Positions 1 to 64,000 of a stretch of DNA of 64,000 nucleotides are shown piece after piece. A model generated the notes under the pieces. The model was not told the DNA's origin and made no database searches. It worked only from the letters and a program-made list of their open reading frames with translations. How positions within the stretch are numbered: position 1 is the first letter of the stretch; every line of letters begins with the position of its first letter. This DNA is from Candidatus Mycoplasma haematominutum 'Birmingham 1' (GTDB lineage Bacteria > Bacillota_I > Bacilli_A > Mycoplasmatales > Mycoplasmoidaceae), in contig NC_021007.1 in NCBI RefSeq assembly GCF_000319365.1, positions 62,001 through 126,000 of the forward strand, given 5' to 3'. The translations under genes were made by a program, and so were the position numbers.

Positions 1-573
1 TGCAAGCATTGTGGCAGCTTTAACACTTTCACTAGCTACCTCTTTAGCATGTTCTAATAAAGTTTGGCTGTCCGAATAATTTTCATTGCTCATTTTTCCA
101 ACAGCATTTTTTAAAGAAGTAGAGGCCAACTCCACATCAAAAGACTCTAATTCCCTAAAACCTACAGTATCTTCTTCTTCTGATAGTTGTTTGCTAAGTT
201 GCTGAAAATGTTTATGAATAGAACTGGAAGATCAGCTTTTACTACTTCTAAATCGCTTTCCAAGTAGACTGGCTAGCTTAATCTCCCTAACATTATATTT
301 AGACAGTATTAGTAGAGGCTTTTCTTTGGAGTCTTCAATATGAGGTTTTATGCCTGTAAGTGCGAAAAATTCTTCTTTTCGCTCTCCAGACTTTCCCACT
401 AGCTGCCCTATTGTTTTTTCGCCAAAGAATTTCCCCTGTACTAGATCAAGCTCTACGTAGCAACCAGTAAATAGTTTAGGAGGTTTATATTTGATGAGAA
501 TGTGGATCATTTTTTTAGAAAATTTAGTTAATAGCTCTTCAGTCTCAGAATTAGATAGTTTAGTGTTATCCAT
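1..573 (-). CDS. rny: Ribonuclease Y, N-terminal part
   Basis: RNase Y is an endoribonuclease that starts mRNA decay. Seen here are a KH-like block (GQLVGKSGERK followed by LTGIKPHIEDS, about residues 50-80) and the start of the HD region (NYSDSQTLLEHAKEVA, near 170-185), matching the usual order KH then HD. The gene runs off the left edge. Oddity: the usual N-terminal membrane anchor and long coiled coil are missing. Only about 50 residues precede the KH block, and an in-frame TAG lies immediately upstream of the ATG at 573, so a longer start is excluded. One TGA at 232-234 is read as Trp. The next gene diverges from it with only 8 bp between start codons. Confidence 0.8.
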
Positions 574-581
574 CTAAACTA

Positions 582-1271
582 ATGGAAGTAGATATAGTTT
601 ACGAAACACCTTACTATTTAATCGTTAATAAATCTTCAGGAATATTAGTACATAAGGATAGATTTACATATGAAAAAGATACAGTCATAGGAGCTTTAAG
701 GGAAAAATATGGAGAAAAACTTTTTTTGGTAAATCGATTAGATAGAGATACTAGTGGTTTGTTTTTGGTAGCCAAGAGTAAAATGGCCTTACTAACTTTA
801 AAGGCACTTTTCGATGAACGAAAGATAGAAAAAAAATATTTAGCAATTTTATCTTCACCCCTTCCACACCCTAAAGTTAAAATATCCTTTTCACTGGGAA
901 GAGATAAAGGGGATAAATTAAAAATTTCAGCAACTAATTCCAGAAAGTTTAAACCCGCTTTAACCTATGCAGAAACTATAGATTCTAAATTAGTTTTATT
1001 AAGTCTAAAAACAGGCAGAACTCATCAACTGAGGGCACATCTTTTCACAATGTCTTGCGCCATCCTAAATGATCCTATTTACGGTGTACCTCTAGAGGGT
1101 GATTTGTTTGGACAGTATCTTCACTCTTTTAGTGTTTTATTTATTGATCCCTGAACCGCTAAACCTGTTATAGTTTGAACGATGCCTCCCCTAGAATTTT
1201 CGAAAAAACTTACAGAATTAAAAATAGATGTTCGGCAGGTCATGTCTTTCGTACCTAATGCATGAAGTTAA
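582..1271 (+). CDS. RluA-family pseudouridine synthase (no S4 domain)
   Basis: Probable rRNA or tRNA pseudouridine synthase of 229 residues. The catalytic loop is NRLDRDTSGL with Asp54, and the second conserved block is GRTHQLRAH near residue 145. There is no N-terminal S4 RNA-binding domain, unlike the second paralogue at 48984-49964. Two TGA codons (1152, 1176) are read as Trp; stopping at the first would lose about 40 C-terminal residues. The end overlaps the next reading frame by up to 44 bases. Target uridine cannot be told from sequence. ATG start is 8 bp from the divergent rny start. Confidence 0.85.
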
Positions 1272-1695
1272 AAATGTTGATATCTATATCACCTTTAGTG
1301 GAGATCAACTCCAACTTGTATTTTTAGATGGAGCAAGTAAGAATTTTCTTTTTGAAATTTTTATACCCCTCTCTAGTGTAGTACCTCTTTTACCTCAGAG
1401 AGTTGAAGCAGCACTATTAAATCAGGGGTTAACTTTTCAGAATTTAAGATCTGTTTATTTAGTCCAAAAACCCAGTAGGTGAAATAGCAATAGATTAGTT
1501 GCAGCATTTGTTAGGACAATTGGTTTCGCACTTCCCATCGAAATTTACTGTTTGAGCTTATCCAAAGACTCTCGTGAAGATATTGAGATTCTTAAGGATA
1601 GAAATAGATTCTGAGACTTTTTATCTAAATTCAGAAAGGTAAGTTGAGGAGAGTTGAAAGCACTTTATAACTCATGTTCAATTACGAATATATAG
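1228..1695 (+). CDS. tsaB: TsaB-like tRNA threonylcarbamoyladenosine protein
   Basis: About 155 residues. The pattern LLPQRVEAALLNQGLTFQNL, then a hydrophobic strand, then VAAFVRTIGFALPIEIYCLS resembles TsaB, the partner of TsaD in making t6A37 of ANN-decoding tRNAs. The usual glycine-rich PGSFTGLR segment is degenerate here (KPSRWNSNRL), so the match rests on overall layout. ATG 1228 is used; ATG 1258 is an alternative. It overlaps the end of the pseudouridine synthase and, by 22 bases, the start of the HAD gene, suggesting translational coupling. Three internal TGA are Trp. Confidence 0.55.
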
Positions 1696-2471
1696 TCATC
1701 TCCGATCTAGATGGCACTCTCTGTAACAGTTTAGGTGCACCGTCTAAGAACACTGTAGAGTATATTAGAGAGTTTCAGCAAAAACATCCTAAAGTATTGT
1801 TTACCTTTTCCACTGGTCGGAACTGAGCAGATTGCAGTGAGATATATGAGTCTCTAGGACTAACAGGGTATATCTCTTGCCTGAATGGAGCTTATATTTA
1901 CAATCCTAAGACTGAACATTTAGTTATTTCCTGCCTTGGAGAGAAATTTTTGAATTTTTTGCTGCACTCTCCCCATGTTTTGCCTAAATTACACTCAGGC
2001 TCTTTATTAACCAATAAGGTAAATATCCCCTTAAATACTGATCAACCTAATAAGATTTGGAATACTTTTAGGGAGAGTAAGGCAATATTAATTGGAATCA
2101 AACTACTCTATAGAGAGGAAGACAAACAACAGGTAAATGAGATTATTCAGATAATTAAGAGTTTTAAACCAGCCCCAAAAGTGAATCTTTTTTACTATCC
2201 AGGATTAATTAATCTAGAGATTCAAAATGACAAGGAGGATAAATTCAGTTTTGTGAAATTTGCAGCTAACTATTATGGAGTTGATTATCCCAAGATATTA
2301 ACTTTTGGAGATAATTACAATGACGTTCCGATGATGCAGGGAGGAGTTAGAGGGTGCGCGTTAGCAAATGCTACTTTCTTACTTAAACAAGAAGCTCAGG
2401 TAATTTCTAAATTTTCCAATGATGAGGATGGATTAATTAAGGAGTTAGATAGCTTTTTTGGGCCTTTATAG
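1674..2471 (+). CDS. HAD-superfamily (Cof-type) phosphatase
   Basis: 265-residue Cof/IIB haloacid dehalogenase-like phosphatase. Motif I is ISDLDGTL (about residues 9-16), motif II is FSTGRN with the Thr/Ser, and motif IV is FGDNYNDVPMM near residue 210; a LNGAYIYN block lies between, all in Cof order. Such enzymes hydrolyse sugar phosphates, nucleotides or flavin phosphates; the substrate cannot be assigned. The TGA after STGRN is Trp. It starts inside the end of the TsaB-like gene. A second, partial Cof protein lies at the right edge of the window. Confidence 0.85.
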
Positions 2472-2529
2472 GCAGCATTTCTTGGGTAAAATCAAAATAA
2501 TTAGGGTCTTGCGATTGTTTTAATTAGAG

Positions 2530-3882
2530 TTGATTTTTAAAAAGAGAACTACTGAAACAGTGATAACTAAAAAGGTAAAGGAAAGAGATCAATTTTTAAA
2601 GAATTTTCATAGATTTTTAAAGAACTATAACGAGATAGTAATTTTCATTCATGAGAGACCAGATGGAGACTGCTTAGGAGGTGCTTTTGGGCTGAAAGAG
2701 GTAATAAAGAGTCAGTATCTTTCTAAGAATATATATGTAGTAGGGGAGAGTCAGGGAGTTTTTCCCTGACTGCATATGGAATTTGATGAGTTGCCTGTTG
2801 ATTTTAATTTCGAGAATGCTGTTGCAATTATTTTGGATTCAGGAGTTGGAACTAGAACTCAGAGATTTCAGGAGTACTTTAAGAATTTAGGTACTAAAAA
2901 GTGGGGAGCAGTTATTAGGATAGATCATCATGATAGTCACCTGGATTTTTACACAGACTTAGCCTGAGTTGATGGAAGTTATGCTGCTTGTTGCGCTCAA
3001 TTAGTACAAATTTGTGATTACTATCAGTGAGAGTTAAATTGTAAAGCAGCAACTTATTTCTTCTTAGGAATTATGACTGATAGTTCTTTTTTCACTAATA
3101 CAGATGTGTCTCCTAGGACATTAGTTTTAGCTGCTAAGGCATTGAGGGCTGGAGCGGATAGAGAATTTTTGGTCAATAATTTGAAACGAACAACCAAAAC
3201 AGAAATTGAATTAAGGAGTCAGATTTTATCTAATTATGTGCAAGAGGAGGGCTTTAATTGGTACTTCATGAAGAAAGATATTGTAGACAGATATGCACCC
3301 TATAGTTTGACTGGAAATCAGGTTAGCACTTTAGGATATATAGAGGATAATGTGATGTGAATACTATTTGTAGAACAGGAAGATGGTACTATTAGAACAA
3401 GTTTTAGATCTATAGGCAGACTGGATGTAAAAGTTCTAGCTGAGGAATTTGGGGGAGGAGGTCATACTAATGCTGCGGGAGCAATTTTACCAGGAGAAGA
3501 TAAGATTCCAGAAGTTATAAACAGGGTGAAGTCTTTCCTAAAACAATCTTCAGCTGAAGAAATTGAAAGTGTAGATGAATATAGGGAAGAATTGAGGGAT
3601 TTAGCAATGGATGATATTAATCCTCGTTACAGATTAGAGTTAACTGATGAAGAGAAGAAGGCTCTAGAAGTTGCTAAAAGATTGATTAAGGAGTCCAGGG
3701 AAGATGTAGAGAAAAAAACTAGAATAGAGGAGTGAAATAGGGAAAATAATGAGGAGGGAGAGGATATGAATTCACTATTTAAATCCAGCGAGGATAATAA
3801 GGAGAAGGAAAGTGAGACTACAGGAATTAAGACAGATATAGAAAAGGAATTACTTAGGGATGAATTGTTTAGGGCTGAATAG
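2530..3882 (+). CDS. DHH/DHHA1 phosphoesterase (NrnA-like) with acidic C-terminal extension
   Basis: 450-residue member of the DHH family that in related bacteria degrades short oligoribonucleotides or pAp. Metal-binding motifs are RPDGDCLG (N-terminal), IRIDHHDSH (DHH) and GIMTDSSFF; the DHHA1 part ends with FGGGGHTNAAGA near residue 315. The remaining ~130 residues are highly charged, Glu/Lys-rich and unlike the ~310-residue family norm; their role is unknown. TTG start at 2530 is the only option because an in-frame TAA lies at 2521. Six internal TGA codons are Trp. Confidence 0.85.
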
Positions 3883-3895
3883 TCCTGTAGTTTAA

Positions 3896-4162
3896 ATGAG
3901 TTGAGAAAAGCCTCTTGCAATTACACTGATGAGCCTTATGCTGATAGTTTTATTTGCTCATTTTGTGTGAGTAGTCGTGGTTAAGAAAATGACTCTACAG
4001 GCTTTTATGAGCAATACTAATATAGTGAAAGATTTACAAGGGGGGGGGCAATCAGAAGGAGAAGTCTTAGTAACTTTTGAGTCTTTCAGACGCTTGTTTT
4101 GCACTTACAGGATACTTTGGGTTGCTCATTATTCTTTTTTTAACTTGAGTGCACTGTTTTAA
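3896..4162 (+). CDS. Small single-pass membrane protein with G9 tract
   Basis: 88 residues if TGA is Trp. One hydrophobic helix (about residues 8-28, ITLMSLMLIVLFAHF) is followed by two lysines and a soluble part interrupted by a G9 run at 4040-4048 (QGGGQ). The part after the tract shares no obvious pattern with its neighbours, so the intended frame is uncertain. It starts a tandem of similar tiny membrane genes up to 4965. Function unknown; ATG start. The tail overlaps the next gene. Confidence 0.5.
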
Positions 4163-4340
4163 AAAATTGGGTGTTCAGTGATTTTATAATACTAAACCTA
4201 TTTCCGAAATAGTCAAGTTACAAGAATATAAAGAGTGAAAAGCTAATACTAGGGATTGATGTCAGGCTGCAACTAATTTAAGGAAAAAATTATTTGGAGA
4301 ATCTAAAAAGTCTAAAGCATCTAAATCTAAGAAGGGATAG
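4077..4340 (+). CDS. Small single-pass membrane protein, EIV-motif family
   Basis: 87 residues from TTG 4077, which follows an in-frame TAA at 4071. A hydrophobic helix (YFGLLIILFLTWVHCF) near residues 13-28 is followed by a basic stretch and the motif KPISEIVKLQEY, then a Lys/Ser-rich tail. The same helix-basic-SEIV layout appears in the genes at 4593 and 4783. It overlaps the tail of the preceding gene in another frame. No G tract of its own. Function unknown. Confidence 0.5.
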
Positions 4341-4344
4341 AGAG

Positions 4345-4485
4345 TTGAGTGTAAGAGTAATCATTTGTAAGGTATTGGCAGCTTTTTCGGGGGGGGGGGG
4401 CAGTCCATTTACTTTCGTAAGAGTTTGTACTAAACTACTGGAGAAAACATTCTTATTCCTTCATTTTGCTTTTTTGGACTCATAA
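4345..4485 (+). CDS. Short reading frame through a G12 tract
   Basis: 46 residues from TTG 4345, reading into a G12 run (4389-4400) and ending at TAA 4485. The N-terminal stretch VRVIICKVLAAF is hydrophobic and precedes the glycine run. The sequence after the tract overlaps the following membrane gene in another frame. A change in tract length would give different short C-termini. It may be a decayed or switchable member of this tandem, or not translated. Confidence 0.3.
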   Translation: MSVRVIICKVLAAFSGGGGSPFTFVRVCTKLLEKTFLFLHFAFLDS

Positions 4486-4565
4486 TTGTGCTGCTGTTTT
4501 GTTCATTTCCTAGAATAAAAATACCCAAGTTTAGATTTTTAGGTATTAAAAAAAGAAGAGAGTAG
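4449..4565 (+). CDS. Tiny membrane protein, probable ATT start
   Basis: 38 residues. After an in-frame TAA there is no ATG, GTG or TTG before the helix CFFGLIIVLLFCSF, so ATT 4449 is the likely start. A basic tail (IKIPKFRFLGIKKRRE) follows. The helix-basic plan matches the neighbours at 4077, 4593 and 4783. It could instead be the C-terminal half of a broken gene. Function unknown. Confidence 0.35.
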   Translation: MLIPSFCFFGLIIVLLFCSFPRIKIPKFRFLGIKKRRE

Positions 4566-4592
4566 TTTATAATAAATTTTTTAACTATTTAA

Positions 4593-4865
4593 TTGTCAGA
4601 TCCGGAATTTCCAGCATTGGCTGCATCACTATTGGGGGCTAAGTTAATTTTTGTGATAGTTTGAGCTCTTGCAAAGAAAAAACTGAAGTTTAGGGAGATA
4701 TTTAATAGAAAGACTATTTCAGAAATTGTAAACCTACGGGGGGGGGCGTTCAGTGTAGTTCTTTCTGAAAAGTTAAACAGAGGTGTCAGTTTTAGTGATT
4801 ATTGCAACAGCTTCCCTTCTTGGAGCATTTCTACTTTTTTTACTAATTTGATTTCCGTTAGTTAA
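4593..4865 (+). CDS. Small single-pass membrane protein with G9 tract at the EIV motif
   Basis: 90 residues from TTG 4593. Helix LLGAKLIFVIVWALA, basic segment KKKLKFREIFNRK, then TISEIVNLR directly followed by a G9 run (4738-4746). In the gene at 4783 the same place reads TIFEIVESPEYQ, so the tract falls right after the conserved motif and would swap the C-terminus. The present frame continues 37 residues to TAA 4865. Function unknown. Confidence 0.5.
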
Positions 4866-4965
4866 GAAGTTACCACTCAGGGATTTTTATAGCTTCAAAA
4901 CTATTTTTGAGATAGTAGAGTCTCCTGAATATCAGGCACGTCTTAATAAGCAGAAAAAGAAGTAA
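4783..4965 (+). CDS. Small single-pass membrane protein, EIV-motif family
   Basis: 60 residues from GTG 4783, overlapping the end of the preceding gene in another frame. The helix is LVIIATASLLGAFLLFLLIW (about residues 4-23), followed by KKLPLRDFYSFKTIFEIVE and a short Lys-rich end. This is the cleanest tract-free member of the tandem and defines its architecture: one helix, inside basic linker, EIV motif. Function unknown. Confidence 0.5.
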
Positions 4966-5039
4966 CTTGCTTTAGAAGAAGTTTCTATAAGCTTCTTTTA
5001 ATTTTTAGGTTTTCTATTTAATTGTTGTACAAATAAAGT

Positions 5040-5297
5040 TTGGGTTGACGATTATTTGAGGCCAGAGAAGAAGAAATAAGAGAGTTTAGTTTAAGTGAGA
5101 AAACTTCCAAACACATTGAGGAAGAAGTGCCGCTAGAGCCTGGAATGGAATCTCAGCCAGAATCTAAGGGATTTCCCTGTTGCGTATGTAACTTTGTGAG
5201 AGAATTAAAAAATAAATTCAAAAATTGCCTGTCTAAGGCTGTTTTATTTAATAAAATGAGTATTACTGAGGAAGAAAAGAAGTCACTTGAAGATTAA
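5040..5297 (+). CDS. Hypothetical protein with CCVC motif
   Basis: 85 residues from TTG 5040, just after an in-frame TAA at 5034. An acidic N-terminal half (EAREEEIREFSLSEK) is followed by PCCVCNFVRELK and a Lys-rich segment. No helix or signal peptide is seen and I do not recognise it. It closes the small-gene tandem and is followed by a hairpin terminator. Confidence 0.4.
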
Positions 5298-5313
5298 AGA
5301 AAGATAGTAAATT

Positions 5314-5333
5314 CTCTCCCCTTAGGGGGAGAG
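5314..5333 (+). terminator. Hairpin terminator before glpK
   Basis: CTCTCCCC, a 3-base TTA loop, then GGGGGAGAG followed by TTTCTAT. It separates the small-gene tandem from glpK. Confidence 0.6.
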
Positions 5334-5360
5334 TTTCTATCTAGTTTTAACTAAAAAAAG

Positions 5361-6809
5361 ATGGAGGAAATTACTCTATCTTTAGATTTAGGTTCCAGTA
5401 ATTTTAAGTTTTCACTAGTATCTTCTAAGAGAGGACAGCTTTATTCCTCAGAGTATACTTTTGAGACTAGATATGGTGACAATGGAGCGGTTGAGATTGA
5501 ACCGGAAAAACTTTGGGAATCAATTAGTAAAAGGACAGAAGCTACGTTGAATTCATTCGCAAGAGAGGATTATCCTACTTGTCTTTCCATTTCTACCCAG
5601 CGCGAGAGCGTATTGTTGTGATGCGCTCAAACAGGCGAGTCGATTTCTCCCATCTTTTCGTGACAGGACACACGCACTGATTATCTAGTAGATGAGCTAT
5701 CTTTAGCTCAGCGGAATTTAATTAGGGAGAAAACAGGACTTTGAGTTTCCTCTTACTGTTCTGCTCCAAAACTTAGTTATCTAATAAATAGTTATTCTCA
5801 GTCAACTCAATCCCCTTTTTTGTGGGGAACTCTTGAAAGTTGATTGATATTTAAGTTCACTCAGGGGATGCAGTATGTTTCAGATTTAAGTTCTGCAGCC
5901 AGAACAGGGTTATTGAATTTAGAAACGTTGGAGTGAGACCCAGCACTCTTTGAAATTTTTAAATTACCCTTCGCAATTAAACCTAAGTTAATAAGTAATA
6001 ATCAGACGGTAGGTAGAGCTAGGATAGGCAACCATTATCTAATAATTAAAGGGGTAATAGGAGATCAACAAGCAGCTTTGCATGCTGCTTCTAAATTAGG
6101 GATAGCTCCCTTTTCACTAGTTTACGGTACTGGCGCTTTTGCGCTGTTTTTGCTCCCCGAGGAATTAGAGTTTAGGGAGATCATAAAAAGATATGGAGTG
6201 ACTAGACATTTGACTATTACATTAGCCTGAAAATTAGAAAATGAGGAACCTAGATTTGCTTTGGAATTGGGTTTCTCAAACTCTTATCAACCTTTAGAGT
6301 GATTATTGGAGAAGGCGAATGTCACAATTTCTGATTGTGAGGACCAAGATTATGTAGATTTTGTATTGTCCGAGTCTAAGCCGCTATGCTACCCTTTTTT
6401 TACTAAAAAATGATTTTTAACTGAAGCTAGAATATACTCTGCAAGCTTTACTGACATCTGCTTTACAACCTCCCCTAATGATGTATTTTTAGCATGTTTA
6501 GAAGGTTTAGCCTATTCAATTAGAAAGGGATTAGAGCTCATGAACTTGAATGTGATCTCCAGAGTTGCTGTAGGGGGAGGATTGGTAAATAATTCCCTCT
6601 TTCTGAAGAGTCAGTCTAACTTTCTAGAAACAGAACTAGTGAGAGTTTCTCACTATCAGTTGAGCGGAGTTGGTGCAGCTCTCCTAGTATTTAGGGGAGT
6701 AGAGTTTAAACCACCACTAGAGGAAGTAAGACCTGAGAGAGCACATATTTCCCTAATTGAAAGTAGATATCAGAGATGAACTTCGAAATTAATTCAAATT
6801 TACAGCTAG
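5361..6809 (+). CDS. glpK: Glycerol kinase
   Basis: 482-residue FGGY carbohydrate kinase; family members are close to 500. It phosphorylates glycerol to glycerol 3-phosphate for lipid synthesis and glycolysis. The N-terminal nucleotide loop is LDLGSSNFKFS. The STQRESVLLW block and the WQDTRT segment with its Asp are typical of GlpK. The second domain has GDQQAAL and GTGAF, and the C-terminal GGGLVNNSLF matches the family adenosine motif. Several TGA codons are Trp; without that reading it breaks into six pieces. ATG 5361 follows the terminator closely. tuf lies 55 bases downstream. Confidence 0.85.
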
Positions 6810-6864
6810 GGTAAAAATTAGAATAAAAAGGTAGGTTTTTGTGAGCATTTAGGATAACTTAGAA

Positions 6865-8049
6865 ATGTCAAAGGTTAAGTTTAGTAGGGAGAAAGAGCAT
6901 ATAAATGTAGGTACTATTGGTCACATTGACCACGGTAAAACTACCTTGACTGCTGCTATTTGTACATATTGCTCTAAATTAGGATTAGGTGAGGCAAGAG
7001 ACTACGCTTCTATTGACAGAGCGCCAGAAGAAAGGGAGAGGGGAATTACCATCAACACTACTCATGTAGAATATGAAACTAAGACGAGACACTATGCTCA
7101 TGTGGACTGTCCTGGTCACTCTGACTATATTAAGAACATGATTATTGGAGCAGCCCAAGTAGATGGAGCAATTCTAGTAGTTTCTGCCACTGATGGACCA
7201 ATGCCTCAAACTAGGGAACATATTTTATTAGCTAAGCAAGTGGGAGTGCAGAAGATTGTGGTATTTCTAAATAAATGTGATACTGTGACAGATCCGGAAA
7301 TGCTAGATCTTGTGGAGATGGAAATAAAAGAGTTGTTGTCTTCCTATGAGTTTGATGGAAATAATACTCCAGTTATAAGGGGATCTGCACTAAAGGCACT
7401 GGAAGGAGATCCTCAATATGAAAAGGGATTGCAGGAGTTACTAGATTGTTTGGATAGTTATATCCCAGTTCCAGTGAGAGAGATTGACAAACCCTTCTTA
7501 CTTTCAATCGAGGATGTTTTAACTATTACGGGTAGGGGAACTGTAGTTACAGGTAGATGCGAGAGAGGGAAGCTTAAGGTAGGAGAAGAAGTGGAGATAG
7601 TAGGTTTCGGGGATACCATTAAAGCTGTAGTTACAGGTATTGAAATGTTTAGAAAGCCACTAGAGGAAGTATTACCTGGAGATAATGCAGGAATTCTATT
7701 AAGGGGAATTGAAAAAAATGAAGTTACAAGAGGTCAGGTGTTGTCAAAACCTAAGTCTATCACTCCCCACTCAAAATTTAAGGCGGAGGTGTATGCATTA
7801 AAAAAGGAAGAAGGGGGTAGACATACCGCGTTCGGCGCTGGATATAAACCTCAGTTTTACTTTAGAACTACTGATGTAACTGGAGAGATTTCTCTACCCG
7901 AGGGAGTTGAAATGATTATGCCGGGGGACCATTCTCCCATTAATGTATCTTTAATTAGTGCTGTAGCTATTGAGCAGGGGTTTAAATTTTCTATTAGAGA
8001 GGGGGGCAAGACTATCGGAGCCGGTACCGTTACACAAATTCTTGAGTAA
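6865..8049 (+). CDS. tuf: Elongation factor Tu
   Basis: 394 residues, full length. EF-Tu carries aminoacyl-tRNA to the ribosome as a GTP complex. G1 is GHIDHGKT at residues 19-26, the switch-2 block is DCPGHSDY near 81-88, and G4 is NKCD near 136-139. Domains 2 and 3 follow ([21 protein letters not shown]). No TGA codons occur in it, as expected for a highly expressed gene. ATG start. A strong hairpin follows the stop. Confidence 0.97.
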
Positions 8050-8077
8050 CTACTAACTCTCTAAACCCTTTTTACCT

Positions 8078-8095
8078 CTTCTCCTTCGGGAGAAG
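8078..8095 (+). terminator. Terminator hairpin after tuf
   Basis: CTTCTCC, TTCG tetraloop, GGAGAAG. The stable tetraloop sits 29 bases after the tuf stop. No clear T-run follows. Confidence 0.6.
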
Positions 8096-8130
8096 GGGGT
8101 TAAAGCTGTAGGTTTTGGCCCTTTTAAGAC

Positions 8131-9441
8131 ATGTTTAAATTTTCCGGGCAAGTTGTAGTACTTGTAGGGCTGCAATTTGGAGATGAAGGAAAGGGAAAAT
8201 TGGTTGATTTAATATCTTCTCACTTCGACTATGTTGTGAGATATCAAGGAGGAGATAATGCAGGTCACACTATATACTATAAAGGCCAAAAATGTGTCTT
8301 GCGAAGCGTACCGTCAGGGGTATTTCACACTTCAGCAGTAATTGCTCCCGGAACTGTAGTCAATCCCTTTTTACTGTTAGAAGAAATTGCCAAGCTTGAA
8401 GCGTTGCTCGGAGATTCACTAGAGGGCAAACTGCTTCTAGCTAACCAGTCTAATGTAATATGCGATTTCCACCTAGAGTGAGATAAACTTTGTGAACAAC
8501 TTAGAGGTGCCGCTAAAATAGGAAGCACCTTAAGAGGGATAGGTCCTGCTTATGCAGATAAAAGTGCAAGAATAGGTCTTAAATTTATGGATTTAACTGA
8601 TAAAGCTGTAATGCGAGAGAGACTGAAATTAAATTTGGAGCTCAAAAATCCTATTTTTCAGAAATACGGATTTAACACCTATGAACTGTCAGAAGTGATT
8701 CAAAAATATAGCGAGGTTGCAGAAAAGCTTAAACCTTATCTAATTGACTATTACTCTTTTATTGCAGCTGAAATAAGAAAAGACAAAACATTTTTACTTG
8801 AAGGGAGTCAGGGAATCCTGTTAGATATAGATTTAGGGACTTATCCTTTCGTTACTTCTTCTAATATTGTCAGTTCAGTGAATTCCGGCGCTTTTTTTCC
8901 AGGTAGCGCAGTTTCCACAATAATAGGTGTAGTGAAGGTGTATTTAACTAGAGTGGGAGAAGGTCCACTAGTGACTGAGCTAACTTCTGGGGAACGACAA
9001 ATTGAAGAAATTATAAGAGAGAGGGGTCATGAATACGGCTCTAATACTCAGAGAGCTAGAAGAATAGGATGGCTAGACTTAAACTTACTTAAATATTCCA
9101 TCAAAATTGGAGGAATTACTGAATTAGCCTTAACAATGGTTGATGTTTTCAATCAGCTTGATAGCTTTAAAGTCTGCATAGGTTATAAAACAGAGGAAGG
9201 GCAAAGAATGGAAGAAAGTGTAAATCCTGTTTTAATGAAAGAGAAAATAATACCAGAATATAGGAGTTTTAAAGCTTGAACAGAAGATTTTTCCAAAGTT
9301 AGAAGATATGAAGATTTTTCCCCAGAATTTAGAGAGTTTGTGGATTTTCTAGAGGGGGAATGCAGTATTCCTATTTCGATCATTTCTTTTGGTAAAAATA
9401 AAACAGATAGTATATTTAAAGAGAAGAGTAAACTTAATTAG
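8131..9441 (+). CDS. purA: Adenylosuccinate synthetase
   Basis: 436 residues. PurA joins IMP and aspartate using GTP, the first step from IMP to AMP. The GTP P-loop is GDEGKGK (residues 17-23). QGGDNAGHT follows near 39-47, STLRGIGPAYADK carries the catalytic region, and GVVKVYLTRVGEGP and RRIGWLDL complete the signature. TGA codons at 8479 and 9277 are Trp. The stop is directly followed by the ATG of rpsO with no gap, so the two are probably co-translated. Confidence 0.93.
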
Positions 9442-9699
9442 ATGTCAGATAGCGCGGAATTAACAAAATCTCTAAATTCTGGAGACTACCTCTTTCAATT
9501 GAGGGGGATGTGAAAACGCATACAGGTGTTACAGGTTCATCTTAAGAAAAATAAGAAGGACTACTATAGTAAACTCTCTCTTGCTAGAATTCTTGCTAAA
9601 CGTAGGAGATTTTTAAACTATCTGAGGGAACACTCTCCACAAGATTATCAGATAATAGTGAAAGAGCATTTGGCGAGCAAGGGGAAAGTAGCTACTTAA
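9442..9699 (+). CDS. rpsO: Ribosomal protein S15
   Basis: 85 residues, the normal S15 size. Conserved helices are recognisable as [26 protein letters not shown] and a C-terminal [10 protein letters not shown]15 binds 16S rRNA helices 20-22 early in small-subunit assembly. The ATG abuts the purA stop. One TGA (GMWKRI) is Trp. Confidence 0.88.
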
Positions 9700-9704
9700 A
9701 TAAA

Positions 9705-9974
9705 ATGGCCTCTAAGAAGGGAGTAGGTTCTACTAAGAATGGTAGGGATTCAGCACCTAAATTTTTAGGAGCAAAACTTAGTGATGGACAATTAGCTAAA
9801 GCTGGCCAGATTATATATAGGCAGAGAGGATTTAAGATTCATCCAGGAGAAAATGTAGGGGTAGGAAAGGATCATACATTGTATGCAAAAATTACAGGGA
9901 TAGTTAAATACCAAACTTTTAAAGGATATAAAAAGAGAGTATTAGTGTTAGAGAGAGAAGCCGCTAACTCTTAG
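9705..9974 (+). CDS. rpmA: Ribosomal protein L27
   Basis: 89 residues. [17 protein letters not shown] is the glycine- and lysine-rich N-terminus that reaches the peptidyl transferase centre. [19 protein letters not shown] is the conserved core. It starts directly at Met-Ala-Ser without the cleaved leader found in some Firmicutes. It follows rpsO by 5 bases, though L27 is usually beside L21 (rplU), which is not seen here. Confidence 0.95.
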
Positions 9975-9977
9975 AAT

Positions 9978-10400
9978 ATGTTTTTTAAGACTACTAATAG
10001 GATTGCCAAAATAGAATTAATTGGAGGTCAGGCTAAACCGGGACCGACTTTGGCTAGTTTAGGTATAAATATGGTTCAATTTTCTAGGGAATTTAATGAA
10101 AAAACTGTAAATAGACAGGGTGAAAGAGTACCAGTAATAGTTGAAATTCTGCCCTCAAAAGCTTTTAAATTTCAGATTAAAACAACTCCTGTCTCGGAAT
10201 TATTAAAGAAAGCAGCTTCTATAGAAAAAGGAGCTGCTAATGCTAAGACAGATGTAGTGGCAAGCTTACCCTATTCTAAGATAGTTGAAATAGCTCAGTA
10301 TAAATTGAAAGATTCTAATACAGATAAATTAGAAAGTATGATTTCTATGATTTCCGGAACTGCCAGACAAATGGGAATAAAGATCACTCAAGACAGTTAG
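9978..10400 (+). CDS. rplK: Ribosomal protein L11
   Basis: 140 residues. L11 forms the base of the GTPase-associated stalk. The N-terminal block GGQAKPGPTLASLGINM and the C-terminal rRNA-binding segment (KMDL-like SMISMISGTARQMGI) are clear. ATG 9978 is 3 bases after rpmA. It is in the standard rplK-rplA order. Confidence 0.95.
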   Translation: MFFKTTNRIAKIELIGGQAKPGPTLASLGINMVQFSREFNEKTVNRQGERVPVIVEILPSKAFKFQIKTTPVSELLKKAASIEKGAANAKTDVVASLPYSKIVEIAQYKLKDSNTDKLESMISMISGTARQMGIKITQDS

Positions 10401-10404
10401 TGCT

Positions 10405-11040
10405 TTGGAGCTACAAGAAGCACTTCAGACAATCATAGATAATAGGAGAAAAACTTTCACAGAGAGCATAGATGTCTCTTTCCTACTTTCTATCAACTCT
10501 AAGAAAAATGATCAAAATATTAAGGAAAGGTATTTACTTCCTCATCCAGTAATTAAAAAACCCTTAAAGATATTGGTTTTTGATGAAACTTTAGGAGAAC
10601 AAGAAGCAAGTGATGCAGGAATTGATATCTTAGGTAATGAGGATATGATTTATAAGATCCAACAAGGTTGAATGGATTTTGACTTAATTATTTCTTCCCA
10701 TCAGTTTATGCCTAAATTACTTAGATTAGGGAAGCTTCTAGGCCCAAAAGGATTATTGCCATCTCCAAAAAACGGAACAGTAGTAAAAGATACCAGAGAA
10801 GCAGTAGCTATTTTTAAGAAAGGTCAAAAGACATTTAAAAATGATGAAGGTGGAAATGTGCAACTCTCAATAGGTCAAACTTCCTTTTCTATTGAGCAAT
10901 TGACAGAAAACTTTAACTACATCATTAAGCTAGTTCGGAGCAAAAAACCTCCCTCAGTGAAATCCCAATTTATCAAAAAAATTTGTCTTTCTGCTACGAT
11001 GGGGAAATCCTATGCTTTGGACTTATCCACTCTAAGGTAA
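10405..11040 (+). CDS. rplA: Ribosomal protein L1
   Basis: 211 residues, slightly short of the ~230 usual. L1 forms the mobile E-site stalk and often represses its own operon. LGKLLGPKGLLPSPKNGTV is the hallmark L1 motif; FFxK-like FIKKICLSATMGKSY ends the protein. TTG 10405 is the start, 4 bases after rplK. One TGA at 10669 is Trp and links the two halves. Confidence 0.93.
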
Positions 11041-11074
11041 AAGTGAAAACCAACTACTTTTTCACCTAAATTAA

Positions 11075-11872
11075 ATGATTTCTGCATTTTTTAGTTGAAA
11101 AACATTTTCTATTTTTTCTTCACTAGGGATTGCAGCATTAGTTCCTCTCGCTTCCTCAAGTTCAGCTCCTTTATTGAGCAGTTTAGGTAGAAACTTAGCT
11201 ACAGCACCGGTTTCAGTTCATACTCCTGAGCTTAATACCGAGAGAGGGGAAGATATTTTCGAAATCGCTGGTGAATCACAATTAGGAGAGTTAGGAAATA
11301 GTTTATCAATCAGGGGGGGGCAATTCTCCTCTATCGAGACTCAATTTAAGAGCATGACAGGAGGTACTTTTACGTTACCTAAACAGAACAGGAGAACTAG
11401 ATCGCCAATTGCGAACACTCCCAATGTAGACAATTTAAGATTTTGAGGACTTTCCAGCGGAAGTGTTAACGGAAAAATACAGTCAGGAATTTATACTACT
11501 AACTTAGCTTGTTGTGACTCTAAATTTTTGGGACAGCCTCAGCAATTCTTAGTTAACTCTCAGTTGAAAGATTATGAGTTAAAGTATTCTAATAGCCACT
11601 CTCACTTACTGTTTATTCAATTTCCAGAAAAATTTGAAAATATAGCTGAATTTTTAAGTAGGTATGCAAATTCTTGAATTCAAACTACCTGAAATTCCAA
11701 TTTTTCTACTTGACCCATAGTATGGGCAGTTAAAAAGTCGCACAATAACGGAATTCTATCCCTTGCCTATAAGCAGCAGAATATTACTGTCGATGAAATG
11801 CCAGAAGCAAATTCTAAAGTCTTTCTTGTAGAAGTACCTCTAAATAGGTTAAATCCATTACTGATTAGTTAA
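11075..11872 (+). CDS. Secreted protein with G8 tract (ON), unique sequence
   Basis: 265 residues. A hydrophobic signal peptide (about residues 9-28, ending in VPLASSSSAP) is followed by a G8 run at 11313-11320 read as Arg-Gly-Gly in the open frame, so the gene is ON. The C-terminal 150 residues contain LACCDSKFL and several Trp encoded by TGA. It shares the signal-plus-tract plan of the downstream array but lacks the family 1 C-x(5,6)-C and HPF motifs. Function unknown; surface exposure is inferred. Confidence 0.6.
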
Positions 11873-11927
11873 TTTAAAGTTGGTTGCACTTACTATACAG
11901 AGATTCTTGTAGAGAAAGTTTAGAGTT

Positions 11928-11952
11928 AATAGCTGCCGTTAAGGCAGCTATT
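11928..11952 (+). terminator. Hairpin with 10-bp perfect stem
   Basis: AATAGCTGCC, loop GTTAA, GGCAGCTATT. It sits 56 bases after the previous stop. There is no immediate T-run, so it may act as an mRNA end-stabilising hairpin or weak terminator. Confidence 0.5.
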
Positions 11953-11987
11953 GAACTACTTGTCTTAGTTTTTAGACTTTAGGATTT

Positions 11988-12173
11988 ATGGCTGTGCATC
12001 CTATCTCTCTAAAATTAATTTTTTCTGTTATTCCACTTTCTCTTGAGGATGAAGGCCCAGATGTTCAATATTGTGGAGTTTGAAAGTTGACAGGCTCTCA
12101 AGCTTTTAACACTATGAATTTAAGACTGTGAAAGAGTATTACGGCTCTCTCAAATGTTTGCTTGGTTTTGTAA
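11988..12173 (+). pseudogene. Short signal-like reading frame, possible remnant
   Basis: 61 residues from ATG 11988 overlapping the start of the next gene in another frame. The N-terminus (SLKLIFSVIPLSLE) is weakly signal-like, then it resembles nothing else. It fills an otherwise gene-free gap and may be the broken 5-prime end of a lost array member, or noise. Confidence 0.2.
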
Positions 12174-13372
12174 TGTTTTCTACAGTAACTGCAACTCCGT
12201 TAGTGTACCATTTTGCAACAAATAAGATGGACGCACCGGCTCTGCATTACAATTCACAAGAACAGTTGAAAAGCATTCCTAGAGGCGAGAGAGTTAAAGC
12301 TATGAAACCTAGCGTAAATCCTATATTAGGTTTAAGTTTCAGGGAGTGACAAGACTTGGAGGGAGGTCCACTTGCAGATAGGAGAGGCGATGATAAATAT
12401 CTCCAGTTTATTTGAGCCTTTTGGAGAATTATGAATAGTACACTTTGGGTTGATGAGGTCTACGGCACTCCCTGAATTCAAAGCATCGAGGGAATTTTCC
12501 CTAAGGGAACGTTTAAAGATAAACAATTGCATATTTCAATAAATCATAGGGTGCATCCCTATAATGATGCAAGCATGCAGAAATTAGATACTGAAACTAT
12601 GGCCGAAAGAGCTAAAGTAGAATTAACTGCTGAAAATATTGCAAAATTAAAAAATCCTAGTTATCAGCATGAATTTGTTCAATTACGACAAAATATGGGA
12701 GCACTTTTTTCAGCTTTTTTCCTCCAAAATTGACAACCTCAAACTGACGTTAATGAACAGATATATGCTTCTACAGTAAAAACTCTATTTACTACTTTTG
12801 AATCAGAAGATATCGCAAATCCCGAAGATGTTATCAGAACCTTACGATTTATTAGAAAATATAACGGAAGATTCTACTATTTAGATATAAATTTCAATCT
12901 ACCAAAGGGAGTTAATCAACTTATGATTCAAGCTGTTTGGTACAAGGATAAATCTTGGAGTAAAGGGAATTTTTATCAAGCTAATGGAGAATATAACTAT
13001 CACAGAGACTGAATAGGAGGAACAATCAACTCATACAACACTATTGAATATCCTATTAATAATATGGATATAGAATTTGCCACTATGTTTGAAGACATAT
13101 ATACAAATCCAGCTTCAATTTATAAATTCATACTAACCATAAGAGATTGTCTTGAGGAGGAAGAGTGTTCACTTTTATTTCACAGAAAAAGAGACGATTA
13201 TTATTCGCTAACTCAGCGACAGCCAGGAATACATAAGTCTTGAGTTAAATTGAGAGAACACTATCAGAGAATTCATCCTTTTTCAAAAAAATATCGACTG
13301 ATTGAAAAAAAGATTGACAGTCATTCACCAGGTTGATTTTTAGGGTTACCACAAAGCACTATTAACGCTTAA
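12128..13372 (+). CDS. Family 1 secreted paralogue, no G tract
   Basis: 414 residues from GTG 12128, the only start after an in-frame TAA at 12107. Signal peptide with LLGFVMFSTVTATPLVYHF, then no glycine tract. The middle has LWVDEVYGTPW. The C-terminal domain has YYLDINFNLPKGVNQL, FYQANGEYN, the cysteine pair RDCLEEEECSLLFH and HPFSKKY. Closest in pattern to the gene at 19048, so these two form a constitutive subfamily. Function unknown; secreted or anchored at the surface by inference. Confidence 0.65.
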
Positions 13373-13375
13373 AAG

Positions 13376-14810
13376 TTGAGCGGATCCAATATTCTGTGTC
13401 GAGTCGCTTTAGTCTCACTAAGTTCTGGATCTGCCGCTCTCGGACCCCTAGTTTATTCAGCTCAACCTTCTTCGCCAGGGGGGGGGCAATAGAGTACAAG
13501 AGTCGGGAACTAGGGAAGTCAATGTTGATGCAAAAGGATTACCACATTTACAACAGGCGAGCGATTCTAATATAGAGTTAGTTTACTTCGATTCTATGGA
13601 CTCAAAGCTTATCCCTTCAGGATTAACTAGTAGACCCATTCTTAGTTCAACCAAGTTATTAGAGTCTCAATCACCAACTTTAAGCAAACGGACTCCAAAC
13701 CACTTCTCCAATTTAAGCTTTAAGCCCAGTATAGATGAAAAATTAGATGAAATTTCTGAGACATCATTCTATCTCCAAAAGGGGGAAGATAGTAGAGAAG
13801 TAGCTGAGCTTCAAAGAGAATTTTTATCTAATCTGATGATTACCATTACCGGCGCTATTTGAACTAATATACCAATTCAGGGGCTCTGAATTGACCAGAT
13901 AAGCTTAACTGCTCCTAAGAGTGAGTGAGAGAAATCGAACTTAATATTGAATCCAATCGAAAAGGTAGATAATTTAAAAATTTCAGAGATTGAGGCCTCA
14001 GATTCTGAAACAAGCACTAAGACTGTGGAGTTAATCACGTCAGCCGCTCCTTTCTTAGATTTAAGGCATTTACTATCAGAGTCTTCATGAGATCCTCAGT
14101 CAGAAGTCAGGCAAAATTTAAGCTTCATGTCTGGTTTAGTGCATTTCTTTGTTTCCCCCACATGAGATTTCAGGGAAGAAACAGCTAAGAGTAATGAGAA
14201 ATGGCCTGAGTATCAATTAAATAGGGAAAAATTTGTATTGAGTAATATGCAATTGAGAACATTTAGTGCAGACGGATCTGGCTCGACTGGGAGCACTGGA
14301 GAAAAAGTTAAGACCGTTTTACGATTAGTGAGGATTTATGGGGGCAGGAAATATTACTGTGATATTTTTTTCAATGGAATTAGAGGGCAGAATATGATCA
14401 GAGTGAATTATGTTAAAGATAATGGATCAGGCAGTGTAGTTAAGTATCACGCTAATGGCTCTCAGGGAAATTATGGAGAACATATAGGAGGTCAATTGAA
14501 TTTTGCAAATAACTGGGGAAGAGAGTATAATTCGATGGATCAAGAATTTTCTCAGTTATTTGAAAATATAGAGGGTAGATCGAAAAAAGTCTGGAAGTGA
14601 TTTGAGGTAATTTCTCGTTGTATTCAATCTCAGGAGTGTAGAGCATTATTTCATGACCAGAGTCACTCTAACTGAACTTGATGAGGTTTAAAGAGTTGTG
14701 GTAGAGCTAAAAATTTTGGAGGAGTGCATCCATTTACAAAAATTTATCAAGAGGTAACTAGAGAGGCAAAAGATAAAAATTTTGATGCTTTTACAATTAA
14801 TCCTTTTTAG
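13376..14810 (+). CDS. Family 1 paralogue, phase-OFF at G9 tract
   Basis: TTG 13376 encodes a signal peptide (ALVSLSSGSAALGPLVYSA). The G9 run 13478-13486 is followed at once by CAA TAG, giving a 38-residue product. Losing one G (G8) opens 477 residues: the downstream frame stays open to TAG 14810. The C-terminal domain has RLVRIYGGRKYYCDIFFN, YHANGSQGNYGEHIGG, SRCIQSQECRALFH and HPFTKIY. It is nearest in pattern to the gene at 17737. An upstream start for the rest is not seen, so a frameshifted intact gene is the best reading. Confidence 0.65.
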
Positions 14811-14988
14811 ATTGAGAAATTCTCCCAAAAAATTGGATGCAGCGAGGGATTTTTAACTTAATAATACGAGACTTTATTAAAAATTGGAGCAGCAATTTTA
14901 TTGGGTAGCTGACTTAACCTATATCCTAAAGTTAGGAAGATCTTTTGTCAGACCTTGAATTTTGTAAAGAATAGTTAGAAGCGAGCAC

Positions 14989-15004
14989 CTGGGCCTTGGC
15001 CCAG
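14989..15004 (+). terminator. Hairpin between array genes
   Basis: CTGGGCC, TT, GGCCCAG. It lies in the 259-base gap 14811-15069, which otherwise holds only short AT-rich sequence and a TATACT-like box near 15014 that could serve the next gene. Confidence 0.5.
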
Positions 15005-15069
15005 TGAAGTTTATGCTATACTGGGAAATATTTTTAAATTAAATATAAGGGTTTTTTAGATAAATATAT

Positions 15070-16276
15070 ATGGTTTATGCTTCAATCATTAGACACTTTG
15101 GTTTAATTCTCAGTTCTATTGCTGCATCGACTTCACCTTTAGTCTATTATGGAAATACACAGGGAGCTCAAGGAGGGGGGGGGTTCACAGCACTCGATAA
15201 ATATGAATTTAGAGAGTAGAGAAGAGAGAATGTTGACTTCAACTGACCTTATGTTAAGTACTGAGAGTATACAACCAGCATCAACATCAGTAATCATGGA
15301 ATCAAAGAAAAAACCTTTAGCTCCTGATCTTAATTTTCTGACTAGAAGTGGGTCACCTATCTTTATTGGGAAAGAGGGATATTCCGATAAGTTAGAACAT
15401 TTACATATTGACGCAGAACGTTTATTTTTAAAAAATTTACAGGAAATTCTAGCCAGAACGTTATGGGTAGATGGAGTCAATAGCATTCCCTGAATTTATG
15501 AAGTTAAGGGCATTTTTCCTTCGCGCCTTTTTAAGGATTTTTCTCACTATTCAGCTAAAAAGATATTGTCTGACAGCGAAGTAGAGGTGAGTGTGAAATT
15601 TGATCAAGAGGTAATACAAAAATTAAGAGATTGAGGGAGTAAATGGTCTTCCACTCTGACTACACCAATTAGACAGGGAATGGAAGAACTATTTTTAAGA
15701 TTCATATCTTCTAGTTACACATTGGATAAAAAGTTATTTGAGGAAAAACAATTCATCCAAGAAAAAGTTGCTAAATTAAGTTTTGACCATTTTGCATCCA
15801 ACGAAGGAAACTATCCTACCCATACCATTAGATTTATTAGAGACTTTCAGGGAAAGAGTTACTATCTAGACATAATATTTAATTCTCAACCTGGGGAAAA
15901 TCAATTGTATATTCCACACATATATTCTGACAATCATACTTACTCTGCTAATGGAAGTATAGATTGGGCTAAAGATAATTTAGGTGTTTCTTCAAGTTGA
16001 AGCAATAAGTTAGATAGAGATTTTGCACGAATGTTTACCCATATAGATATAGATCCTTTAAATTTCTATAAACAGATAACTGTAGTAGGGCGCTGTTTGG
16101 AAGACTACCGCAACTGCGGTTCTCTCCTCTCCATGGCTAAAGCACGCCAAATAAATTACGATCCTGTAGCTCAACTCCATCCATTTGCATCCATTTATGG
16201 TAATATTTCTGCTGAGTGAGATCTAGCACCTCCCACTTTTCCTTCCAGTCTGTTATTTAAGAAACTTAAGAATTAA
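15070..16276 (+). CDS. Family 1 paralogue, phase-OFF at G9 tract
   Basis: ATG 15070 opens a signal peptide (GLILSSIAASTSPLVYY). The G9 run 15175-15183 leads into a frame ending at TAG 15217 (49 residues). With G8 the frame continues to TAA 16276, 401 residues. The downstream part has LWVDGVNSIPW, YYLDIIFNSQPGENQL, GRCLEDYRNCGSLL and HPFASIY. Compared with other members the YYQANGS...HIGG stretch is shortened. Function unknown. Confidence 0.65.
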
Positions 16277-16323
16277 CACAGGTGATTGAAGGGGGTGTCA
16301 ATTTTTTGGTCAAAGGGATATCA

Positions 16324-16331
16324 GGGGGGGG
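16324..16331 (+). repeat. Stray G8 tract between array genes
   Basis: A G8 run lies outside any long reading frame in the gap 16277-16442. Short frames cross it (for example TTG near 16287), ending within about 45 bases. Probably the remnant of a lost signal-plus-tract gene. Confidence 0.5.
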
Positions 16332-16370
16332 CATTTATTACCTACCGAAAATAAATTAGGGCGGAAATTG

Positions 16371-16386
16371 CCTCCCCTAGGGGAGG
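16371..16386 (+). terminator. Perfect palindrome, likely terminator
   Basis: CCTCCCC-TA-GGGGAGG, 16-bp perfect palindrome 95 bases after the stop at 16276 and 57 before the next start. Confidence 0.5.
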
Positions 16387-16442
16387 GGTCAAACTAAACT
16401 AGCTTAAGTTATGAAAATTTTTATGACTGTAAAAAGTTAATT

Positions 16443-17680
16443 ATGGCCATTACATTAGCGGCTAATGTTGCTGCAATTTTACTTACATGTTGCGTCTCTA
16501 CAGTTCCTCTATTTTTTGCACTAGATAGTCAGGGGAGCCCAGGGGGGGGCACTTGACAATTGAGCAAAATAAACAACCTATTAGTTCTATGCTTGTAACA
16601 ACTTTTCCCTCAAATAATTTAGTAGCACAAGTTGAGCAGATTATCCCGACAAGTCAAGGCTATAGAGCGGAAACTATTCTTCCCGAAAATAGAAAAATTA
16701 TGCCTGAATTACAGCACAATCAGAAGATAACTTTTACTCCCAAGGGAAATGAATCCCAAATTTCTAAAACCTCTGGCTTTACTTCAATTGAAGTCAATAA
16801 CTCAGAATATCAAGAATTTATTGCAAATTTAATCCACTTACTTACCGGCCCCCTTTGATGGGATAATCGATTTAAACAGCTTTGAATCTATAAGGTTGAA
16901 GCCACACTACCTATCGATCAGTTAGAGCAGTGAAATAATAAACTGAACAAGTCCGGATCAAATGTGATATCTTTAACTCTCGCACCTACAGAAACTCAGC
17001 GGCTAACAACAGATGATACAGAAATCCCCACCGAGTTAGCAGCATCACTAAATGCACGAGCCGCTGTAGCTTATCATTTTTTTGATAAAGATTGAAAATT
17101 CAATTCAGCTTCCGATGCAATACCTATCAATAATGCTAGAGGTAGCGAGCACTTTGCTACCACTAAATTTGAATTAATCAGTAATCACGATAATATGGAT
17201 GACCCACTAAAAGCAAACGTTTTACGCTTTACCAGAACTTTTGGAGGAAAAGAATATTATCTAGATATTTACTTTTATGGCAAGAGGAGAGAAGCTCAAT
17301 TAAAGCTACAGATGGTGCGTTACCAAGATAAGACTTGGCGCAGTAGCGCTTACTATCAGGCTAATGGGTCTTGGTCTAAGTGGAGAAATCACATTGGAGG
17401 TAATAGGGAAATGACCCAGAAAATGGGACAAACCTGAACAGAATTAGATGAAGAATTTGCACATATGTTCGAGAAGTTTAGGGAAAATCCAAGCTCTACT
17501 TTTAAATTTTTTAGAGTTATTTCTCGTTGTTTAAATCTTCCCGAGTGTGCTACTCAATTTCATCAAGACCATTACTCCACTATTCAACAGAAGGCCCCAG
17601 GAGTTGATCGCTCCAATTCTTGAAATCCTCTGTATTATCGAAATATCCACCCTTTTTCTGAGATGTACTACAATAATTAA
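16443..17680 (+). CDS. Family 1 paralogue, phase-OFF at G8 tract
   Basis: ATG 16443 encodes a signal peptide (AAILLTCCVSTVPLFFA). The G8 run 16542-16549 leads to a stop at TAA 16596 (51 residues). Gaining one G (G9) joins the long frame ending TAA 17680, 412 residues. The direction of the error is opposite to the two genes upstream. The C-terminal domain has KEYYLDIYFYGK, SRCLNLPECATQFH and HPFSEMY. A 111-base block (17351-17461) is nearly identical to the gene at 42964. Confidence 0.65.
17351..17461 (+). repeat. 111-bp block shared with 43852-43962
   Basis: By direct comparison the two blocks differ at one base (ACCCAG versus ACTCAG), while flanking sequence is much less similar. The block encodes the YYQANGSWSKWRNHIGG core. 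Recent gene conversion or duplication is inferred. Confidence 0.8.
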
Positions 17681-17736
17681 CTCCCGTAATTTCATCTTTT
17701 AAGCTGAAATTTTCTAGAAAAGTGATGAATTGATAG

Positions 17737-19008
17737 ATGTTTGCTATTAAGCCTGCATTAGCTCTCTTAATTATTGGAACCTCTTCCTTAACCCCTTTAG
17801 CCTATTCAGGAAATTCAAAACATCCGGGGGGGGCTGTTGGATCACAAATAGCTACTACGAAAGAGGAAGGAGATAACGTACAGTCAGAATTATTTCAGAT
17901 TAGTTCAAACGAGGCACTTTTTACTAACTCGCGAAGCTTAAAGAATGAAAGTTCTCTCGAAGTCGTTAAGTTCGACGGAGATTACACACTAATATCCGGA
18001 GAAGTAGCTAATGAGAAGCAAGCAGGACTTCCGATCAGAGATCACCTACAATCAATGGCCGATGCTACAGACCAGTTGAGAGTCAAAACAAAAGATATTC
18101 CAAAAGCTTTATCTAGAGATGAAAGAAGATTTGTGGAAAATCTTATTTCTATAATCTCCGGTGCGATTTGAACAGAAGTGCCGCTTGAAGATTTGTGAAT
18201 TGATGAGTTAAGATTAACAGCTCCTGCAGGAAAACTATCTTCTTCAAAACCCTATAGTTCAGTTACAACGAAAGCAGCGAACATATCAGAGGCACATCTT
18301 AAGTTGGATAAAGCTTTGTGATCTAGGGAAAAAAGAGCTACTAATTGAAGGGAGCTTCCCTTTACCTTAAAAGAGGGTGTGTCAGAAATGTCTAATCTAG
18401 TTCGGTTGTTTGTCTCTAGGGATTGAGATGGAGATACACAAGTCTTAGCACCACTACAGTTTAGGTTGCGTACAGAAGGAGGACAGCGTCCAGGAGAGAA
18501 GGTAAGTCATATTATCAGATTAGTTAGAGTTGATGGAGAGAATAGATATTATTGCGATATTTACTTCAATTCAAAATTCGGTCAGAATATGATTAGAAGC
18601 AATTATGTTATTGATACAAGAGTAGGGGAAAGGTTAAATTCTCACTTTCAGGCTAATGGTTCTCAGGGAACTTTTGCAGAACACATAGGAGGAGATTCTG
18701 TTTTTGCTCGTAAATGAGGAAGAGTATATAACTCTGTTGATGAAGAATTTGCAAATTTATTTGCGAGCACTTCAGGTAGAGCTGCCAGACTTTGAAAGTG
18801 ATTTGAGGTGCTCGCTAAATGTGTTGCTAGCGAAGCATGCAATGCTTCTTTTCAATCTCAAAGCCATTTAGATGTTAGTTGGAGTCAAATTTCAGCACTA
18901 GATATAGATGCTTTAGCGGACATAACTTACCAGGAGCGTCATCCGTTGTCCAAGTTGTATAGGGAGGTGTCCCTTGAATTAGAAAATCGAAAAATAGATT
19001 TTTCCTAA
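17737..19008 (+). CDS. Family 1 paralogue, ON at G8 tract
   Basis: 423 residues from ATG 17737. Signal peptide ALALLIIGTSSLTPLAYSG, then the G8 run 17826-17833 read as Pro-Gly-Gly-Ala in an uninterrupted frame. The middle holds NLISIISGAIW, also seen in the gene at 13376. C-terminal domain: RLVRVDGENRYYCDIYFN, QANGSQGTFAEHIGG, AKCVASEACNASF and HPLSKLY. Function unknown. Confidence 0.68.
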
Positions 19009-19047
19009 CTCCCTGACATGTTAAGTTATTTAGTCATCTAGTAGTCC

Positions 19048-20346
19048 TTGCCTATTTTTCAATTATCTGCTCTAAAGTATGCTGTACTATCAGCAATTGT
19101 AGGGTTATCTTCCTCAGTTCTGTTAGTTTACTCTCATAATTCTCCAGGGAGGGAGATTATTTCCACCAGAGAAAATCACAGTAATTCAGCAGTTAGAAGT
19201 TTGAACACGAAAGAAAGCGAAATTGAATTAAGAAGTCAAGCTCCCCAGATAGCACTAATCAGCTCGTATGATAATAGTCAAGAGTCTTCTCAAATTCCTG
19301 TCGCGTTAACTATTTCTGAAGGGAAAAATGAAATAAATTCAGCACAATTTGCACGAGAGAAAGTAAACGTTAACCCATCTCCTATTCTTGAAGTTAGTAC
19401 TGAAGATAAAATGCAAGCCTATCATGAGCTTTTGGGTGCTATCTGAAATATATTGAGAAGCACTCTTTGGGTTAATGAGAAATTTGGTTCAGCCTGAATA
19501 TCTCATGTAAGGGCATCAGTTCCTAAAGACAGTGGAGTAGAAACCCAAACTAGAGAAATCAAAATCTCAGTGGAAGATATTTCAAATATGAAAAAGGGAA
19601 TAGCAGGAGATGCAGTTAAGTCTAAAAGGGAGGAGATGGCCTCCCTCTTCTCTGATTTTTGCTATTCCGACAATTTCAAGCAGCCGGGCTTAACAGAGAT
19701 AAAAAATCCAACGGAAAAATATAACTCTAGCAAGATTAAGTGCGAGCTCAAGGGAACTGTTAGTAATGCAGACAGTTCAGGTTCTAGTGTAACAACTCTA
19801 AGTTTTGTTAGAGCAGCTGAAAATCAAACTTATTCACTAGATATAGACTTCAATACAGAGGGAGGTAAAAATTCCTTAATGATACAATATGTCAGTTACA
19901 AAGACAGAACTTGATATAGTTCAGGAATTTATCAGGCTAATGGAGCATATAACAATACTAGGAGACATATTGGAGGAGAATTAGAAAAAAGTGAAGCAGC
20001 AGGATTTCCTATTACTGTAATAGATAGGGAATTTTCCCAGATGTTCCAGGATATTTCAGCTAATTCAACAGCTTTCTATAAGTTAATTAATACTATTTCC
20101 GATTGTTTAATAGATAGAGAGTGTGCAGCAATATTTCACAGGGAAAAAGGGGATGTTTGGGAATTATCTCAGAGAACTCCAGGAATTTCCAGGCAGGAAT
20201 CTTTCTATGAGGAGAATTACAAACACATTCATCCCTTTTCTAGAAGATATTGAATGGTAGCTGAGAAAGTTCAGAAAAATCCTACAGTGTATAGTCAGTT
20301 TTTAAAATTTAAATTAAGTGATTTGGAAAAAAGTAGGTGATTTTAA
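19048..20346 (+). CDS. Family 1 secreted paralogue, no G tract
   Basis: 432 residues from TTG 19048. The signal peptide region AIVGLSSSVLLVYSH is followed by a tract-free Ser/Asn-rich linker. The C-terminal domain shows QTYSLDIDFNTEGGKNSL, IYQANGAYNNTRRHIGG, SDCLIDRECAAIFH and HPFSRRY, closest to the gene at 12128. Trp codons are mixed TGG and TGA. Function unknown. Confidence 0.67.
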
Positions 20347-20377
20347 TAATTAAGTGATAAGTATTAAAAACTAGAAT

Positions 20378-21691
20378 ATGGCGTTGTCCGCAGTATTTGG
20401 AAAATATATACTTGTAGCTGCTAGTGTAGGAATTAGTTCGTTACTTCCCCTAGTTTACAGTGCTGGAGGATCATTTCTAGGGGGGGGCAGTGAGGAGTTT
20501 AAGTCACAGGAATTAATAACTTCTAAGAATCACTCCCCCGAGATAGGCAGTATCGGTGCTGTAAGTGTAGAAATGACAGAAGATAGTGATAGTAAAGCTT
20601 CAACCCCTCAGGAAATGGTGACCGTTGAGTCTAAGCTTTTGCAGCCCCCACACATTGAATTGCCTACGAGAACATCAGAGTCCCCTTCTGTTTTGAGCCA
20701 GGATAACCAGGAATATAGGGAAAGTCCTGAAGCTATTTCTGAAAGTGAAATTCAAAAGATAAAGGGAAAAGAGGTTCAGAAGTTAGAGCAAGCAGAGGTA
20801 GATGAATTTCTCACTCCTTTCCTTAAAACTCTAGAAACTCCAATGTACTACAGAGGATACTTAAGTCTTGTAAATAAAGTAATAGTTTCAGCTCCTAAAA
20901 ATGTATTAGAAACCCCTTCAGGATATTGAGCAAAAGAAACTAATAATGCTGAAAAGGATAGATTTTTATTCTTTTCAAATAAAGAGAAACAGTATCCTTG
21001 ATCTATGGATGTATCCTATAGGGCTTTAGATGAAGTGGCTAAATTTAAGAGTTTGGGAGAAGTTGCTCGTAAATGATTTGGAGATTGAGGTAATAATAGA
21101 GGGAACGATACAGAAACTTTCTATGATTTCTACTATGAAATCAAAGAGGGAAAGGGCCGCAATAGTTCGGAAGTAATTTTCTGGAGATACTTTGGAGATA
21201 AATGATATTCTCTTGAGGTAGAATATGCATTCGAAAGCAATTACTATAAGGGTCCGATGCTGCAATTAGGATATGTTTGATATAAGGACACTAGTTGATG
21301 AAGAGGAGGATATTATTCTGCTGAGGGAGGTAGAGGTTATCAGAGACATATAGGAGCAGTCGGTAATTCAGCATATGGAAATGCTGAGTCAACCATTAAC
21401 AGAGACTGGGTAGAAACATTTGAAGGTAATGACATCTCTAAATATCTGAAATGATGAAAGGTGCTAGCTGCTTGTTCAGAAGATGAATATTGTAAAGCTA
21501 CATTAGCTATTCCTAGTAGTACAAAAGCTTTTGTTGAAATACCTCTAGATAAATATAGAGAGATAAGTACAGATAAGTGATATGAAGATTTTCATCCTCT
21601 GCAGCTTCAGTACAGGAAGGTTGATGCTAGCAAACTAAACTTGGGTAAATTAAAACATATCAACACATTGCGAGAGGTTAAAAATAGTTAG
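20378..21691 (+). CDS. Family 1 paralogue (WWK subfamily), ON at G8 tract
   Basis: 437 residues from ATG 20378. Signal peptide LVAASVGISSLLPLVYSAGG, then G8 at 20480-20487 read as Gly-Gly-Gly-Ser in frame. A long Glu/Ser-rich linker precedes LKTLETPMYY, EYAFESNYYKGPMLQLGYV, YYSAEGGRGYQRHIGA and KWWKVLAACSEDEYC. These motifs match the gene at 44283 rather than other neighbours, so they form a subfamily split between the two array segments. Function unknown. Confidence 0.68.
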
Positions 21692-21715
21692 AAACTAAAG
21701 AGGTTACATAAGCTT

Positions 21716-21734
21716 CTCCCCCAGTAGGGGGCAG
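21716..21734 (+). terminator. Imperfect hairpin between array genes
   Basis: CTCCCCC, AGTA, GGGGG(C)AG with one bulge, 25 bases after the stop at 21691. Confidence 0.35.
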
Positions 21735-21769
21735 ATAATCTTTTACCTTAAAGCGTTGAAGGTTTTCTA

Positions 21770-22810
21770 ATGTTTAGCAAATATATATTTCCTATTTTTA
21801 GCTTTTCTTCTCTAGGATTAACTCCCTTATTGTATTCAGCAACTCCTAAATTTACTGCAACTCAGGGGGGGGGCAATCACAGGGAATTAGGAAATAACTC
21901 CTATATATTAGGGAGCAAGTCTTTACCCGCCCCCTTAGGGGTAGGGCCTTCATCTCAGTCTCCTAGTCAATCACCAGGGAGTCGTAAGACATTTAAATTA
22001 AAACCTGCTAGTGAAAGTCTAGGTTCAGAGCTTGAAGCAGCAGATGTAGTTGCAATGCATCACCTGAATGGTGCTGAGTATTCTAAGATGATCTCAGAAC
22101 TTTATATCATACTAGGTGCAACTATCTGAGCTGATGCATCATTAAATCGCAGTTGAGTGGAGAAATTAGCACTTTCAAGTCCTAAAAAAGAGTTAGAAGT
22201 AGTAAACATTGAGCCAGAGAGTTTAGGAGCAACTAAGTCATTTTATTCTATTTCTACCAAAAATTTAGAGGGTCAAGAGCTTTTAAATCAACGTAAAAAA
22301 ATGCAGCAGCTATTCTATACATTTTTTAACCCCAGTTGAGCTTTCAGAGAAGAAGGGTGGATTATGGGAAATGAAGTTGAGACTTCTCTAGAAATCATTG
22401 GAGACGCTGAAGTAAGTGAGTTGATTTTCCACAGGATAGATGGAGATGAAAGATATTATCTAAGCATTGTTTTTAATGCACCCCTAGGTAAAAATTCAAT
22501 TTATACGGAGTTTAGAGATCGTCAATTTGTGGGTAAAGATAACACTACTCCATTTGACAGGGATTTTGCAGAAATGTTCCTCTTTGGAAATACTAAGACG
22601 CTGTATAGAACTGTGCATTCAATTTCTAAGTGTATTCAAGATTGGGAATGCGCAACCGCATTATCATCTAGCAAAAAGATTCTAATTTTCAATGAAGGCA
22701 GTTTACATCCCCTGGAAAGATATTATCGAGACTATAAACAGAGAGAGGAGTTGTGTAGGATTATTTCTAAAATGACTTCAGAAAGTAATTCCTGTTTAAT
22801 ACTTAGTTAG
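21770..22810 (+). CDS. Family 1 paralogue, shortened, ON at G9 tract
   Basis: 346 residues from ATG 21770. Signal peptide IFSFSSLGLTPLLYSA; the G9 run 21865-21873 reads Gln-Gly-Gly-Gly-Asn in frame. The C-terminal domain is cut down: ERYYLSIVFNAPLGKNSI is present but the QANGS...HIGG stretch is gone, then SKCIQDWECATAL and HPLERYY. About 70 residues shorter than its siblings. The stop overlaps the next start. Confidence 0.65.
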
Positions 22811-22812
22811 TG

Positions 22813-23502
22813 ATGCTTCATGCTTTCCCCTCCATCTACTTTTTAGCCTTCTCAGGGTTAGGAATAGTTTCAGTAGCACCGCTAATGTATTCCAATTCAG
22901 TTAAATCCTTCGGGGGGGGGCAGGAGCCCAATAGGCTAGGAGTAGGGGAGAAGTACATGTTGACTCCGGAAACCACTTTAATTTCTCAAGATATTAAGAT
23001 GTTGGATTTGGAACTATCCAACTCTCCGGGACTCAACATTGTTCCTGGAGAACGATTTAAGAACGACAATTACATTTCTTCAAATGTATTAGAGAAAATC
23101 TATCAATTGCTACAAGAGAATCGCGGAATCAATAGTATGGCTGTTTTGAGTCCAGCAGGAAAATGACCAATCAAGGGTTTCAATCCTGAACTTTCTATAG
23201 AGGAACAACCAAGACACAAAGCTTATTTAATCTCTTTCGATTCTTCAGGAAGAGATAGCTATAAAGTGATGAGAGCTATTTTTACATATTTTTTATCTCC
23301 CAACTGGAAGTCTCAGGAAGTGTTAAATCCTCTAGAGGAATTAGTGGATCACTCTATTAGATATGAAGTAGATAATTCTAAAAATAACTTAATTTTCACA
23401 AGGAAATATGAAAATAACTACTATTATCTAAAAATAGGGTTAGATATGAATGCAATGACTTTCAAGTTAACTAGAGCTGCTCAGGGTAGTGATTTTAGAT
23501 AG
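22813..23502 (+). CDS. Family 1 paralogue, C-terminally truncated, ON at G9 tract
   Basis: 229 residues from ATG 22813 (GTG 22810, overlapping the previous TAG, is possible). Signal peptide FLAFSGLGIVSVAPLMYSN, then G9 at 22912-22920 in frame. The protein ends shortly after the NNYYYLKIGLDMNAMTF strand, so the cysteine pair and HPF motif are absent. It is the last gene of the plus-strand array and is probably a decaying copy. Confidence 0.6.
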
Positions 23503-23636
23503 TAAATTTTTTCTCCGGGAGATTTTAAAAACTTTAGGATATCAAATTTATGCTTTTTTAACCCTTTGGCCAAATCTCGTTTATTCTCGGGATATAGAGA
23601 CTAAAACAGTCTAGCCTAATTCTTATATAGGGAAAG

Positions 23637-23656
23637 ACTCCCCCTCTAGGGGGAGT
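23637..23656. terminator. Bidirectional terminator between converging arrays
   Basis: ACTCCCCCT, CT, AGGGGGAGT, then TATTTTT on the plus strand. It lies between the last plus-strand and last minus-strand array genes (gap 23503-23701). Rest of the gap: nothing seen. Confidence 0.7.
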
Positions 23657-23701
23657 TATTTTTACAGTTTAGACTAGGTTAGCGTCTAGAAAACGTAGAG
23701 G

Positions 23702-24315
23702 CTATCGAGCTTTCTTAGTTTCTTGTAGACATCAGTTGTAGCTGTTATTCGCTGTAGATGTACTGGTTTGGGAACCACTTCCATTAGATTGAGACCGTTT
23801 CATGCCCTTTCAGATCGCTGAAGCCTTTTTAGGGTTTGTACATTTTTGCCATTTTACATAAAGGTTATGATTTCCAGCACTATCTTTTACTGGGATTCTA
23901 CCATATAAGGTTTCTCCCTTATTATCTATGAATTCCATTTTTCCTACATAGCAACCGTTCTGAGAACTTCCATTTTTGCACACATTTTTCTTTTCTAGTC
24001 ATGATTTAAATCCAACTTCTAACCCTTTCCCAATATTAGCTTTACCTCACGAAGCCCTTATTTGTTGGAGCGCAGATTCAAATTTGTTCTTTCAGTTGCC
24101 ATTGCTGACAGTTTCATTTCTATCATCACCAAACCCATTAGCACCGTACCAGTAGTTTTCGTAATTTTGCCCAGCAGCACCGTTTCAGCCATTTTTCCTG
24201 ATTTCCTGTTTATTGAAGATACTTCGTACAGCATTATTAGTAGGTAATCCTATTCCTGTTAGCGCCCCCCCCCCAAGACTCCTAACCACAATAAACCTTT
24301 TAGATAAAAAGCCAC
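23702..24315 (-). CDS. Family 3 secreted paralogue, phase-OFF at G10 tract
   Basis: GTG 24315 begins the family 3 signal (AFYLKGLLWLGVL). The G10 run (24265-24274) then leads to Arg-stop, an 18-residue product. G11 (or G8) would restore 204 residues. The downstream frame has GIGLPTNNAVRSIF, YWYGANGFGDDRNET, TLYGRIPVKD, LYVKWQKCTNPKK and an ending with NWC. The tract lies inside the signal peptide itself. Function unknown. Confidence 0.65.
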
Positions 24316-24358
24316 TGCAGCTAAACTCTACATTTCTTTAATTTGTTAGAACAGATAA

Positions 24359-24377
24359 CTTCCCCCATTGGGGGAAG
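24359..24377 (-). terminator. Hairpin between family 3 and family 2 genes
   Basis: CTTCCCCC, ATT, GGGGGAAG, a perfect 8-bp stem in the intergenic gap between the genes ending at 24414 and starting at 24315. Confidence 0.5.
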
Positions 24378-24413
24378 AGAGCTTACCTCATCATTTATCA
24401 AAAAATCATATAC

Positions 24414-24922
24414 CTATTTAGGCAAAATTACCCTACCATATCATCCTTTTTTAACTGAACTCCCTCCCTCTCACTTGAGGTAGAGAGTACCAGTTTTGTT
24501 TTGACATGTAAATGAAACTTCTCCAAATAAATTTTGATTGGATTTTCAGTTTGTAATTCCTACATTCCATTTATCATGTCCTAAAGTTACTGCTGTAGAA
24601 CTAGACCCACCGCTTCCATTCTTGCACTTGCTCTCCAATTTTCCACCTATTTTGTTTTTTCAGGGAATTCTACCTACAGAGATTCCATAATCTTTTGCTT
24701 TTTTAGCTGCATTATCGTCAATTCTCTTTTTATTAGTGTTATCTAGTGTAACGCTAGAGCTGTTTTTCCACTCTTGACTTTGAGCATTAGTAGAAGTGCG
24801 ATTTTGCTTACCGTGTCCATTGAAATCTTTATATCCACTTGCAATCAGTGATGGTAGTACTATTGAACTGATGCCCCCCCCCCGAGGATGATAGCTTTGC
24901 AAAAAGGTCATAGAAGTCCCAT
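24414..24922 (-). CDS. Family 2 secreted paralogue, phase-OFF at G10 tract
   Basis: By analogy with 34728, 35250 and 35764 the start is ATG 24922 (GLLWPFCKAIIL), not the ATG at 24911 in another frame. From it the G10 run (24874-24883) gives a stop after 20 residues. G11 or G8 opens 169 residues: SSIVLPSLIASGYKDFNG, GISVGRIPWKNKIGGKL, EVSFTCQNKTGTLYLKWE and the GWYGR ending. The frame from 24911 happens to be open but lacks the signal peptide. Function unknown. Confidence 0.6.
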
Positions 24923-24927
24923 GTAGA

Positions 24928-25587
24928 CTAAATGGTAAGACTGTTTACTTTATCTCACTCACTTTCACTAGAGTTACCAAAAGTGGTGAGAAGTCCAAAA
25001 TCAAAATTATTTCTCTTGCTTCAAACTTGACCGTCATAACTAAATACACTCTCTTTTTGTTGGGGTTGTTTAACTGTTTTTAACTCTCAGGCGGGGTTAG
25101 TATTAGATAAGTTATTGTAGATTAATTGCAATTTATATGTGTCGTCCAATTTATTTTTTAACTCTAGATAACCACAAAAGATTTTCGCTGGAACTGTAGA
25201 AGTACATTCTTTTCAATTCTCAGCCTCAATATTTCAGGAATTGCCTTTATTTTCATTAGCTTGCAGGGCTGTCTTAAGTGTATTCTCTCAAGTCAGCTTT
25301 AGGGATATTCCAGTATTTTTAGACTCTATTTTTTCCCTGATTTTAGTCCAAAGCTCCTCAAATGTTGTTCAAATATAGTCATTTGAACTATGATCTTCAC
25401 TCACAGAAGTTAGAGATAATTCAGTAGGAGAAGCACCATTTATTTCTGTTGCTTGTACATTTAAATTATTTTTAACTGCGCTATCAGCATTATAGCTATA
25501 GAGGGTTGCAGGAATGCTGATAGCGCAAATACTGCTAGTTGCTCCAGCCAAACCTACCATAGGCTTTATAAGAGAAGTAATAGCCAT
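24928..25587 (-). CDS. Family 4 secreted paralogue, no tract
   Basis: 219 residues from ATG 25587, which overlaps the stop of the preceding gene (TAATG). Signal-like LAGATSSICAISIPATLYSY. The family 4 core is ENWKECTSTVPAKIFCGYLELKN as a C-x(10)-FCGYL pattern, followed by YKLQLIYN. Ends with SEWDKVNSLTI. Function unknown; extracytoplasmic by its signal peptide. Six TGA read as Trp. Confidence 0.62.
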
Positions 25588-26166
25588 TAAATTTCACTAG
25601 AAGCGCGATGTCACTCATTTTTCTTATTTTCATCTTTATAAGTTGTTAGATTTTCTCAATTGACACTTTCAGCGTGTATTCATGTTTGATCCCTGTAATG
25701 TTTTATCTGGGCGTTATTGCTGTCCTTTTTAAATGAAATTACATTCGAAGGCCCTATTCTTAATTTATATGAACTATTTGTATTATCACGCAATTCTAGG
25801 TAGCAAAAGCTGTCCTCTTGTTGACTGGAGCTAGTCTTGCAACTTTCTAAATCTTGGGAGATAATAGTATATCTAGATTGAGACGATGAACCTTGCTGTA
25901 GAATTGGGCTCAGCTGGTTTTGTCATTGAGTGTCTGTACCGACATTGTCATTGATCTTGGATAATAAATCCTGAAAATTTAATGACTCAGTGTCGGTTGG
26001 ACTGTCTTCAGAGCCATTGGAATTTGTAGATGGGTCTTCCTGTTGTGTCTGATCTTTTAACTTAGTTGCCCCCCCCCCAAGCATTGTTAGTTAAAGGTAC
26101 ACTGATGGCAGCACTTAAACTCCCCAGACTAAATACACCGAACAAGGTTTTAATAAGGAAGGCCAT
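25587..26166 (-). CDS. Family 4-like secreted paralogue, phase-OFF at G10 tract
   Basis: ATG 26166, signal IKTLFGVFSLGSLSAAISVPL. The G10 run (26069-26078) leads to Gly-Asn-stop, a 34-residue product. G9 joins the long frame (192 residues) ending in TAA at 25587, which overlaps the next ATG. The core is LESCKTSSSQQEDSFCYLEL followed by SYKLRIG, a weaker form of the family 4 YCGYL/YRLK pattern. Function unknown. Confidence 0.6.
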
Positions 26167-26171
26167 TTAGA

Positions 26172-26807
26172 CTATCTAGTTTTTCTATTGAAGGCAACTT
26201 CACTTCAGTTTTCAGTTTTTTCAGTTTGCAGAGCCACTGGACTATTTCCAATTGACCCAGCATCAGTTTCGAAACAGTCCTGTACGCACATTGAAATAGT
26301 CCAAATATCTTTATTAGCTGTCTGATTCCAAGTCTTGACCTTTTTGACAAAAGGAGTTTGATTTACTTCAGTAGTATTACACAATCCTAAATAGTCACGA
26401 CTTCCAGTATTACCAAAAACCGCTCATGTTGATTGAGTTTCACTATCTAAACACTGTTGAGTTCATTTCCCCTGATTTAGATTACTATTTCAGTTTTGAT
26501 TACTATCGCCTCACTGAGACTTAAATAAAGAAGTTAACTCGGATTCATGTTCTCCAATTTTCTTATCTTCAGAGATATTTCAGCACACATCACGAATTTC
26601 CTCATCTCCAAAATTAATCTTCAAATTATTGTGACTTCCTGTAGATTCACATTTGTTCATAGATACTTGAATTACTTCCCTTCCCCCAGGAAGTGTATCG
26701 ACTGGTCCTGTCGCTCCGGAAGAATTTAAAACAATCGGCACTCCTACAGCAGAACTTACTCCAGTAGCCCCTATCAACCCCACTAATCCTCTACCCATCA
26801 GAGTCAT
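26172..26807 (-). CDS. Family 5 six-cysteine secreted protein
   Basis: 211 residues, ATG 26807. Signal VGLIGATGVSSAVGVPIVL. Cysteines: MNKCEST, IRDVCW, TQQCLDS, LGLCNTT and CVQDCFE, in the same order across family 5. The PFVKKVK motif separates the fourth and fifth. Ends WSEVAFNRKTR. No tract; a GGRE remnant sits where others carry the glycine run. Function unknown. Confidence 0.65.
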
Positions 26808-26853
26808 TACCTTTAGCTTAGATTAGCTAGTAAGATGTGTAAAATTTGCAATC

Positions 26854-27498
26854 TTATCTTTTAACTCAAAAGACGATCTCTTTCCAGTTGCTAGTTTCCT
26901 CTTGGGTCGGTTGTAATACTTCTACAGTTCCAGATAAAGTTCCTACATTAGTTTTTCAGCAATTGGAGTCACAAGTTCAGAATGTTCAATCTATATTATC
27001 CCCATCATTTACTTTGCTCTGCACTTTCTTCACGAACTTAGTATTTTCTAAGGTTGTTTCACCACACACACCTAGGTACTGCACTCCCGTCCCGGAGCTG
27101 TCTCCAAAGGTAGCTCACTGAGCCTGATGATCTGAACCTACACACTGAGAAGACCATTTATCCCGGTGCAAATTAGTGTTTCAAGCTTGATCTTTATTGC
27201 TCCACTGTTCTGTTAATAGTTGGCTGTAATCAGTCACATTAGTTGCAATTTGCTGACCGGATTTAGAATTTCAACATACTGTCTGAGTTTCTACTGCACC
27301 AAATGAGATAGTATTACTATTTTGTTTACTATCTAGCTCACACGATTCGACTGTTACTCGAGAAGTTGCGCTTCCGGCAGTTCTACTTTTAACAACTGGA
27401 GTATCACCACCAGCTGTCAAAACTATAGGAACGCCTGCAGCAGAACTGACTCCTGCAACACTCACTAGACTGAGCAAGAATTTTACCCATCCAGTCAT
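26854..27498 (-). CDS. Family 5 six-cysteine secreted protein
   Basis: 214 residues, ATG 27498. Signal LLSLVSVAGVSSAAGVPIVL. Cysteines in ESCELDS, TQTVCW, SSQCVGS, LGVCGET and CDSNCW; KFVKKVQ replaces PFVKKVK. Ends with ETSNWKEIVFWVKR, the W-K/S-E-ϕ-x-F ending shared by the family. No tract. Function unknown. Confidence 0.65.
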
Positions 27499-27504
27499 TT
27501 TCTC

Positions 27505-28149
27505 CTAATTAGCTAATTTTTGCTGAAACAATACTTCTTTTCAATTTTCAGTTTTTTCATGTTCTAGTACCACAATAGAACCTGCTATGGTATTATCTTG
27601 AGTAGTTCAGCACTGACTTTCACATATTCAAAGTTTTAGCTGCTCACGATTGTCTACACCCGCTGGGCTTTTAGTTTTTTTAACGAATTTAGTACTATTT
27701 GGATCAGCATCACATTTATAACCTAAATGTTGGAAGCCACCGCTAGCACTAGAGGCCACAATTGCTCAGGGAGAAGAAATTTCACTTCCCCCTATACACT
27801 GTTGAGTTCACTCATCTTGGTTGTAATTGTTATTTCAATCTTCATTTCCGAAACCTCACCGATTTTTAAAGAAATCAGTATATTCTGAGGCACTAGTTAA
27901 AGAGTTAAAGGCAGAACCAGTCTTTCAGCAAACTTCCCTCACTCCCTGCTCTCCAAATGAAATTTGACTTCCAGCTTCATTAGTCTCACACGTATTCATA
28001 GATACTGTCGTTGCAGCCGCCCTTCGACTTCGAGAACTAGACACATTCTCCCCTCCTCCAGAATTCAATACTACAGGCACCGCTACAGCTCCACTTATGC
28101 CTACAGCACTACCTAAACTTACCAATATTCTTAAAACAGTAGTACTCAT
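27505..28149 (-). CDS. Family 5 six-cysteine secreted protein
   Basis: 214 residues, ATG 28149. Signal ILVSLGSAVGISGAVAVPVVL followed by NSGGGEN, an uncoded-run glycine patch (GGAGGGGAG-type codons rather than pure G). Cysteines at MNTCETN, VREVCW and three later sites. Ends ENWKEVLFQQKLAN. Six bases separate it from the next gene. Function unknown. Confidence 0.65.
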
Positions 28150-28178
28150 TTTCTATAGCTGCAAGCTGATCAAGCTTT

Positions 28179-28835
28179 TTATGCCTTTTGTTTAAAACTC
28201 ACTTTAGTTCAGTTGGCAGTCTTTTCCTGTTGTAGGGTAATAGTACTTCCGCTAACTGCATAATTATCTACATTTCAGCAATCTCCACTACAGATTCAAA
28301 AATTCAATTTATCTTGACCGACATCGTTATCGCTTACTCAGTCTTTTCGTTTTTTTACAAATTTAGTATTTTCAGCACTAGAACTATCACATAGTCCTGC
28401 ATATTGAGCTCCGCCTGACCGGGAAGGTAGAATTACCCACGGAGTAGAAGCTCCGTCACACTGTTGTTGTCAATTAGATTTCTTACTATTAGGTCAAGCC
28501 TGAACATTGGTCTTTTGACTCCACACAGTTTCAAATAAATCGGTGTATTGTGCTTGAGCATTTTGTATACCCGTACTATTTACTGTATTCTCAACTGTTC
28601 AACAAACAGCCTTAGAATCTTCATCTCCGTAGTTTAACTCTTGGAGGGCCTCGCGGCCCTCGAGATTACAGTATGTTAAGGAAAGCTGATGTTCGCCCCC
28701 CCCCGAGTTGAGCTGTACAGAATCTACCTTTCCTGTCACTCTAGAATTAGTTGTCACTGTAATAGGTATCCCTACAGCAGAACTAACTCCAGTTAAAGCT
28801 AACAAACTATAAAAAAGTCTCATTCAGGAAGTCAT
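28179..28835 (-). CDS. Family 5 six-cysteine protein, ON at G9 tract
   Basis: 218 residues from ATG 28835; in-frame ATG 28823 is a second option. Signal LFYSLLALTGVSSAVGIPITV. The G9 run (28696-28704) reads Ser-Gly-Gly-Gly-Glu in an open frame. It lies after the signal peptide, at the place where siblings have fixed glycines. Cysteines LTYCNLE and SKAVCW begin the series; it ends ANWTKVSFKQKA. Function unknown. Confidence 0.65.
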
Positions 28836-28900
28836 GTTGATCTAAATTATATTCCCAGTAGGCAAATTTAATCCTTTAATCTACCTGATAATTATCTTCT

Positions 28901-29572
28901 TTATCGGTTTTTCACTTCTCTTTTAGATATTGAAATTTCACTTAGATCTTCTCAAGGCATCTGATTAGAAGATTTGAAAGTTGTTAATTCTTCAAATTTA
29001 AATGCTTCAGCCGCTTTGTCTATCCATTTAGCTGCACTCCTATTGTAGTAACTAACTCTCTCTCCCTCAGCTTTAACTATTGTTACCTTTCACTCTCCAG
29101 CCTCGAATACTACCTTGAGCTTGTACTTCACCACATTATTTTCAATTTTTAAATATCCACAAAAATTTGCAGAGTTAGCTCCCTCCATTTTACATTTTCC
29201 CTAACTTTCTTCCACTATATTTCAACTATTAGAGGCAGTATCTTTAGCTGCCATAATTTCCTGAAATTCTGTTTTTCAGGGTAGATTTAAACTCTCTTCT
29301 TTCGCTTGTTCTCTACTATAACCTCCATTGATTCGGTTTCACATATTCTCAAAGTCCAAGAGGTTATCTTTTGAATTTTCAACATTCTGTTCCTCATGCT
29401 CACCTTGTTGCACTTTAGTTAACTTTAAAGCACTAGCACTTGATAGTTCATCTTACTTCCCAACTTCAGAGGAGGTTGGAGTCGCACTCATTGTAACAGG
29501 AAATGCTACTGCACAGCAACCGCCAGTTAACCCAAATAGGCTGAGAAAAAATCTAGATAAAGTTGTCTTTAT
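28901..29572 (-). pseudogene. Family 4 pseudogene with two internal stops
   Basis: One continuous frame resembles family 4: signal-like FFLSLFGLTGGCCAVAFPV, core NFCGYLKIENN, YKLKVVFEAGEW. It has TAA at 29453-29455 and TAG at 29201-29203 in frame, and the expected start codon is ATA (29572). Both internal stops are true stops in code 4. It is therefore dead unless short pieces are made. It sits between intact family 5 genes. Confidence 0.7.
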
Positions 29573-29574
29573 TT

Positions 29575-30180
29575 CTAAGTCTTATAGAATCCAATTTCTT
29601 TTCACTTATCTGGTTGTTCAGCTGTATAAGTAGTTTTTCCAGTTGTATTCTGCGAGACACTTCAACAACTACTCTCGCATCTCCAAAATTTTAAAGCAGT
29701 ATCTCTACCTGATTCAGCTTTTTGTTTTTTAATAAATGGAACATTAGAAGTACTAGCACTATTCTCGCACAATCCTAGATATTTAAGCTGGCCACTCTCA
29801 TTGGAAGGCTTAATTTCTCACCCAGTTGTTGTATCAAGGTTGCAATTATCTTTTCAATTTCCCCCTTCAGCACCTATCTCTCAATTTGTACTTCCGTGAC
29901 CTCAATTATCTCGGAATAAACTAGTATACTTTGACTCCACTGTACTATTTCCTTCACTACTATTATTAACTTCTTTTCAACAGATACTAGTTTGAACGTC
30001 ATCCCCGTAATCCATCTTTGATAAGCTAGTGCCTGTGTCTGTATTACTGCATTTAGTCAGGCTCACTTTTGGTTTAATTGAATAATTACCTCCCCTAGTA
30101 AGTGAAACAGGTATTGCGACAGCACACACACTCCCTAATCCACCCGCATAATTTAGTAGAGTTTTTATAGCTACAGGCAT
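29575..30180 (-). CDS. Family 5 six-cysteine secreted protein
   Basis: 201 residues, ATG 30180. Signal LNYAGGLGSVCAVAIPVSL. Cysteines LTKCSNT, QTSICW, KDNCNLD, LGLCENS and CESSCW; motif PFIKKQK. Ends DKWKEIGFYKT. No tract. Function unknown. Confidence 0.65.
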
Positions 30181-30183
30181 TTC

Positions 30184-30804
30184 CTAAACAGCTTTTTTGC
30201 TGTAAAAAGTTATTTCTCTCCACTTGTCAATTTTCTCATCTTTTAATATTGTCTTTCCATCCTGTTGTATCGATGTTATCCAGCAGTCGGTCTCACAAGT
30301 TCAGAATTTTGGAGATTGTTTCCCCTCAGCACTTCTCACCGCATCGACCCATTTTACAAATTTAGTGTTGGAGGGCTCGGAGTTATCACATACACCTAGA
30401 TAACGAGCACCGTCCTCAGAGTTGAAAACTATTCAGGGCGCAGTAATTCCATCATACATACATTGATCAGTCCAAGCTTCAGGAGTGGCGAGCTGTCAAT
30501 TCTGCCCAGACTGAGCAAATTGTTCTCATCCAGCCTTAAAAAGCTTAGAGTATTCAAGAGAAGCTTCATCTGAAGACGAATTCTCCCTATTAACTAAGTC
30601 TCAGCATACATTTTGATACGCACCGCTACCGTATACTACATTCTCAAGATTATTGAGAGTTGTTGGATCACATTTAGCTAATTGCAGCTCCGATACAGCA
30701 GGAGTTCCTGAGCTTCTAACAGCTCAGGCAACAGGCGCACCTATCGCACTAACACTACCAACCACTCCCACTCCCCAGAGGACAGGTTTCAGACTTAAGG
30801 AAAT
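30184..30804 (-). CDS. Family 5 six-cysteine protein, probable ATT start
   Basis: 206 residues. Upstream of the signal (LKPVLWGVGVVGSVSAIGAP) there is an in-frame TAA and no ATG, GTG or TTG; ATT 30804 is at the position where relatives start. Cysteines LAKCDPT, YQNVCW, TDQCMYD, LGVCDNS and CETDCW; KFVKWVD motif. Ends DKWREITFYSKKAV. The codon could also be a start lost by mutation. Function unknown. Confidence 0.55.
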
Positions 30805-30830
30805 ATTAACTGAAATAGGGTCTTATCTAT

Positions 30831-31469
30831 TTAGACTCTGTAGAAATTAATAACTTGAAAAGCAGCTTCTTTAGCATCCTGTAAGGTTTTTTTACTATCA
30901 TTGTGCTCAGTCTCTTGCAAATTTCAACAATTTCCTTTACATGCAGAAATAGTTGTATTTTGACTTTCTTTTTTTTGCACTAAAAATAATGTTTCACTGA
31001 GATTTTTACTATTAGTGCCACACAAACCTATGTAATATTCTCTTGTTGCATCATTATCTCCAGTAGTACTTCAAATTTCTCATTTGTCAGTTCCTAAGTC
31101 ACAGCTAGTTTTTCAGTTTTGAAATTCCAATGTTTCTCAAGAATTGGAAGGCTTTCACTGGTTGCTAAATAGAGGATTTAATTCTGATTCATCGTCTGAA
31201 ATTGATGGGCTTTCCCAGCAGATGTCGCGGAGAGAAGTAGCTCCGAAATTAATTTTTTGGGCTGCAGAAGATTCACTATCCTGACATTTTCGCACACTCA
31301 CAGCTTCAGTAGAATCTGAGCTATCTCTACTATTTGTAGCCACTTGGGTTATTCCACTTGTATCAGCAACTTTTCCTCTATTTATGCTAGATGCCACTGG
31401 CACTGTAACCGCAGATACTGCTCCCGCAGTTCCACAGATCCCTAGAAGTGTTTTTCATAGAAATTGCAA
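30831..31469 (-). CDS. Family 5 six-cysteine secreted protein
   Basis: 212 residues from TTG 31469, which follows an in-frame TAA. Signal LLGICGTAGAVSAVTVPVA. First cysteines VRKCQDS and LRDICW; the C-terminal pair lies near 30930-30945. Ends with KEAAFQVINFYRV. No tract. Function unknown. Confidence 0.6.
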
Positions 31470-31474
31470 ATCCT

Positions 31475-32083
31475 CTACGTCTTATAGAATAGTACTTTTT
31501 TCCAATTTTCTGTTTTTTCTTCATGCAATTGAGTTACATTAGTAGCACCGGTAGTGTCATCTTCCCAACAATCAGCATTACATACAGACAGAGTTAAATT
31601 ATTATTTTGACCCTCTTTTTTTATAAAGGGAACCTCCTTTATGGCCTGAGAATCACACAATCCCACTACTTTATCAGTATCACTATCACTGGTGCTTCAT
31701 ATTTCTCACTTCGAACTAGATTGTTCACATTTAAGCTTTCAAACTTCGAATGTATCATCACCTCACTCCCGACTCCCCTTGAGTCAAGCTGTTTTCAGGA
31801 AAGTGGAAAATTGGTGATTATTCGAGTAGTTATTTCATCCAGCTTCAGTTTTTCAGCAGAGATTTCCAGTTTCATTCTCTCCAAATGTGACCGCAGTGTA
31901 GCTAGATTCGATTGATTCCGGACACTCTGTTAGGTTAATAGAAACAGTAGATATTGCTGGAATTGTCTCCAATTGCTTGACTTCAGGGGAACTTGCCCGC
32001 GACTGTAGACTTAAGGGAATTGCTACCGAAGAACTCACACTAGCTACAGCTATTAACGATAATCCCCATTTGATCAAAAACAA
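31475..32083 (-). CDS. Family 5 six-cysteine secreted protein
   Basis: 202 residues, ATG 32083. Signal LSLIAVASVSSSVAIPLSL. Cysteines LTECPES, TGNLCW, LKCEQSS, VGLCDSQ and CNADCW; motif PFIKKEG. Ends ENWKKVLFYKT. It is whole only if nine TGA codons are Trp. Function unknown. Confidence 0.65.
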
Positions 32084-32092
32084 TTGGAATAT

Positions 32093-32743
32093 CTAGTTTA
32101 ATGGAGAAATATTTTGTTTGGTGTGAAATTGAAGCTGTTTTCAGCTTTCCTCACTTTCTTTAGCTCATTGAGGTAAATATCTTGAATTAGAAGTTTTACT
32201 ATCAGACAACTCTCAACATTGCGAGGCACAAATTGATACTTCAGTTCTTACTTTTTTCACCCAAATACCCTCTTTGGTATCTTCTAGCCCTATATATTCC
32301 ACTCCATCACACTTTCGATCACCAGTGTTATTAGGTCATAATTCCGGATCTTCACTAGAGGTATCTTTACAGTAACTTTGTTGAGACACTATATTTGTAC
32401 TAGCTCAAGACTGAACATTACTTCAAGATAAGCTAAGTAAGTTATTAATTAATACCTCTTTATCTCGAATAGAGTCGGAAATTTCACTAGTTCAGCAAAT
32501 TTCAGATTGTGAAGGCGCTCCAAAAGATATGGAAGCACCCTCCCCGGGGGAGGGTTCATTACAGAGTGTTACGGAGACTCTTGCCGCATGGTTGTTAGCC
32601 CCCCCCCGAGTGTGTGAATTTTCACCAACTTTATCACTTTTTAGCACCTCGGAACTTCTACTGAGACTAAGAGTTACAGGCACTGCTACTGTAGCGCTAA
32701 TTCCAGCTATACTAGTCGCTCCAATAAGACCTCTAAGCAACAT
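32093..32743 (-). CDS. Family 5 six-cysteine protein, ON at G9 tract
   Basis: 216 residues, ATG 32743. Signal LIGATSIAGISATVAVPVTL. The G9 run (32599-32607) reads Arg-Gly-Gly-Ala in an open frame. Cysteines VTLCNEP, QSEICW, a YCKD, a KCDG and ICASQCW; motif WVKKVRT. Ends ESWKQLQFHTK plus a tail. Function unknown. Confidence 0.65.
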
Positions 32744-32771
32744 TGAACTTAAATCCTATCCAGAATTTCTC

Positions 32772-33443
32772 CTAATTTAGGTTAAGTTTCTTCCAACCCC
32801 CTTCATCAGTATTCCTAAATGTCGTCAAGTTGTTAAATTCTATATCTTTTAATGGCGTTCAAGTTTGAGAGGCTTCCAAGAATATCTCACTGTCATTATC
32901 CTTTTTTCTAACTACAGTTAGTTTTCAATTTTCAAGTTCAGAGGTTATTTTTATCTTGAAGCGGTGCGATTCATTTTTTATTTCTAGGTAACCACAGAAG
33001 GTGGTAGAGTGTACCTGATTGCCTTTACAATTTCTCCAATCTTGAGCTTCAAGCTTTCAGACATTAAGTTCTGTTGCGCCCATTGCCTCGAGTGTTTTGT
33101 TTAATTGATTTTTCAGTGATGATGTGTTTAAAGTATTGCCTTCAACTTGTGCACTTTTGTAATTTAAGTGAACCTTGTCCCATAACCTTTCAAAGGTTTG
33201 GCCCTCAATATCTATATGATCGTCCTCATTCCCTAATATATGATTCCTGCCGGCAATACTTGGAGGAGGCAGTATTAATCCATTTGGGCCCTGCACACTG
33301 TCTTCATCTGAAGCTAAATCATTAGCTATAGTATGATTTTTTTCATCCCCTCTATTAAGTTGTAAGGCTACAGGAATAACAATAGAGCAAGTTGTTCCTG
33401 TAGCACAACCTAAATACAGAAGGGGCTTTACAGCAGGTTTCAC
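32772..33443 (-). CDS. Family 4 secreted paralogue
   Basis: 223 residues from GTG 33443. Signal LLYLGCATGTTCSIVIPVAL. Core DWRNCKGNQVHSTTFCGYLEI then RFKIKITSELENWKLTVVRK, with TFRNTDEGGWKKLNLN at the end. Most like the gene at 25587. No tract. Function unknown. Confidence 0.62.
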
Positions 33444-33449
33444 ACTTAA

Positions 33450-34085
33450 TTATTTAGTTGATTCTGTTGATGTAAAACATCAACTATATTTAGATTGATT
33501 TTGAATAGAATTTTTGGAAGTTTTTTCTGCACCATTTTCCTTTCTACTACCTCCAAACCATATTCCGCTACCCTTTTGAGGGTTTTGAGTACATTTATAT
33601 CACCTTATATAGACATTTACCTTTTTTCCATCTTTATCTTTTAGGGGAATTCTCCCAAACAGAGACTTATCTTTCTCTTCTATAAACTCCAATTTTCCCA
33701 CAGAACACTGAGAGCCTGAACCAGTACTTGCTTGAGTTACACTTCCATCGCATAACTTCTCAGTTTTCAACCATCCCTCAAACTTTTTCTCTAGCCCTTC
33801 CCCTAATTTTTGTTTACCCCATTGATTTCTGATATCACTTAAAGCAGTCTTAATCTTGTTAGTTCACTGACCATCGCTGACAGTTTCATTTCTATCATCA
33901 CCAAATCCTTTAGCACCGTACCAGTAGTCTTCATAAGCTAGTCCTGCTTGAGTATTTCAACCATTTTGGCGTATTTTTGATTTATTCAAAATACTCTGTA
34001 CAGCATTATTAGTAGGTAATCCTATTCCTGCGAGCGCCCCCCCCAGTACTCCTAATCAAAGCAAACTTTTAAGGTAGAAAGCCAT
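33450..34085 (-). CDS. Family 3 secreted paralogue, ON at G8 tract
   Basis: 211 residues, ATG 34085. Signal AFYLKSLLWLGVL runs straight into the G8 run (34037-34044), read Leu-Gly-Gly-Ala in frame. Then AGIGLPTNNAVQSIL, EDYWYGAKGFGDDRNET, KLCDGS, SVGKLEFIEEKDKSLFGRIP, VYIRWYKCTQNPQKGS and YSWCF at the end. Parts of the middle are nearly word-for-word the gene at 40104. Function unknown. Confidence 0.66.
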
Positions 34086-34173
34086 CTAAGGGAAATTAAA
34101 GAACGTCATTCTAATTGAAGAACTTGATAGTTTAACTTCCAGGAGTTCTAAAAACTCATAAGGTCTCCCCCAC

Positions 34174-34195
34174 AAGGGAGGGCCGTACCTCCCTT
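34174..34195 (-). terminator. Hairpin between family 2 and family 3 genes
   Basis: AAGGGAGG, GCCGTA, CCTCCCTT, perfect 8-bp stem between the gene ending at 34228 and the one starting at 34085. Confidence 0.5.
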
Positions 34196-34227
34196 ATTGA
34201 ATGTTTAAGTCAGCCAGCGCTGAAATT

Positions 34228-34728
34228 TTAAGCTGAAACTACCCGACCATACCATCCCTTTTTAGTAGTTGTGGAATCTCCATCTCACTTCAGGTATAGT
34301 GTACAAGATTTATCTTTACCCTTTATTTCTAAGGCACCATATAGTTTTTTATTTGTCTGTCAATTAGCTCTTCCAATATTTCAGCTTTGGCTGCCTACTT
34401 CAAAATCAGAAGTGCTCCCACTGCTACTATCCCCTGTACTTTTGCATTTTTGTTCTAACTTTTTGTCAATCTTATTTCTTCAGGGAATGCTCCCCACTTC
34501 AATACCGTAACTTCTACCTATATCTTTGGCTCTCTGGTCCACTTTTTTTCAATCTTTTATTTTTTTGCCTCCACTAGCCCAACCACTGCTTGAAGCACTA
34601 CCTTGCCTAGTTTTAGCTCCCTGACCTTCATAATCTTTAAATCCTGTAGCTACTAAGGCTGGCAAAACTATTGATACAGTGCCCCCCCCCAGTAGACCTA
34701 GTCTTAAAAACATTCAGAGGAGTCCCAT
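34228..34728 (-). CDS. Family 2 secreted paralogue, ON at G9 tract
   Basis: 166 residues, ATG 34728. Signal MFLRLGLL is interrupted by the G9 run (34682-34690), read Leu-Gly-Gly-Gly-Thr, then VSIVLPALVATGFKDYEGQG. Later YGIEVGSIPWRNKIDKKLEQKC, SWNIGRANWQTNKKLYGALE, CTLYLKWDG and GWYGRVVSA. This copy shows SIP where siblings have RIP. Function unknown. Confidence 0.66.
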
Positions 34729-34749
34729 TAATTTCTACTTTCCATATTT

Positions 34750-35250
34750 CTATTTATTGAAAGCTACTCTACCATACCAACCTTGCTTCTTAGAATTGCC
34801 CTCTCACTTTAGGAAGAGTGTTCCTTTTTTATTCTGACACTCAAATTGAACTTCTCCAAATAAATTTTTATTAGTTTTTCAATCCTTTCTGCCCACATTT
34901 CACCTATCACTACCCAATGTTATAGTACCTGCAGACGAACTTCCATTTTTACACTTATTGTCTAACTTACCAGTAATCTTGGTTTTTCAGGGAATTCTCC
35001 CCACAGAGATTCCGTAACCCTTCCCTATTCGGGTAGCATTGTCTCCTATTGATTTAGTTTTGGAGCTATCTAGTGCAGACCCTGTATTACTTCAAGAATT
35101 GCTACTAGTACCTCCCGAAGATGTATCTCTATTTTTTTTGCCATGTCCCTCATAATCTTTAAATCCTGTAGCTACTAAGGCCGGCAGAACTATTGAGGCA
35201 GTGCCCCCCCCAAGCAGACCTAATCTAAGCATAAATCACAATCAACCCAT
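34750..35250 (-). CDS. Family 2 secreted paralogue, ON at G8 tract
   Basis: 166 residues, ATG 35250. N-terminus GWLWFMLRLGLL then the G8 run (35204-35211) in frame, then ASIVLPALVATGFKDYEG. Core YGISVGRIPWKTKITGKLDN, DRWNVGRKDWKTNKNLFGE, GTLFLKWEGN and GWYGRVAFNK. It resembles the OFF gene at 24922 in this core. Function unknown. Confidence 0.66.
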
Positions 35251-35302
35251 AGGTTAGAAAAAGTTAACTAATTTATCCTCTAAACAAATCAGCGCACCTT
35301 AA

Positions 35303-35764
35303 CTACTTTATACGTCCATATCATCCCCGCTTACTTGTATTTTCATCTTCTCATTTCAGATAGAGAGTGTGAGTCTTACCCTGACATTTGACTTCAATTT
35401 CACCAAAAAGCTTCTTATTTTTGTATCAATTTTTTCTCCCTACGGTTCAACTTTGAGAGCCTAGAGAAATATTACTGTAACTATTGGAGCATTTGGTTTT
35501 TAATTTACCTCCTATCTTGGTTTTTCAGGGAATCCTCCCAACATGAATTCCTGCAGATGCACCCACTTGCTTAGCCTGATCATCATATTTTTTCCACTCA
35601 GTAGGTCGGCTTCCAGCAGTTCATCCAGTCGATGAACCGGGATTGTTAGATTTACCATATCCATCATAGTCCTTAAATCCCGTCGCAACGAGCGACGGTA
35701 AAACTATAGAGCTTATCCCCCCCCCGAGGAGCACAACTTTGAAGAACGACCAGAGAAAAGCCAT
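35303..35764 (-). CDS. Family 2 secreted paralogue, ON at G9 tract
   Basis: 153 residues, ATG 35764, the shortest of the family. Signal AFLWSFFKVVLL, G9 run (35717-35725) in frame, then SSIVLPSLVATGFKDYDG. Core AGIHVGRIPWKTKIGGKLKTKC, SWTVGRKNWYKNKKLFGEIE, HTLYLKWED and GWYGRIK. Function unknown. Confidence 0.66.
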
Positions 35765-35829
35765 TTTTAAATTATTGTAACACGACAGTAATTTCTGCTT
35801 TCTTTAATGTAAAAGGCAATTTTAGGGAA

Positions 35830-36447
35830 CTATTTCTTTTTTACTTCTATACATCAATTTCACTTAGGGCCATTACTAGAACTAGAGGTGCTGTGTGAAC
35901 TTTCTTCTTGCTTTAATACTCTACCAACTCATACAGCAGAAGCTTTAGCAGTATTTTTGGTGCACTTCAATCACTTAACATAGAGGTTACTTTTTTTATT
36001 GTTGTTATCCTCAATAGGAATTCGACCATATAGCGCATTCCCTTTATCATCAATAAATTCAATATTCCCTACACGACATTGAGTACCACTACCACTTCCT
36101 GAACTTCCATTACATAAGTTTTTTTGTTTTATAAAGCTATCTAATTTTGATTCAAGACCCTTTCCTAAATTTTCCTTGCCTCAAGCAGACCTCACTTCCT
36201 TTAAAGCATTTTCTATCTCTGTTTTTCATTCACCATTACTTACCTGCTTATTTCTTGTATCTCCAAACCCATTAGCACCATATCAGTACTCTTCATAAGA
36301 CTTAGCAGCAGCGCCGCTTCATCCATTTTTCCTTATCTCCCATTTATTGAATATACTTCGTACAGCATTATTAGTAGGTAAACCTATTCCTGTTAGCGCC
36401 CCCCCCAAGACTCCTAGTCAAAGCAGACCTTTAAGGTAGAAAGCTAT
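35830..36447 (-). CDS. Family 3 paralogue, tract in frame (G8) but ATA at start position
   Basis: 205 residues if ATA 36447 initiates. Relatives have ATG there; an in-frame TAA lies just upstream and no ATG, GTG or TTG precedes the signal AFYLKGLLWLGVL. The G8 run (36399-36406) is in frame. Then GIGLPTNNAVRSIF, YWYGANGFGDTRN, ALYGRIPIED, LYVKWLKCTKNTAKAS and WNWCIE. Either AUA is used or this copy is silenced at initiation. Function unknown. Confidence 0.55.
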
Positions 36448-36472
36448 ATTAGTGCATTAAATAAACAGAAGG

Positions 36473-37207
36473 CTATGAGCTTATATTAATCGAAGCCCCC
36501 TCTAACTTTATTCACCAATTGTGAGAACTTCTATCTCATCCCTGAAAACTATCTATATTAGTAGTAGTAGTGTTCTTTCAGGATCTATCAGTTTTTGAAT
36601 ATCACTGAATAGAACTCCCGACCTTTCTAACTATAGTTACATCTCATTTTTTTCCACCCCCACCAACTCCATATCTATCAATTTTTAACCTATATTCGTT
36701 TCCATCTTTTGTCAACCTTATATATCCACAGTAGTCAATTTTCCCAGCAGTAACTGTAGTGCAATCTTTATATTCATCCTTTTCAACTATTCAAGCTGAG
36801 TGATTGTTCCTGACTTCTTTATCTAGAATCCCCTTTAATTCCGCCTTTCAGGAAGAGTGATTGTTTTGATCATCATACTTTGTTTGCTTTGATCGGTACT
36901 TTTCACTAACTTTATTTCACATTTCCTCAAAAAGTTTATCTCTCACCTGAGTGTCCAACCTTTCGGACTGTATAGCTTCACGGTCTGCGGTTTGAACCGA
37001 TACTGGTACAGCTGGAATTTCTTCAGCTCCAGTAGTATCGCTTGACAGCTGAGTTAATTCAACTGAACTTTTAACAGAACTATCTACATTCGCCACCATC
37101 GGGAGCCCAGGGGAGGATTCAAGGTAAATAGCAGTTGTCTCTCCAGCTGCACAAGTACCTCCTGTACATAGTGCTAAAGCCAATCTAGTTTTAGGGGAAG
37201 TAGACAT
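36473..37207 (-). CDS. Family 4 secreted paralogue
   Basis: 244 residues, ATG 37207. Signal LALALCTGGTCAAGETTAIY. Core near 36740-36770 is the family C-x(n)-YCGYI/L with YRLKIDRYG and a WDVTIVRK-type strand. The ending resembles NIDSFQGWDRSSHNWW, a shared feature with the three following genes. The four genes 36473-39412 are a tandem of recent look. Function unknown. Confidence 0.62.
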
Positions 37208-37218
37208 TTTTCCCTAGT

Positions 37219-37917
37219 TTATCTTCGTGACTTTCAAATTGTTATGGATTTTCCAGAAAAAGTACTTCATCAATTGTCTCGAGCCCTTTGTTCTCCCTGG
37301 TACATTTCTAAATCTTGTTTGCTAGCATTTTTTCAGCCTCTTTCATTTTCTAGATATCACTCAATTTTGCTTCCATTAGCTCTAATTACAGTTACATCTC
37401 AATCTTGAGGTTGTCCCTTTCCATATTTATCAATTTTTAACCGATATTTAGTTGACCCTCCCTCTATATCTAGGTATCCACAGTAGGCATCTTGACCACC
37501 TATAGTACTACAGTTTTTTCACTTATTTTCATTGATTTTGTAGTCAGTAAACAAGTCTGTTGTTTTTTCAGTCAAGATATTTTTAAGCTCGCTCTTTCAG
37601 TTTAAGCCTATTTCCTTACGTTCAGTATCTTGTTGAGCAGTCTTATATTCTTTCTCTATCTGAGTTCAGAGCGTTTCAAAAGCTTTATGTAGTTGCTGCG
37701 TCGTTTCCTGAGCGGTTGGTCGTCCTTCCAGAATCTCGTCTGACATAGTCACTGCAGTTACTAATTCGTTATCTAGGCTAGTAGGCGTTAGTTGTAACTC
37801 AGGTTTTTGCTCAGATGAAGTATTTTCTCTAGCATAAAACATTGTAGTCGCACCTGCAGCACTAACTCCTCCAGCTGAGAGCACTAAACCTAATCTAACC
37901 TTAGGAGTTATTGTCAT
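37219..37917 (-). CDS. Family 4 secreted paralogue
   Basis: 232 residues, ATG 37917. Signal LGLVLSAGGVSAAGATTMFY. Core WKNCSTIGGQDAYCGYLDI, KYRLKIDKYGKGQPQDWDV, then EMYQGEQRARDNWW and the end. The GGQDAYCG string is shared with the distant gene at 57204. Function unknown. Confidence 0.63.
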
Positions 37918-37948
37918 AAAATTTACCTGATCAGCTTAAATAATTCCA

Positions 37949-38680
37949 CTATGAATATTTAGTGATTGAATTTCCACTTAATGAAATTCACCTGTTATAT
38001 GCACTTCTAGTTTCACCCTGAAAATCATCTATGTTATTAAAAGCTGAAGAAACTCAAGATTTACTATTTTCTGAATAATATTGAACATTACTTCCATTTT
38101 TTCTTACTACAGTTACAGTTCACTTCTTACCATCTCCTCCCCTTCCATATCTATCAAACTTCAATCTATATTCCAAGTTTTCCCCCTGTAGTTTTAGAAA
38201 CCCACAATAACTAGTTACTCCTCCCGTTACAGTTGAGCAGTTTTTATATTCCTCTTGATCAATAACTCATTCACTAGTTGAAGATCCTGCATTTAGCAAT
38301 ATGTTTCTAAGTTCAGACCCCCAGCTTAAACTATTACCTTCACTACCATTATTTGACTGTTTTGTTCTATATTCTCTAGAGATATGCTCTCAAAGTTTAT
38401 TAAAGAACTCATGATCCACTTTATCACTCTCAATTGAGGATTTATCAGAATTTGCAGCTACAGCAGGTTTAACTGACTGAACTTCTCTTGCATCTTCTCC
38501 CCCTTCAGTTATATTCTCTGACACTTGAGCTATTCCATCACTCTTTAAATTAGAAGTTATCTCTTCTGGTAATGCTGTTCTCTCTGCGTGATTAAAGTAA
38601 ACTGCAGTAGTCGCACCGGCGACGCAACATCCTCCAGTAAAGATAGATAAAACAGCTTTAGATTTGGAAAAAGGTTGCAT
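37949..38680 (-). CDS. Family 4 secreted paralogue
   Basis: 243 residues, ATG 38680, which directly abuts the stop of the preceding gene (38681). Signal AVLSIFTGGCCVAGATTAVY. Core YKNCSTVTGGVTSYCGFLKL, EYRLKFDRYGRGGDGKKW, then NIDDFQGETRSAYNRW. Function unknown. Confidence 0.63.
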
Positions 38681-39412
38681 CTATTTCTTATTAATTTCTA
38701 TTGACACTCCGTCTAATTTTCCCCATCAATTTTGAGCCATTTTATCATTACCCTGAAAGCTATCCAACCCTTTATTTAGGGCAGAATCTCACTTCTTGGA
38801 TTTTCTAGAATATCACTCAGTTTTCTGGCTCTGAGACTTTAGTCTAAGTAAGGTTACATCTCAAGACTTTGACTGACCATTGCCATAGCGATCTACCTTC
38901 AATCTATATTTAGAAGCACCTTTATTCCACTCTAGGTATCCACAGTAGTCTGTCTTACCCCCTGTAATTCGAGAACAATCCTTATACTCAGCTTTTGAGA
39001 TTACCCAATCGGTGTCATTATCCCGTTCATTTTTAAGTATTGACCCCAATTCCTCCCTGAAGTTAAAGGTATTACCGGTTTGATCATTACCTTTTTGTTG
39101 GTTTCTATATCCACTGTCTAGCGTTTTCCAAAAATTATCAAAACGTTCACTAAATTTCGATTCTTTTTCACCTGAAAGAGTCAATTTATCTTCCTGAGCC
39201 TTTACCTTTTGTAATTCAAGAGTTAGATCGCCCGAAGGCGATCCAACCTGAACAGTACTATCTAATTCACTTTGAGTGAGTGCCCCCCCCCGAGTAGTTG
39301 AATCCAATACCAGAGACTGTTTATTTAAATAAACCGCAGTAGGTGCACCAATTAGGCAAGCACTTCCTGCAGCACAACCTCAACCTAATTTGGTTCTAGA
39401 AAAAGAAACCAC
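38681..39412 (-). CDS. Family 4 secreted paralogue, ON at G9 tract
   Basis: 243 residues from GTG 39412. Signal LGWGCAAGSACLIGAPTAVY, then the G9 run (39283-39291) read Arg-Gly-Gly-Ala in frame. Core YKDCSRITGGKTDYCGYLEW, KYRLKVDRYGNGQSKSW, LDSFQGNDKMAQNWW. It is the only member of this four-gene tandem that has a tract. Function unknown. Confidence 0.64.
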
Positions 39413-39477
39413 TTTACACTAGATTATACTGCACTCCCCTACATTTTTCAAACATTTTTTTAATTTTTAACTAAAAA

Positions 39478-40104
39478 TTATTTAGAACTAGTTGATTCAA
39501 CACATCAGTTGTATTTTTTAGGTATTTTTCCTGAAGTAGTTGGAGTATTCTGGTCTCCCTCTTTTCTATGTCCTCCAAATCAAACACCACTTACCTTTTT
39601 AGTATTTTTAGAGCTGTTAGTACATTTCATTCACTTGAGATAAACATTTACCTTTTTTCCATCTTTATCTTTTAGGGGAATTCTCCCAAACAGAGACTTA
39701 TCTTTCTCTTCTATAAATTCAATATTTCCAACCTGACATTCTCCATTGTTGCTTCCAGAATCATTGTTACAGAGGCTTTTAGTTTTTAGTCAACTCTCAA
39801 ACTTTTTCTCTAGCCCTTCCCCTAATTGTTGTTTACCTCACACACCTCTAATGTCGGTCAAAGCGGTTTTAATTTCATTTTCCCAACCATTAGCGGCTAT
39901 TGTTTTGGTTCTTTCATCTCCAAAACCTCCGGCACCGTATCAGTAACTTTCATAATCTCTACCTGCCTGAGTATGTCAACCTGTTTTTCTTACTTGTTGT
40001 TTGTTAAAGATACTCTGGACAGCATTATTAGTAGGTAATCCTATTCCAGTCAGTGCCCCCCCCAGGACTCCTAGTCATAGTAAAGCCCTAAAGTAAAAAG
40101 CCAT
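39478..40104 (-). CDS. Family 3 secreted paralogue, ON at G8 tract
   Basis: 208 residues, ATG 40104. Signal AFYFRALLWLGVL, G8 run (40056-40063) in frame, TGIGLPTNNAVQSIF, YWYGAGGFGDERTKT, FIEEKDKSLFGRIPLKDKDG, VYLKWMKCTNSSK and YNWCVE. The FIEEKDKSLFGRIP segment and the DNA around it match the gene at 34085 almost exactly. Function unknown. Confidence 0.66.
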
Positions 40105-40150
40105 TAAATTTTTTCCCTACCCTACAAAGTGATCAACAACCCTATTTAAC

Positions 40151-40176
40151 AACTCCTCTCCAATGGAGGGGGAGTT
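40151..40176 (-). terminator. Hairpin between two family 3 genes
   Basis: AACTCCTCTCC, AAT, GGAGGGGGAGTT: a long stem with a small internal mismatch. Confidence 0.5.
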
Positions 40177-40181
40177 TGAAG

Positions 40182-40799
40182 CTATTTAGTTACCTTGGCC
40201 TCTTCGAAACATCACTTATATTGATTAGTTTGTTGACTCGATTCGCTAGCTGAAGCAGTGTTGTTACTCTCTGATTTCTTCTTACCCTGTCAAATTGCTG
40301 AAGCTTTAGCACCAGCCTTACACTTTTGTCACTTTACATATAAATTGTGCTTCCCCTTACTATCTCTTACAGGAATTCGACCATATAAGGTTTCTCCCTT
40401 ATTATCTATGAATTCCATTTTTCCTACATAACAACCATTACTGGAATTACCATTTTCACAAATTTTTTTCTTATTTTTCAATCAGTTATGAAAACCCTTT
40501 TCTAATCCCTTTCCAACATTTTGCTTACCCCAGGAACTGCGAATCCCCGTTAATACATTATTAAATTCAGTCTCTCATTGTCTATTATTTTGGACTTGCT
40601 TATCCCTAGCATCTCCAAAACCTCCAGCACCGTACCAGTAACTTTCATAATCCCTACCAGCCTGAGTATGTCAACCTGTTTTTCTCACCTGCTGCCTGTT
40701 CAAAATACTCTGGACGGCATTATTAGTAGGCAAACCTATTCCGGTCAACGCCCCCCCCAGTACTCCCAACCAGAGTAGACCTTTAAGGTAGAAGGCCAT
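40182..40799 (-). CDS. Family 3 secreted paralogue, ON at G8 tract; first gene of the minus array
   Basis: 205 residues, ATG 40799. Signal AFYLKGLLWLGVL, G8 run (40751-40758) in frame, TGIGLPTNNAVQSI, SYWYGAGGFGDARDK, ETLYGRIPVRDS, LYVKWQKC and KWCFEEAKVTK. Its GETLYGRIP-coding stretch resembles the gene at 24315, 16 kb away. It lies 6 bases after the TrmH-type gene, so cysS-trmH read-through could drive the array. Confidence 0.66.
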
Positions 40800-40805
40800 T
40801 TAACT

Positions 40806-41606
40806 CTATTTTAGTTGCAGTTCCTCGAAGTTTAAGGTATGTGACTTATCTTTTAGGATAGCACCGTTCTGTTTTACCCATTCATATATGAGTATTCCTC
40901 CTGCTACAGATACATTAAGAGAACTTACACCATTTTTCAGTGGAATAGTAACTCTTCAATCAGCTAGCTTCTCTACTCTACAGGAGATTCCTTTACCTTC
41001 ATTACCAAGTATTAATACACTTCTAGGCACAAATTCTACTTCAGAAAAACACTTAGAATCCTCCCTAAGCGAAGCAGCATAACTCCAAAAACCTATCTTT
41101 TTAAGTTTTTCTAGTGCATTAGCTAAATTAGGTACTGGAATTAAATTTGCATGTAATGCATATCCCTGAGAAGTTTTTAAAATGATACTATTTAGCCTTA
41201 CATTATTAGTCGTTGAATAGATAATATAGGTCACTCCTGCAGCTACACAAGTTCTTAGGATAGCACCAAAATTGTAAGAGTCCTGTAGTTTATCCACCAT
41301 CACAATTAACTGGGGAGAATCAGTTTTAGCTAGTTCAAAGAGTAATTCTTGAAATGTAAGTTGAGGTTTAGAGTTTAGGAATGCAAATACATCCCTGTAC
41401 TTAGAATTAGTTTCTCCCTGTAGAGTGGAGAGTCAGGACTTACTTTTAAGGGAGTATGGTACTTTTAGTCTCTCACACTCAGAGAGCAATTCACGTTGAG
41501 AAGAAGGTAAAAATACATTCGCAATTAGTTTTCGCAATTCCTCCTGCTGCAAAGCTTCTAAGACACTCTTTTTACCATTTAAAAATAATTTGTCTTTTCA
41601 GTTCAA
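40806..41606 (-). CDS. TrmH/SpoU-family RNA 2'-O-methyltransferase
   Basis: 266 residues from TTG 41606, adjacent to the cysS stop. N-terminal LFLNGKKSVLEAL is the substrate-binding start of RlmB-like members. The knotted SPOUT domain shows DKLQDSYNFGAILRTC (motif 1), LILGNEGKGIS (motif 2) and LKNGVSSLNVSVAGGIL (motif 3). It uses S-adenosylmethionine to methylate a ribose in rRNA or tRNA. RlmB (23S G2251) is plausible given its frequent position after cysS, but is not proven. Confidence 0.85.
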
Positions 41607-42902
41607 TTAAGGGAGTATTCCCTCTTCCTGTAATTTAGATCTCAATATGTCAGCACTTACATATTCCTCTTTTTCAACTAGATTAAGTCACTCCTTAGTT
41701 TTTTCTACCTGCTCACTTTTTAAGCTAGGTAGTTCAAAACCCAGTCAGGAGAGATGGTATCTTAGACTCGCACTATAAGCTTCAATTTCACCCAATTGTC
41801 TGTTCTTTAGGGACTGCAATAATTTCTTCTTAACTCCCTCCAGTCAGGAGAGAGTTTCAGGCAAGTTGAGGTTATCTTCTATACTTTTGAGAAACTCATG
41901 CTCAGGAGAGGTTATTTCTACCCTTTTGAATCAGGGCGAGGCTCTTTCATTAACTAATAAAGCTTCAGCATAGTTTAGAGAACTCACAAAAGACTTTCAT
42001 TCACCCCAATACTCTTCTAGTAGGGATTTAGTAATAGTAATGGGTTTATGATACTTAGACTTCAAGAAGATATATCTCAGAAAAGTTCAGGAATAGGCAC
42101 CGGCACACTCTTCTATTGAAAATTGAAGATTTGAGGATTTAGAGAGTTTTCCTTCTTCATTGAGCACTTGACCTACATGTACTCAAGTTTCAGCTAGCTC
42201 TTTCTTAAAAAGGGAGCGACAGAGTAGATTTTCATTTTCATGGTGCGGGAATTTTAGGTCTACTCCTCCCCCGTGAATTGTTATAGGAAGTTCAAAATAT
42301 CTTTGAATCATTGCAAAACATTCAATATGTCAGCCAGGAATTCCCTTAAATCAGGGAGAGTCATAATTGAAGCTAGAGAGTTTATTCTCCTTTCAGAGTG
42401 CAAAATCAGCTTCTTCTAGACTAGTAGCCTCGGAAGAATAAAAGTAATTAAGGTTATCATCCTTTTCAACTTGGTTAAACTTAACCGTTTGAGAATTCCT
42501 ATCTCAGTAGGCAGCACCGGTTGAGATTAAACATTCAGTTACTCGTTGTATCTCTTCGATATTCTCACTTACTGAGGGAAAATTAGAGGGAAGCACTACA
42601 TTTAAATTTTTCAGTATATCTAAAAAGGAGTTATAGTACCTGGAAGTTAAATTTTTTACACTTTCTCCAGTATTAAAAGCTTTTTTAAGTATTTTTTCAT
42701 CTATATCTGTTAGATTTTGGATGTAATAATATGAAATTCCCCTAGATTTTAGATACCTAATCAGAAAGTCAAATGTAATAATAGGTCTTAAATTTCCTAG
42801 GTGTAGTTGATCATATAGAGTAGGACCGCAAATGTATATAGTGATTAACTTATTATCTGGCAGAAATTTAGGAAGTCTAGAGAGACTGTCAAATAACTTC
42901 AC
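41607..42902 (-). CDS. cysS: Cysteinyl-tRNA synthetase
   Basis: 431 residues, ATG 42902. [16 protein letters not shown] (residues 25-40) holds the first zinc Cys and the HIGH-type motif. [10 protein letters not shown] and [14 protein letters not shown] supply the other zinc and active-site residues, and KLSKS is the KMSKS loop. Shorter than the ~460 norm at the anticodon-binding end, as in other mollicutes. Many TGA are Trp. The gene diverges from a phase-variable gene at 42964 with a 61-base gap. Confidence 0.93.
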
Positions 42903-42963
42903 TGGAAATTAGTTAAATATTATAGGGAGTAGATTATCATTTATTATTTAAAAAACTCTTAGT

Positions 42964-44202
42964 ATGTCTCTGATACTTAATACTTTAGTAGGTAAAACTC
43001 TCACTACTCTAGGAGCCTCAGCTTTTTCTGTATTGATATATCTAGGTTCTGTAAGTAAATCAGCAAATTCAAGTGTGGTTACATTTAACAATTCAAGAGG
43101 GGGGGGGGGGCATAAGTTACACACGATAGAAGGGAAGAAAGATAATGTAGAAATCCCTGCAAGCCCTGCTAAAAATCAGCAAAATACGGTAGCACTCCCA
43201 AAGTTGACTAGTGCAGCTCAAGAAGATCTATTGCATAGCTCACTAGAAAGTACATCCGCTGTTTCCCCAAAGGTTCTTAAGTTTACTGAAGTTAGACTAC
43301 CAGAACAGTTAAAGAATGAGAAGCTAAAAGATAGGGAGGCTCCTAAACTTGTGGAAGATATACTTCAACTCTTAAAAGGTGAACTATGGGCTACTAAAAG
43401 TTTTCACAATCTTTGAATTTACAAAATAGAAGCAGTTTTACCTCGCACCTCCGATTTAGTACAAGATAGAGAGTTTGTAAGCACTGAAGAAGTTAATTCC
43501 TATACTTCAGGGGATTTTGGGGTTCAGTCAGATAGTGTGAATGCAAAAAAAGTAAGTATATCTTTGAATTCCGAAGCTTTGCTGAAAATACAACAAACAG
43601 GAGAGAAAGCTCGAGAAAGGCTTAACTCAATACTTAGTATGCGTTCAGAAATAGCAGCTCAGTTTTTTTCCGGCGCGGATAAGCTAGAATTCAGCTTTCA
43701 CTCTTCTCCTGGCGCTAATGTTTTGAGATTTTCCAAGTCAATTGAAGGAAAGCACTACTATCTAGACATATATTTTTCAGGAGATACAGGAGAAAATCAA
43801 TTAAGCATAGCAAGAGTTAACTACAAGGATAAAACTTGGTGGCAGAGTGACTACTATCAGGCTAATGGGTCTTGGTCTAAGTGGAGAAATCACATTGGAG
43901 GTAATAGGGAAATGACTCAGAAAATGGGACAAACCTGAACAGAATTAGATGAAGAATTTGCAGGAATGTTTACTAAATTAGACTCCAAACCTGAGATTAC
44001 ATGAAAATTTTTTAGTGTAATCTCTCAGTGTTTACGTTCTTCAGAATGTGCTCAACTGTTTAGAAAATCTATAGTCTTGTCTCAACGTAATACCGGAATA
44101 GATAGATCACTTTCTTGAGTAGAAGATCATTACAGAAATATTCATCCTTTTTCTGAGTTATTCTATAAAGTCTCTAATCAAGAATATTCTTTAAACTCCT
44201 AG
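42964..44202 (+). CDS. Family 1 paralogue, ON at G12 tract
   Basis: 412 residues, ATG 42964. Signal TLTTLGASAFSVLIYLGS; the G12 run (43099-43110) reads Arg-Gly4-His in an open frame. Later LKGELWATKSF, KHYYLDIYFSGDTGENQL, YYQANGSWSKWRNHIGG, SQCLRSSECAQLF and HPFSELF. It carries the 111-base block shared with 17351-17461. It is separated from the main array by 20 kb of minus-strand genes. Function unknown. Confidence 0.68.
43852..43962 (+). repeat. 111-bp block shared with 17351-17461
   Basis: Second copy of the near-identical block; one base differs. It covers the YYQANGSWSKW to LDEEFA coding region. Confidence 0.8.
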
Positions 44203-44214
44203 TTTTTAGGGATT

Positions 44215-44295
44215 ATGGTTATTTTTCCTAACTTGAAGCCTAACTATTGGGGGGGGGGGGCATTTAAGTTATGGTCTAATCCTTGCTGAACATAA
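44215..44295 (+). CDS. Possible leader ORF crossing a G12 tract
   Basis: ATG 44215 opens a 26-codon frame (starts MVIFPNLKPNYW) that runs through the G12 run and stops at TAA 44293-44295, just past the TTG start of the next gene at 44283. If the run gained one G the frame would stop upstream of that TTG; if it lost one G it would extend about 70 bases into the next gene. Translation is not shown; a regulatory role is inference. Confidence 0.3.
44249..44260 (+). repeat. G12 tract 22 bases upstream of a surface-gene start
   Basis: Twelve consecutive G between 44202 and the TTG at 44283. The long downstream frame has an in-frame TAA between tract and TTG, so the tract cannot act by fusing frames. 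Confidence 0.85.
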
Positions 44296-45437
44296 CTCCC
44301 CTTTTAGGCAAGGGGTTGATTACTTTATCGGCAGCCGGTCCTTCTCTATTAACAGCTTATTTTAGTACCTCCCCGGGAATGAAAGCGCCGCAAATGCATC
44401 TAAGTAAGTCTTTAGACAAATTAAGTCTAGTTGCGCAGGAAAAGGCTTCTCCAGAATCAGCTCCGAAGAAGGTTGAAGTCTTATCTCCGTCAGCTGAAAT
44501 TCAAATGCCTAGAATTTTACCTACTGTTAAGAACACAGTCACTCTTGAACCTCAATCTTCAATTCAAAAGGTGGAGTCAGAATGGACTACTACAACCGCA
44601 CCGCATGTCTTAAATGTAAAACAAAAGGTTGCACCTTCTTCAGTGAGAGAACAGTGAATAGAAGACTTGATAAAAACACTAGAGACTCCTATGTATGTGG
44701 AGCCCGGTGCTAGTTTTGTGAGTCTTGTAGAGGCTGATTTGCCTAACGATATTGAAGCTAGTTGAAAAAAGAACAACTCTCTAGTGCAGGAACTATCTCA
44801 GCTTGATTCTCTGGATAAGAAAACTTACTCAGTATCTTTCAGAGGTACTAGTAGTGAGGAAAAATATCATGCCGCCTCTCACCTAGCTCGAAGTTATTTC
44901 AGGGATTGAGGACAGGAACTAGAACTGAAATACAGAGTAGAGCAGAAAACCGATAATCAAGGTTTAAGTGTTGTGTTCTCTAAGACAAAAGATTCTAGAG
45001 AATATTCACTAAAGCTTGAATATGCATATGACTCTGTATATTCTGGACCTATGCTTTTTACTAATTATGTAACCTATAGAGAAGGAAGTTGGTGGACAAC
45101 AGGATATTATCAGGGAGAGGGAGGAGAAGGATATCAAAAGCATATAGGAATGACTGATTATTCTAAAAATGGAAATCCAAATAGCGCAATAAATAAAAGT
45201 TTTGTTTCAGCCTTCCGAGAGGGAAATGTTGGAGAGCTAGTGCACTGGTGAAAGTTACTTTCTAAATGCACAAATGAGAATTACTGCAGACAATCCCTAG
45301 TTAATACAAACAGTACTGGTATAAACTTACCTAAAAACTACTATAGTTCAAAAAAGTTATCTAAATATTCAGGAGAATTTCACCCCCTAGTGATGATATG
45401 AAAAGAAACAGCTACTCAACCCCGAAGCTCCCTGTAG
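44283..45437 (+). CDS. Family 1 paralogue (WWK subfamily), tract upstream rather than inside
   Basis: 384 residues from TTG 44283. Signal LLGKGLITLSAAGPSLLTAYF, no tract in the coding part. IKTLETPMYVEPG, LEYAYDSVYSGPMLFTNYV, YYQGEGGEGYQKHIGM and HWWKLLSKCTNENYC match the gene at 20378. Ends near FHPLVMIWKE. Expression may be modulated by the upstream G12 tract. Function unknown. Confidence 0.67.
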
Positions 45438-45453
45438 ACCCCCTCAGGGGTCT
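45436..45453 (+). terminator. Hairpin overlapping the stop codon
   Basis: AGACCCC, CTCA, GGGGTCT. It begins inside the TAG stop of the preceding gene. Confidence 0.55.
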
Positions 45454-45475
45454 CTGGAATGCTTTAATTTAAGTT

Positions 45476-47314
45476 ATTTTTCTGTTATTTTTTAATGAAG
45501 CTGCATCATGGAGCGCTTTTGCGCTCATACTTATCACTTTGCTGGCATTCATAGGATATAACTACTGGAAAAAGTATAAAGGTGGGGGTAAATCCATTGG
45601 ACCTAATAGTACTTCCGACCCCTCACTGGAAGGATGACGACAGGAAGAAATTGAGTTGGACAAAATGAAAGAACGGAATGCTCAACTAGAGGATGAAGTC
45701 ACCAAGACTAGATCAGAATTAGGTAATGCATTATCTGAAAATAAGACTTTAGAGCTGAGTATTGCAGCACTTAAGGTAAAACTAGACACTTTAGAGCTGA
45801 ATTATCTCTCTTGCATTGAAGAGCTAAAACTCCTAAAAGCAGAAAAAGAGGAATTATTTAGCACACAGTTAGAACTGTCTAAAAAAGAGAGTTCAATGAG
45901 TCAAACACTGCAGCACCGAGACACTCAATTGAGTGAGCAGAAAGCTATATGAGAGGCTACCAATAGGGAATTAGAGAGTTTAGGTAGTGACTTTAAGTTG
46001 CAATCTCAACAGCTAAAACAGTTAGAAATTGAACGTTCTGAACTGCTTACAAGGGAGGAAAATCTTAAAACTAACTATCATAAAGCAATAGAAGAGTTGA
46101 AAGAGTTAAGAGCACACACTAAATTACTTCAGAATGAGAAACTTAATTTGATTCAACAATTGACTAGCTTAACTCATGAAAGGGACAGGCAACTAGAGGA
46201 AAAAGAGAATCTTAAATCACAATATGTTTACTCTTGAAAGTTCTATGAGGCTCTAAGAAATAGCGGGTTAGAGGTAGATGTAACTAAATTACGAGAATAT
46301 AGAGAGTTTTATCAGTCTAATTTCGAATTAATTCAGAGTTATAGAAGAAAAGAGGAGAGGGAAAAAAATAGAACTACAGCTGGTAAGGGGTTTGAGTTAC
46401 AGTGAGGAGAAGAAGCTAAGTCACTATTTACCAGTGAAGAGCTAAAGTATATTCTCTTTGAGGCTCAACCTCAAAATGATCAAGATGGAAACAAGGGAGA
46501 TTTCAGGGTAGTATTCAGAGATAACACTAATTTCTGTAGTGCTGAAAAAGTACTAAATATCTACATTGAACATAAGTATGCAACTAAAAAGGAGGAAATG
46601 TTGGGAGAGCCAGAAGCGGTTAAACACCCTCAGATGAATAGGGAGATACGGAAGGCAATAGAAAATGTAAAAAAAAGCGAAGATAAATATGATTTCATTT
46701 TTTTCATTACAAACAGGGAGATAGGGAAAGAAGAATTTAGGGAAAAAGAATATTTCCTCATCGAAACAGATGAGGACTATAGACACTTTAACTTAGAAGC
46801 ACCTAAATTCTCTCATGATAGGGAGTTAAAGATTTTGATTCTTACATATAAAAAATCTCTGGAATCTCTCTGAAGTTTGTATATGCTCTGAAAGATATGA
46901 ATGCCTAAGGCTCCTCTTAATCTCAAAGGATTATCTAGTGAATTACTTAATGAGATAGATAAATTTCTAGAAAGTGCTAGTCAATTGCATGATGGACTCT
47001 CTTCTAGTATGGCTGAACAGTGGAGAAAGGTGATTAAGCCTGTTAGGGAGGTAATTCAGTACTGGTGCGCAAAAGAATCAGAATTGAAAACCCTAAGTCT
47101 TAGGGCAGATGGATTGAGGACTAGATTTGCTGCTCCTCAGTTAGATTCTGATATTGGAAATACAGCAGAGATAACAGACGATAGAGACTCACATTCTATC
47201 ATTTCCAATGAAGGGCCGTCTTCTGAGCATTTAGAGAATATAGAAGCACCGCTTCTCTCCAGTAAATTACATGTTTTAAAGACAATTCAAGAAGAGAGGG
47301 AGAGTTTAAATTAA
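45476..47314 (+). CDS. Membrane-anchored coiled-coil protein with PD-(D/E)XK-like nuclease domain (RmuC/DUF2130-like)
   Basis: About 612 residues if ATT 45476 is the start; no ATG, GTG or TTG precedes the N-terminal helix (SAFALILITLLAFIGY), and the first TTG (45539) would cut into it. Then a long Glu/Lys/Leu coiled coil (~60-290), then TTAGKGFELQWGEEAK, GNKGDFRVVF and IYIEHKY: Asp about 342 and Glu-x-Lys about 365-367 fit a PD-(D/E)XK site. A further ~130-residue helical C-terminus follows. This layout is like RmuC or DUF2130 proteins, tied to DNA recombination but poorly understood. Four in-frame TGA late in the gene join all parts. Confidence 0.6.
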
Positions 47315-47330
47315 TAAAATCAACTAGGTT

Positions 47331-48293
47331 ATGGCAGTGAAGATAGCAGTTATCGGTTGCGGGGCAGTCGGTTCTTCTTTCCTGTATTCTGCGATCCACC
47401 AAGATTTGGCTGCAGAATATGGATTAATAGACTACAATGAAGAATTTGCCAAGGGTCAGGCTCTAGACTTAGAGGATAGTGCACTGTATTTCGATGCCTC
47501 TCCTAAGTTAAAGGTCATTAAGCATTATCAGGAATTAGATAACTATGATTTCATCGTTATTACTGCGGGAAGACCACAGAAAGAAGGAGAAACTCGACTT
47601 GAGATGATCAAGGATAATGCTAAGATAATGAAGAAAATTGCAGAAGATGTTAGAGACTCAGCTTTTCAAGGTATAGTTGTAATTTGTTCAAATCCAGTAG
47701 ATGTGTTGACTTATGTATTCCAAAAGGTTTCTGGCTTCAAACATAGAAGGGTAATAGGCTCCGGAACTGTACTGGATAGTTCTAGACTTAAAGTAGAGAT
47801 CTCTAGAGAGTTAGGAGTCTCTCCCTCCTCTTTGGAGGGCGCATTTGTGATAGGAGAACATGGGGATAGCTCACTAGTTACCTTCTCCAATATAAAGGTA
47901 GCAGGCTTAACTATTAATAGATGCGAGGACAACCATTTCCCAAATTCTACATTCTGCTGCTCAGATTATGAGGAAAAATTAGAGAAGGTAGTAAGTCATA
48001 AGGCATATGAAATTATTAATAGAAAGAGGGCTACTCACTATGGAATTGGAGCAGCATTAGCACAAATATTAAAGGCTATTATATTTGACAAGCAAGAGGT
48101 ACTGCCTGTTAGTGTATTACTGAATGGAGAATATGGTCTTTCCGGCGTAGTGATAGGTGCACCGGCTATTGTAGGAAAAACAGGTATTGAGAAGGTGCTG
48201 GAATTGAAGTTAAGTCAAAAGGAGATGGAAAAATTACATTCATCTGCTAAAATATTGAGTTCTAACTTTGAAATCATTCGCGAGTTGATTTAA
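47331..48293 (+). CDS. ldh: L-lactate dehydrogenase
   Basis: 320 residues, ATG 47331. Reduces pyruvate to lactate with NADH, recycling NAD for glycolysis. Dinucleotide loop GCGAVG (residues 9-14). GRPQKEGETRLEM has Gln at the specificity site, as expected for lactate rather than malate dehydrogenase, plus the catalytic-loop Arg. SNPVDVLTYVF and GEHGDSS (catalytic His) follow. No TGA codons. A strong hairpin lies after it. Confidence 0.93.
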   Translation: MAVKIAVIGCGAVGSSFLYSAIHQDLAAEYGLIDYNEEFAKGQALDLEDSALYFDASPKLKVIKHYQELDNYDFIVITAGRPQKEGETRLEMIKDNAKIMKKIAEDVRDSAFQGIVVICSNPVDVLTYVFQKVSGFKHRRVIGSGTVLDSSRLKVEISRELGVSPSSLEGAFVIGEHGDSSLVTFSNIKVAGLTINRCEDNHFPNSTFCCSDYEEKLEKVVSHKAYEIINRKRATHYGIGAALAQILKAIIFDKQEVLPVSVLLNGEYGLSGVVIGAPAIVGKTGIEKVLELKLSQKEMEKLHSSAKILSSNFEIIRELI

Positions 48294-48311
48294 TAGTTTC
48301 TTTTTAGCCTC

Positions 48312-48334
48312 TCCAGCCCCCGGAGGGGGGTTGG
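48312..48334 (+). terminator. Terminator hairpin after ldh
   Basis: CCAGCCCCC, GGA, GGGGGGTTGG with G-T pairing, 20 bases after the ldh stop. Confidence 0.55.
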
Positions 48335-48366
48335 TAGAGCTAATAGAAACTCCTAAGAGTAATGTT

Positions 48367-48987
48367 GTGTACCTGCGTTGATTATTTGGAGCAACTACCT
48401 ATTTTTCTATAGCTGGTTTATTCTTTTGAATTCTAGGACTTTCCTCTATTCATATGAGTCAACATATGAAAGACAAGAACATAGTATCGAAAATCTTCTT
48501 TTTTGCAACCCCAACAGTCTGAAAGCACTACGTTATTGGAATTACAGGAGGTTTTTTTAATATACTCCGGAAAGCTACATACATAGGAGAGAAATGTTTT
48601 ATCTTCTTTAATATGGGCTTAATTGCCTCTTCATTTGCAAATTTAGCTCTTTCCCTCTCAACAATTAATTTGTCTTCTAATCTAAAGAATCAGCGCCTGA
48701 GATATATTTGCCTCCCTCTCTGCTTTCCTGCTCTAGGATCTATCGCATCTTTCCTGATTTTGATTTATCTTCAGATAGAAGCTGAAGAGGAAAAAATTAG
48801 AGAGTGAGCTTTTAAACATCCTATGATGGGTAAATTAGCTATTAGATACTTTGAGTGACAGGAAAGAAGGGAAGGTAAAAAACATCGCTTTAAACCTAAA
48901 ACTATTGAGTTTATGACACTTAAGAAGAAGCCTAAAACCTTATTAGATTACATGAATCAAATAGAGAGTTATGCACTTAATCCCTAG
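48367..48987 (+). CDS. Integral membrane protein of unknown function
   Basis: 206 residues from GTG 48367. Hydrophobic segments: TTYFSIAGLFFWILGLSS (~9-27), IFFFATPTVWKHYVIGITGG (~41-60), MGLIASSFANLALSLS (~83-98) and CFPALGSIASFLILIYLQ (~117-134). The last ~70 residues are basic and cytoplasmic-looking (KKHRFKPKTIEF). I do not recognise a family. Its stop overlaps the stop of the converging gene in a CTAG. Confidence 0.55.
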
Positions 48988-49964
48988 CGCTGCTGTAGAA
49001 TAGTGGAAATAATATTTTTCTCCTCAGGTAAGGTGAAGGAAGCTCAAGGAAGTTTCAGCTCCTTTACTAGATAGGGAGGAAAGCCTATGCTATAGGATAC
49101 CAGCGCTATTCGCTTAGAGTTGAATCTAGAGATTTGATTCTTTAAAGTTTTACTAATACTCTCAGAGTAGTATTTTCTATCTCCAAGTACAGGATGACCT
49201 ATATACGCTAGTTGAGACCTTAGCTGATTTTTTCGACCAGTTATCAGTTGCAATTCTACTAGAGAATAGGAGTAAAATCCCCTCAATTTAGTCACTTTAG
49301 CTTCAGAGTATTTAGAGTGCAGGGAGGCCTTTTCCTGCAGTTTTACCCTAATTCCCCTATCATCTATTCAGTGAGTTAAAATTTTCGAATTAAATTTACA
49401 ATCTCCCACTATGAGTGCTCGGTAAATCTTAGTTAATTTCTTATTTTTTAGTGCTTCACTTAGGAGGTTGTGGGCTCTAGCATTTTTAGCTCCAATTAAG
49501 AGTCCAGCTACAGGTTTGTCTAGTCTGTGTACAAATTTAGGTTTGTAACTAGAGTTTGAAGCACCACAAGAGTACTGTTGGAGTATTTCTGTTAGTGAGA
49601 TAACTGAATTTGTACCATCTGGTTGCACTACCTGACCTGGTAGTTTATATACAATAATTATTTCCCCATTTTCAAACAATATTTGGGCACTTTTAAATTT
49701 TTCAAGTTCACTCACTTTTAGATAGTTAGGTTTTTTAGGTTCCATTTCGGTGCGTTCAGGCAGTACCGAGATAGAGACAGTATCTCCTAGTGCTAATTTG
49801 TACTGAAAGAAGCTTTCTGTATTATTCACAAGTATTCTCTTGAGCCTCAATTCTTTAATTATTAAGAGTTTCGTATAGTGAGGATAGAAATGTTTTATAT
49901 ATTTTCAGAGAATGTAACCTTCCCACTCCCTTTCTCTAATTACTAGTTTTTCAGTGGGGAGCAA
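48984..49964 (-). CDS. RluA-family pseudouridine synthase with S4 domain (RluC/D-like)
   Basis: 326 residues from TTG 49964. The TTG at 49850 would remove part of the S4 RNA-binding domain (RLKRILVNNTESF, GDTVSISVLP), so the longer start is chosen. Catalytic block FVHRLDKPVAGLLI holds the Asp; LITGRKNQLRSQLAYIGHP matches the second conserved motif and VLGDRKY the third. Modifies uridines in rRNA; the exact site is not predictable. Convergent with the membrane protein. Confidence 0.83.
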
Positions 49965-49984
49965 TTCCCTCACCCGAGGGAATT
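49963..49984. other. Inverted repeat between divergent starts
   Basis: AATTCCCT, CACCCG, AGGGAATT, a perfect 8-bp stem beginning at the TTG of the minus-strand synthase and ending 9 bases before the gltX start. It could be an operator or mRNA-leader hairpin for both genes. Confidence 0.4.
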
Positions 49985-49992
49985 TAGTTTAA

Positions 49993-51474
49993 GTGGAGAA
50001 TACAGTCACTCCATCCAGAAAAGTTAGAACTAGGTTCGCACCGTCACCCACTGGAGCCCTCCACATTGGGGGTTTACGAACAGCTCTAATTAACTATCTG
50101 TACGCAAAACAATATAATGGAGAATTCATACTTCGGATAGAAGATACTGATAGTGCTAGAAATCAAAATAGTCAAATTAAGGAGATACTAGATGATTTAG
50201 AGTCACTTTCCCTAATACCTGATGAGTCTTTTATCTGCCCGGGCGAATACGGCCCCTATTTACAGTCACAGAGAATGGACAGATACAGGGAGAGGATGGT
50301 TGAACTTCTTAAAAAAAAGAAAGTTTACAGGTGCTTTTGCTCTCCTAAAGATAGTGATAGTTCCCAGAGAGAAGAGTATCTTTACTCAGGAAAATGTAGA
50401 AAGCTATCAGAGGCAGAAGTTAAAGAGAAATTAACTGCAAAAGCACCCTTCTGCATTAGGCTCGAGGTAGATAATTCTAAAACATATGAGTGAAATGACT
50501 ACGTAAGGGGTCGAATGTCAGTACCAGCTTCCTCTATGGGAGACATCATTCTAATGAGAAGTAGCGGCGCACCTACATATAACTTCGCAGTTACAGTAGA
50601 TGACTATGAGATGAAAATTACAGATGTCTTTAGAGGGGAGGAGCACCTTTCGAATACTCCATATCAGCTAGCACTCTATGAAGCTTTTGGATGGCAAGAA
50701 TCTATTCCAAATTATGGGCACCTCTCAGTCATCTTAGGAGCGTCAGGTAAAAAAATTTCAAAGAGAGATGCTGATTCAGAGAAATACTTTGTAACTTACT
50801 TCTTAGACAAAGGATTTTATCCTGAAGCCTTACTTAATTATCTCCTAATATTAGGTTGAACTGAAGGAGAGAGAGAGTTTTTCACACTTAGAGAGAGTAT
50901 AGAAAGTTTTTCTACAGCTCAGTTGAGTGGAGCACCTTCTAGCTTTGACTACAGGAAGTTAGAGTGAATGAGTCAGTCCTATTTGAATCAATTAGAGTTA
51001 CTTCAGTATCTGAATTTTTCACTGCCCTTCTTTAGGGGAGAGTACGAGGAATTTACACTGAAGCCCTCAAAGAGGAGGGAGTTTGCAATCTGTTTTAGAT
51101 CTAGAGTGAAATACGCTTCATTTCTAGATGATTTAGCTACCCAATTTTATGCAGAAGAGTATCTTACTGCAGAAGTAATTAAAGAGCTCAAATCCTTTAG
51201 TAATATAACCACTATACTTAGAGAAACACTTAAAGAGCTTCAGGGAGATGCTTTAAACAGATTTGAAGAATTTGAACTTAGACTAACACTTAAGAAATTA
51301 CTTTCAAAGTTGGCCGTTCCTCCTCCAACCTTTTATCAGTCTCTAAGACTCTCTCTAATTGGAGAAAAAGAGGGACTTCCGTTGCACTCTGTAATTTACC
51401 TATTGGGATTGCAAAGAGCTACTTGTAGACTAGAGAGGGTATTAGACTTATTTCCTCCTAAAGACTCCAGTTAG
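49993..51474 (+). CDS. gltX: Glutamyl-tRNA synthetase
   Basis: 493 residues from GTG 49993. [14 protein letters not shown] (residues 14-27) carries the HIGH motif; [10 protein letters not shown] and [12 protein letters not shown] are the glutamate- and ATP-binding regions; KKISKRD near 253 is the KMSKS loop. The C-terminal anticodon domain is complete but divergent. No glutaminyl synthetase is seen here, so it may also charge tRNA-Gln. TGA at 50491, 50857 and 50965 are Trp. Confidence 0.94.
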
Positions 51475-51493
51475 AGGTGTCTCTTTCATTTTC

Positions 51494-51513
51494 GAAGCTC
51501 CACTTGGAGCTTC
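51494..51513 (+). terminator. Hairpin after gltX, containing the next start codon
   Basis: GAAGCTCC, ACTT, GGAGCTTC. The TTG assigned to the next gene (51504-51506) falls at the loop and the beginning of the 3-prime arm. Confidence 0.55.
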
Positions 51514-52832
51514 CAGTCACAGGAGGATGGCCTTTCATAAAAGATCCTATACATGGAGAGATTACATTTTCAGATTATTCTTTCTGACTTTATTCCCTAC
51601 TGAATACTCCAGAGTTTCAGAGATTATCTTCTATAGCCCAATTGGGGTTTTTATATGAGAACTTTCCAGGAGCTACCCATACTAGACTATCTCACTCTCT
51701 CGGGGTGTACGCACTTTCAGCTAAATTTATCTCTCATTTTTTATCCCTAGGAGATTTAACTATTGAGCGGGATAGGTTAGAGATTGACTTATGTCTTGCA
51801 TCTTCTCTACTACATGATTTGGGTCACGGCCCTTTTTCTCACTTCTTTGAGTGGTTAGCACCAGGCTTCTCTCATGAACAGATGACTAGGAGATTAATAC
51901 TAAATAAATCAGCTAAACTTTACTCCCTCTTAGCTGAAAGATCTGTAGTTTACGGTAGGGAGTCTGAGTTCTTTCCAGAAGAGGTTACCAAAATTCTTTC
52001 AGGAGAGAGTAACAGGAAATGGATAGAAGAATTAATCTCCTCTGATATTGATGTAGATAGACTAGACTATCTACTCAGAGATAAATATTTTTGTGGTAGC
52101 TTTACACTTTCTATTGATCCTAATCTAATAATTAAGTGGACTAGACTTTTAGAGTATAGGGGAGAAAGGAAATTAATTTTTCTAGAAAAAACTAACTATC
52201 AGAGATATTCCCTACTCTTATCTAGAGAGTATATGAGAAAGGAGATTTATTCTAATCCTTCTGCCTGTTCATATCAGATACTGTTGTATGCAGTATTCCA
52301 GGAGTGGAGAAAACACTTTAATTCCCCCAGATTTAGGGAGAATGCTATATATAAGTTACTTACTCCCTTATTTTCCTTAAACTTTGAAAAATGAGCACTA
52401 GAGGACTTTTTAAGACTTACGGATTGGAGTTTACTTTCCAGAGTTGAAGAGTTATTCTGAGAATTAAAGTATTCTCCTGAAGGATTGGAGAATCTTTATT
52501 CTTTGCTGCTACTATTTAAAGGTCATACTGAGGAGAGTGCACATATTCTGATTAGACTTTCAGCTGAAAACTTTACACTTTTTCAGGAGTTTAAAACCCA
52601 ATTTGCTGAGCTTTCAGGGGAGATTGCATGCATCAAAACTATTTCATCGTTAATAGGAGGTAGAGAGAAAAAGAGAATCTCTACACTAAGTTACCTAGAT
52701 TGAAATACTAAGGAGATTAGAGAGTTAGCACTTCTACTACCTTCAGCTAGGGAGAGTGAACTTCAGTTTGTGCTATTAACTAAAAACTTGTATACTAAAT
52801 GAATAGAATATCAAAATAAAGTAGAATATTAG
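51504..52832 (+). CDS. HD-domain phosphohydrolase (dGTPase/YwfO-like)
   Basis: 442 residues from TTG 51504; the frame opens with FIKDPIHGEITF and LLNTPEFQRLSSIAQLG, typical of this family, so the later TTG at 51642 would cut conserved parts. HTRLSHSLGVY supplies the first metal His, LLHDLGHGPFSH the HD pair, and SSDIDVDRLDYLLRD the last Asp. Related enzymes hydrolyse dNTPs or guanosine polyphosphates; substrate unknown. rpoE follows 6 bases after. Confidence 0.8.
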
Positions 52833-52838
52833 AAAGAG

Positions 52839-53267
52839 ATGAAGTTAAATATTAGGGAGTTAATGGATATCGCTCATGAGGTTGCAATAGATAGTTTTGC
52901 ATATCAGAGCTTTAACTTTTCTAGTTTGTGATCTAAAACATGATCTAAAGCTAAGAATTTTAAGAAGGAACAATTAGAAGAGTGAATTGCTTCATTCTAT
53001 GTAGAGTTATTGCTTGATCCTAGATTTGTGTATATAGGTACTGATAAGTGAAAACTTAGAGAATTTATGGACTACAATGAGTATCTTAGTCTGGTGGGTA
53101 AACGTACTCAGGATGTTGCACTAAGAGAACTAGAGATAGAGGGAAGTGCTCAAACTAGGGAAGTTGAGGAAGTAAGTGATGAAGAGTTGGATGCTCAACT
53201 GAGGGGAGCTAAAGTTGAAACACTGGAGGATGAGAGTTATGAATCAGAGGAAGATGCAGAAGAGTAA
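52839..53267 (+). CDS. rpoE: RNA polymerase delta subunit
   Basis: 142 residues, ATG 52839. The N-terminal winged-helix (HARE-HTH) ends with FYVELLLDPRFVYIG followed by DKWKLREF, as in Firmicutes delta. The last 50 residues are strongly acidic (EEVSDEELDA, YESEEDAEE), the family hallmark. Delta helps recycle RNA polymerase and increases promoter specificity. Short TGA-rich middle part (SLWSKTWSK) is typical code 4. Confidence 0.85.
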
Positions 53268-53277
53268 GTTTTTAAAT

Positions 53278-53364
53278 TGGTGCTCTTACCCAGAGTCGAA
53301 CTGGGACGATATTACTATCAGTAGCTTTTGAGGCTGCCGCGTCTACCTGTTTCGCCATAAGAGC
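53278..53364 (-). tRNA. tRNA-Leu (CAA)
   Basis: 87-base class II tRNA on the minus strand. The acceptor pairs GCTCTTA with TAAGAGC, and CCA is encoded. The anticodon loop CTCAAAA gives anticodon CAA, reading UUG. The T arm is CCCAG-TTCGACT-CTGGG, and a long variable arm sits between. One C-A mismatch occurs in the anticodon stem. It lies between rpoE and a secreted-protein gene, both on the other strand. Confidence 0.9.
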
Positions 53365-53386
53365 GAGACCCTATATTTAATTTAAG

Positions 53387-53704
53387 TTGAATTTTCCACT
53401 AAAGGTAGTTTTACCCTTGTCTCTCATTGGAGGGGGAACTTCTGCTGCTTTTTTCACTCCAGCGAGTGTTGCTGAGCAACGTTCAAAAGAAGAGGAAGAG
53501 TCGACTAGTCAAAAGGATCAGAAAGGGGAGACTGATGAGGGAGCTCAAAGTGATCAGGGGTCAGGAGAGGCTGCAGCAAGCCCAACTTCTACTGAAGCTA
53601 GTGCTACTCCAACTCCTGCTGCCCCAGCCTCTCCTTCTACTCCTTCCGGTGTTGGAGAAGCTGGAAAGGAAGGAACAGAGGCTTCTGCCGCCAAGGCTGC
53701 TTAA
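53387..53704 (+). CDS. Low-complexity secreted protein (Glu/Ser/Thr/Ala/Pro-rich)
   Basis: 105 residues from TTG 53387. A signal-like N-terminus (LKVVLPLSLIGGGTSAAFF) includes three glycines encoded by a mixed G-rich stretch (GGAGGGGGA), not a pure run. After it the chain is almost all Glu/Lys/Gln/Ser, then Ala/Thr/Pro (TPTPAAPASPSTPSG). Likely disordered and surface or secreted. Function unknown. Confidence 0.55.
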   Translation: MNFPLKVVLPLSLIGGGTSAAFFTPASVAEQRSKEEEESTSQKDQKGETDEGAQSDQGSGEAAASPTSTEASATPTPAAPASPSTPSGVGEAGKEGTEASAAKAA

Positions 53705-53727
53705 CTGGATGAGGTAGAAACTTAGTT

Positions 53728-54282
53728 CTGAAACATAAAAATGACAAGAATTTATTAGTTAATGAAGAGATTGAGGGGGAAACTTTCAGGTTAGTAATTG
53801 AGGATGGTGTTTCTAGGATTGTAGATAGAGAAGAAATGTTTGAAATTGCACAATCTAAGTCTCTGGATTTAGTCCTAGTAAATGGGGATGCGAAACCTCC
53901 TGTAGTTAAGTTACTAGATTATCTTGCATTTGTTAGGGAGAGAGAAAAGATGGCATATCAGGCAGTGAAGAATTCTAAAAATAAGAATTTACAGAAGTTG
54001 AAGTCAATTGTATTGAAGTTAAAAATAGATGAACATGATCTGGAGTGGAAGGTAAAAAAAACTAAGCAGTGACTCTCTTCGGGGGAAAAGGTTCAACTAT
54101 TTATAAAAGCACCGTTTGAGCTTTCAGATGCTACGAAGGAAATTGCGAGAGGTTTATGTGAGCGCTTTAGCCAGTTAATTAAGGAGGAAGGGAGAGCTAT
54201 AGATCAGTTAAAAGCTGTGAGTAAAACTCAATATGCTTGTACATTTTCTCCAGAACTATCTAAACAGAAGGTAACTTCCTAA
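53728..54282 (+). CDS. infC: Translation initiation factor IF-3, non-canonical start
   Basis: About 184 residues if CTG 53728 initiates. No ATG, GTG or TTG lies in frame between the previous gene and the conserved N-terminal block (NLLVNEEIEGETFRLV); the first ATG (53836) would delete half of the N-domain. SLDLVLVNGDAKPPVVKLLDY and the C-domain (LKIDEHDLEWK, KAVSK) are clear. IF-3 checks the start codon; infC commonly uses a rare start for autoregulation. rpmI and rplT, its usual partners, do not follow. Confidence 0.85.
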
Positions 54283-54299
54283 TCTAAACGTTTAATTAA

Positions 54300-54325
54300 G
54301 GGGGGGGAGCCCCCCCCTTTTTTTT
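54300..54325 (+). terminator. Rho-independent terminator of infC
   Basis: G8, AG, C8 then a run of T. The T-run overlaps the TAA stop of the converging minus-strand gene. Confidence 0.85.
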
Positions 54326-55574
54326 ATCTGTTTTTAGTTATTTCTATTGTCTTCTTATTTTGTGAGTTCTGATTCGAGCTCTGGTCAGAATCAGAACTCA
54401 CTTGTTGCTGGCTCTTGTCATAGTATCTGGGGGTTAAGAGGTCAAGTGAGGAATAAAGAAATTGGTTATCTAGGAGCAATTTCTTTATTCAAGCTTGATT
54501 CTCTGTGTTCGAAGATTGATCACTTACTTGAAATTGCAGGTAGTATTTGCGTTTAAAAACATTTTTTTTGGGTGTACCGATATTCATAGCACTTCCGTCC
54601 GAAGAAGATGGATCATCTTGTGCTTTGTCGTCTTCTGTTACGGGATCTTGAGCATGCACTACTGTTAAGTCAGACGCAGCAAACAGCGAGGGGTTTGCGT
54701 CGAAGAATGAGCGGGGGAAGAAAATAGAGCTTCCCAGAGGGGCTGATCGCTTGAAGCGTTCAAGCGCCAGCCAGTTATTCTCTGGAAGCTGACTCCCTCT
54801 AAAGCTTGTCAGACTAGAGGTAGATTTTGGTCAACAGTAGTAATCAGCGATGTTTGGGCATTTGGTTAGATTGTCTTCAGAAACCAGCTTATTGCAGTTG
54901 GCTTCTTGAATTGTCTTTTTCAAGTAGCAGTCATCTAGCAGACCTTCCGAGATACCTTTTTCTGGGGTCGCTAAGAAAGCTTTATTAAGGTTTGATCGTA
55001 ATTCACCGCCCTCCCGTATAAACGCACCGTAATTACACTCGCTAAAGTTGCCTTGTCCAGTAGTGAAAAGTTTGATTAAATCTCCTCGATTCCCCTTCCA
55101 ATCCCCCTTTCCATCTGAATCCCCCTTTTCGAGGTATTGGTCCAAATCATATGGTTTATAAGTTATCTCCTGAGTACATTTGGGATCTTTTTTGAATACA
55201 AAAACTAACGGATCTTGGGCAAAATACACCTGACGATATCCCCCCTCCTTAGTTTCAGTAATCTCACTTTCTAGGCTATAGGGATTAGTATTCTCACTTT
55301 TTCGCTCGTCAATAGACGCGAGTATAAAGTCTATCGACTTAGAGGAATAAGATTCTTTCCCCATAGAAGAACCTAGGGGAAGTATATTGACTTCTAGAGT
55401 TTGTCCAGAAGCTTTTAACACCTGACTCATAACCCTAATAGGATCGTACATTGAAGCACTTCCCTCTAGGGTAATTGTTTTTATTCCACTATCTCCTGTT
55501 GATACAGAGGGAACTATTATTCCCTGTGAACCTCCTAGGCTAAGTAACAGTTTAGTGGCCTGAACTTTATTCAT
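54324..55574 (-). CDS. PstS-like extracytoplasmic binding protein with long C-terminal tail
   Basis: 416 residues, ATG 55574. TLEGSASMYDPIRVMSQVL, ILPLGSSMGKESYSSKSIDFIL and the strand DPLVFVFKKD follow the layout of phosphate-binding PstS (ligand loops with GS and GSSxG). A family lipobox Cys is not evident at the N-terminus. After YYCW near 248 a further ~170 residues extend the protein, ending Ser/Gln/Asn-rich (QQQVSSDSDQSSNQ). No pst permease is nearby. Phosphate as ligand is inference. Confidence 0.5.
54362..54401. repeat. Perfect 14-bp inverted repeat inside the tail of the PstS-like gene
   Basis: GTGAGTTCTGATTC, 12-base loop, GAATCAGAACTCAC with no mismatch. It lies in the repetitive Ser/Asp/Gln/Asn-coding end (QVSSDSDQSSNQNS). 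Confidence 0.75.
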
Positions 55575-55603
55575 GCTAGAAAAGACTTAAACTCTTAATT
55601 ATT

Positions 55604-56470
55604 GTGGAAGTAAATAAAACTTTACTAGTTAAGTTGAGGAGGGAGACATTAGCACCGTTTTCGGCCTGTTCAGAAGCACTCATCTCTAGTAATAATAACT
55701 ACGAAGAGGCAAAAAAAGCACTTTTCAGTAAAAGCATCTTAAAGGCTAAATCAAATTTAAGTTCAGAGAATGCACTCCCAGAGGGACGTGTACTTTCTAT
55801 TAATAGTGAAGACTATACCGTAGGAGTAATGTTTAGCTTAAGGGCACAAACTGATTTTGTAACCAATTCAGCAGGATTTCAACAAACTCAATGTACAATA
55901 GGAGAAACTCTATTAAATTACGTAAAAACTAATGATATTAATACTCTATCCATATCAGAGGCACAACTCATCCGAGATAGTAGGGACAATTTAACTTTAG
56001 AAGATAAGATACTCTCCCTTTCTGCTATTACAAAAGAGAAAATTCAACTAGCTGAACTTTGAATCTCTCCCAGAGGCAGGGATAATATTACACTTTCTTA
56101 TCAGCACCATAACTCTAAATTAGGTGTATTACTTACACTAAAAAAGAACAACCCTTCTACTACTATAGATTATGCAGAATTAAAAAAATTAGCACTGCAC
56201 TATGCAGCTGCAGATAGTACATTTCTAACGGAAGATCAAGTTACCACAGCATGGGTAAACGCAGAAAAACAAAAATTGAGGGAAAACTTACTTTCTAAAA
56301 ATCCTAATATACCTAATCTAGATAGTATAGTGGAGAAACAAATTAGGAAAATAATTTCTGATCAAACTTTCTCTAGTCAAATGTTTATTTTAGATAGTTC
56401 AATTGCAATTTCAACTTTACTATCTAAATACGATTTAACTCCTATTTGAGCCGCTAAACTCTCTCTTTAA
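55604..56470 (+). CDS. tsf: Elongation factor Ts
   Basis: 288 residues from GTG 55604. EF-Ts is the nucleotide exchange factor of EF-Tu. The N-terminal UBA-like domain (LLVKLRRETLAPFSACSEAL) and the ALHYAAAD block of the core are recognisable; the usual TDFV motif is present as TDFVTNSAGF. Divergent but of normal length. rpsB, its usual partner, is not beside it. One TGA at 56060 is Trp. Confidence 0.88.
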
Positions 56471-56482
56471 CTAGGAGGAACT

Positions 56483-56512
56483 AAAGAGGGGGAAGCCCCC
56501 CCCTCTTTTTTA
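56483..56512. terminator. Bidirectional terminator after tsf
   Basis: AAAGAGGGGG, short loop, CCCCCTCTTT with T6 on the plus strand and A-rich flank for the minus strand. It lies between converging tsf and a family 4 gene. Confidence 0.8.
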
Positions 56513-56526
56513 ATAGTTTTCTATAT

Positions 56527-57204
56527 CTATTTAGTGATAGAAGTTCCTGTTATCTTTACTCATCAGTTATTGGCCATTGTATTGGCTCCTCCAAATTTAT
56601 TTATTGAGTGGTTTTCTGTCCTTCAATTTTTACCTATACCGTCATATCACTTAATTTTCGTACCAACTTCCTTAATTAATGTAGCTTCTCACTCCTTCCC
56701 AGAAGTACTGTAACGATCTACTTTTAATCTGTATTTAGCATCACCTCTCTCGAAGCTTAGGAAGCCACAATATGCATCTTGACCTCCTATAGCTTTACAG
56801 TCTTTTCACTCTTGGGAGACTAATCTCAATGTTCCTGTATTTTGTTCTTTTTCTCAGATGGCTTTAAATTCTTCCTTTCAGTTTAAGCCTCTTTCCTTTC
56901 GTTGCACTTCACTTTGTTTTTCAATATAAGCACGATTTATTTCAGCCCATACTTCTTCAAGATTTGCATTATTTTTTTCCCCAGTTTCTGAATTTCGCTG
57001 GGAAATTTCATCACTGAACTCCATAGTAATCTGTTGAGGAGTATGCTTTTCACTATACAATTCTGAAAGCTCTCTAGTTTCTCCATCTTTTTCCTGAGTA
57101 TCAGTTGAGTTAAAATAGATCGCAGTCGGCGCACCGATTAGACATGAAGTGCCTGTTGCACAGGCCAGTGCCAATTGAGGTCTTGTCATGGGAATAAGTG
57201 CCAT
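56527..57204 (-). CDS. Family 4 secreted paralogue outside the main array
   Basis: 225 residues, ATG 57204. Signal ALACATGTSCLIGAPTAIYF. Core WKDCKAIGGQDAYCGFLSF, KYRLKVDRYSTSGKEW and ANTMANNWWVKITGTS. Relative to the gene at 37917 the GGQDAYCG core is identical. It follows the ABC operon and the next family 4 gene at a 14-base gap. Function unknown. Confidence 0.63.
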
Positions 57205-57218
57205 ATTCTTAGGCTACC

Positions 57219-57920
57219 TTAAATTTCTATTGAGACTCCCGTTAATGTACTTCACCAGTTATTAGCACTTTGAGCACTTCCCTGAAAGTTATCTATATTA
57301 GTAGCCCTGGAATTATCTCATTTATTGGAAGTTTTAGAATACCACTGAATATTACTTCCATTCTTTGTTACTAATGTCACAGCTCACTTCTTTCCACCGC
57401 CTCCCTTTCCATATCTGTCAAACTTTAACCTATACTCCTCTCCTCCAATTTTTAACTTAAGATAACCACAATAGTCTGTTTTTCCTCCAGAAATAGAGGC
57501 GCAATCCTTATATTCTTGCGCTTCAATTCTTCACTCACTATTAGAGACACTTTTACCTAGTAATATATTTTGTAATTCAGTTTTTCAGGAAAGTATATTC
57601 TCTGAAGCTTCTTTATTTTCGGTTTGTTTTTTCAGATATTCCCCAGTTATTTTGGTTCACAACTCACTAAATTTTGACTCCCTTTCCTGATTTTGAACAT
57701 TATCAGTTTCATTAGAGTTTTGAGATATATTTTCGGGGCCAATTGTTAATTTGTCTTCAATTTCTGAACTAACTTGGGTTAGCTCCCCTACATCTGCCTG
57801 AGTTGCTGAGGCAGTTTCTTCACTAGAGCCAGTGTAGTGAAGAAAAACAGGAGTACCTATTGCACAACTTCCTCCAGCAGTTAAGGATAAACATAATTTC
57901 GATCTAGAGCTGAAGCCCAT
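57219..57920 (-). CDS. Family 4 secreted paralogue outside the main array
   Basis: 233 residues, ATG 57920. Signal LCLSLTAGGSCAIGTPVFLHY. Core YKDCASISGGKTDYCGYLKL, EYRLKFDRYGKGGGKKW, then NIDNFQGSAQSANNWW. Most like the gene at 38680. It lies 27 bases after the last ABC gene and could be read with the importer operon. Function unknown. Confidence 0.63.
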
Positions 57921-57947
57921 TCTCTCCTAGATTTTACTCTGAAAGGC

Positions 57948-59210
57948 TTAAATAGCCTTTAATTCGTCATTCTTAAGGTTTTCCAATTTTATATGCTTGA
58001 CTAAATATCCTGAATCAATAATTATTAATTCATCAATATACTGTTTTACCTCACTTATGTCGTGATGAATCATAATAATAGACGCACCGTAATTCTGTTG
58101 TAATTCTTTCAGATATTCTAGTACTAGTATCTTGCTTTTTATATCTAAAAAATTGAGAGGCTCATCCAATACTATGATCTTCGCTCCCTGAATAATAGCC
58201 CTAGCAATAATAGTTTTTTGCTTATTTCCCCCTGAAAGAGAGTAGAGAGACTTGTGAGCTTCTTTTTCTAAATTAAGTCCCTTTAATACCTTTAGCACTT
58301 TTTGCTTTTTTTCTGCTTCACTTATCTTTTTAGAGAGCATTCCTTCCTGCGGATAAAAACCTATGGCTATGAAATCAAGTATTGAGATATCGTGATAGAT
58401 AATCGAGTGCTGTGGTATGTATGAAATATTTTGCGCAAATGATTTAATGGAGAGCTCCTTAAGTTCCTTTCCTGCTCAGAGCACTTGACCTTCATAGTTA
58501 GAGAGCAGGTGAACTATTATTTTTGCGATAGTACTCTTTCCAGAACCATTTTTACCAACTATTGCAATAAATTTATTTGATGCAAGACTCAAATTGATGT
58601 TTTTTATTAACTGAATATCTTTTTCTGCCTGCAGATAATCTTTTCAGACGTTAGAAAATCTCTCTAATTTAGAGATATAATTGTGAAGCCTTTTTAGCCT
58701 TAGCGGTGCTCTAGAGTATTTAAAAGACAGATTTGACAGTACTAGTAATTTATTTTTGACTAGCTTAGTATCTGGAAACGCTCCCTTCAGGTAGGGTGCT
58801 CTAGAGCAATTTAGTACTCTCTCCTCTGAAGCTTGCTCACCTCAAGAATAGACCTGAAAGAAAGATAGGGGATATCTCATGAGTACAGCACCGAAAGGGC
58901 TAAATATACCTTCTACTGAGAATCAGAATTTAAACCAACTATCTACATTAGTTCAGGAAGAATAAATTTTCAGTATTAGTCCTGCTTTAATGATTCAGTG
59001 CAGAAAAAGACAGATTAGAGAGAAAATAGATAATCCTCTCATAAAGGGAAGAGATTGAAAGCGAAAAGAGTCTATATATAGAAAAAAAGCAGAGAGTAGG
59101 GCTCAAACTAGTGCAGCTAAGTGATTGATTGAACTTCATCTTAGCGCAGTCTTAAGAGGTATTTTTAGGTATCACCTCTTTAATAGAAAGTATGCTAACC
59201 CCCTAATAAT
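57948..59210 (-). CDS. ABC transporter ATP-binding protein fused to N-terminal membrane segments
   Basis: 420 residues. Two hydrophobic segments (HLAALVWALLSAFFLYI ~27-44; GLSIFSLICLFLHWIIKAGL ~54-73) precede the nucleotide-binding domain: IVGKNGSGKST (Walker A ~221), LSGGNKQK (signature ~327), KIIVLDEPLNFLD (Walker B ~342) and IHHD (switch His). The start appears to be ATT 59210, overlapping the stop of the upstream gene by 8 bases; no ATG, GTG or TTG precedes the first helix. FecE-type ATPases normally lack membrane helices. Confidence 0.75.
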
Positions 59211-60699
59211 TTAGAGAAGTATTCCAGAGAAGAGAGTTTCACTTCTCTCTAGGAAGAGTTAAGTCGTAAAGTTCATTTAAGAGTGAGGGAGTTAATAATT
59301 TATCTTTTTTACCTATCTGATGTATTCTACCTCCCTTCATAGCTATTACCTGAGTTGCCAACTTATTGACTTCTGCAAAATTATGTAGATTAGCAATTAT
59401 TGTTTTACCTTGAGAATGTAATTTTCTAAAGAAATTCACTAAGAAAGCCCTATTTGCAGTATCTAAAAACGTGGTTGGTTCGTCTAACAGAATGAGTTCA
59501 GCATCCTTGACTAAAATACTGGCCAGTATTACCTTTTGTCGTTGGCCTCCAGAGAGGTCTCCTATTTTAGCTCACCTTAGGTGCTGAAGCTGACAATTTT
59601 GAATAGCCTTTAGCACTCTTAAGTGATCTACTGGAGTAGCCCTTTGAGTTCTAGCGAGTGTAATAAATCTAGAGCTAAGTAAAAAATCATACACTGGAGT
59701 ATCTGGAGGAATTGTAAGCTCTTGGGGAATATAAGCTACTCTAGCTCAGAAGTTTCTATTCTTAATAGAATTAAGCGATCTAGAGTTCAAAAGAATTTCT
59801 CCCTTACTAGGAGTTAATAATTTTGCAAGCTGCTTTAGAAGTGTAGTCTTGCCCGCACCGTTAGCTCCTATGATTGCATAAAATTCAGCTTTCTGCAGTT
59901 TTAGATTTATATCTTTAAGTATTTCCGAATTTTCCAATGAGTAGCTTAGGTTAGAGAGGCAAAGGAGATCGGGATCCTTAGAGCATAGGGGAGCTAATTT
60001 GGGAAGTTCCCTATATTGTGCAAATTGTGATAGCTTTCTCCGGTATTTAAGCATTCATCCAGGCAGTTGAGTTAAAAGATGGTAGATAAGTCACTTTAAC
60101 TTTTCTTTTTTTTCTAGATTATTGAAGTTAGAACAAAAGTACAACGCTGAAGCGGAAAGAGCAACTGCACAAAGTATACAGACAGTAAGTGTAAATACAG
60201 ACAGCTCAACTCAGTGATTGAGGCTTAAAAATTTAGCTTTAAAGTCTGGGAAAAGGGTATTTATGTTAGAAGTAGAATTATTGTTTTGTTGTGTATTCTC
60301 AGTTGTATCCTTTTTTTCTTCTAATACTGCGATTAGATGAGTTCAACTGAGATCTTTTAAAAAAGAGTTAACTAATTGTTGCAATTTCTGGGGATAGAGT
60401 TCTGCACTACTTGAGAAATTTCCCGCACTAGCTACCTGAGTGGGCTGAGGAGTTGAGTCTATATCTAGTTGATTTACTAATTTTGTGAGATAAGAGAAGC
60501 TACCTGAGTTAAGCATTAAATATCAGGCACTGTGAGAGGGTATGCTCTGAGTGTTTTTACTAGAAGTATTAGAGGTTAGAAAAGAAGCTGCAGAGAGGGA
60601 TTGATATTTAGTTTCTAGTTGATTATTTACCAGGGAAGTGGCGATTCCACTTAACACAGAGAGAGAGGAAAATGTAGATAGCACTAGGGATTTAAACAA
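59203..60699 (-). CDS. ABC ATPase fused to two membrane segments and an outer domain
   Basis: 498 residues from TTG 60699, 2 bases after the permease stop. N-terminal helix (SLVLSTFSSLSVLSGIATSL, ~4-24), a ~135-residue polar stretch rich in Ser/Gln/Asn, a second helix (LSVFTLTVCILCAVALSASA ~166-186), then the ATPase: IIGANGAGKTT (~284), LSGGQRQKV, ILLDEPTTFLD and ANLHN. The stretch between helices would be outside the cell and could replace a separate binding protein. That role is inference. Confidence 0.75.
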
Positions 60700-60701
60700 C
60701 T

Positions 60702-61724
60702 TTATCTACTGTGTTTAATTACCAAAAATAGAAAAATAGGTGTAATAATTGCTGTAGAAAGAATTCCTATAGGGATATTTTGATCTAAATTTATAGAGAT
60801 GAAAGTTGCTAGCACCACCAGGAGAGCTCCACATATGAAGCTAACTATTACATTAGATGAAGCTTTATTTCCAAAGATAAATCTCGCAAGATGTGGAGCA
60901 ATTATTCCCAAAAGAGAGATAGTACCGACTAGTGCACTTTCTAGTCCCGCTAGTATAGAGATAAGTCCAAATAGTAGTTTTTTTAACCCCACAACATTTA
61001 TTCCCTGAGAAGCTGCATAGTCATTTCCAATCTCTAGCAGCTCTAATTCTCTCCTATAGAGTCAAACTACTCCAGAGACTATAGCGATTAGTACAAAAGA
61101 GAGAATAGTTGAAATTCTCCACTCGGGAAAGAGGGAAGTTACTCCAAGATTAGGTAATTTACCATAACTGTATGCTGAGATCTCTGCTGAGAGCTGAGTA
61201 GAGTTATTCTTATCTGATTTATTGGAGAATTGGAGAATTGCAATACTAATAGCTTCACAAAAGAATTGGAAGGATATTCCAGATATCACAAAAGATTGAG
61301 CACTTTTACGTTTTGAAGAAAGTCTGTATACTATAGCAGTGCCGATGATAGAAGATGCTAGGGAGATAATGGGGAGAAGCACCTTTAGTTGAGGGAGAGA
61401 AGTTTTTTCTCCATCAAAATGGAAGTAGATAAATAGGCTGATTGCAATAATATTTAGAGAGCCGATCCCCAGTAGAGAGATGTCAGCTAGGGGATTTTTG
61501 GTTAACTTTTGGAGGAGCAGTCCCGCAACACCTAGCGCCCCTCCACTGAATACTGCTAGAAAATATTGTCAGAGTCTTGGATTGATCGCTTGATAGGAAA
61601 AGTCGTACTGACCATTTAGGGAGAACAACATAAAGAAGGTGGCAGAACAACTTAATATTCCCAGAGATATTCATTTAGTCGGTGCGGACTGGTAGCTTAA
61701 CTGGAGGGCATTAACCTTATTCAA
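60702..61724 (-). CDS. FecCD-family permease (iron/siderophore/cobalamin type)
   Basis: 340 residues from TTG 61724, full family length, about ten helices. FSGGALGVAGLLLQKLTKNPLAD (the GAxLavsGxxxQxxxxNPLAD motif) is split here as FSGGALGVAGLLLQ and KNPLADISLLG. RRELELLEIGNDYAASQGIN is the cytoplasmic coupling loop, followed by TISLLGIIAPHLAR. Five bases follow the stop of the paralogous permease; the two probably form a heterodimer. Confidence 0.88.
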
Positions 61725-61729
61725 AAGGC

Positions 61730-62845
61730 TTACTCCCTAGTCAAGAGAAAGAGAGAAGCTGCGCCTAGCGCAAGTATTAAGTTAGAGGTAGAGATTTCCG
61801 GTACGTAACTATTTACTGTAATTGCAATCATTAAAAGCAGAGCTGAAATTAGAGAAGAAGAGGGAATAATAGCTTCATATTTTCGAGTTTTTAGAATCCT
61901 TCGCGCTAAGTGAGTACTTATTAAACCTACAAATGAGATATTTCCCACTAGGTTAATAGTTAAGGTGTTACAACATAAAATAGTGGAGTAGCCTAGAAAT
62001 TGCAACATTCTAATATTTACTCCCAGAGAGTGTGCTTGATCAAAACCTAGTTCAGCTAAATTAAGACTCTTAGCTAGACATCTAGTAAACAAAAAAAGAA
62101 GCACTGTGATAGGCATTGCATATTGCAGTAATTGAAATTGAGAGGGAAATAATTCAAATATATTTTCAGCCCCTCCAAGTGCCAGCGCAAAAGAGGTATT
62201 AACTGAGGTAACACTATAGGCTTTTACAAGATGAGTAGCTGTTCTGAAAAAGATATTGAGTACAAGTCCGAAGAGAATAATGAGTGTGCAGATATTTTTT
62301 CTCTCTCAGGAAACATTGCTGTTGAATATAAAAAGGATAAGCATAAATACAAGGAAAGCACAAAAAAAAGCCATCAGGAAATGCGCAAAATAAAAATTTC
62401 CTATTTCAGCACCCAAAAACACTTTTAATAGCATTAGTCCAAAGGCAGCACCATCAATCATTCCTAGTGTAGAGCAATCAGCTAATGGGTTTTGAAGTAG
62501 TGACTGAGAGATATTTCCAGAGATAGCAAGTAAAACCGCTGCAAGTATAGAGGCAATAGAAATTCATACTATCTTCTGATAAGGTTCATAATTTGGACTT
62601 TCACTGCCTGAATTTTGAGTTGGTCTAGACCCAAAGAGAGGGCCTAAGAATTCCTCCAGCTCCCACTTGGGGAGCTGTCTAAGGAGATTAACTACAAGTA
62701 ATAGGAGAGTAAGACCAAATAGGGAAAATAGTATTAATCTTTTTCTAGTAAGTAGTTGTAAAAATAGGGAAGAAGGTCTCGAATTTTCCCTTGCCTCATA
62801 TAAGGGTATAGGGGGATTGCAAGCAAGTGCACAGCTACTAGACAT
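61730..62845 (-). CDS. FecCD-family permease, second paralogue
   Basis: 371 residues, ATG 62845, overlapping the stop of the flavin reductase gene by 8 bases. A ~50-residue N-terminal extension precedes the first helix (FSLFGLTLLLLVVNLL). Hallmarks: SGNISQSLLQNPLADCSTLG, LNLAELGFDQAHSLGVN and NISFVGLISTHLARR. Together with 60702-61724 it builds the channel of a metal-chelate importer. Many TGA Trp. Confidence 0.87.
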
Positions 62846-63323
62846 ATACTCGTAATTTTTCTACTAGTTTTTGCATAGAGCTTTCTTTAGTAGTATTTAC
62901 AAACTTTATCTCTTCTGCTCCCAAAGAATTAAAGGTATTTACACAAACTTGTTCAAATTCTCTAGTACCTATTTCAGTGGAACTCACTCCAATAAGTATT
63001 ACCCTTTTAGCATAGAATATGTTTCTAGAGCTAAGACTACATCAATCTAGTACATTTTTAAAAAACGCTGAAAAATTGTAGTTATATTGCGGGAATACAA
63101 AAATTAAATTATGATGGGTTTTAATTTTTTCTACCAAAAAAGAAATTGAAGCAGGAAGTTCTTTTTCTGCAATTACCTCATTACTCAATATCGGAATTAT
63201 TTCAGTGGGATTAAAGTAGAGCGCTCAAATCGAGAGCTCTCTTGAAAGGCCTTCTGTTAATTCCTTGCTTTTAGACTGTTTACTATTGCTACCACATATG
63301 ATTATTGTGTCGCGCTTATTCAA
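62838..63323 (-). CDS. NAD(P)H-dependent FMN reductase-like flavodoxin-fold protein
   Basis: 161 residues from TTG 63323. ICGSNSKQSKSKEL is the phosphate loop of flavodoxin-like reductases, and FPQYNYNFSAFFKNVLDWC matches the PxYN...LKNxxDW signature. Such enzymes reduce FMN or quinones; beside FecCD permeases a ferric-reductase role, releasing iron from a chelate, is plausible but inferred. It sits directly after the HAD gene stop and overlaps the permease start. Confidence 0.72.
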
Positions 63324-63324
63324 A

Positions 63325-64000: not shown

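Follow-up and report, generated by a model that had tools for sequence, protein, structure and literature searches.

The window analysed here, a stretch of 64,000 nucleotides spanning positions 62001-126000 of the 513,880-bp contig of 'Ca. Mycoplasma haemominutum' Birmingham 1, carries genes that probably encode a type II importer of the FhuBC/HmuUV/BtuCD kind, served by a binding protein in trans and driven by two non-identical ATPases that are tethered to the membrane. Two different FecCD permeases would form its channel and two different FecE-like ATPases would drive transport; the cargo would be caught by a large separate binding protein from another locus and passed to the permeases. In each ATPase, an N-terminal two-helix module would tie the chain to the membrane, and that of ATPase A would expose about 144 residues outside; the most probable role of these modules is to keep the two unlike ATPases paired and seated on the permeases, with docking of the binding protein as a possible further role. 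We infer from the genes that the parts assemble as one complex, that this complex works as an importer, and that its substrate is an iron-siderophore or heme-like compound.

Hemoplasmas are unculturable, and their uptake of nutrients from blood is hardly understood. With the genes described here they gain a complete candidate importer, whose putative capture protein had not been connected with it in the open-access genome papers. The published annotation of the system is ferrichrome (PMC3146833), and the M. suis genome paper lists a cobalamin ABC transporter (PMC3091866), which is probably the same system; beyond such annotation names, these hemoplasma genome papers are silent on any uptake of iron or heme through the system, as they are on the ATPase fusion and the binding protein.

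The module and the binding protein were searched for in 320 genomes. These include ten hemoplasmas (G000-G006, G010, G019 and G028), seven of the suis group and three of the haemofelis group, among them M. suis Illinois (G001), M. ovis Michigan (G003), 'Ca. M. haemolamae' (G004), M. parvum (G006), M. haemofelis (G010), M. haemocanis (G019) and G005, which we take to be M. wenyonii. The genome G007 (1.22 Mb) comes from a different genus of the same family and represents a sister species to the hemoplasmas; it probably belongs to the M. fastidiosum cluster, the nearest kin of the hemoplasmas (PMC11895434).

Gene content of the importer locus

As shown in Table 1, the genes lie on the minus strand in the order gmk, HAD phosphatase, FMN reductase, permease A, permease B, ATPase A and ATPase B; the complete ORF of the HAD phosphatase is L003:7326-8213, and gmk and a divergent ileS lie further upstream. 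An earlier note on this DNA had described two FecCD permeases followed by two ATPases with N-terminal membrane helices, and the Pfam matches together with the hydrophobic helices confirm this order. Both permeases are FecCD-family proteins of a type II importer, with FhuB (5e-23), HmuU (3e-18) and BtuC (5e-12) as PDB matches of permease B, and each hemoplasma genome contains one FecCD pair only. Both window ATPases possess the Walker A, Q-loop, LSGG, Walker B and His-loop motifs of the FecE/BtuD type; their best NCBIfam model is FecE, with a score under the equivalog cut-off. The single soluble ATPase acting as a homodimer, which is usual for such importers, though not strictly defining, is replaced here by two paralogous ATPases with membrane modules. 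The proposal of a rearranged iron or heme uptake system holds in that this is the only FecCD-type importer of the genome and is rearranged, with tethered ATPases and a loop predicted to lie outside; iron or heme is its putative substrate.

Table 1. Features of the importer locus (coordinates in the window)
Feature	Position	Strand	Basis
ATPase B, corrected, ~419 aa, inferred ATT start 59207 or 59210	57948-59210	minus	PF00005, E 3e-32
ATPase A, 498 aa, TTG start	59203-60699	minus	PF00005, E 5e-31
ATPase A outer loop, residues 24-167	60199-60630	minus	predicted topology
FecCD permease B, 340 aa	60702-61724	minus	PF01032, E 4.5e-52
FecCD permease A, 371 aa	61730-62845	minus	PF01032, E 2.2e-36
NADPH-dependent FMN reductase family protein, 161 aa	62838-63323	minus	PF03358, E 7.6e-19
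Cof-type HAD phosphatase, 295 aa, runs past window end	63325-64000	minus	PF08282, E 2e-22

The ATPase at the end of the operon is longer than it first appeared. The 364-aa ORF at 57948-59042 is the portion of ATPase B after its first ATG, and the frame remains open upstream to the ATT codons at 59207 and 59210, which overlap the stop of the 498-aa gene; the additional 55-56 or so residues align with sequence from M. parvum, M. suis and M. haemolamae (E 2e-12 to 4e-9), and this extension gives ATPase B, too, two N-terminal helices. In haemominutum, suis, parvum and haemolamae, the open frame between the ATPases is without ATG, GTG or TTG, and its translation in these four matches the ATG- or TTG-started N-terminus of other species; an upstream alternative start near the junction is ATG in wenyonii and G002 and TTG in ovis. 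The A/B junction reads TATTAA or TATTAG in seven of seven species, so that an ATT in the reading frame of ATPase B shares letters with the stop codon of ATPase A. A start of ATPase B at ATT is probable, and its translation would proceed by termination-reinitiation. The 364-residue protein had been rightly seen as helix-bearing, but its ORF was 5'-truncated; taken as a whole, the earlier note was right on gene content, had this ATPase too short, and is supported only in part in its interpretation.

In the window, ATPase B retains intact Walker A (GKNGSGKST), LSGGN, IVLDEP and HHD motifs. In the haemofelis group (L031:10287-11690, L032:10192-11595 and L033:9449-10855), the Walker A of ATPase B reads GCNGSSKTT, with the last glycine of the motif lost, and that of ATPase A is intact; asymmetric ATP sites are possible in this group. 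Close to the A-loop, ATPase B (window 58600-58720; L031-L034) has some 35-60 extra residues inserted between strands 1 and 2 of its ATPase domain; in G007 and the haemofelis group, ATPase A has this insertion as well.

Meanwhile, the flavodoxin-fold reductase that had been noticed overlapping the first permease is confirmed as a PF03358 member (68.2 bits against a curated cut-off of 24); the overlap with permease A has the same length, 8 bp, in each of the seven suis-group genomes. Its PDB matches are of the chromate reductase/YieF type, and every hemoplasma has one such gene. In the suis group, gmk-HAD-FMN reductase precedes the transporter, and in G007 HAD-FMN reductase does so; in the haemofelis group, gmk-HAD-FMN reductase stands without the transporter and is followed by a purine-nucleoside phosphorylase-like gene, the transporter being located elsewhere. 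Because of this separate block, the link of the reductase to the importer is weak, and the gene neighbourhood is mild evidence at best for reductive iron release.

Several other genes lie near these loci. At 56527-57920 of the window, two adjacent proteins of 225 and 233 aa, each with an N-terminal helix and with similar C-terminal parts, are probably members of hemoplasma surface paralogue families. A 416-aa protein at 54324-55574 of the window resembles a phosphate-binding protein by eye, and in M. suis the protein encoded immediately after the importer (L025:10171-11367) shows a weak PBP_like_2 match (E 0.0011).

The membrane modules of the ATPases

ATPase A has helices at residues 5-23 and 168-186 with a loop of 144 residues between them, followed at about 187-225 by a strongly basic stretch and a marginally hydrophobic PGW segment, and then by the FecE-like ATPase domain (residues 245-498). 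In the suis group, helix 2 is flanked by 0-2 Lys/Arg just before and 3-7 just after, so the loop is predicted to lie outside and the ATPase domain inside. An outside loop of about 135 residues had been claimed for this protein; its location is supported by these charge flanks, and its length becomes 144 residues. The main uncertainty in the topology is the PGW segment, since a third crossing would invert it but would put the basic stretch outside. In ATPase B, the outer loop of G007 has about 80 residues and that of the haemofelis group about 40, whereas the suis group has a short one. An ABC half-transporter or exporter, with a six-helix transmembrane domain fused to the ATPase, does not describe these chains: the ABC_membrane domain was not found in the ATPases, which have two clear helices and one marginal segment.

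The module of ATPase A is present in 11 of the 320 genomes (seven of the suis group, three of the haemofelis group, and G007). The remaining genomes of the set contain no module at a convincing E-value, and no convincing standalone module was found outside ATPases in the 320 genomes. Orthologues of ATPase A with the same module in G002-G006 share 44-45% identity. The dN/dS of the loop is 0.11 for haemofelis/haemocanis and 0.23-0.27 for ovis against G002 and against wenyonii, and it reaches 0.65 for parvum/suis, in an alignment with many gaps; the ATPase domain gives 0.05 in the haemofelis/haemocanis pair, and all these values are rough because dS is near saturation except in that pair. The module is under purifying selection and hence real.

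When the 498-aa protein was modelled with ATPase B as its sole relative, the predicted structure was poor (mean pLDDT 44), and a similarity scan of genome contigs returned only one unrelated Bacillus ABC protein. Pfam and PDB searches with the loop and module found no relative, homology between the N-terminal modules of ATPases A and B is unsupported (hhalign probability 0.2%), and a 309-aa Ureaplasma-type protein adjoining a permease was rejected as a relative of the module on comparison. It is conceivable that the modules sense or regulate, for instance through trans-inhibition or activity control, and do not anchor or dock anything; two-helix modules with outer loops can signal, and the two loops differ strongly between clades. 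Such a role is nevertheless improbable, as no sensory family was matched in the module searches.

A candidate binding protein and the loss of lipoprotein processing

The cargo of the importer is probably bound by a secreted protein of 672 aa, which is encoded on the minus strand at C1:489302-491320, far from the window and unlinked to the importer. It was found with a profile built from three Ureaplasma-type secreted proteins of 650-720 aa, which matches a single locus in G007 and per suis-group genome (split into pieces in M. suis) and two to three loci in the haemofelis group; an earlier profile specific to the lineage (A6) had returned nothing in the suis group. With all members aligned, the profile identifies 14 of the 320 genomes at E < 1e-90, exactly those with this permease clade, a co-occurrence count that is inflated by shared ancestry. 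Among six Ureaplasma-type genomes, three hold both the binding protein and the permease clade, and neither is seen in the remaining three; G310, which belongs to the latter, is incomplete and is not represented in the permease tree. Against FecCD-linked binding proteins, one of which is a Peripla_BP_2 member (E 1e-10), the family aligns at an hhalign probability of 94% (E 1.3e-7), the 178 aligned columns being confined to its C-terminal part; its sole PDB profile match, weak by itself but pointing the same way, is the iron(III)-compound binding protein 3tef (E 0.067), and the family has no match in Pfam. HHPxxE, GWWW and Arg-Asp are invariant in the family. The link between candidate and importer rests on distant homology, co-occurrence and the linkage in Ureaplasma types, the hemoplasma genes being unlinked. 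The claim that there is no separate binding protein is accordingly true of the window and its upstream neighbourhood (HAD, gmk, ileS), but genome-wide the candidate speaks against it.

The candidate also bears on the proposal of a capture domain within the ATPase chain, in which the outer loop of ATPase A would stand in for a binding protein. That loop is predicted outside and conserved in hemoplasmas, the operon is without a binding protein, and a Peripla_BP_2 search matched nothing in 59 relatives. However, this search is insensitive, since in the same genomes it also missed FecCD loci where mycoplasma lipoproteins adjoin the permeases; such an absence says little, and we dropped it as support for an importer free of a binding protein. 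The loop itself consists of Ser, Thr, Asn and Gln to 43% and has only about 83-93 residues in the haemofelis group; the suis-group alignment shows invariant Phe, Trp, Ser, Gly, Gln, Tyr and Lys but not a single invariant His, Cys or Met, and the loop resembles none of the binding proteins with which it was compared. As a separate candidate tracks the permease clade, a capture loop is unlikely, and the preferred reading places capture in the separate protein.

It has been reported that M. suis lacks Lgt and Lsp (PMC3091866). This absence extends to both hemoplasma groups: none of the ten hemoplasma genomes contains Lgt (PF01790) or Lsp, the signal peptidase II (PF01252), which is why no lipoprotein is visible, and both enzymes are present in six relatives including G007. 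The pattern reads as a loss of lipoprotein processing at the base of the hemoplasmas. The binding protein bears a lipobox in G007 and, by pattern, in two of four Ureaplasma-type proteins, and the signal of a third, L064, ends in AFAC; among the hemoplasma copies examined, only that of M. wenyonii has a lipobox-like sequence (LTAC). No type I signal peptidase was found in 16 genomes, so the N-terminal segment of the binding protein may remain as an anchor.

These observations raise the possibility, which we hold tentatively, that the outer loops are a dock keeping the binding protein at the importer, useful after the lipid anchor was lost. The lack of both enzymes in ten of ten hemoplasmas, the missing lipobox and the conserved aromatic and Ser-Gly positions of the loop are consistent with it. 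Yet G007 has the module and retains Lgt, Lsp and the lipobox, the loop evolves fast, and an uncleaved N-terminal segment could equally anchor the binding protein. The stronger version, in which ATPase chains span the membrane and their outer loops retain an anchor-free binding protein at the cell surface through the motor subunits, is doubtful; docking of the binding protein by the loops, if real, would amount to a novel wiring for an ABC importer. Since G007 combines the module with Lgt, Lsp and a lipobox, the module is older than the loss of lipoprotein processing and is not tied to the loss of a lipoprotein binding protein. This timing, with the second ATPase and the modules shared with G007, favours a basic structural role, that is, the holding and pairing of the ATPases. 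The architecture of membrane-tethered non-identical ATPases is clade-specific, and it stands beside a group-wide loss of lipoprotein processing.

In M. suis Illinois, the genes for ATPase A (L025:7329-8917) and the binding protein (L099:4982-7182) are interrupted; its ATPase A loop includes a long serine run, and the N-terminal part and the ATPase domain lie in different frames. This split resembles a frame break within A-rich sequence and was not accepted as an unfused ancestral state. Given the interruptions, some strains may do without the system, and together with the altered Walker A of ATPase B in the haemofelis group they could suggest a decaying relic with the modules as remnants. We consider decay very improbable, because the frames are open in all ten other genomes, the permeases and ATPases are under purifying selection, the catalytic motifs of the suis group are intact, and the M. 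suis breaks could be sequencing errors or strain-specific.

Comparison with known systems

In GlnPQ, OpuA and PotCD-type fusions, the binding domain is fused to the permease. The present system likewise joins importer subunits in one chain, but the fusion partner is the ATPase and no binding domain is recognised in the fusion. CbiN of CbiMNQO has two helices and an outer loop; ECF importers and CbiMNQO are alike in using two non-identical ATPases, and their small two-helix component offers a functional analogy. Unlike these, the present system has FecCD permeases and not EcfT/CbiQ, its helices are fused to the ATPases, and a binding-protein candidate exists, so that an ECF importer made of EcfT and an S component with no binding protein does not describe it.

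The type II importers FecBCDE, FhuBCD, HmuTUV and BtuCDF are closer. They share with it the FecCD permeases (FhuB, HmuU and BtuC being the best PDB matches), the FecE-like ATPase domains and a separate extracytoplasmic binding-protein candidate of a distantly related type. The differences are that two different ATPases occur here and not one, both with two-helix modules, that the putative binding protein is very large, with about 610-690 aa, and is encoded elsewhere in the genome, and that hemoplasmas are without the lipoprotein enzymes. At most of the other mycoplasma FecCD loci examined, a lipoprotein or secreted protein adjoins the permeases, and the ATPases, where present, have a normal start, with Walker A at residue 34-69 and in one case at 93. 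In the permease tree, hemoplasmas and G007 group with one of several Ureaplasma-type systems. This sister system (G016, G025 and G311) has a homologous secreted protein of 650-720 aa; it differs in its single soluble ATPase of normal length (Walker A at 53-69), in its lipoprotein signals, and in a binding-protein gene that adjoins the ATPase gene and the gene for permease B.
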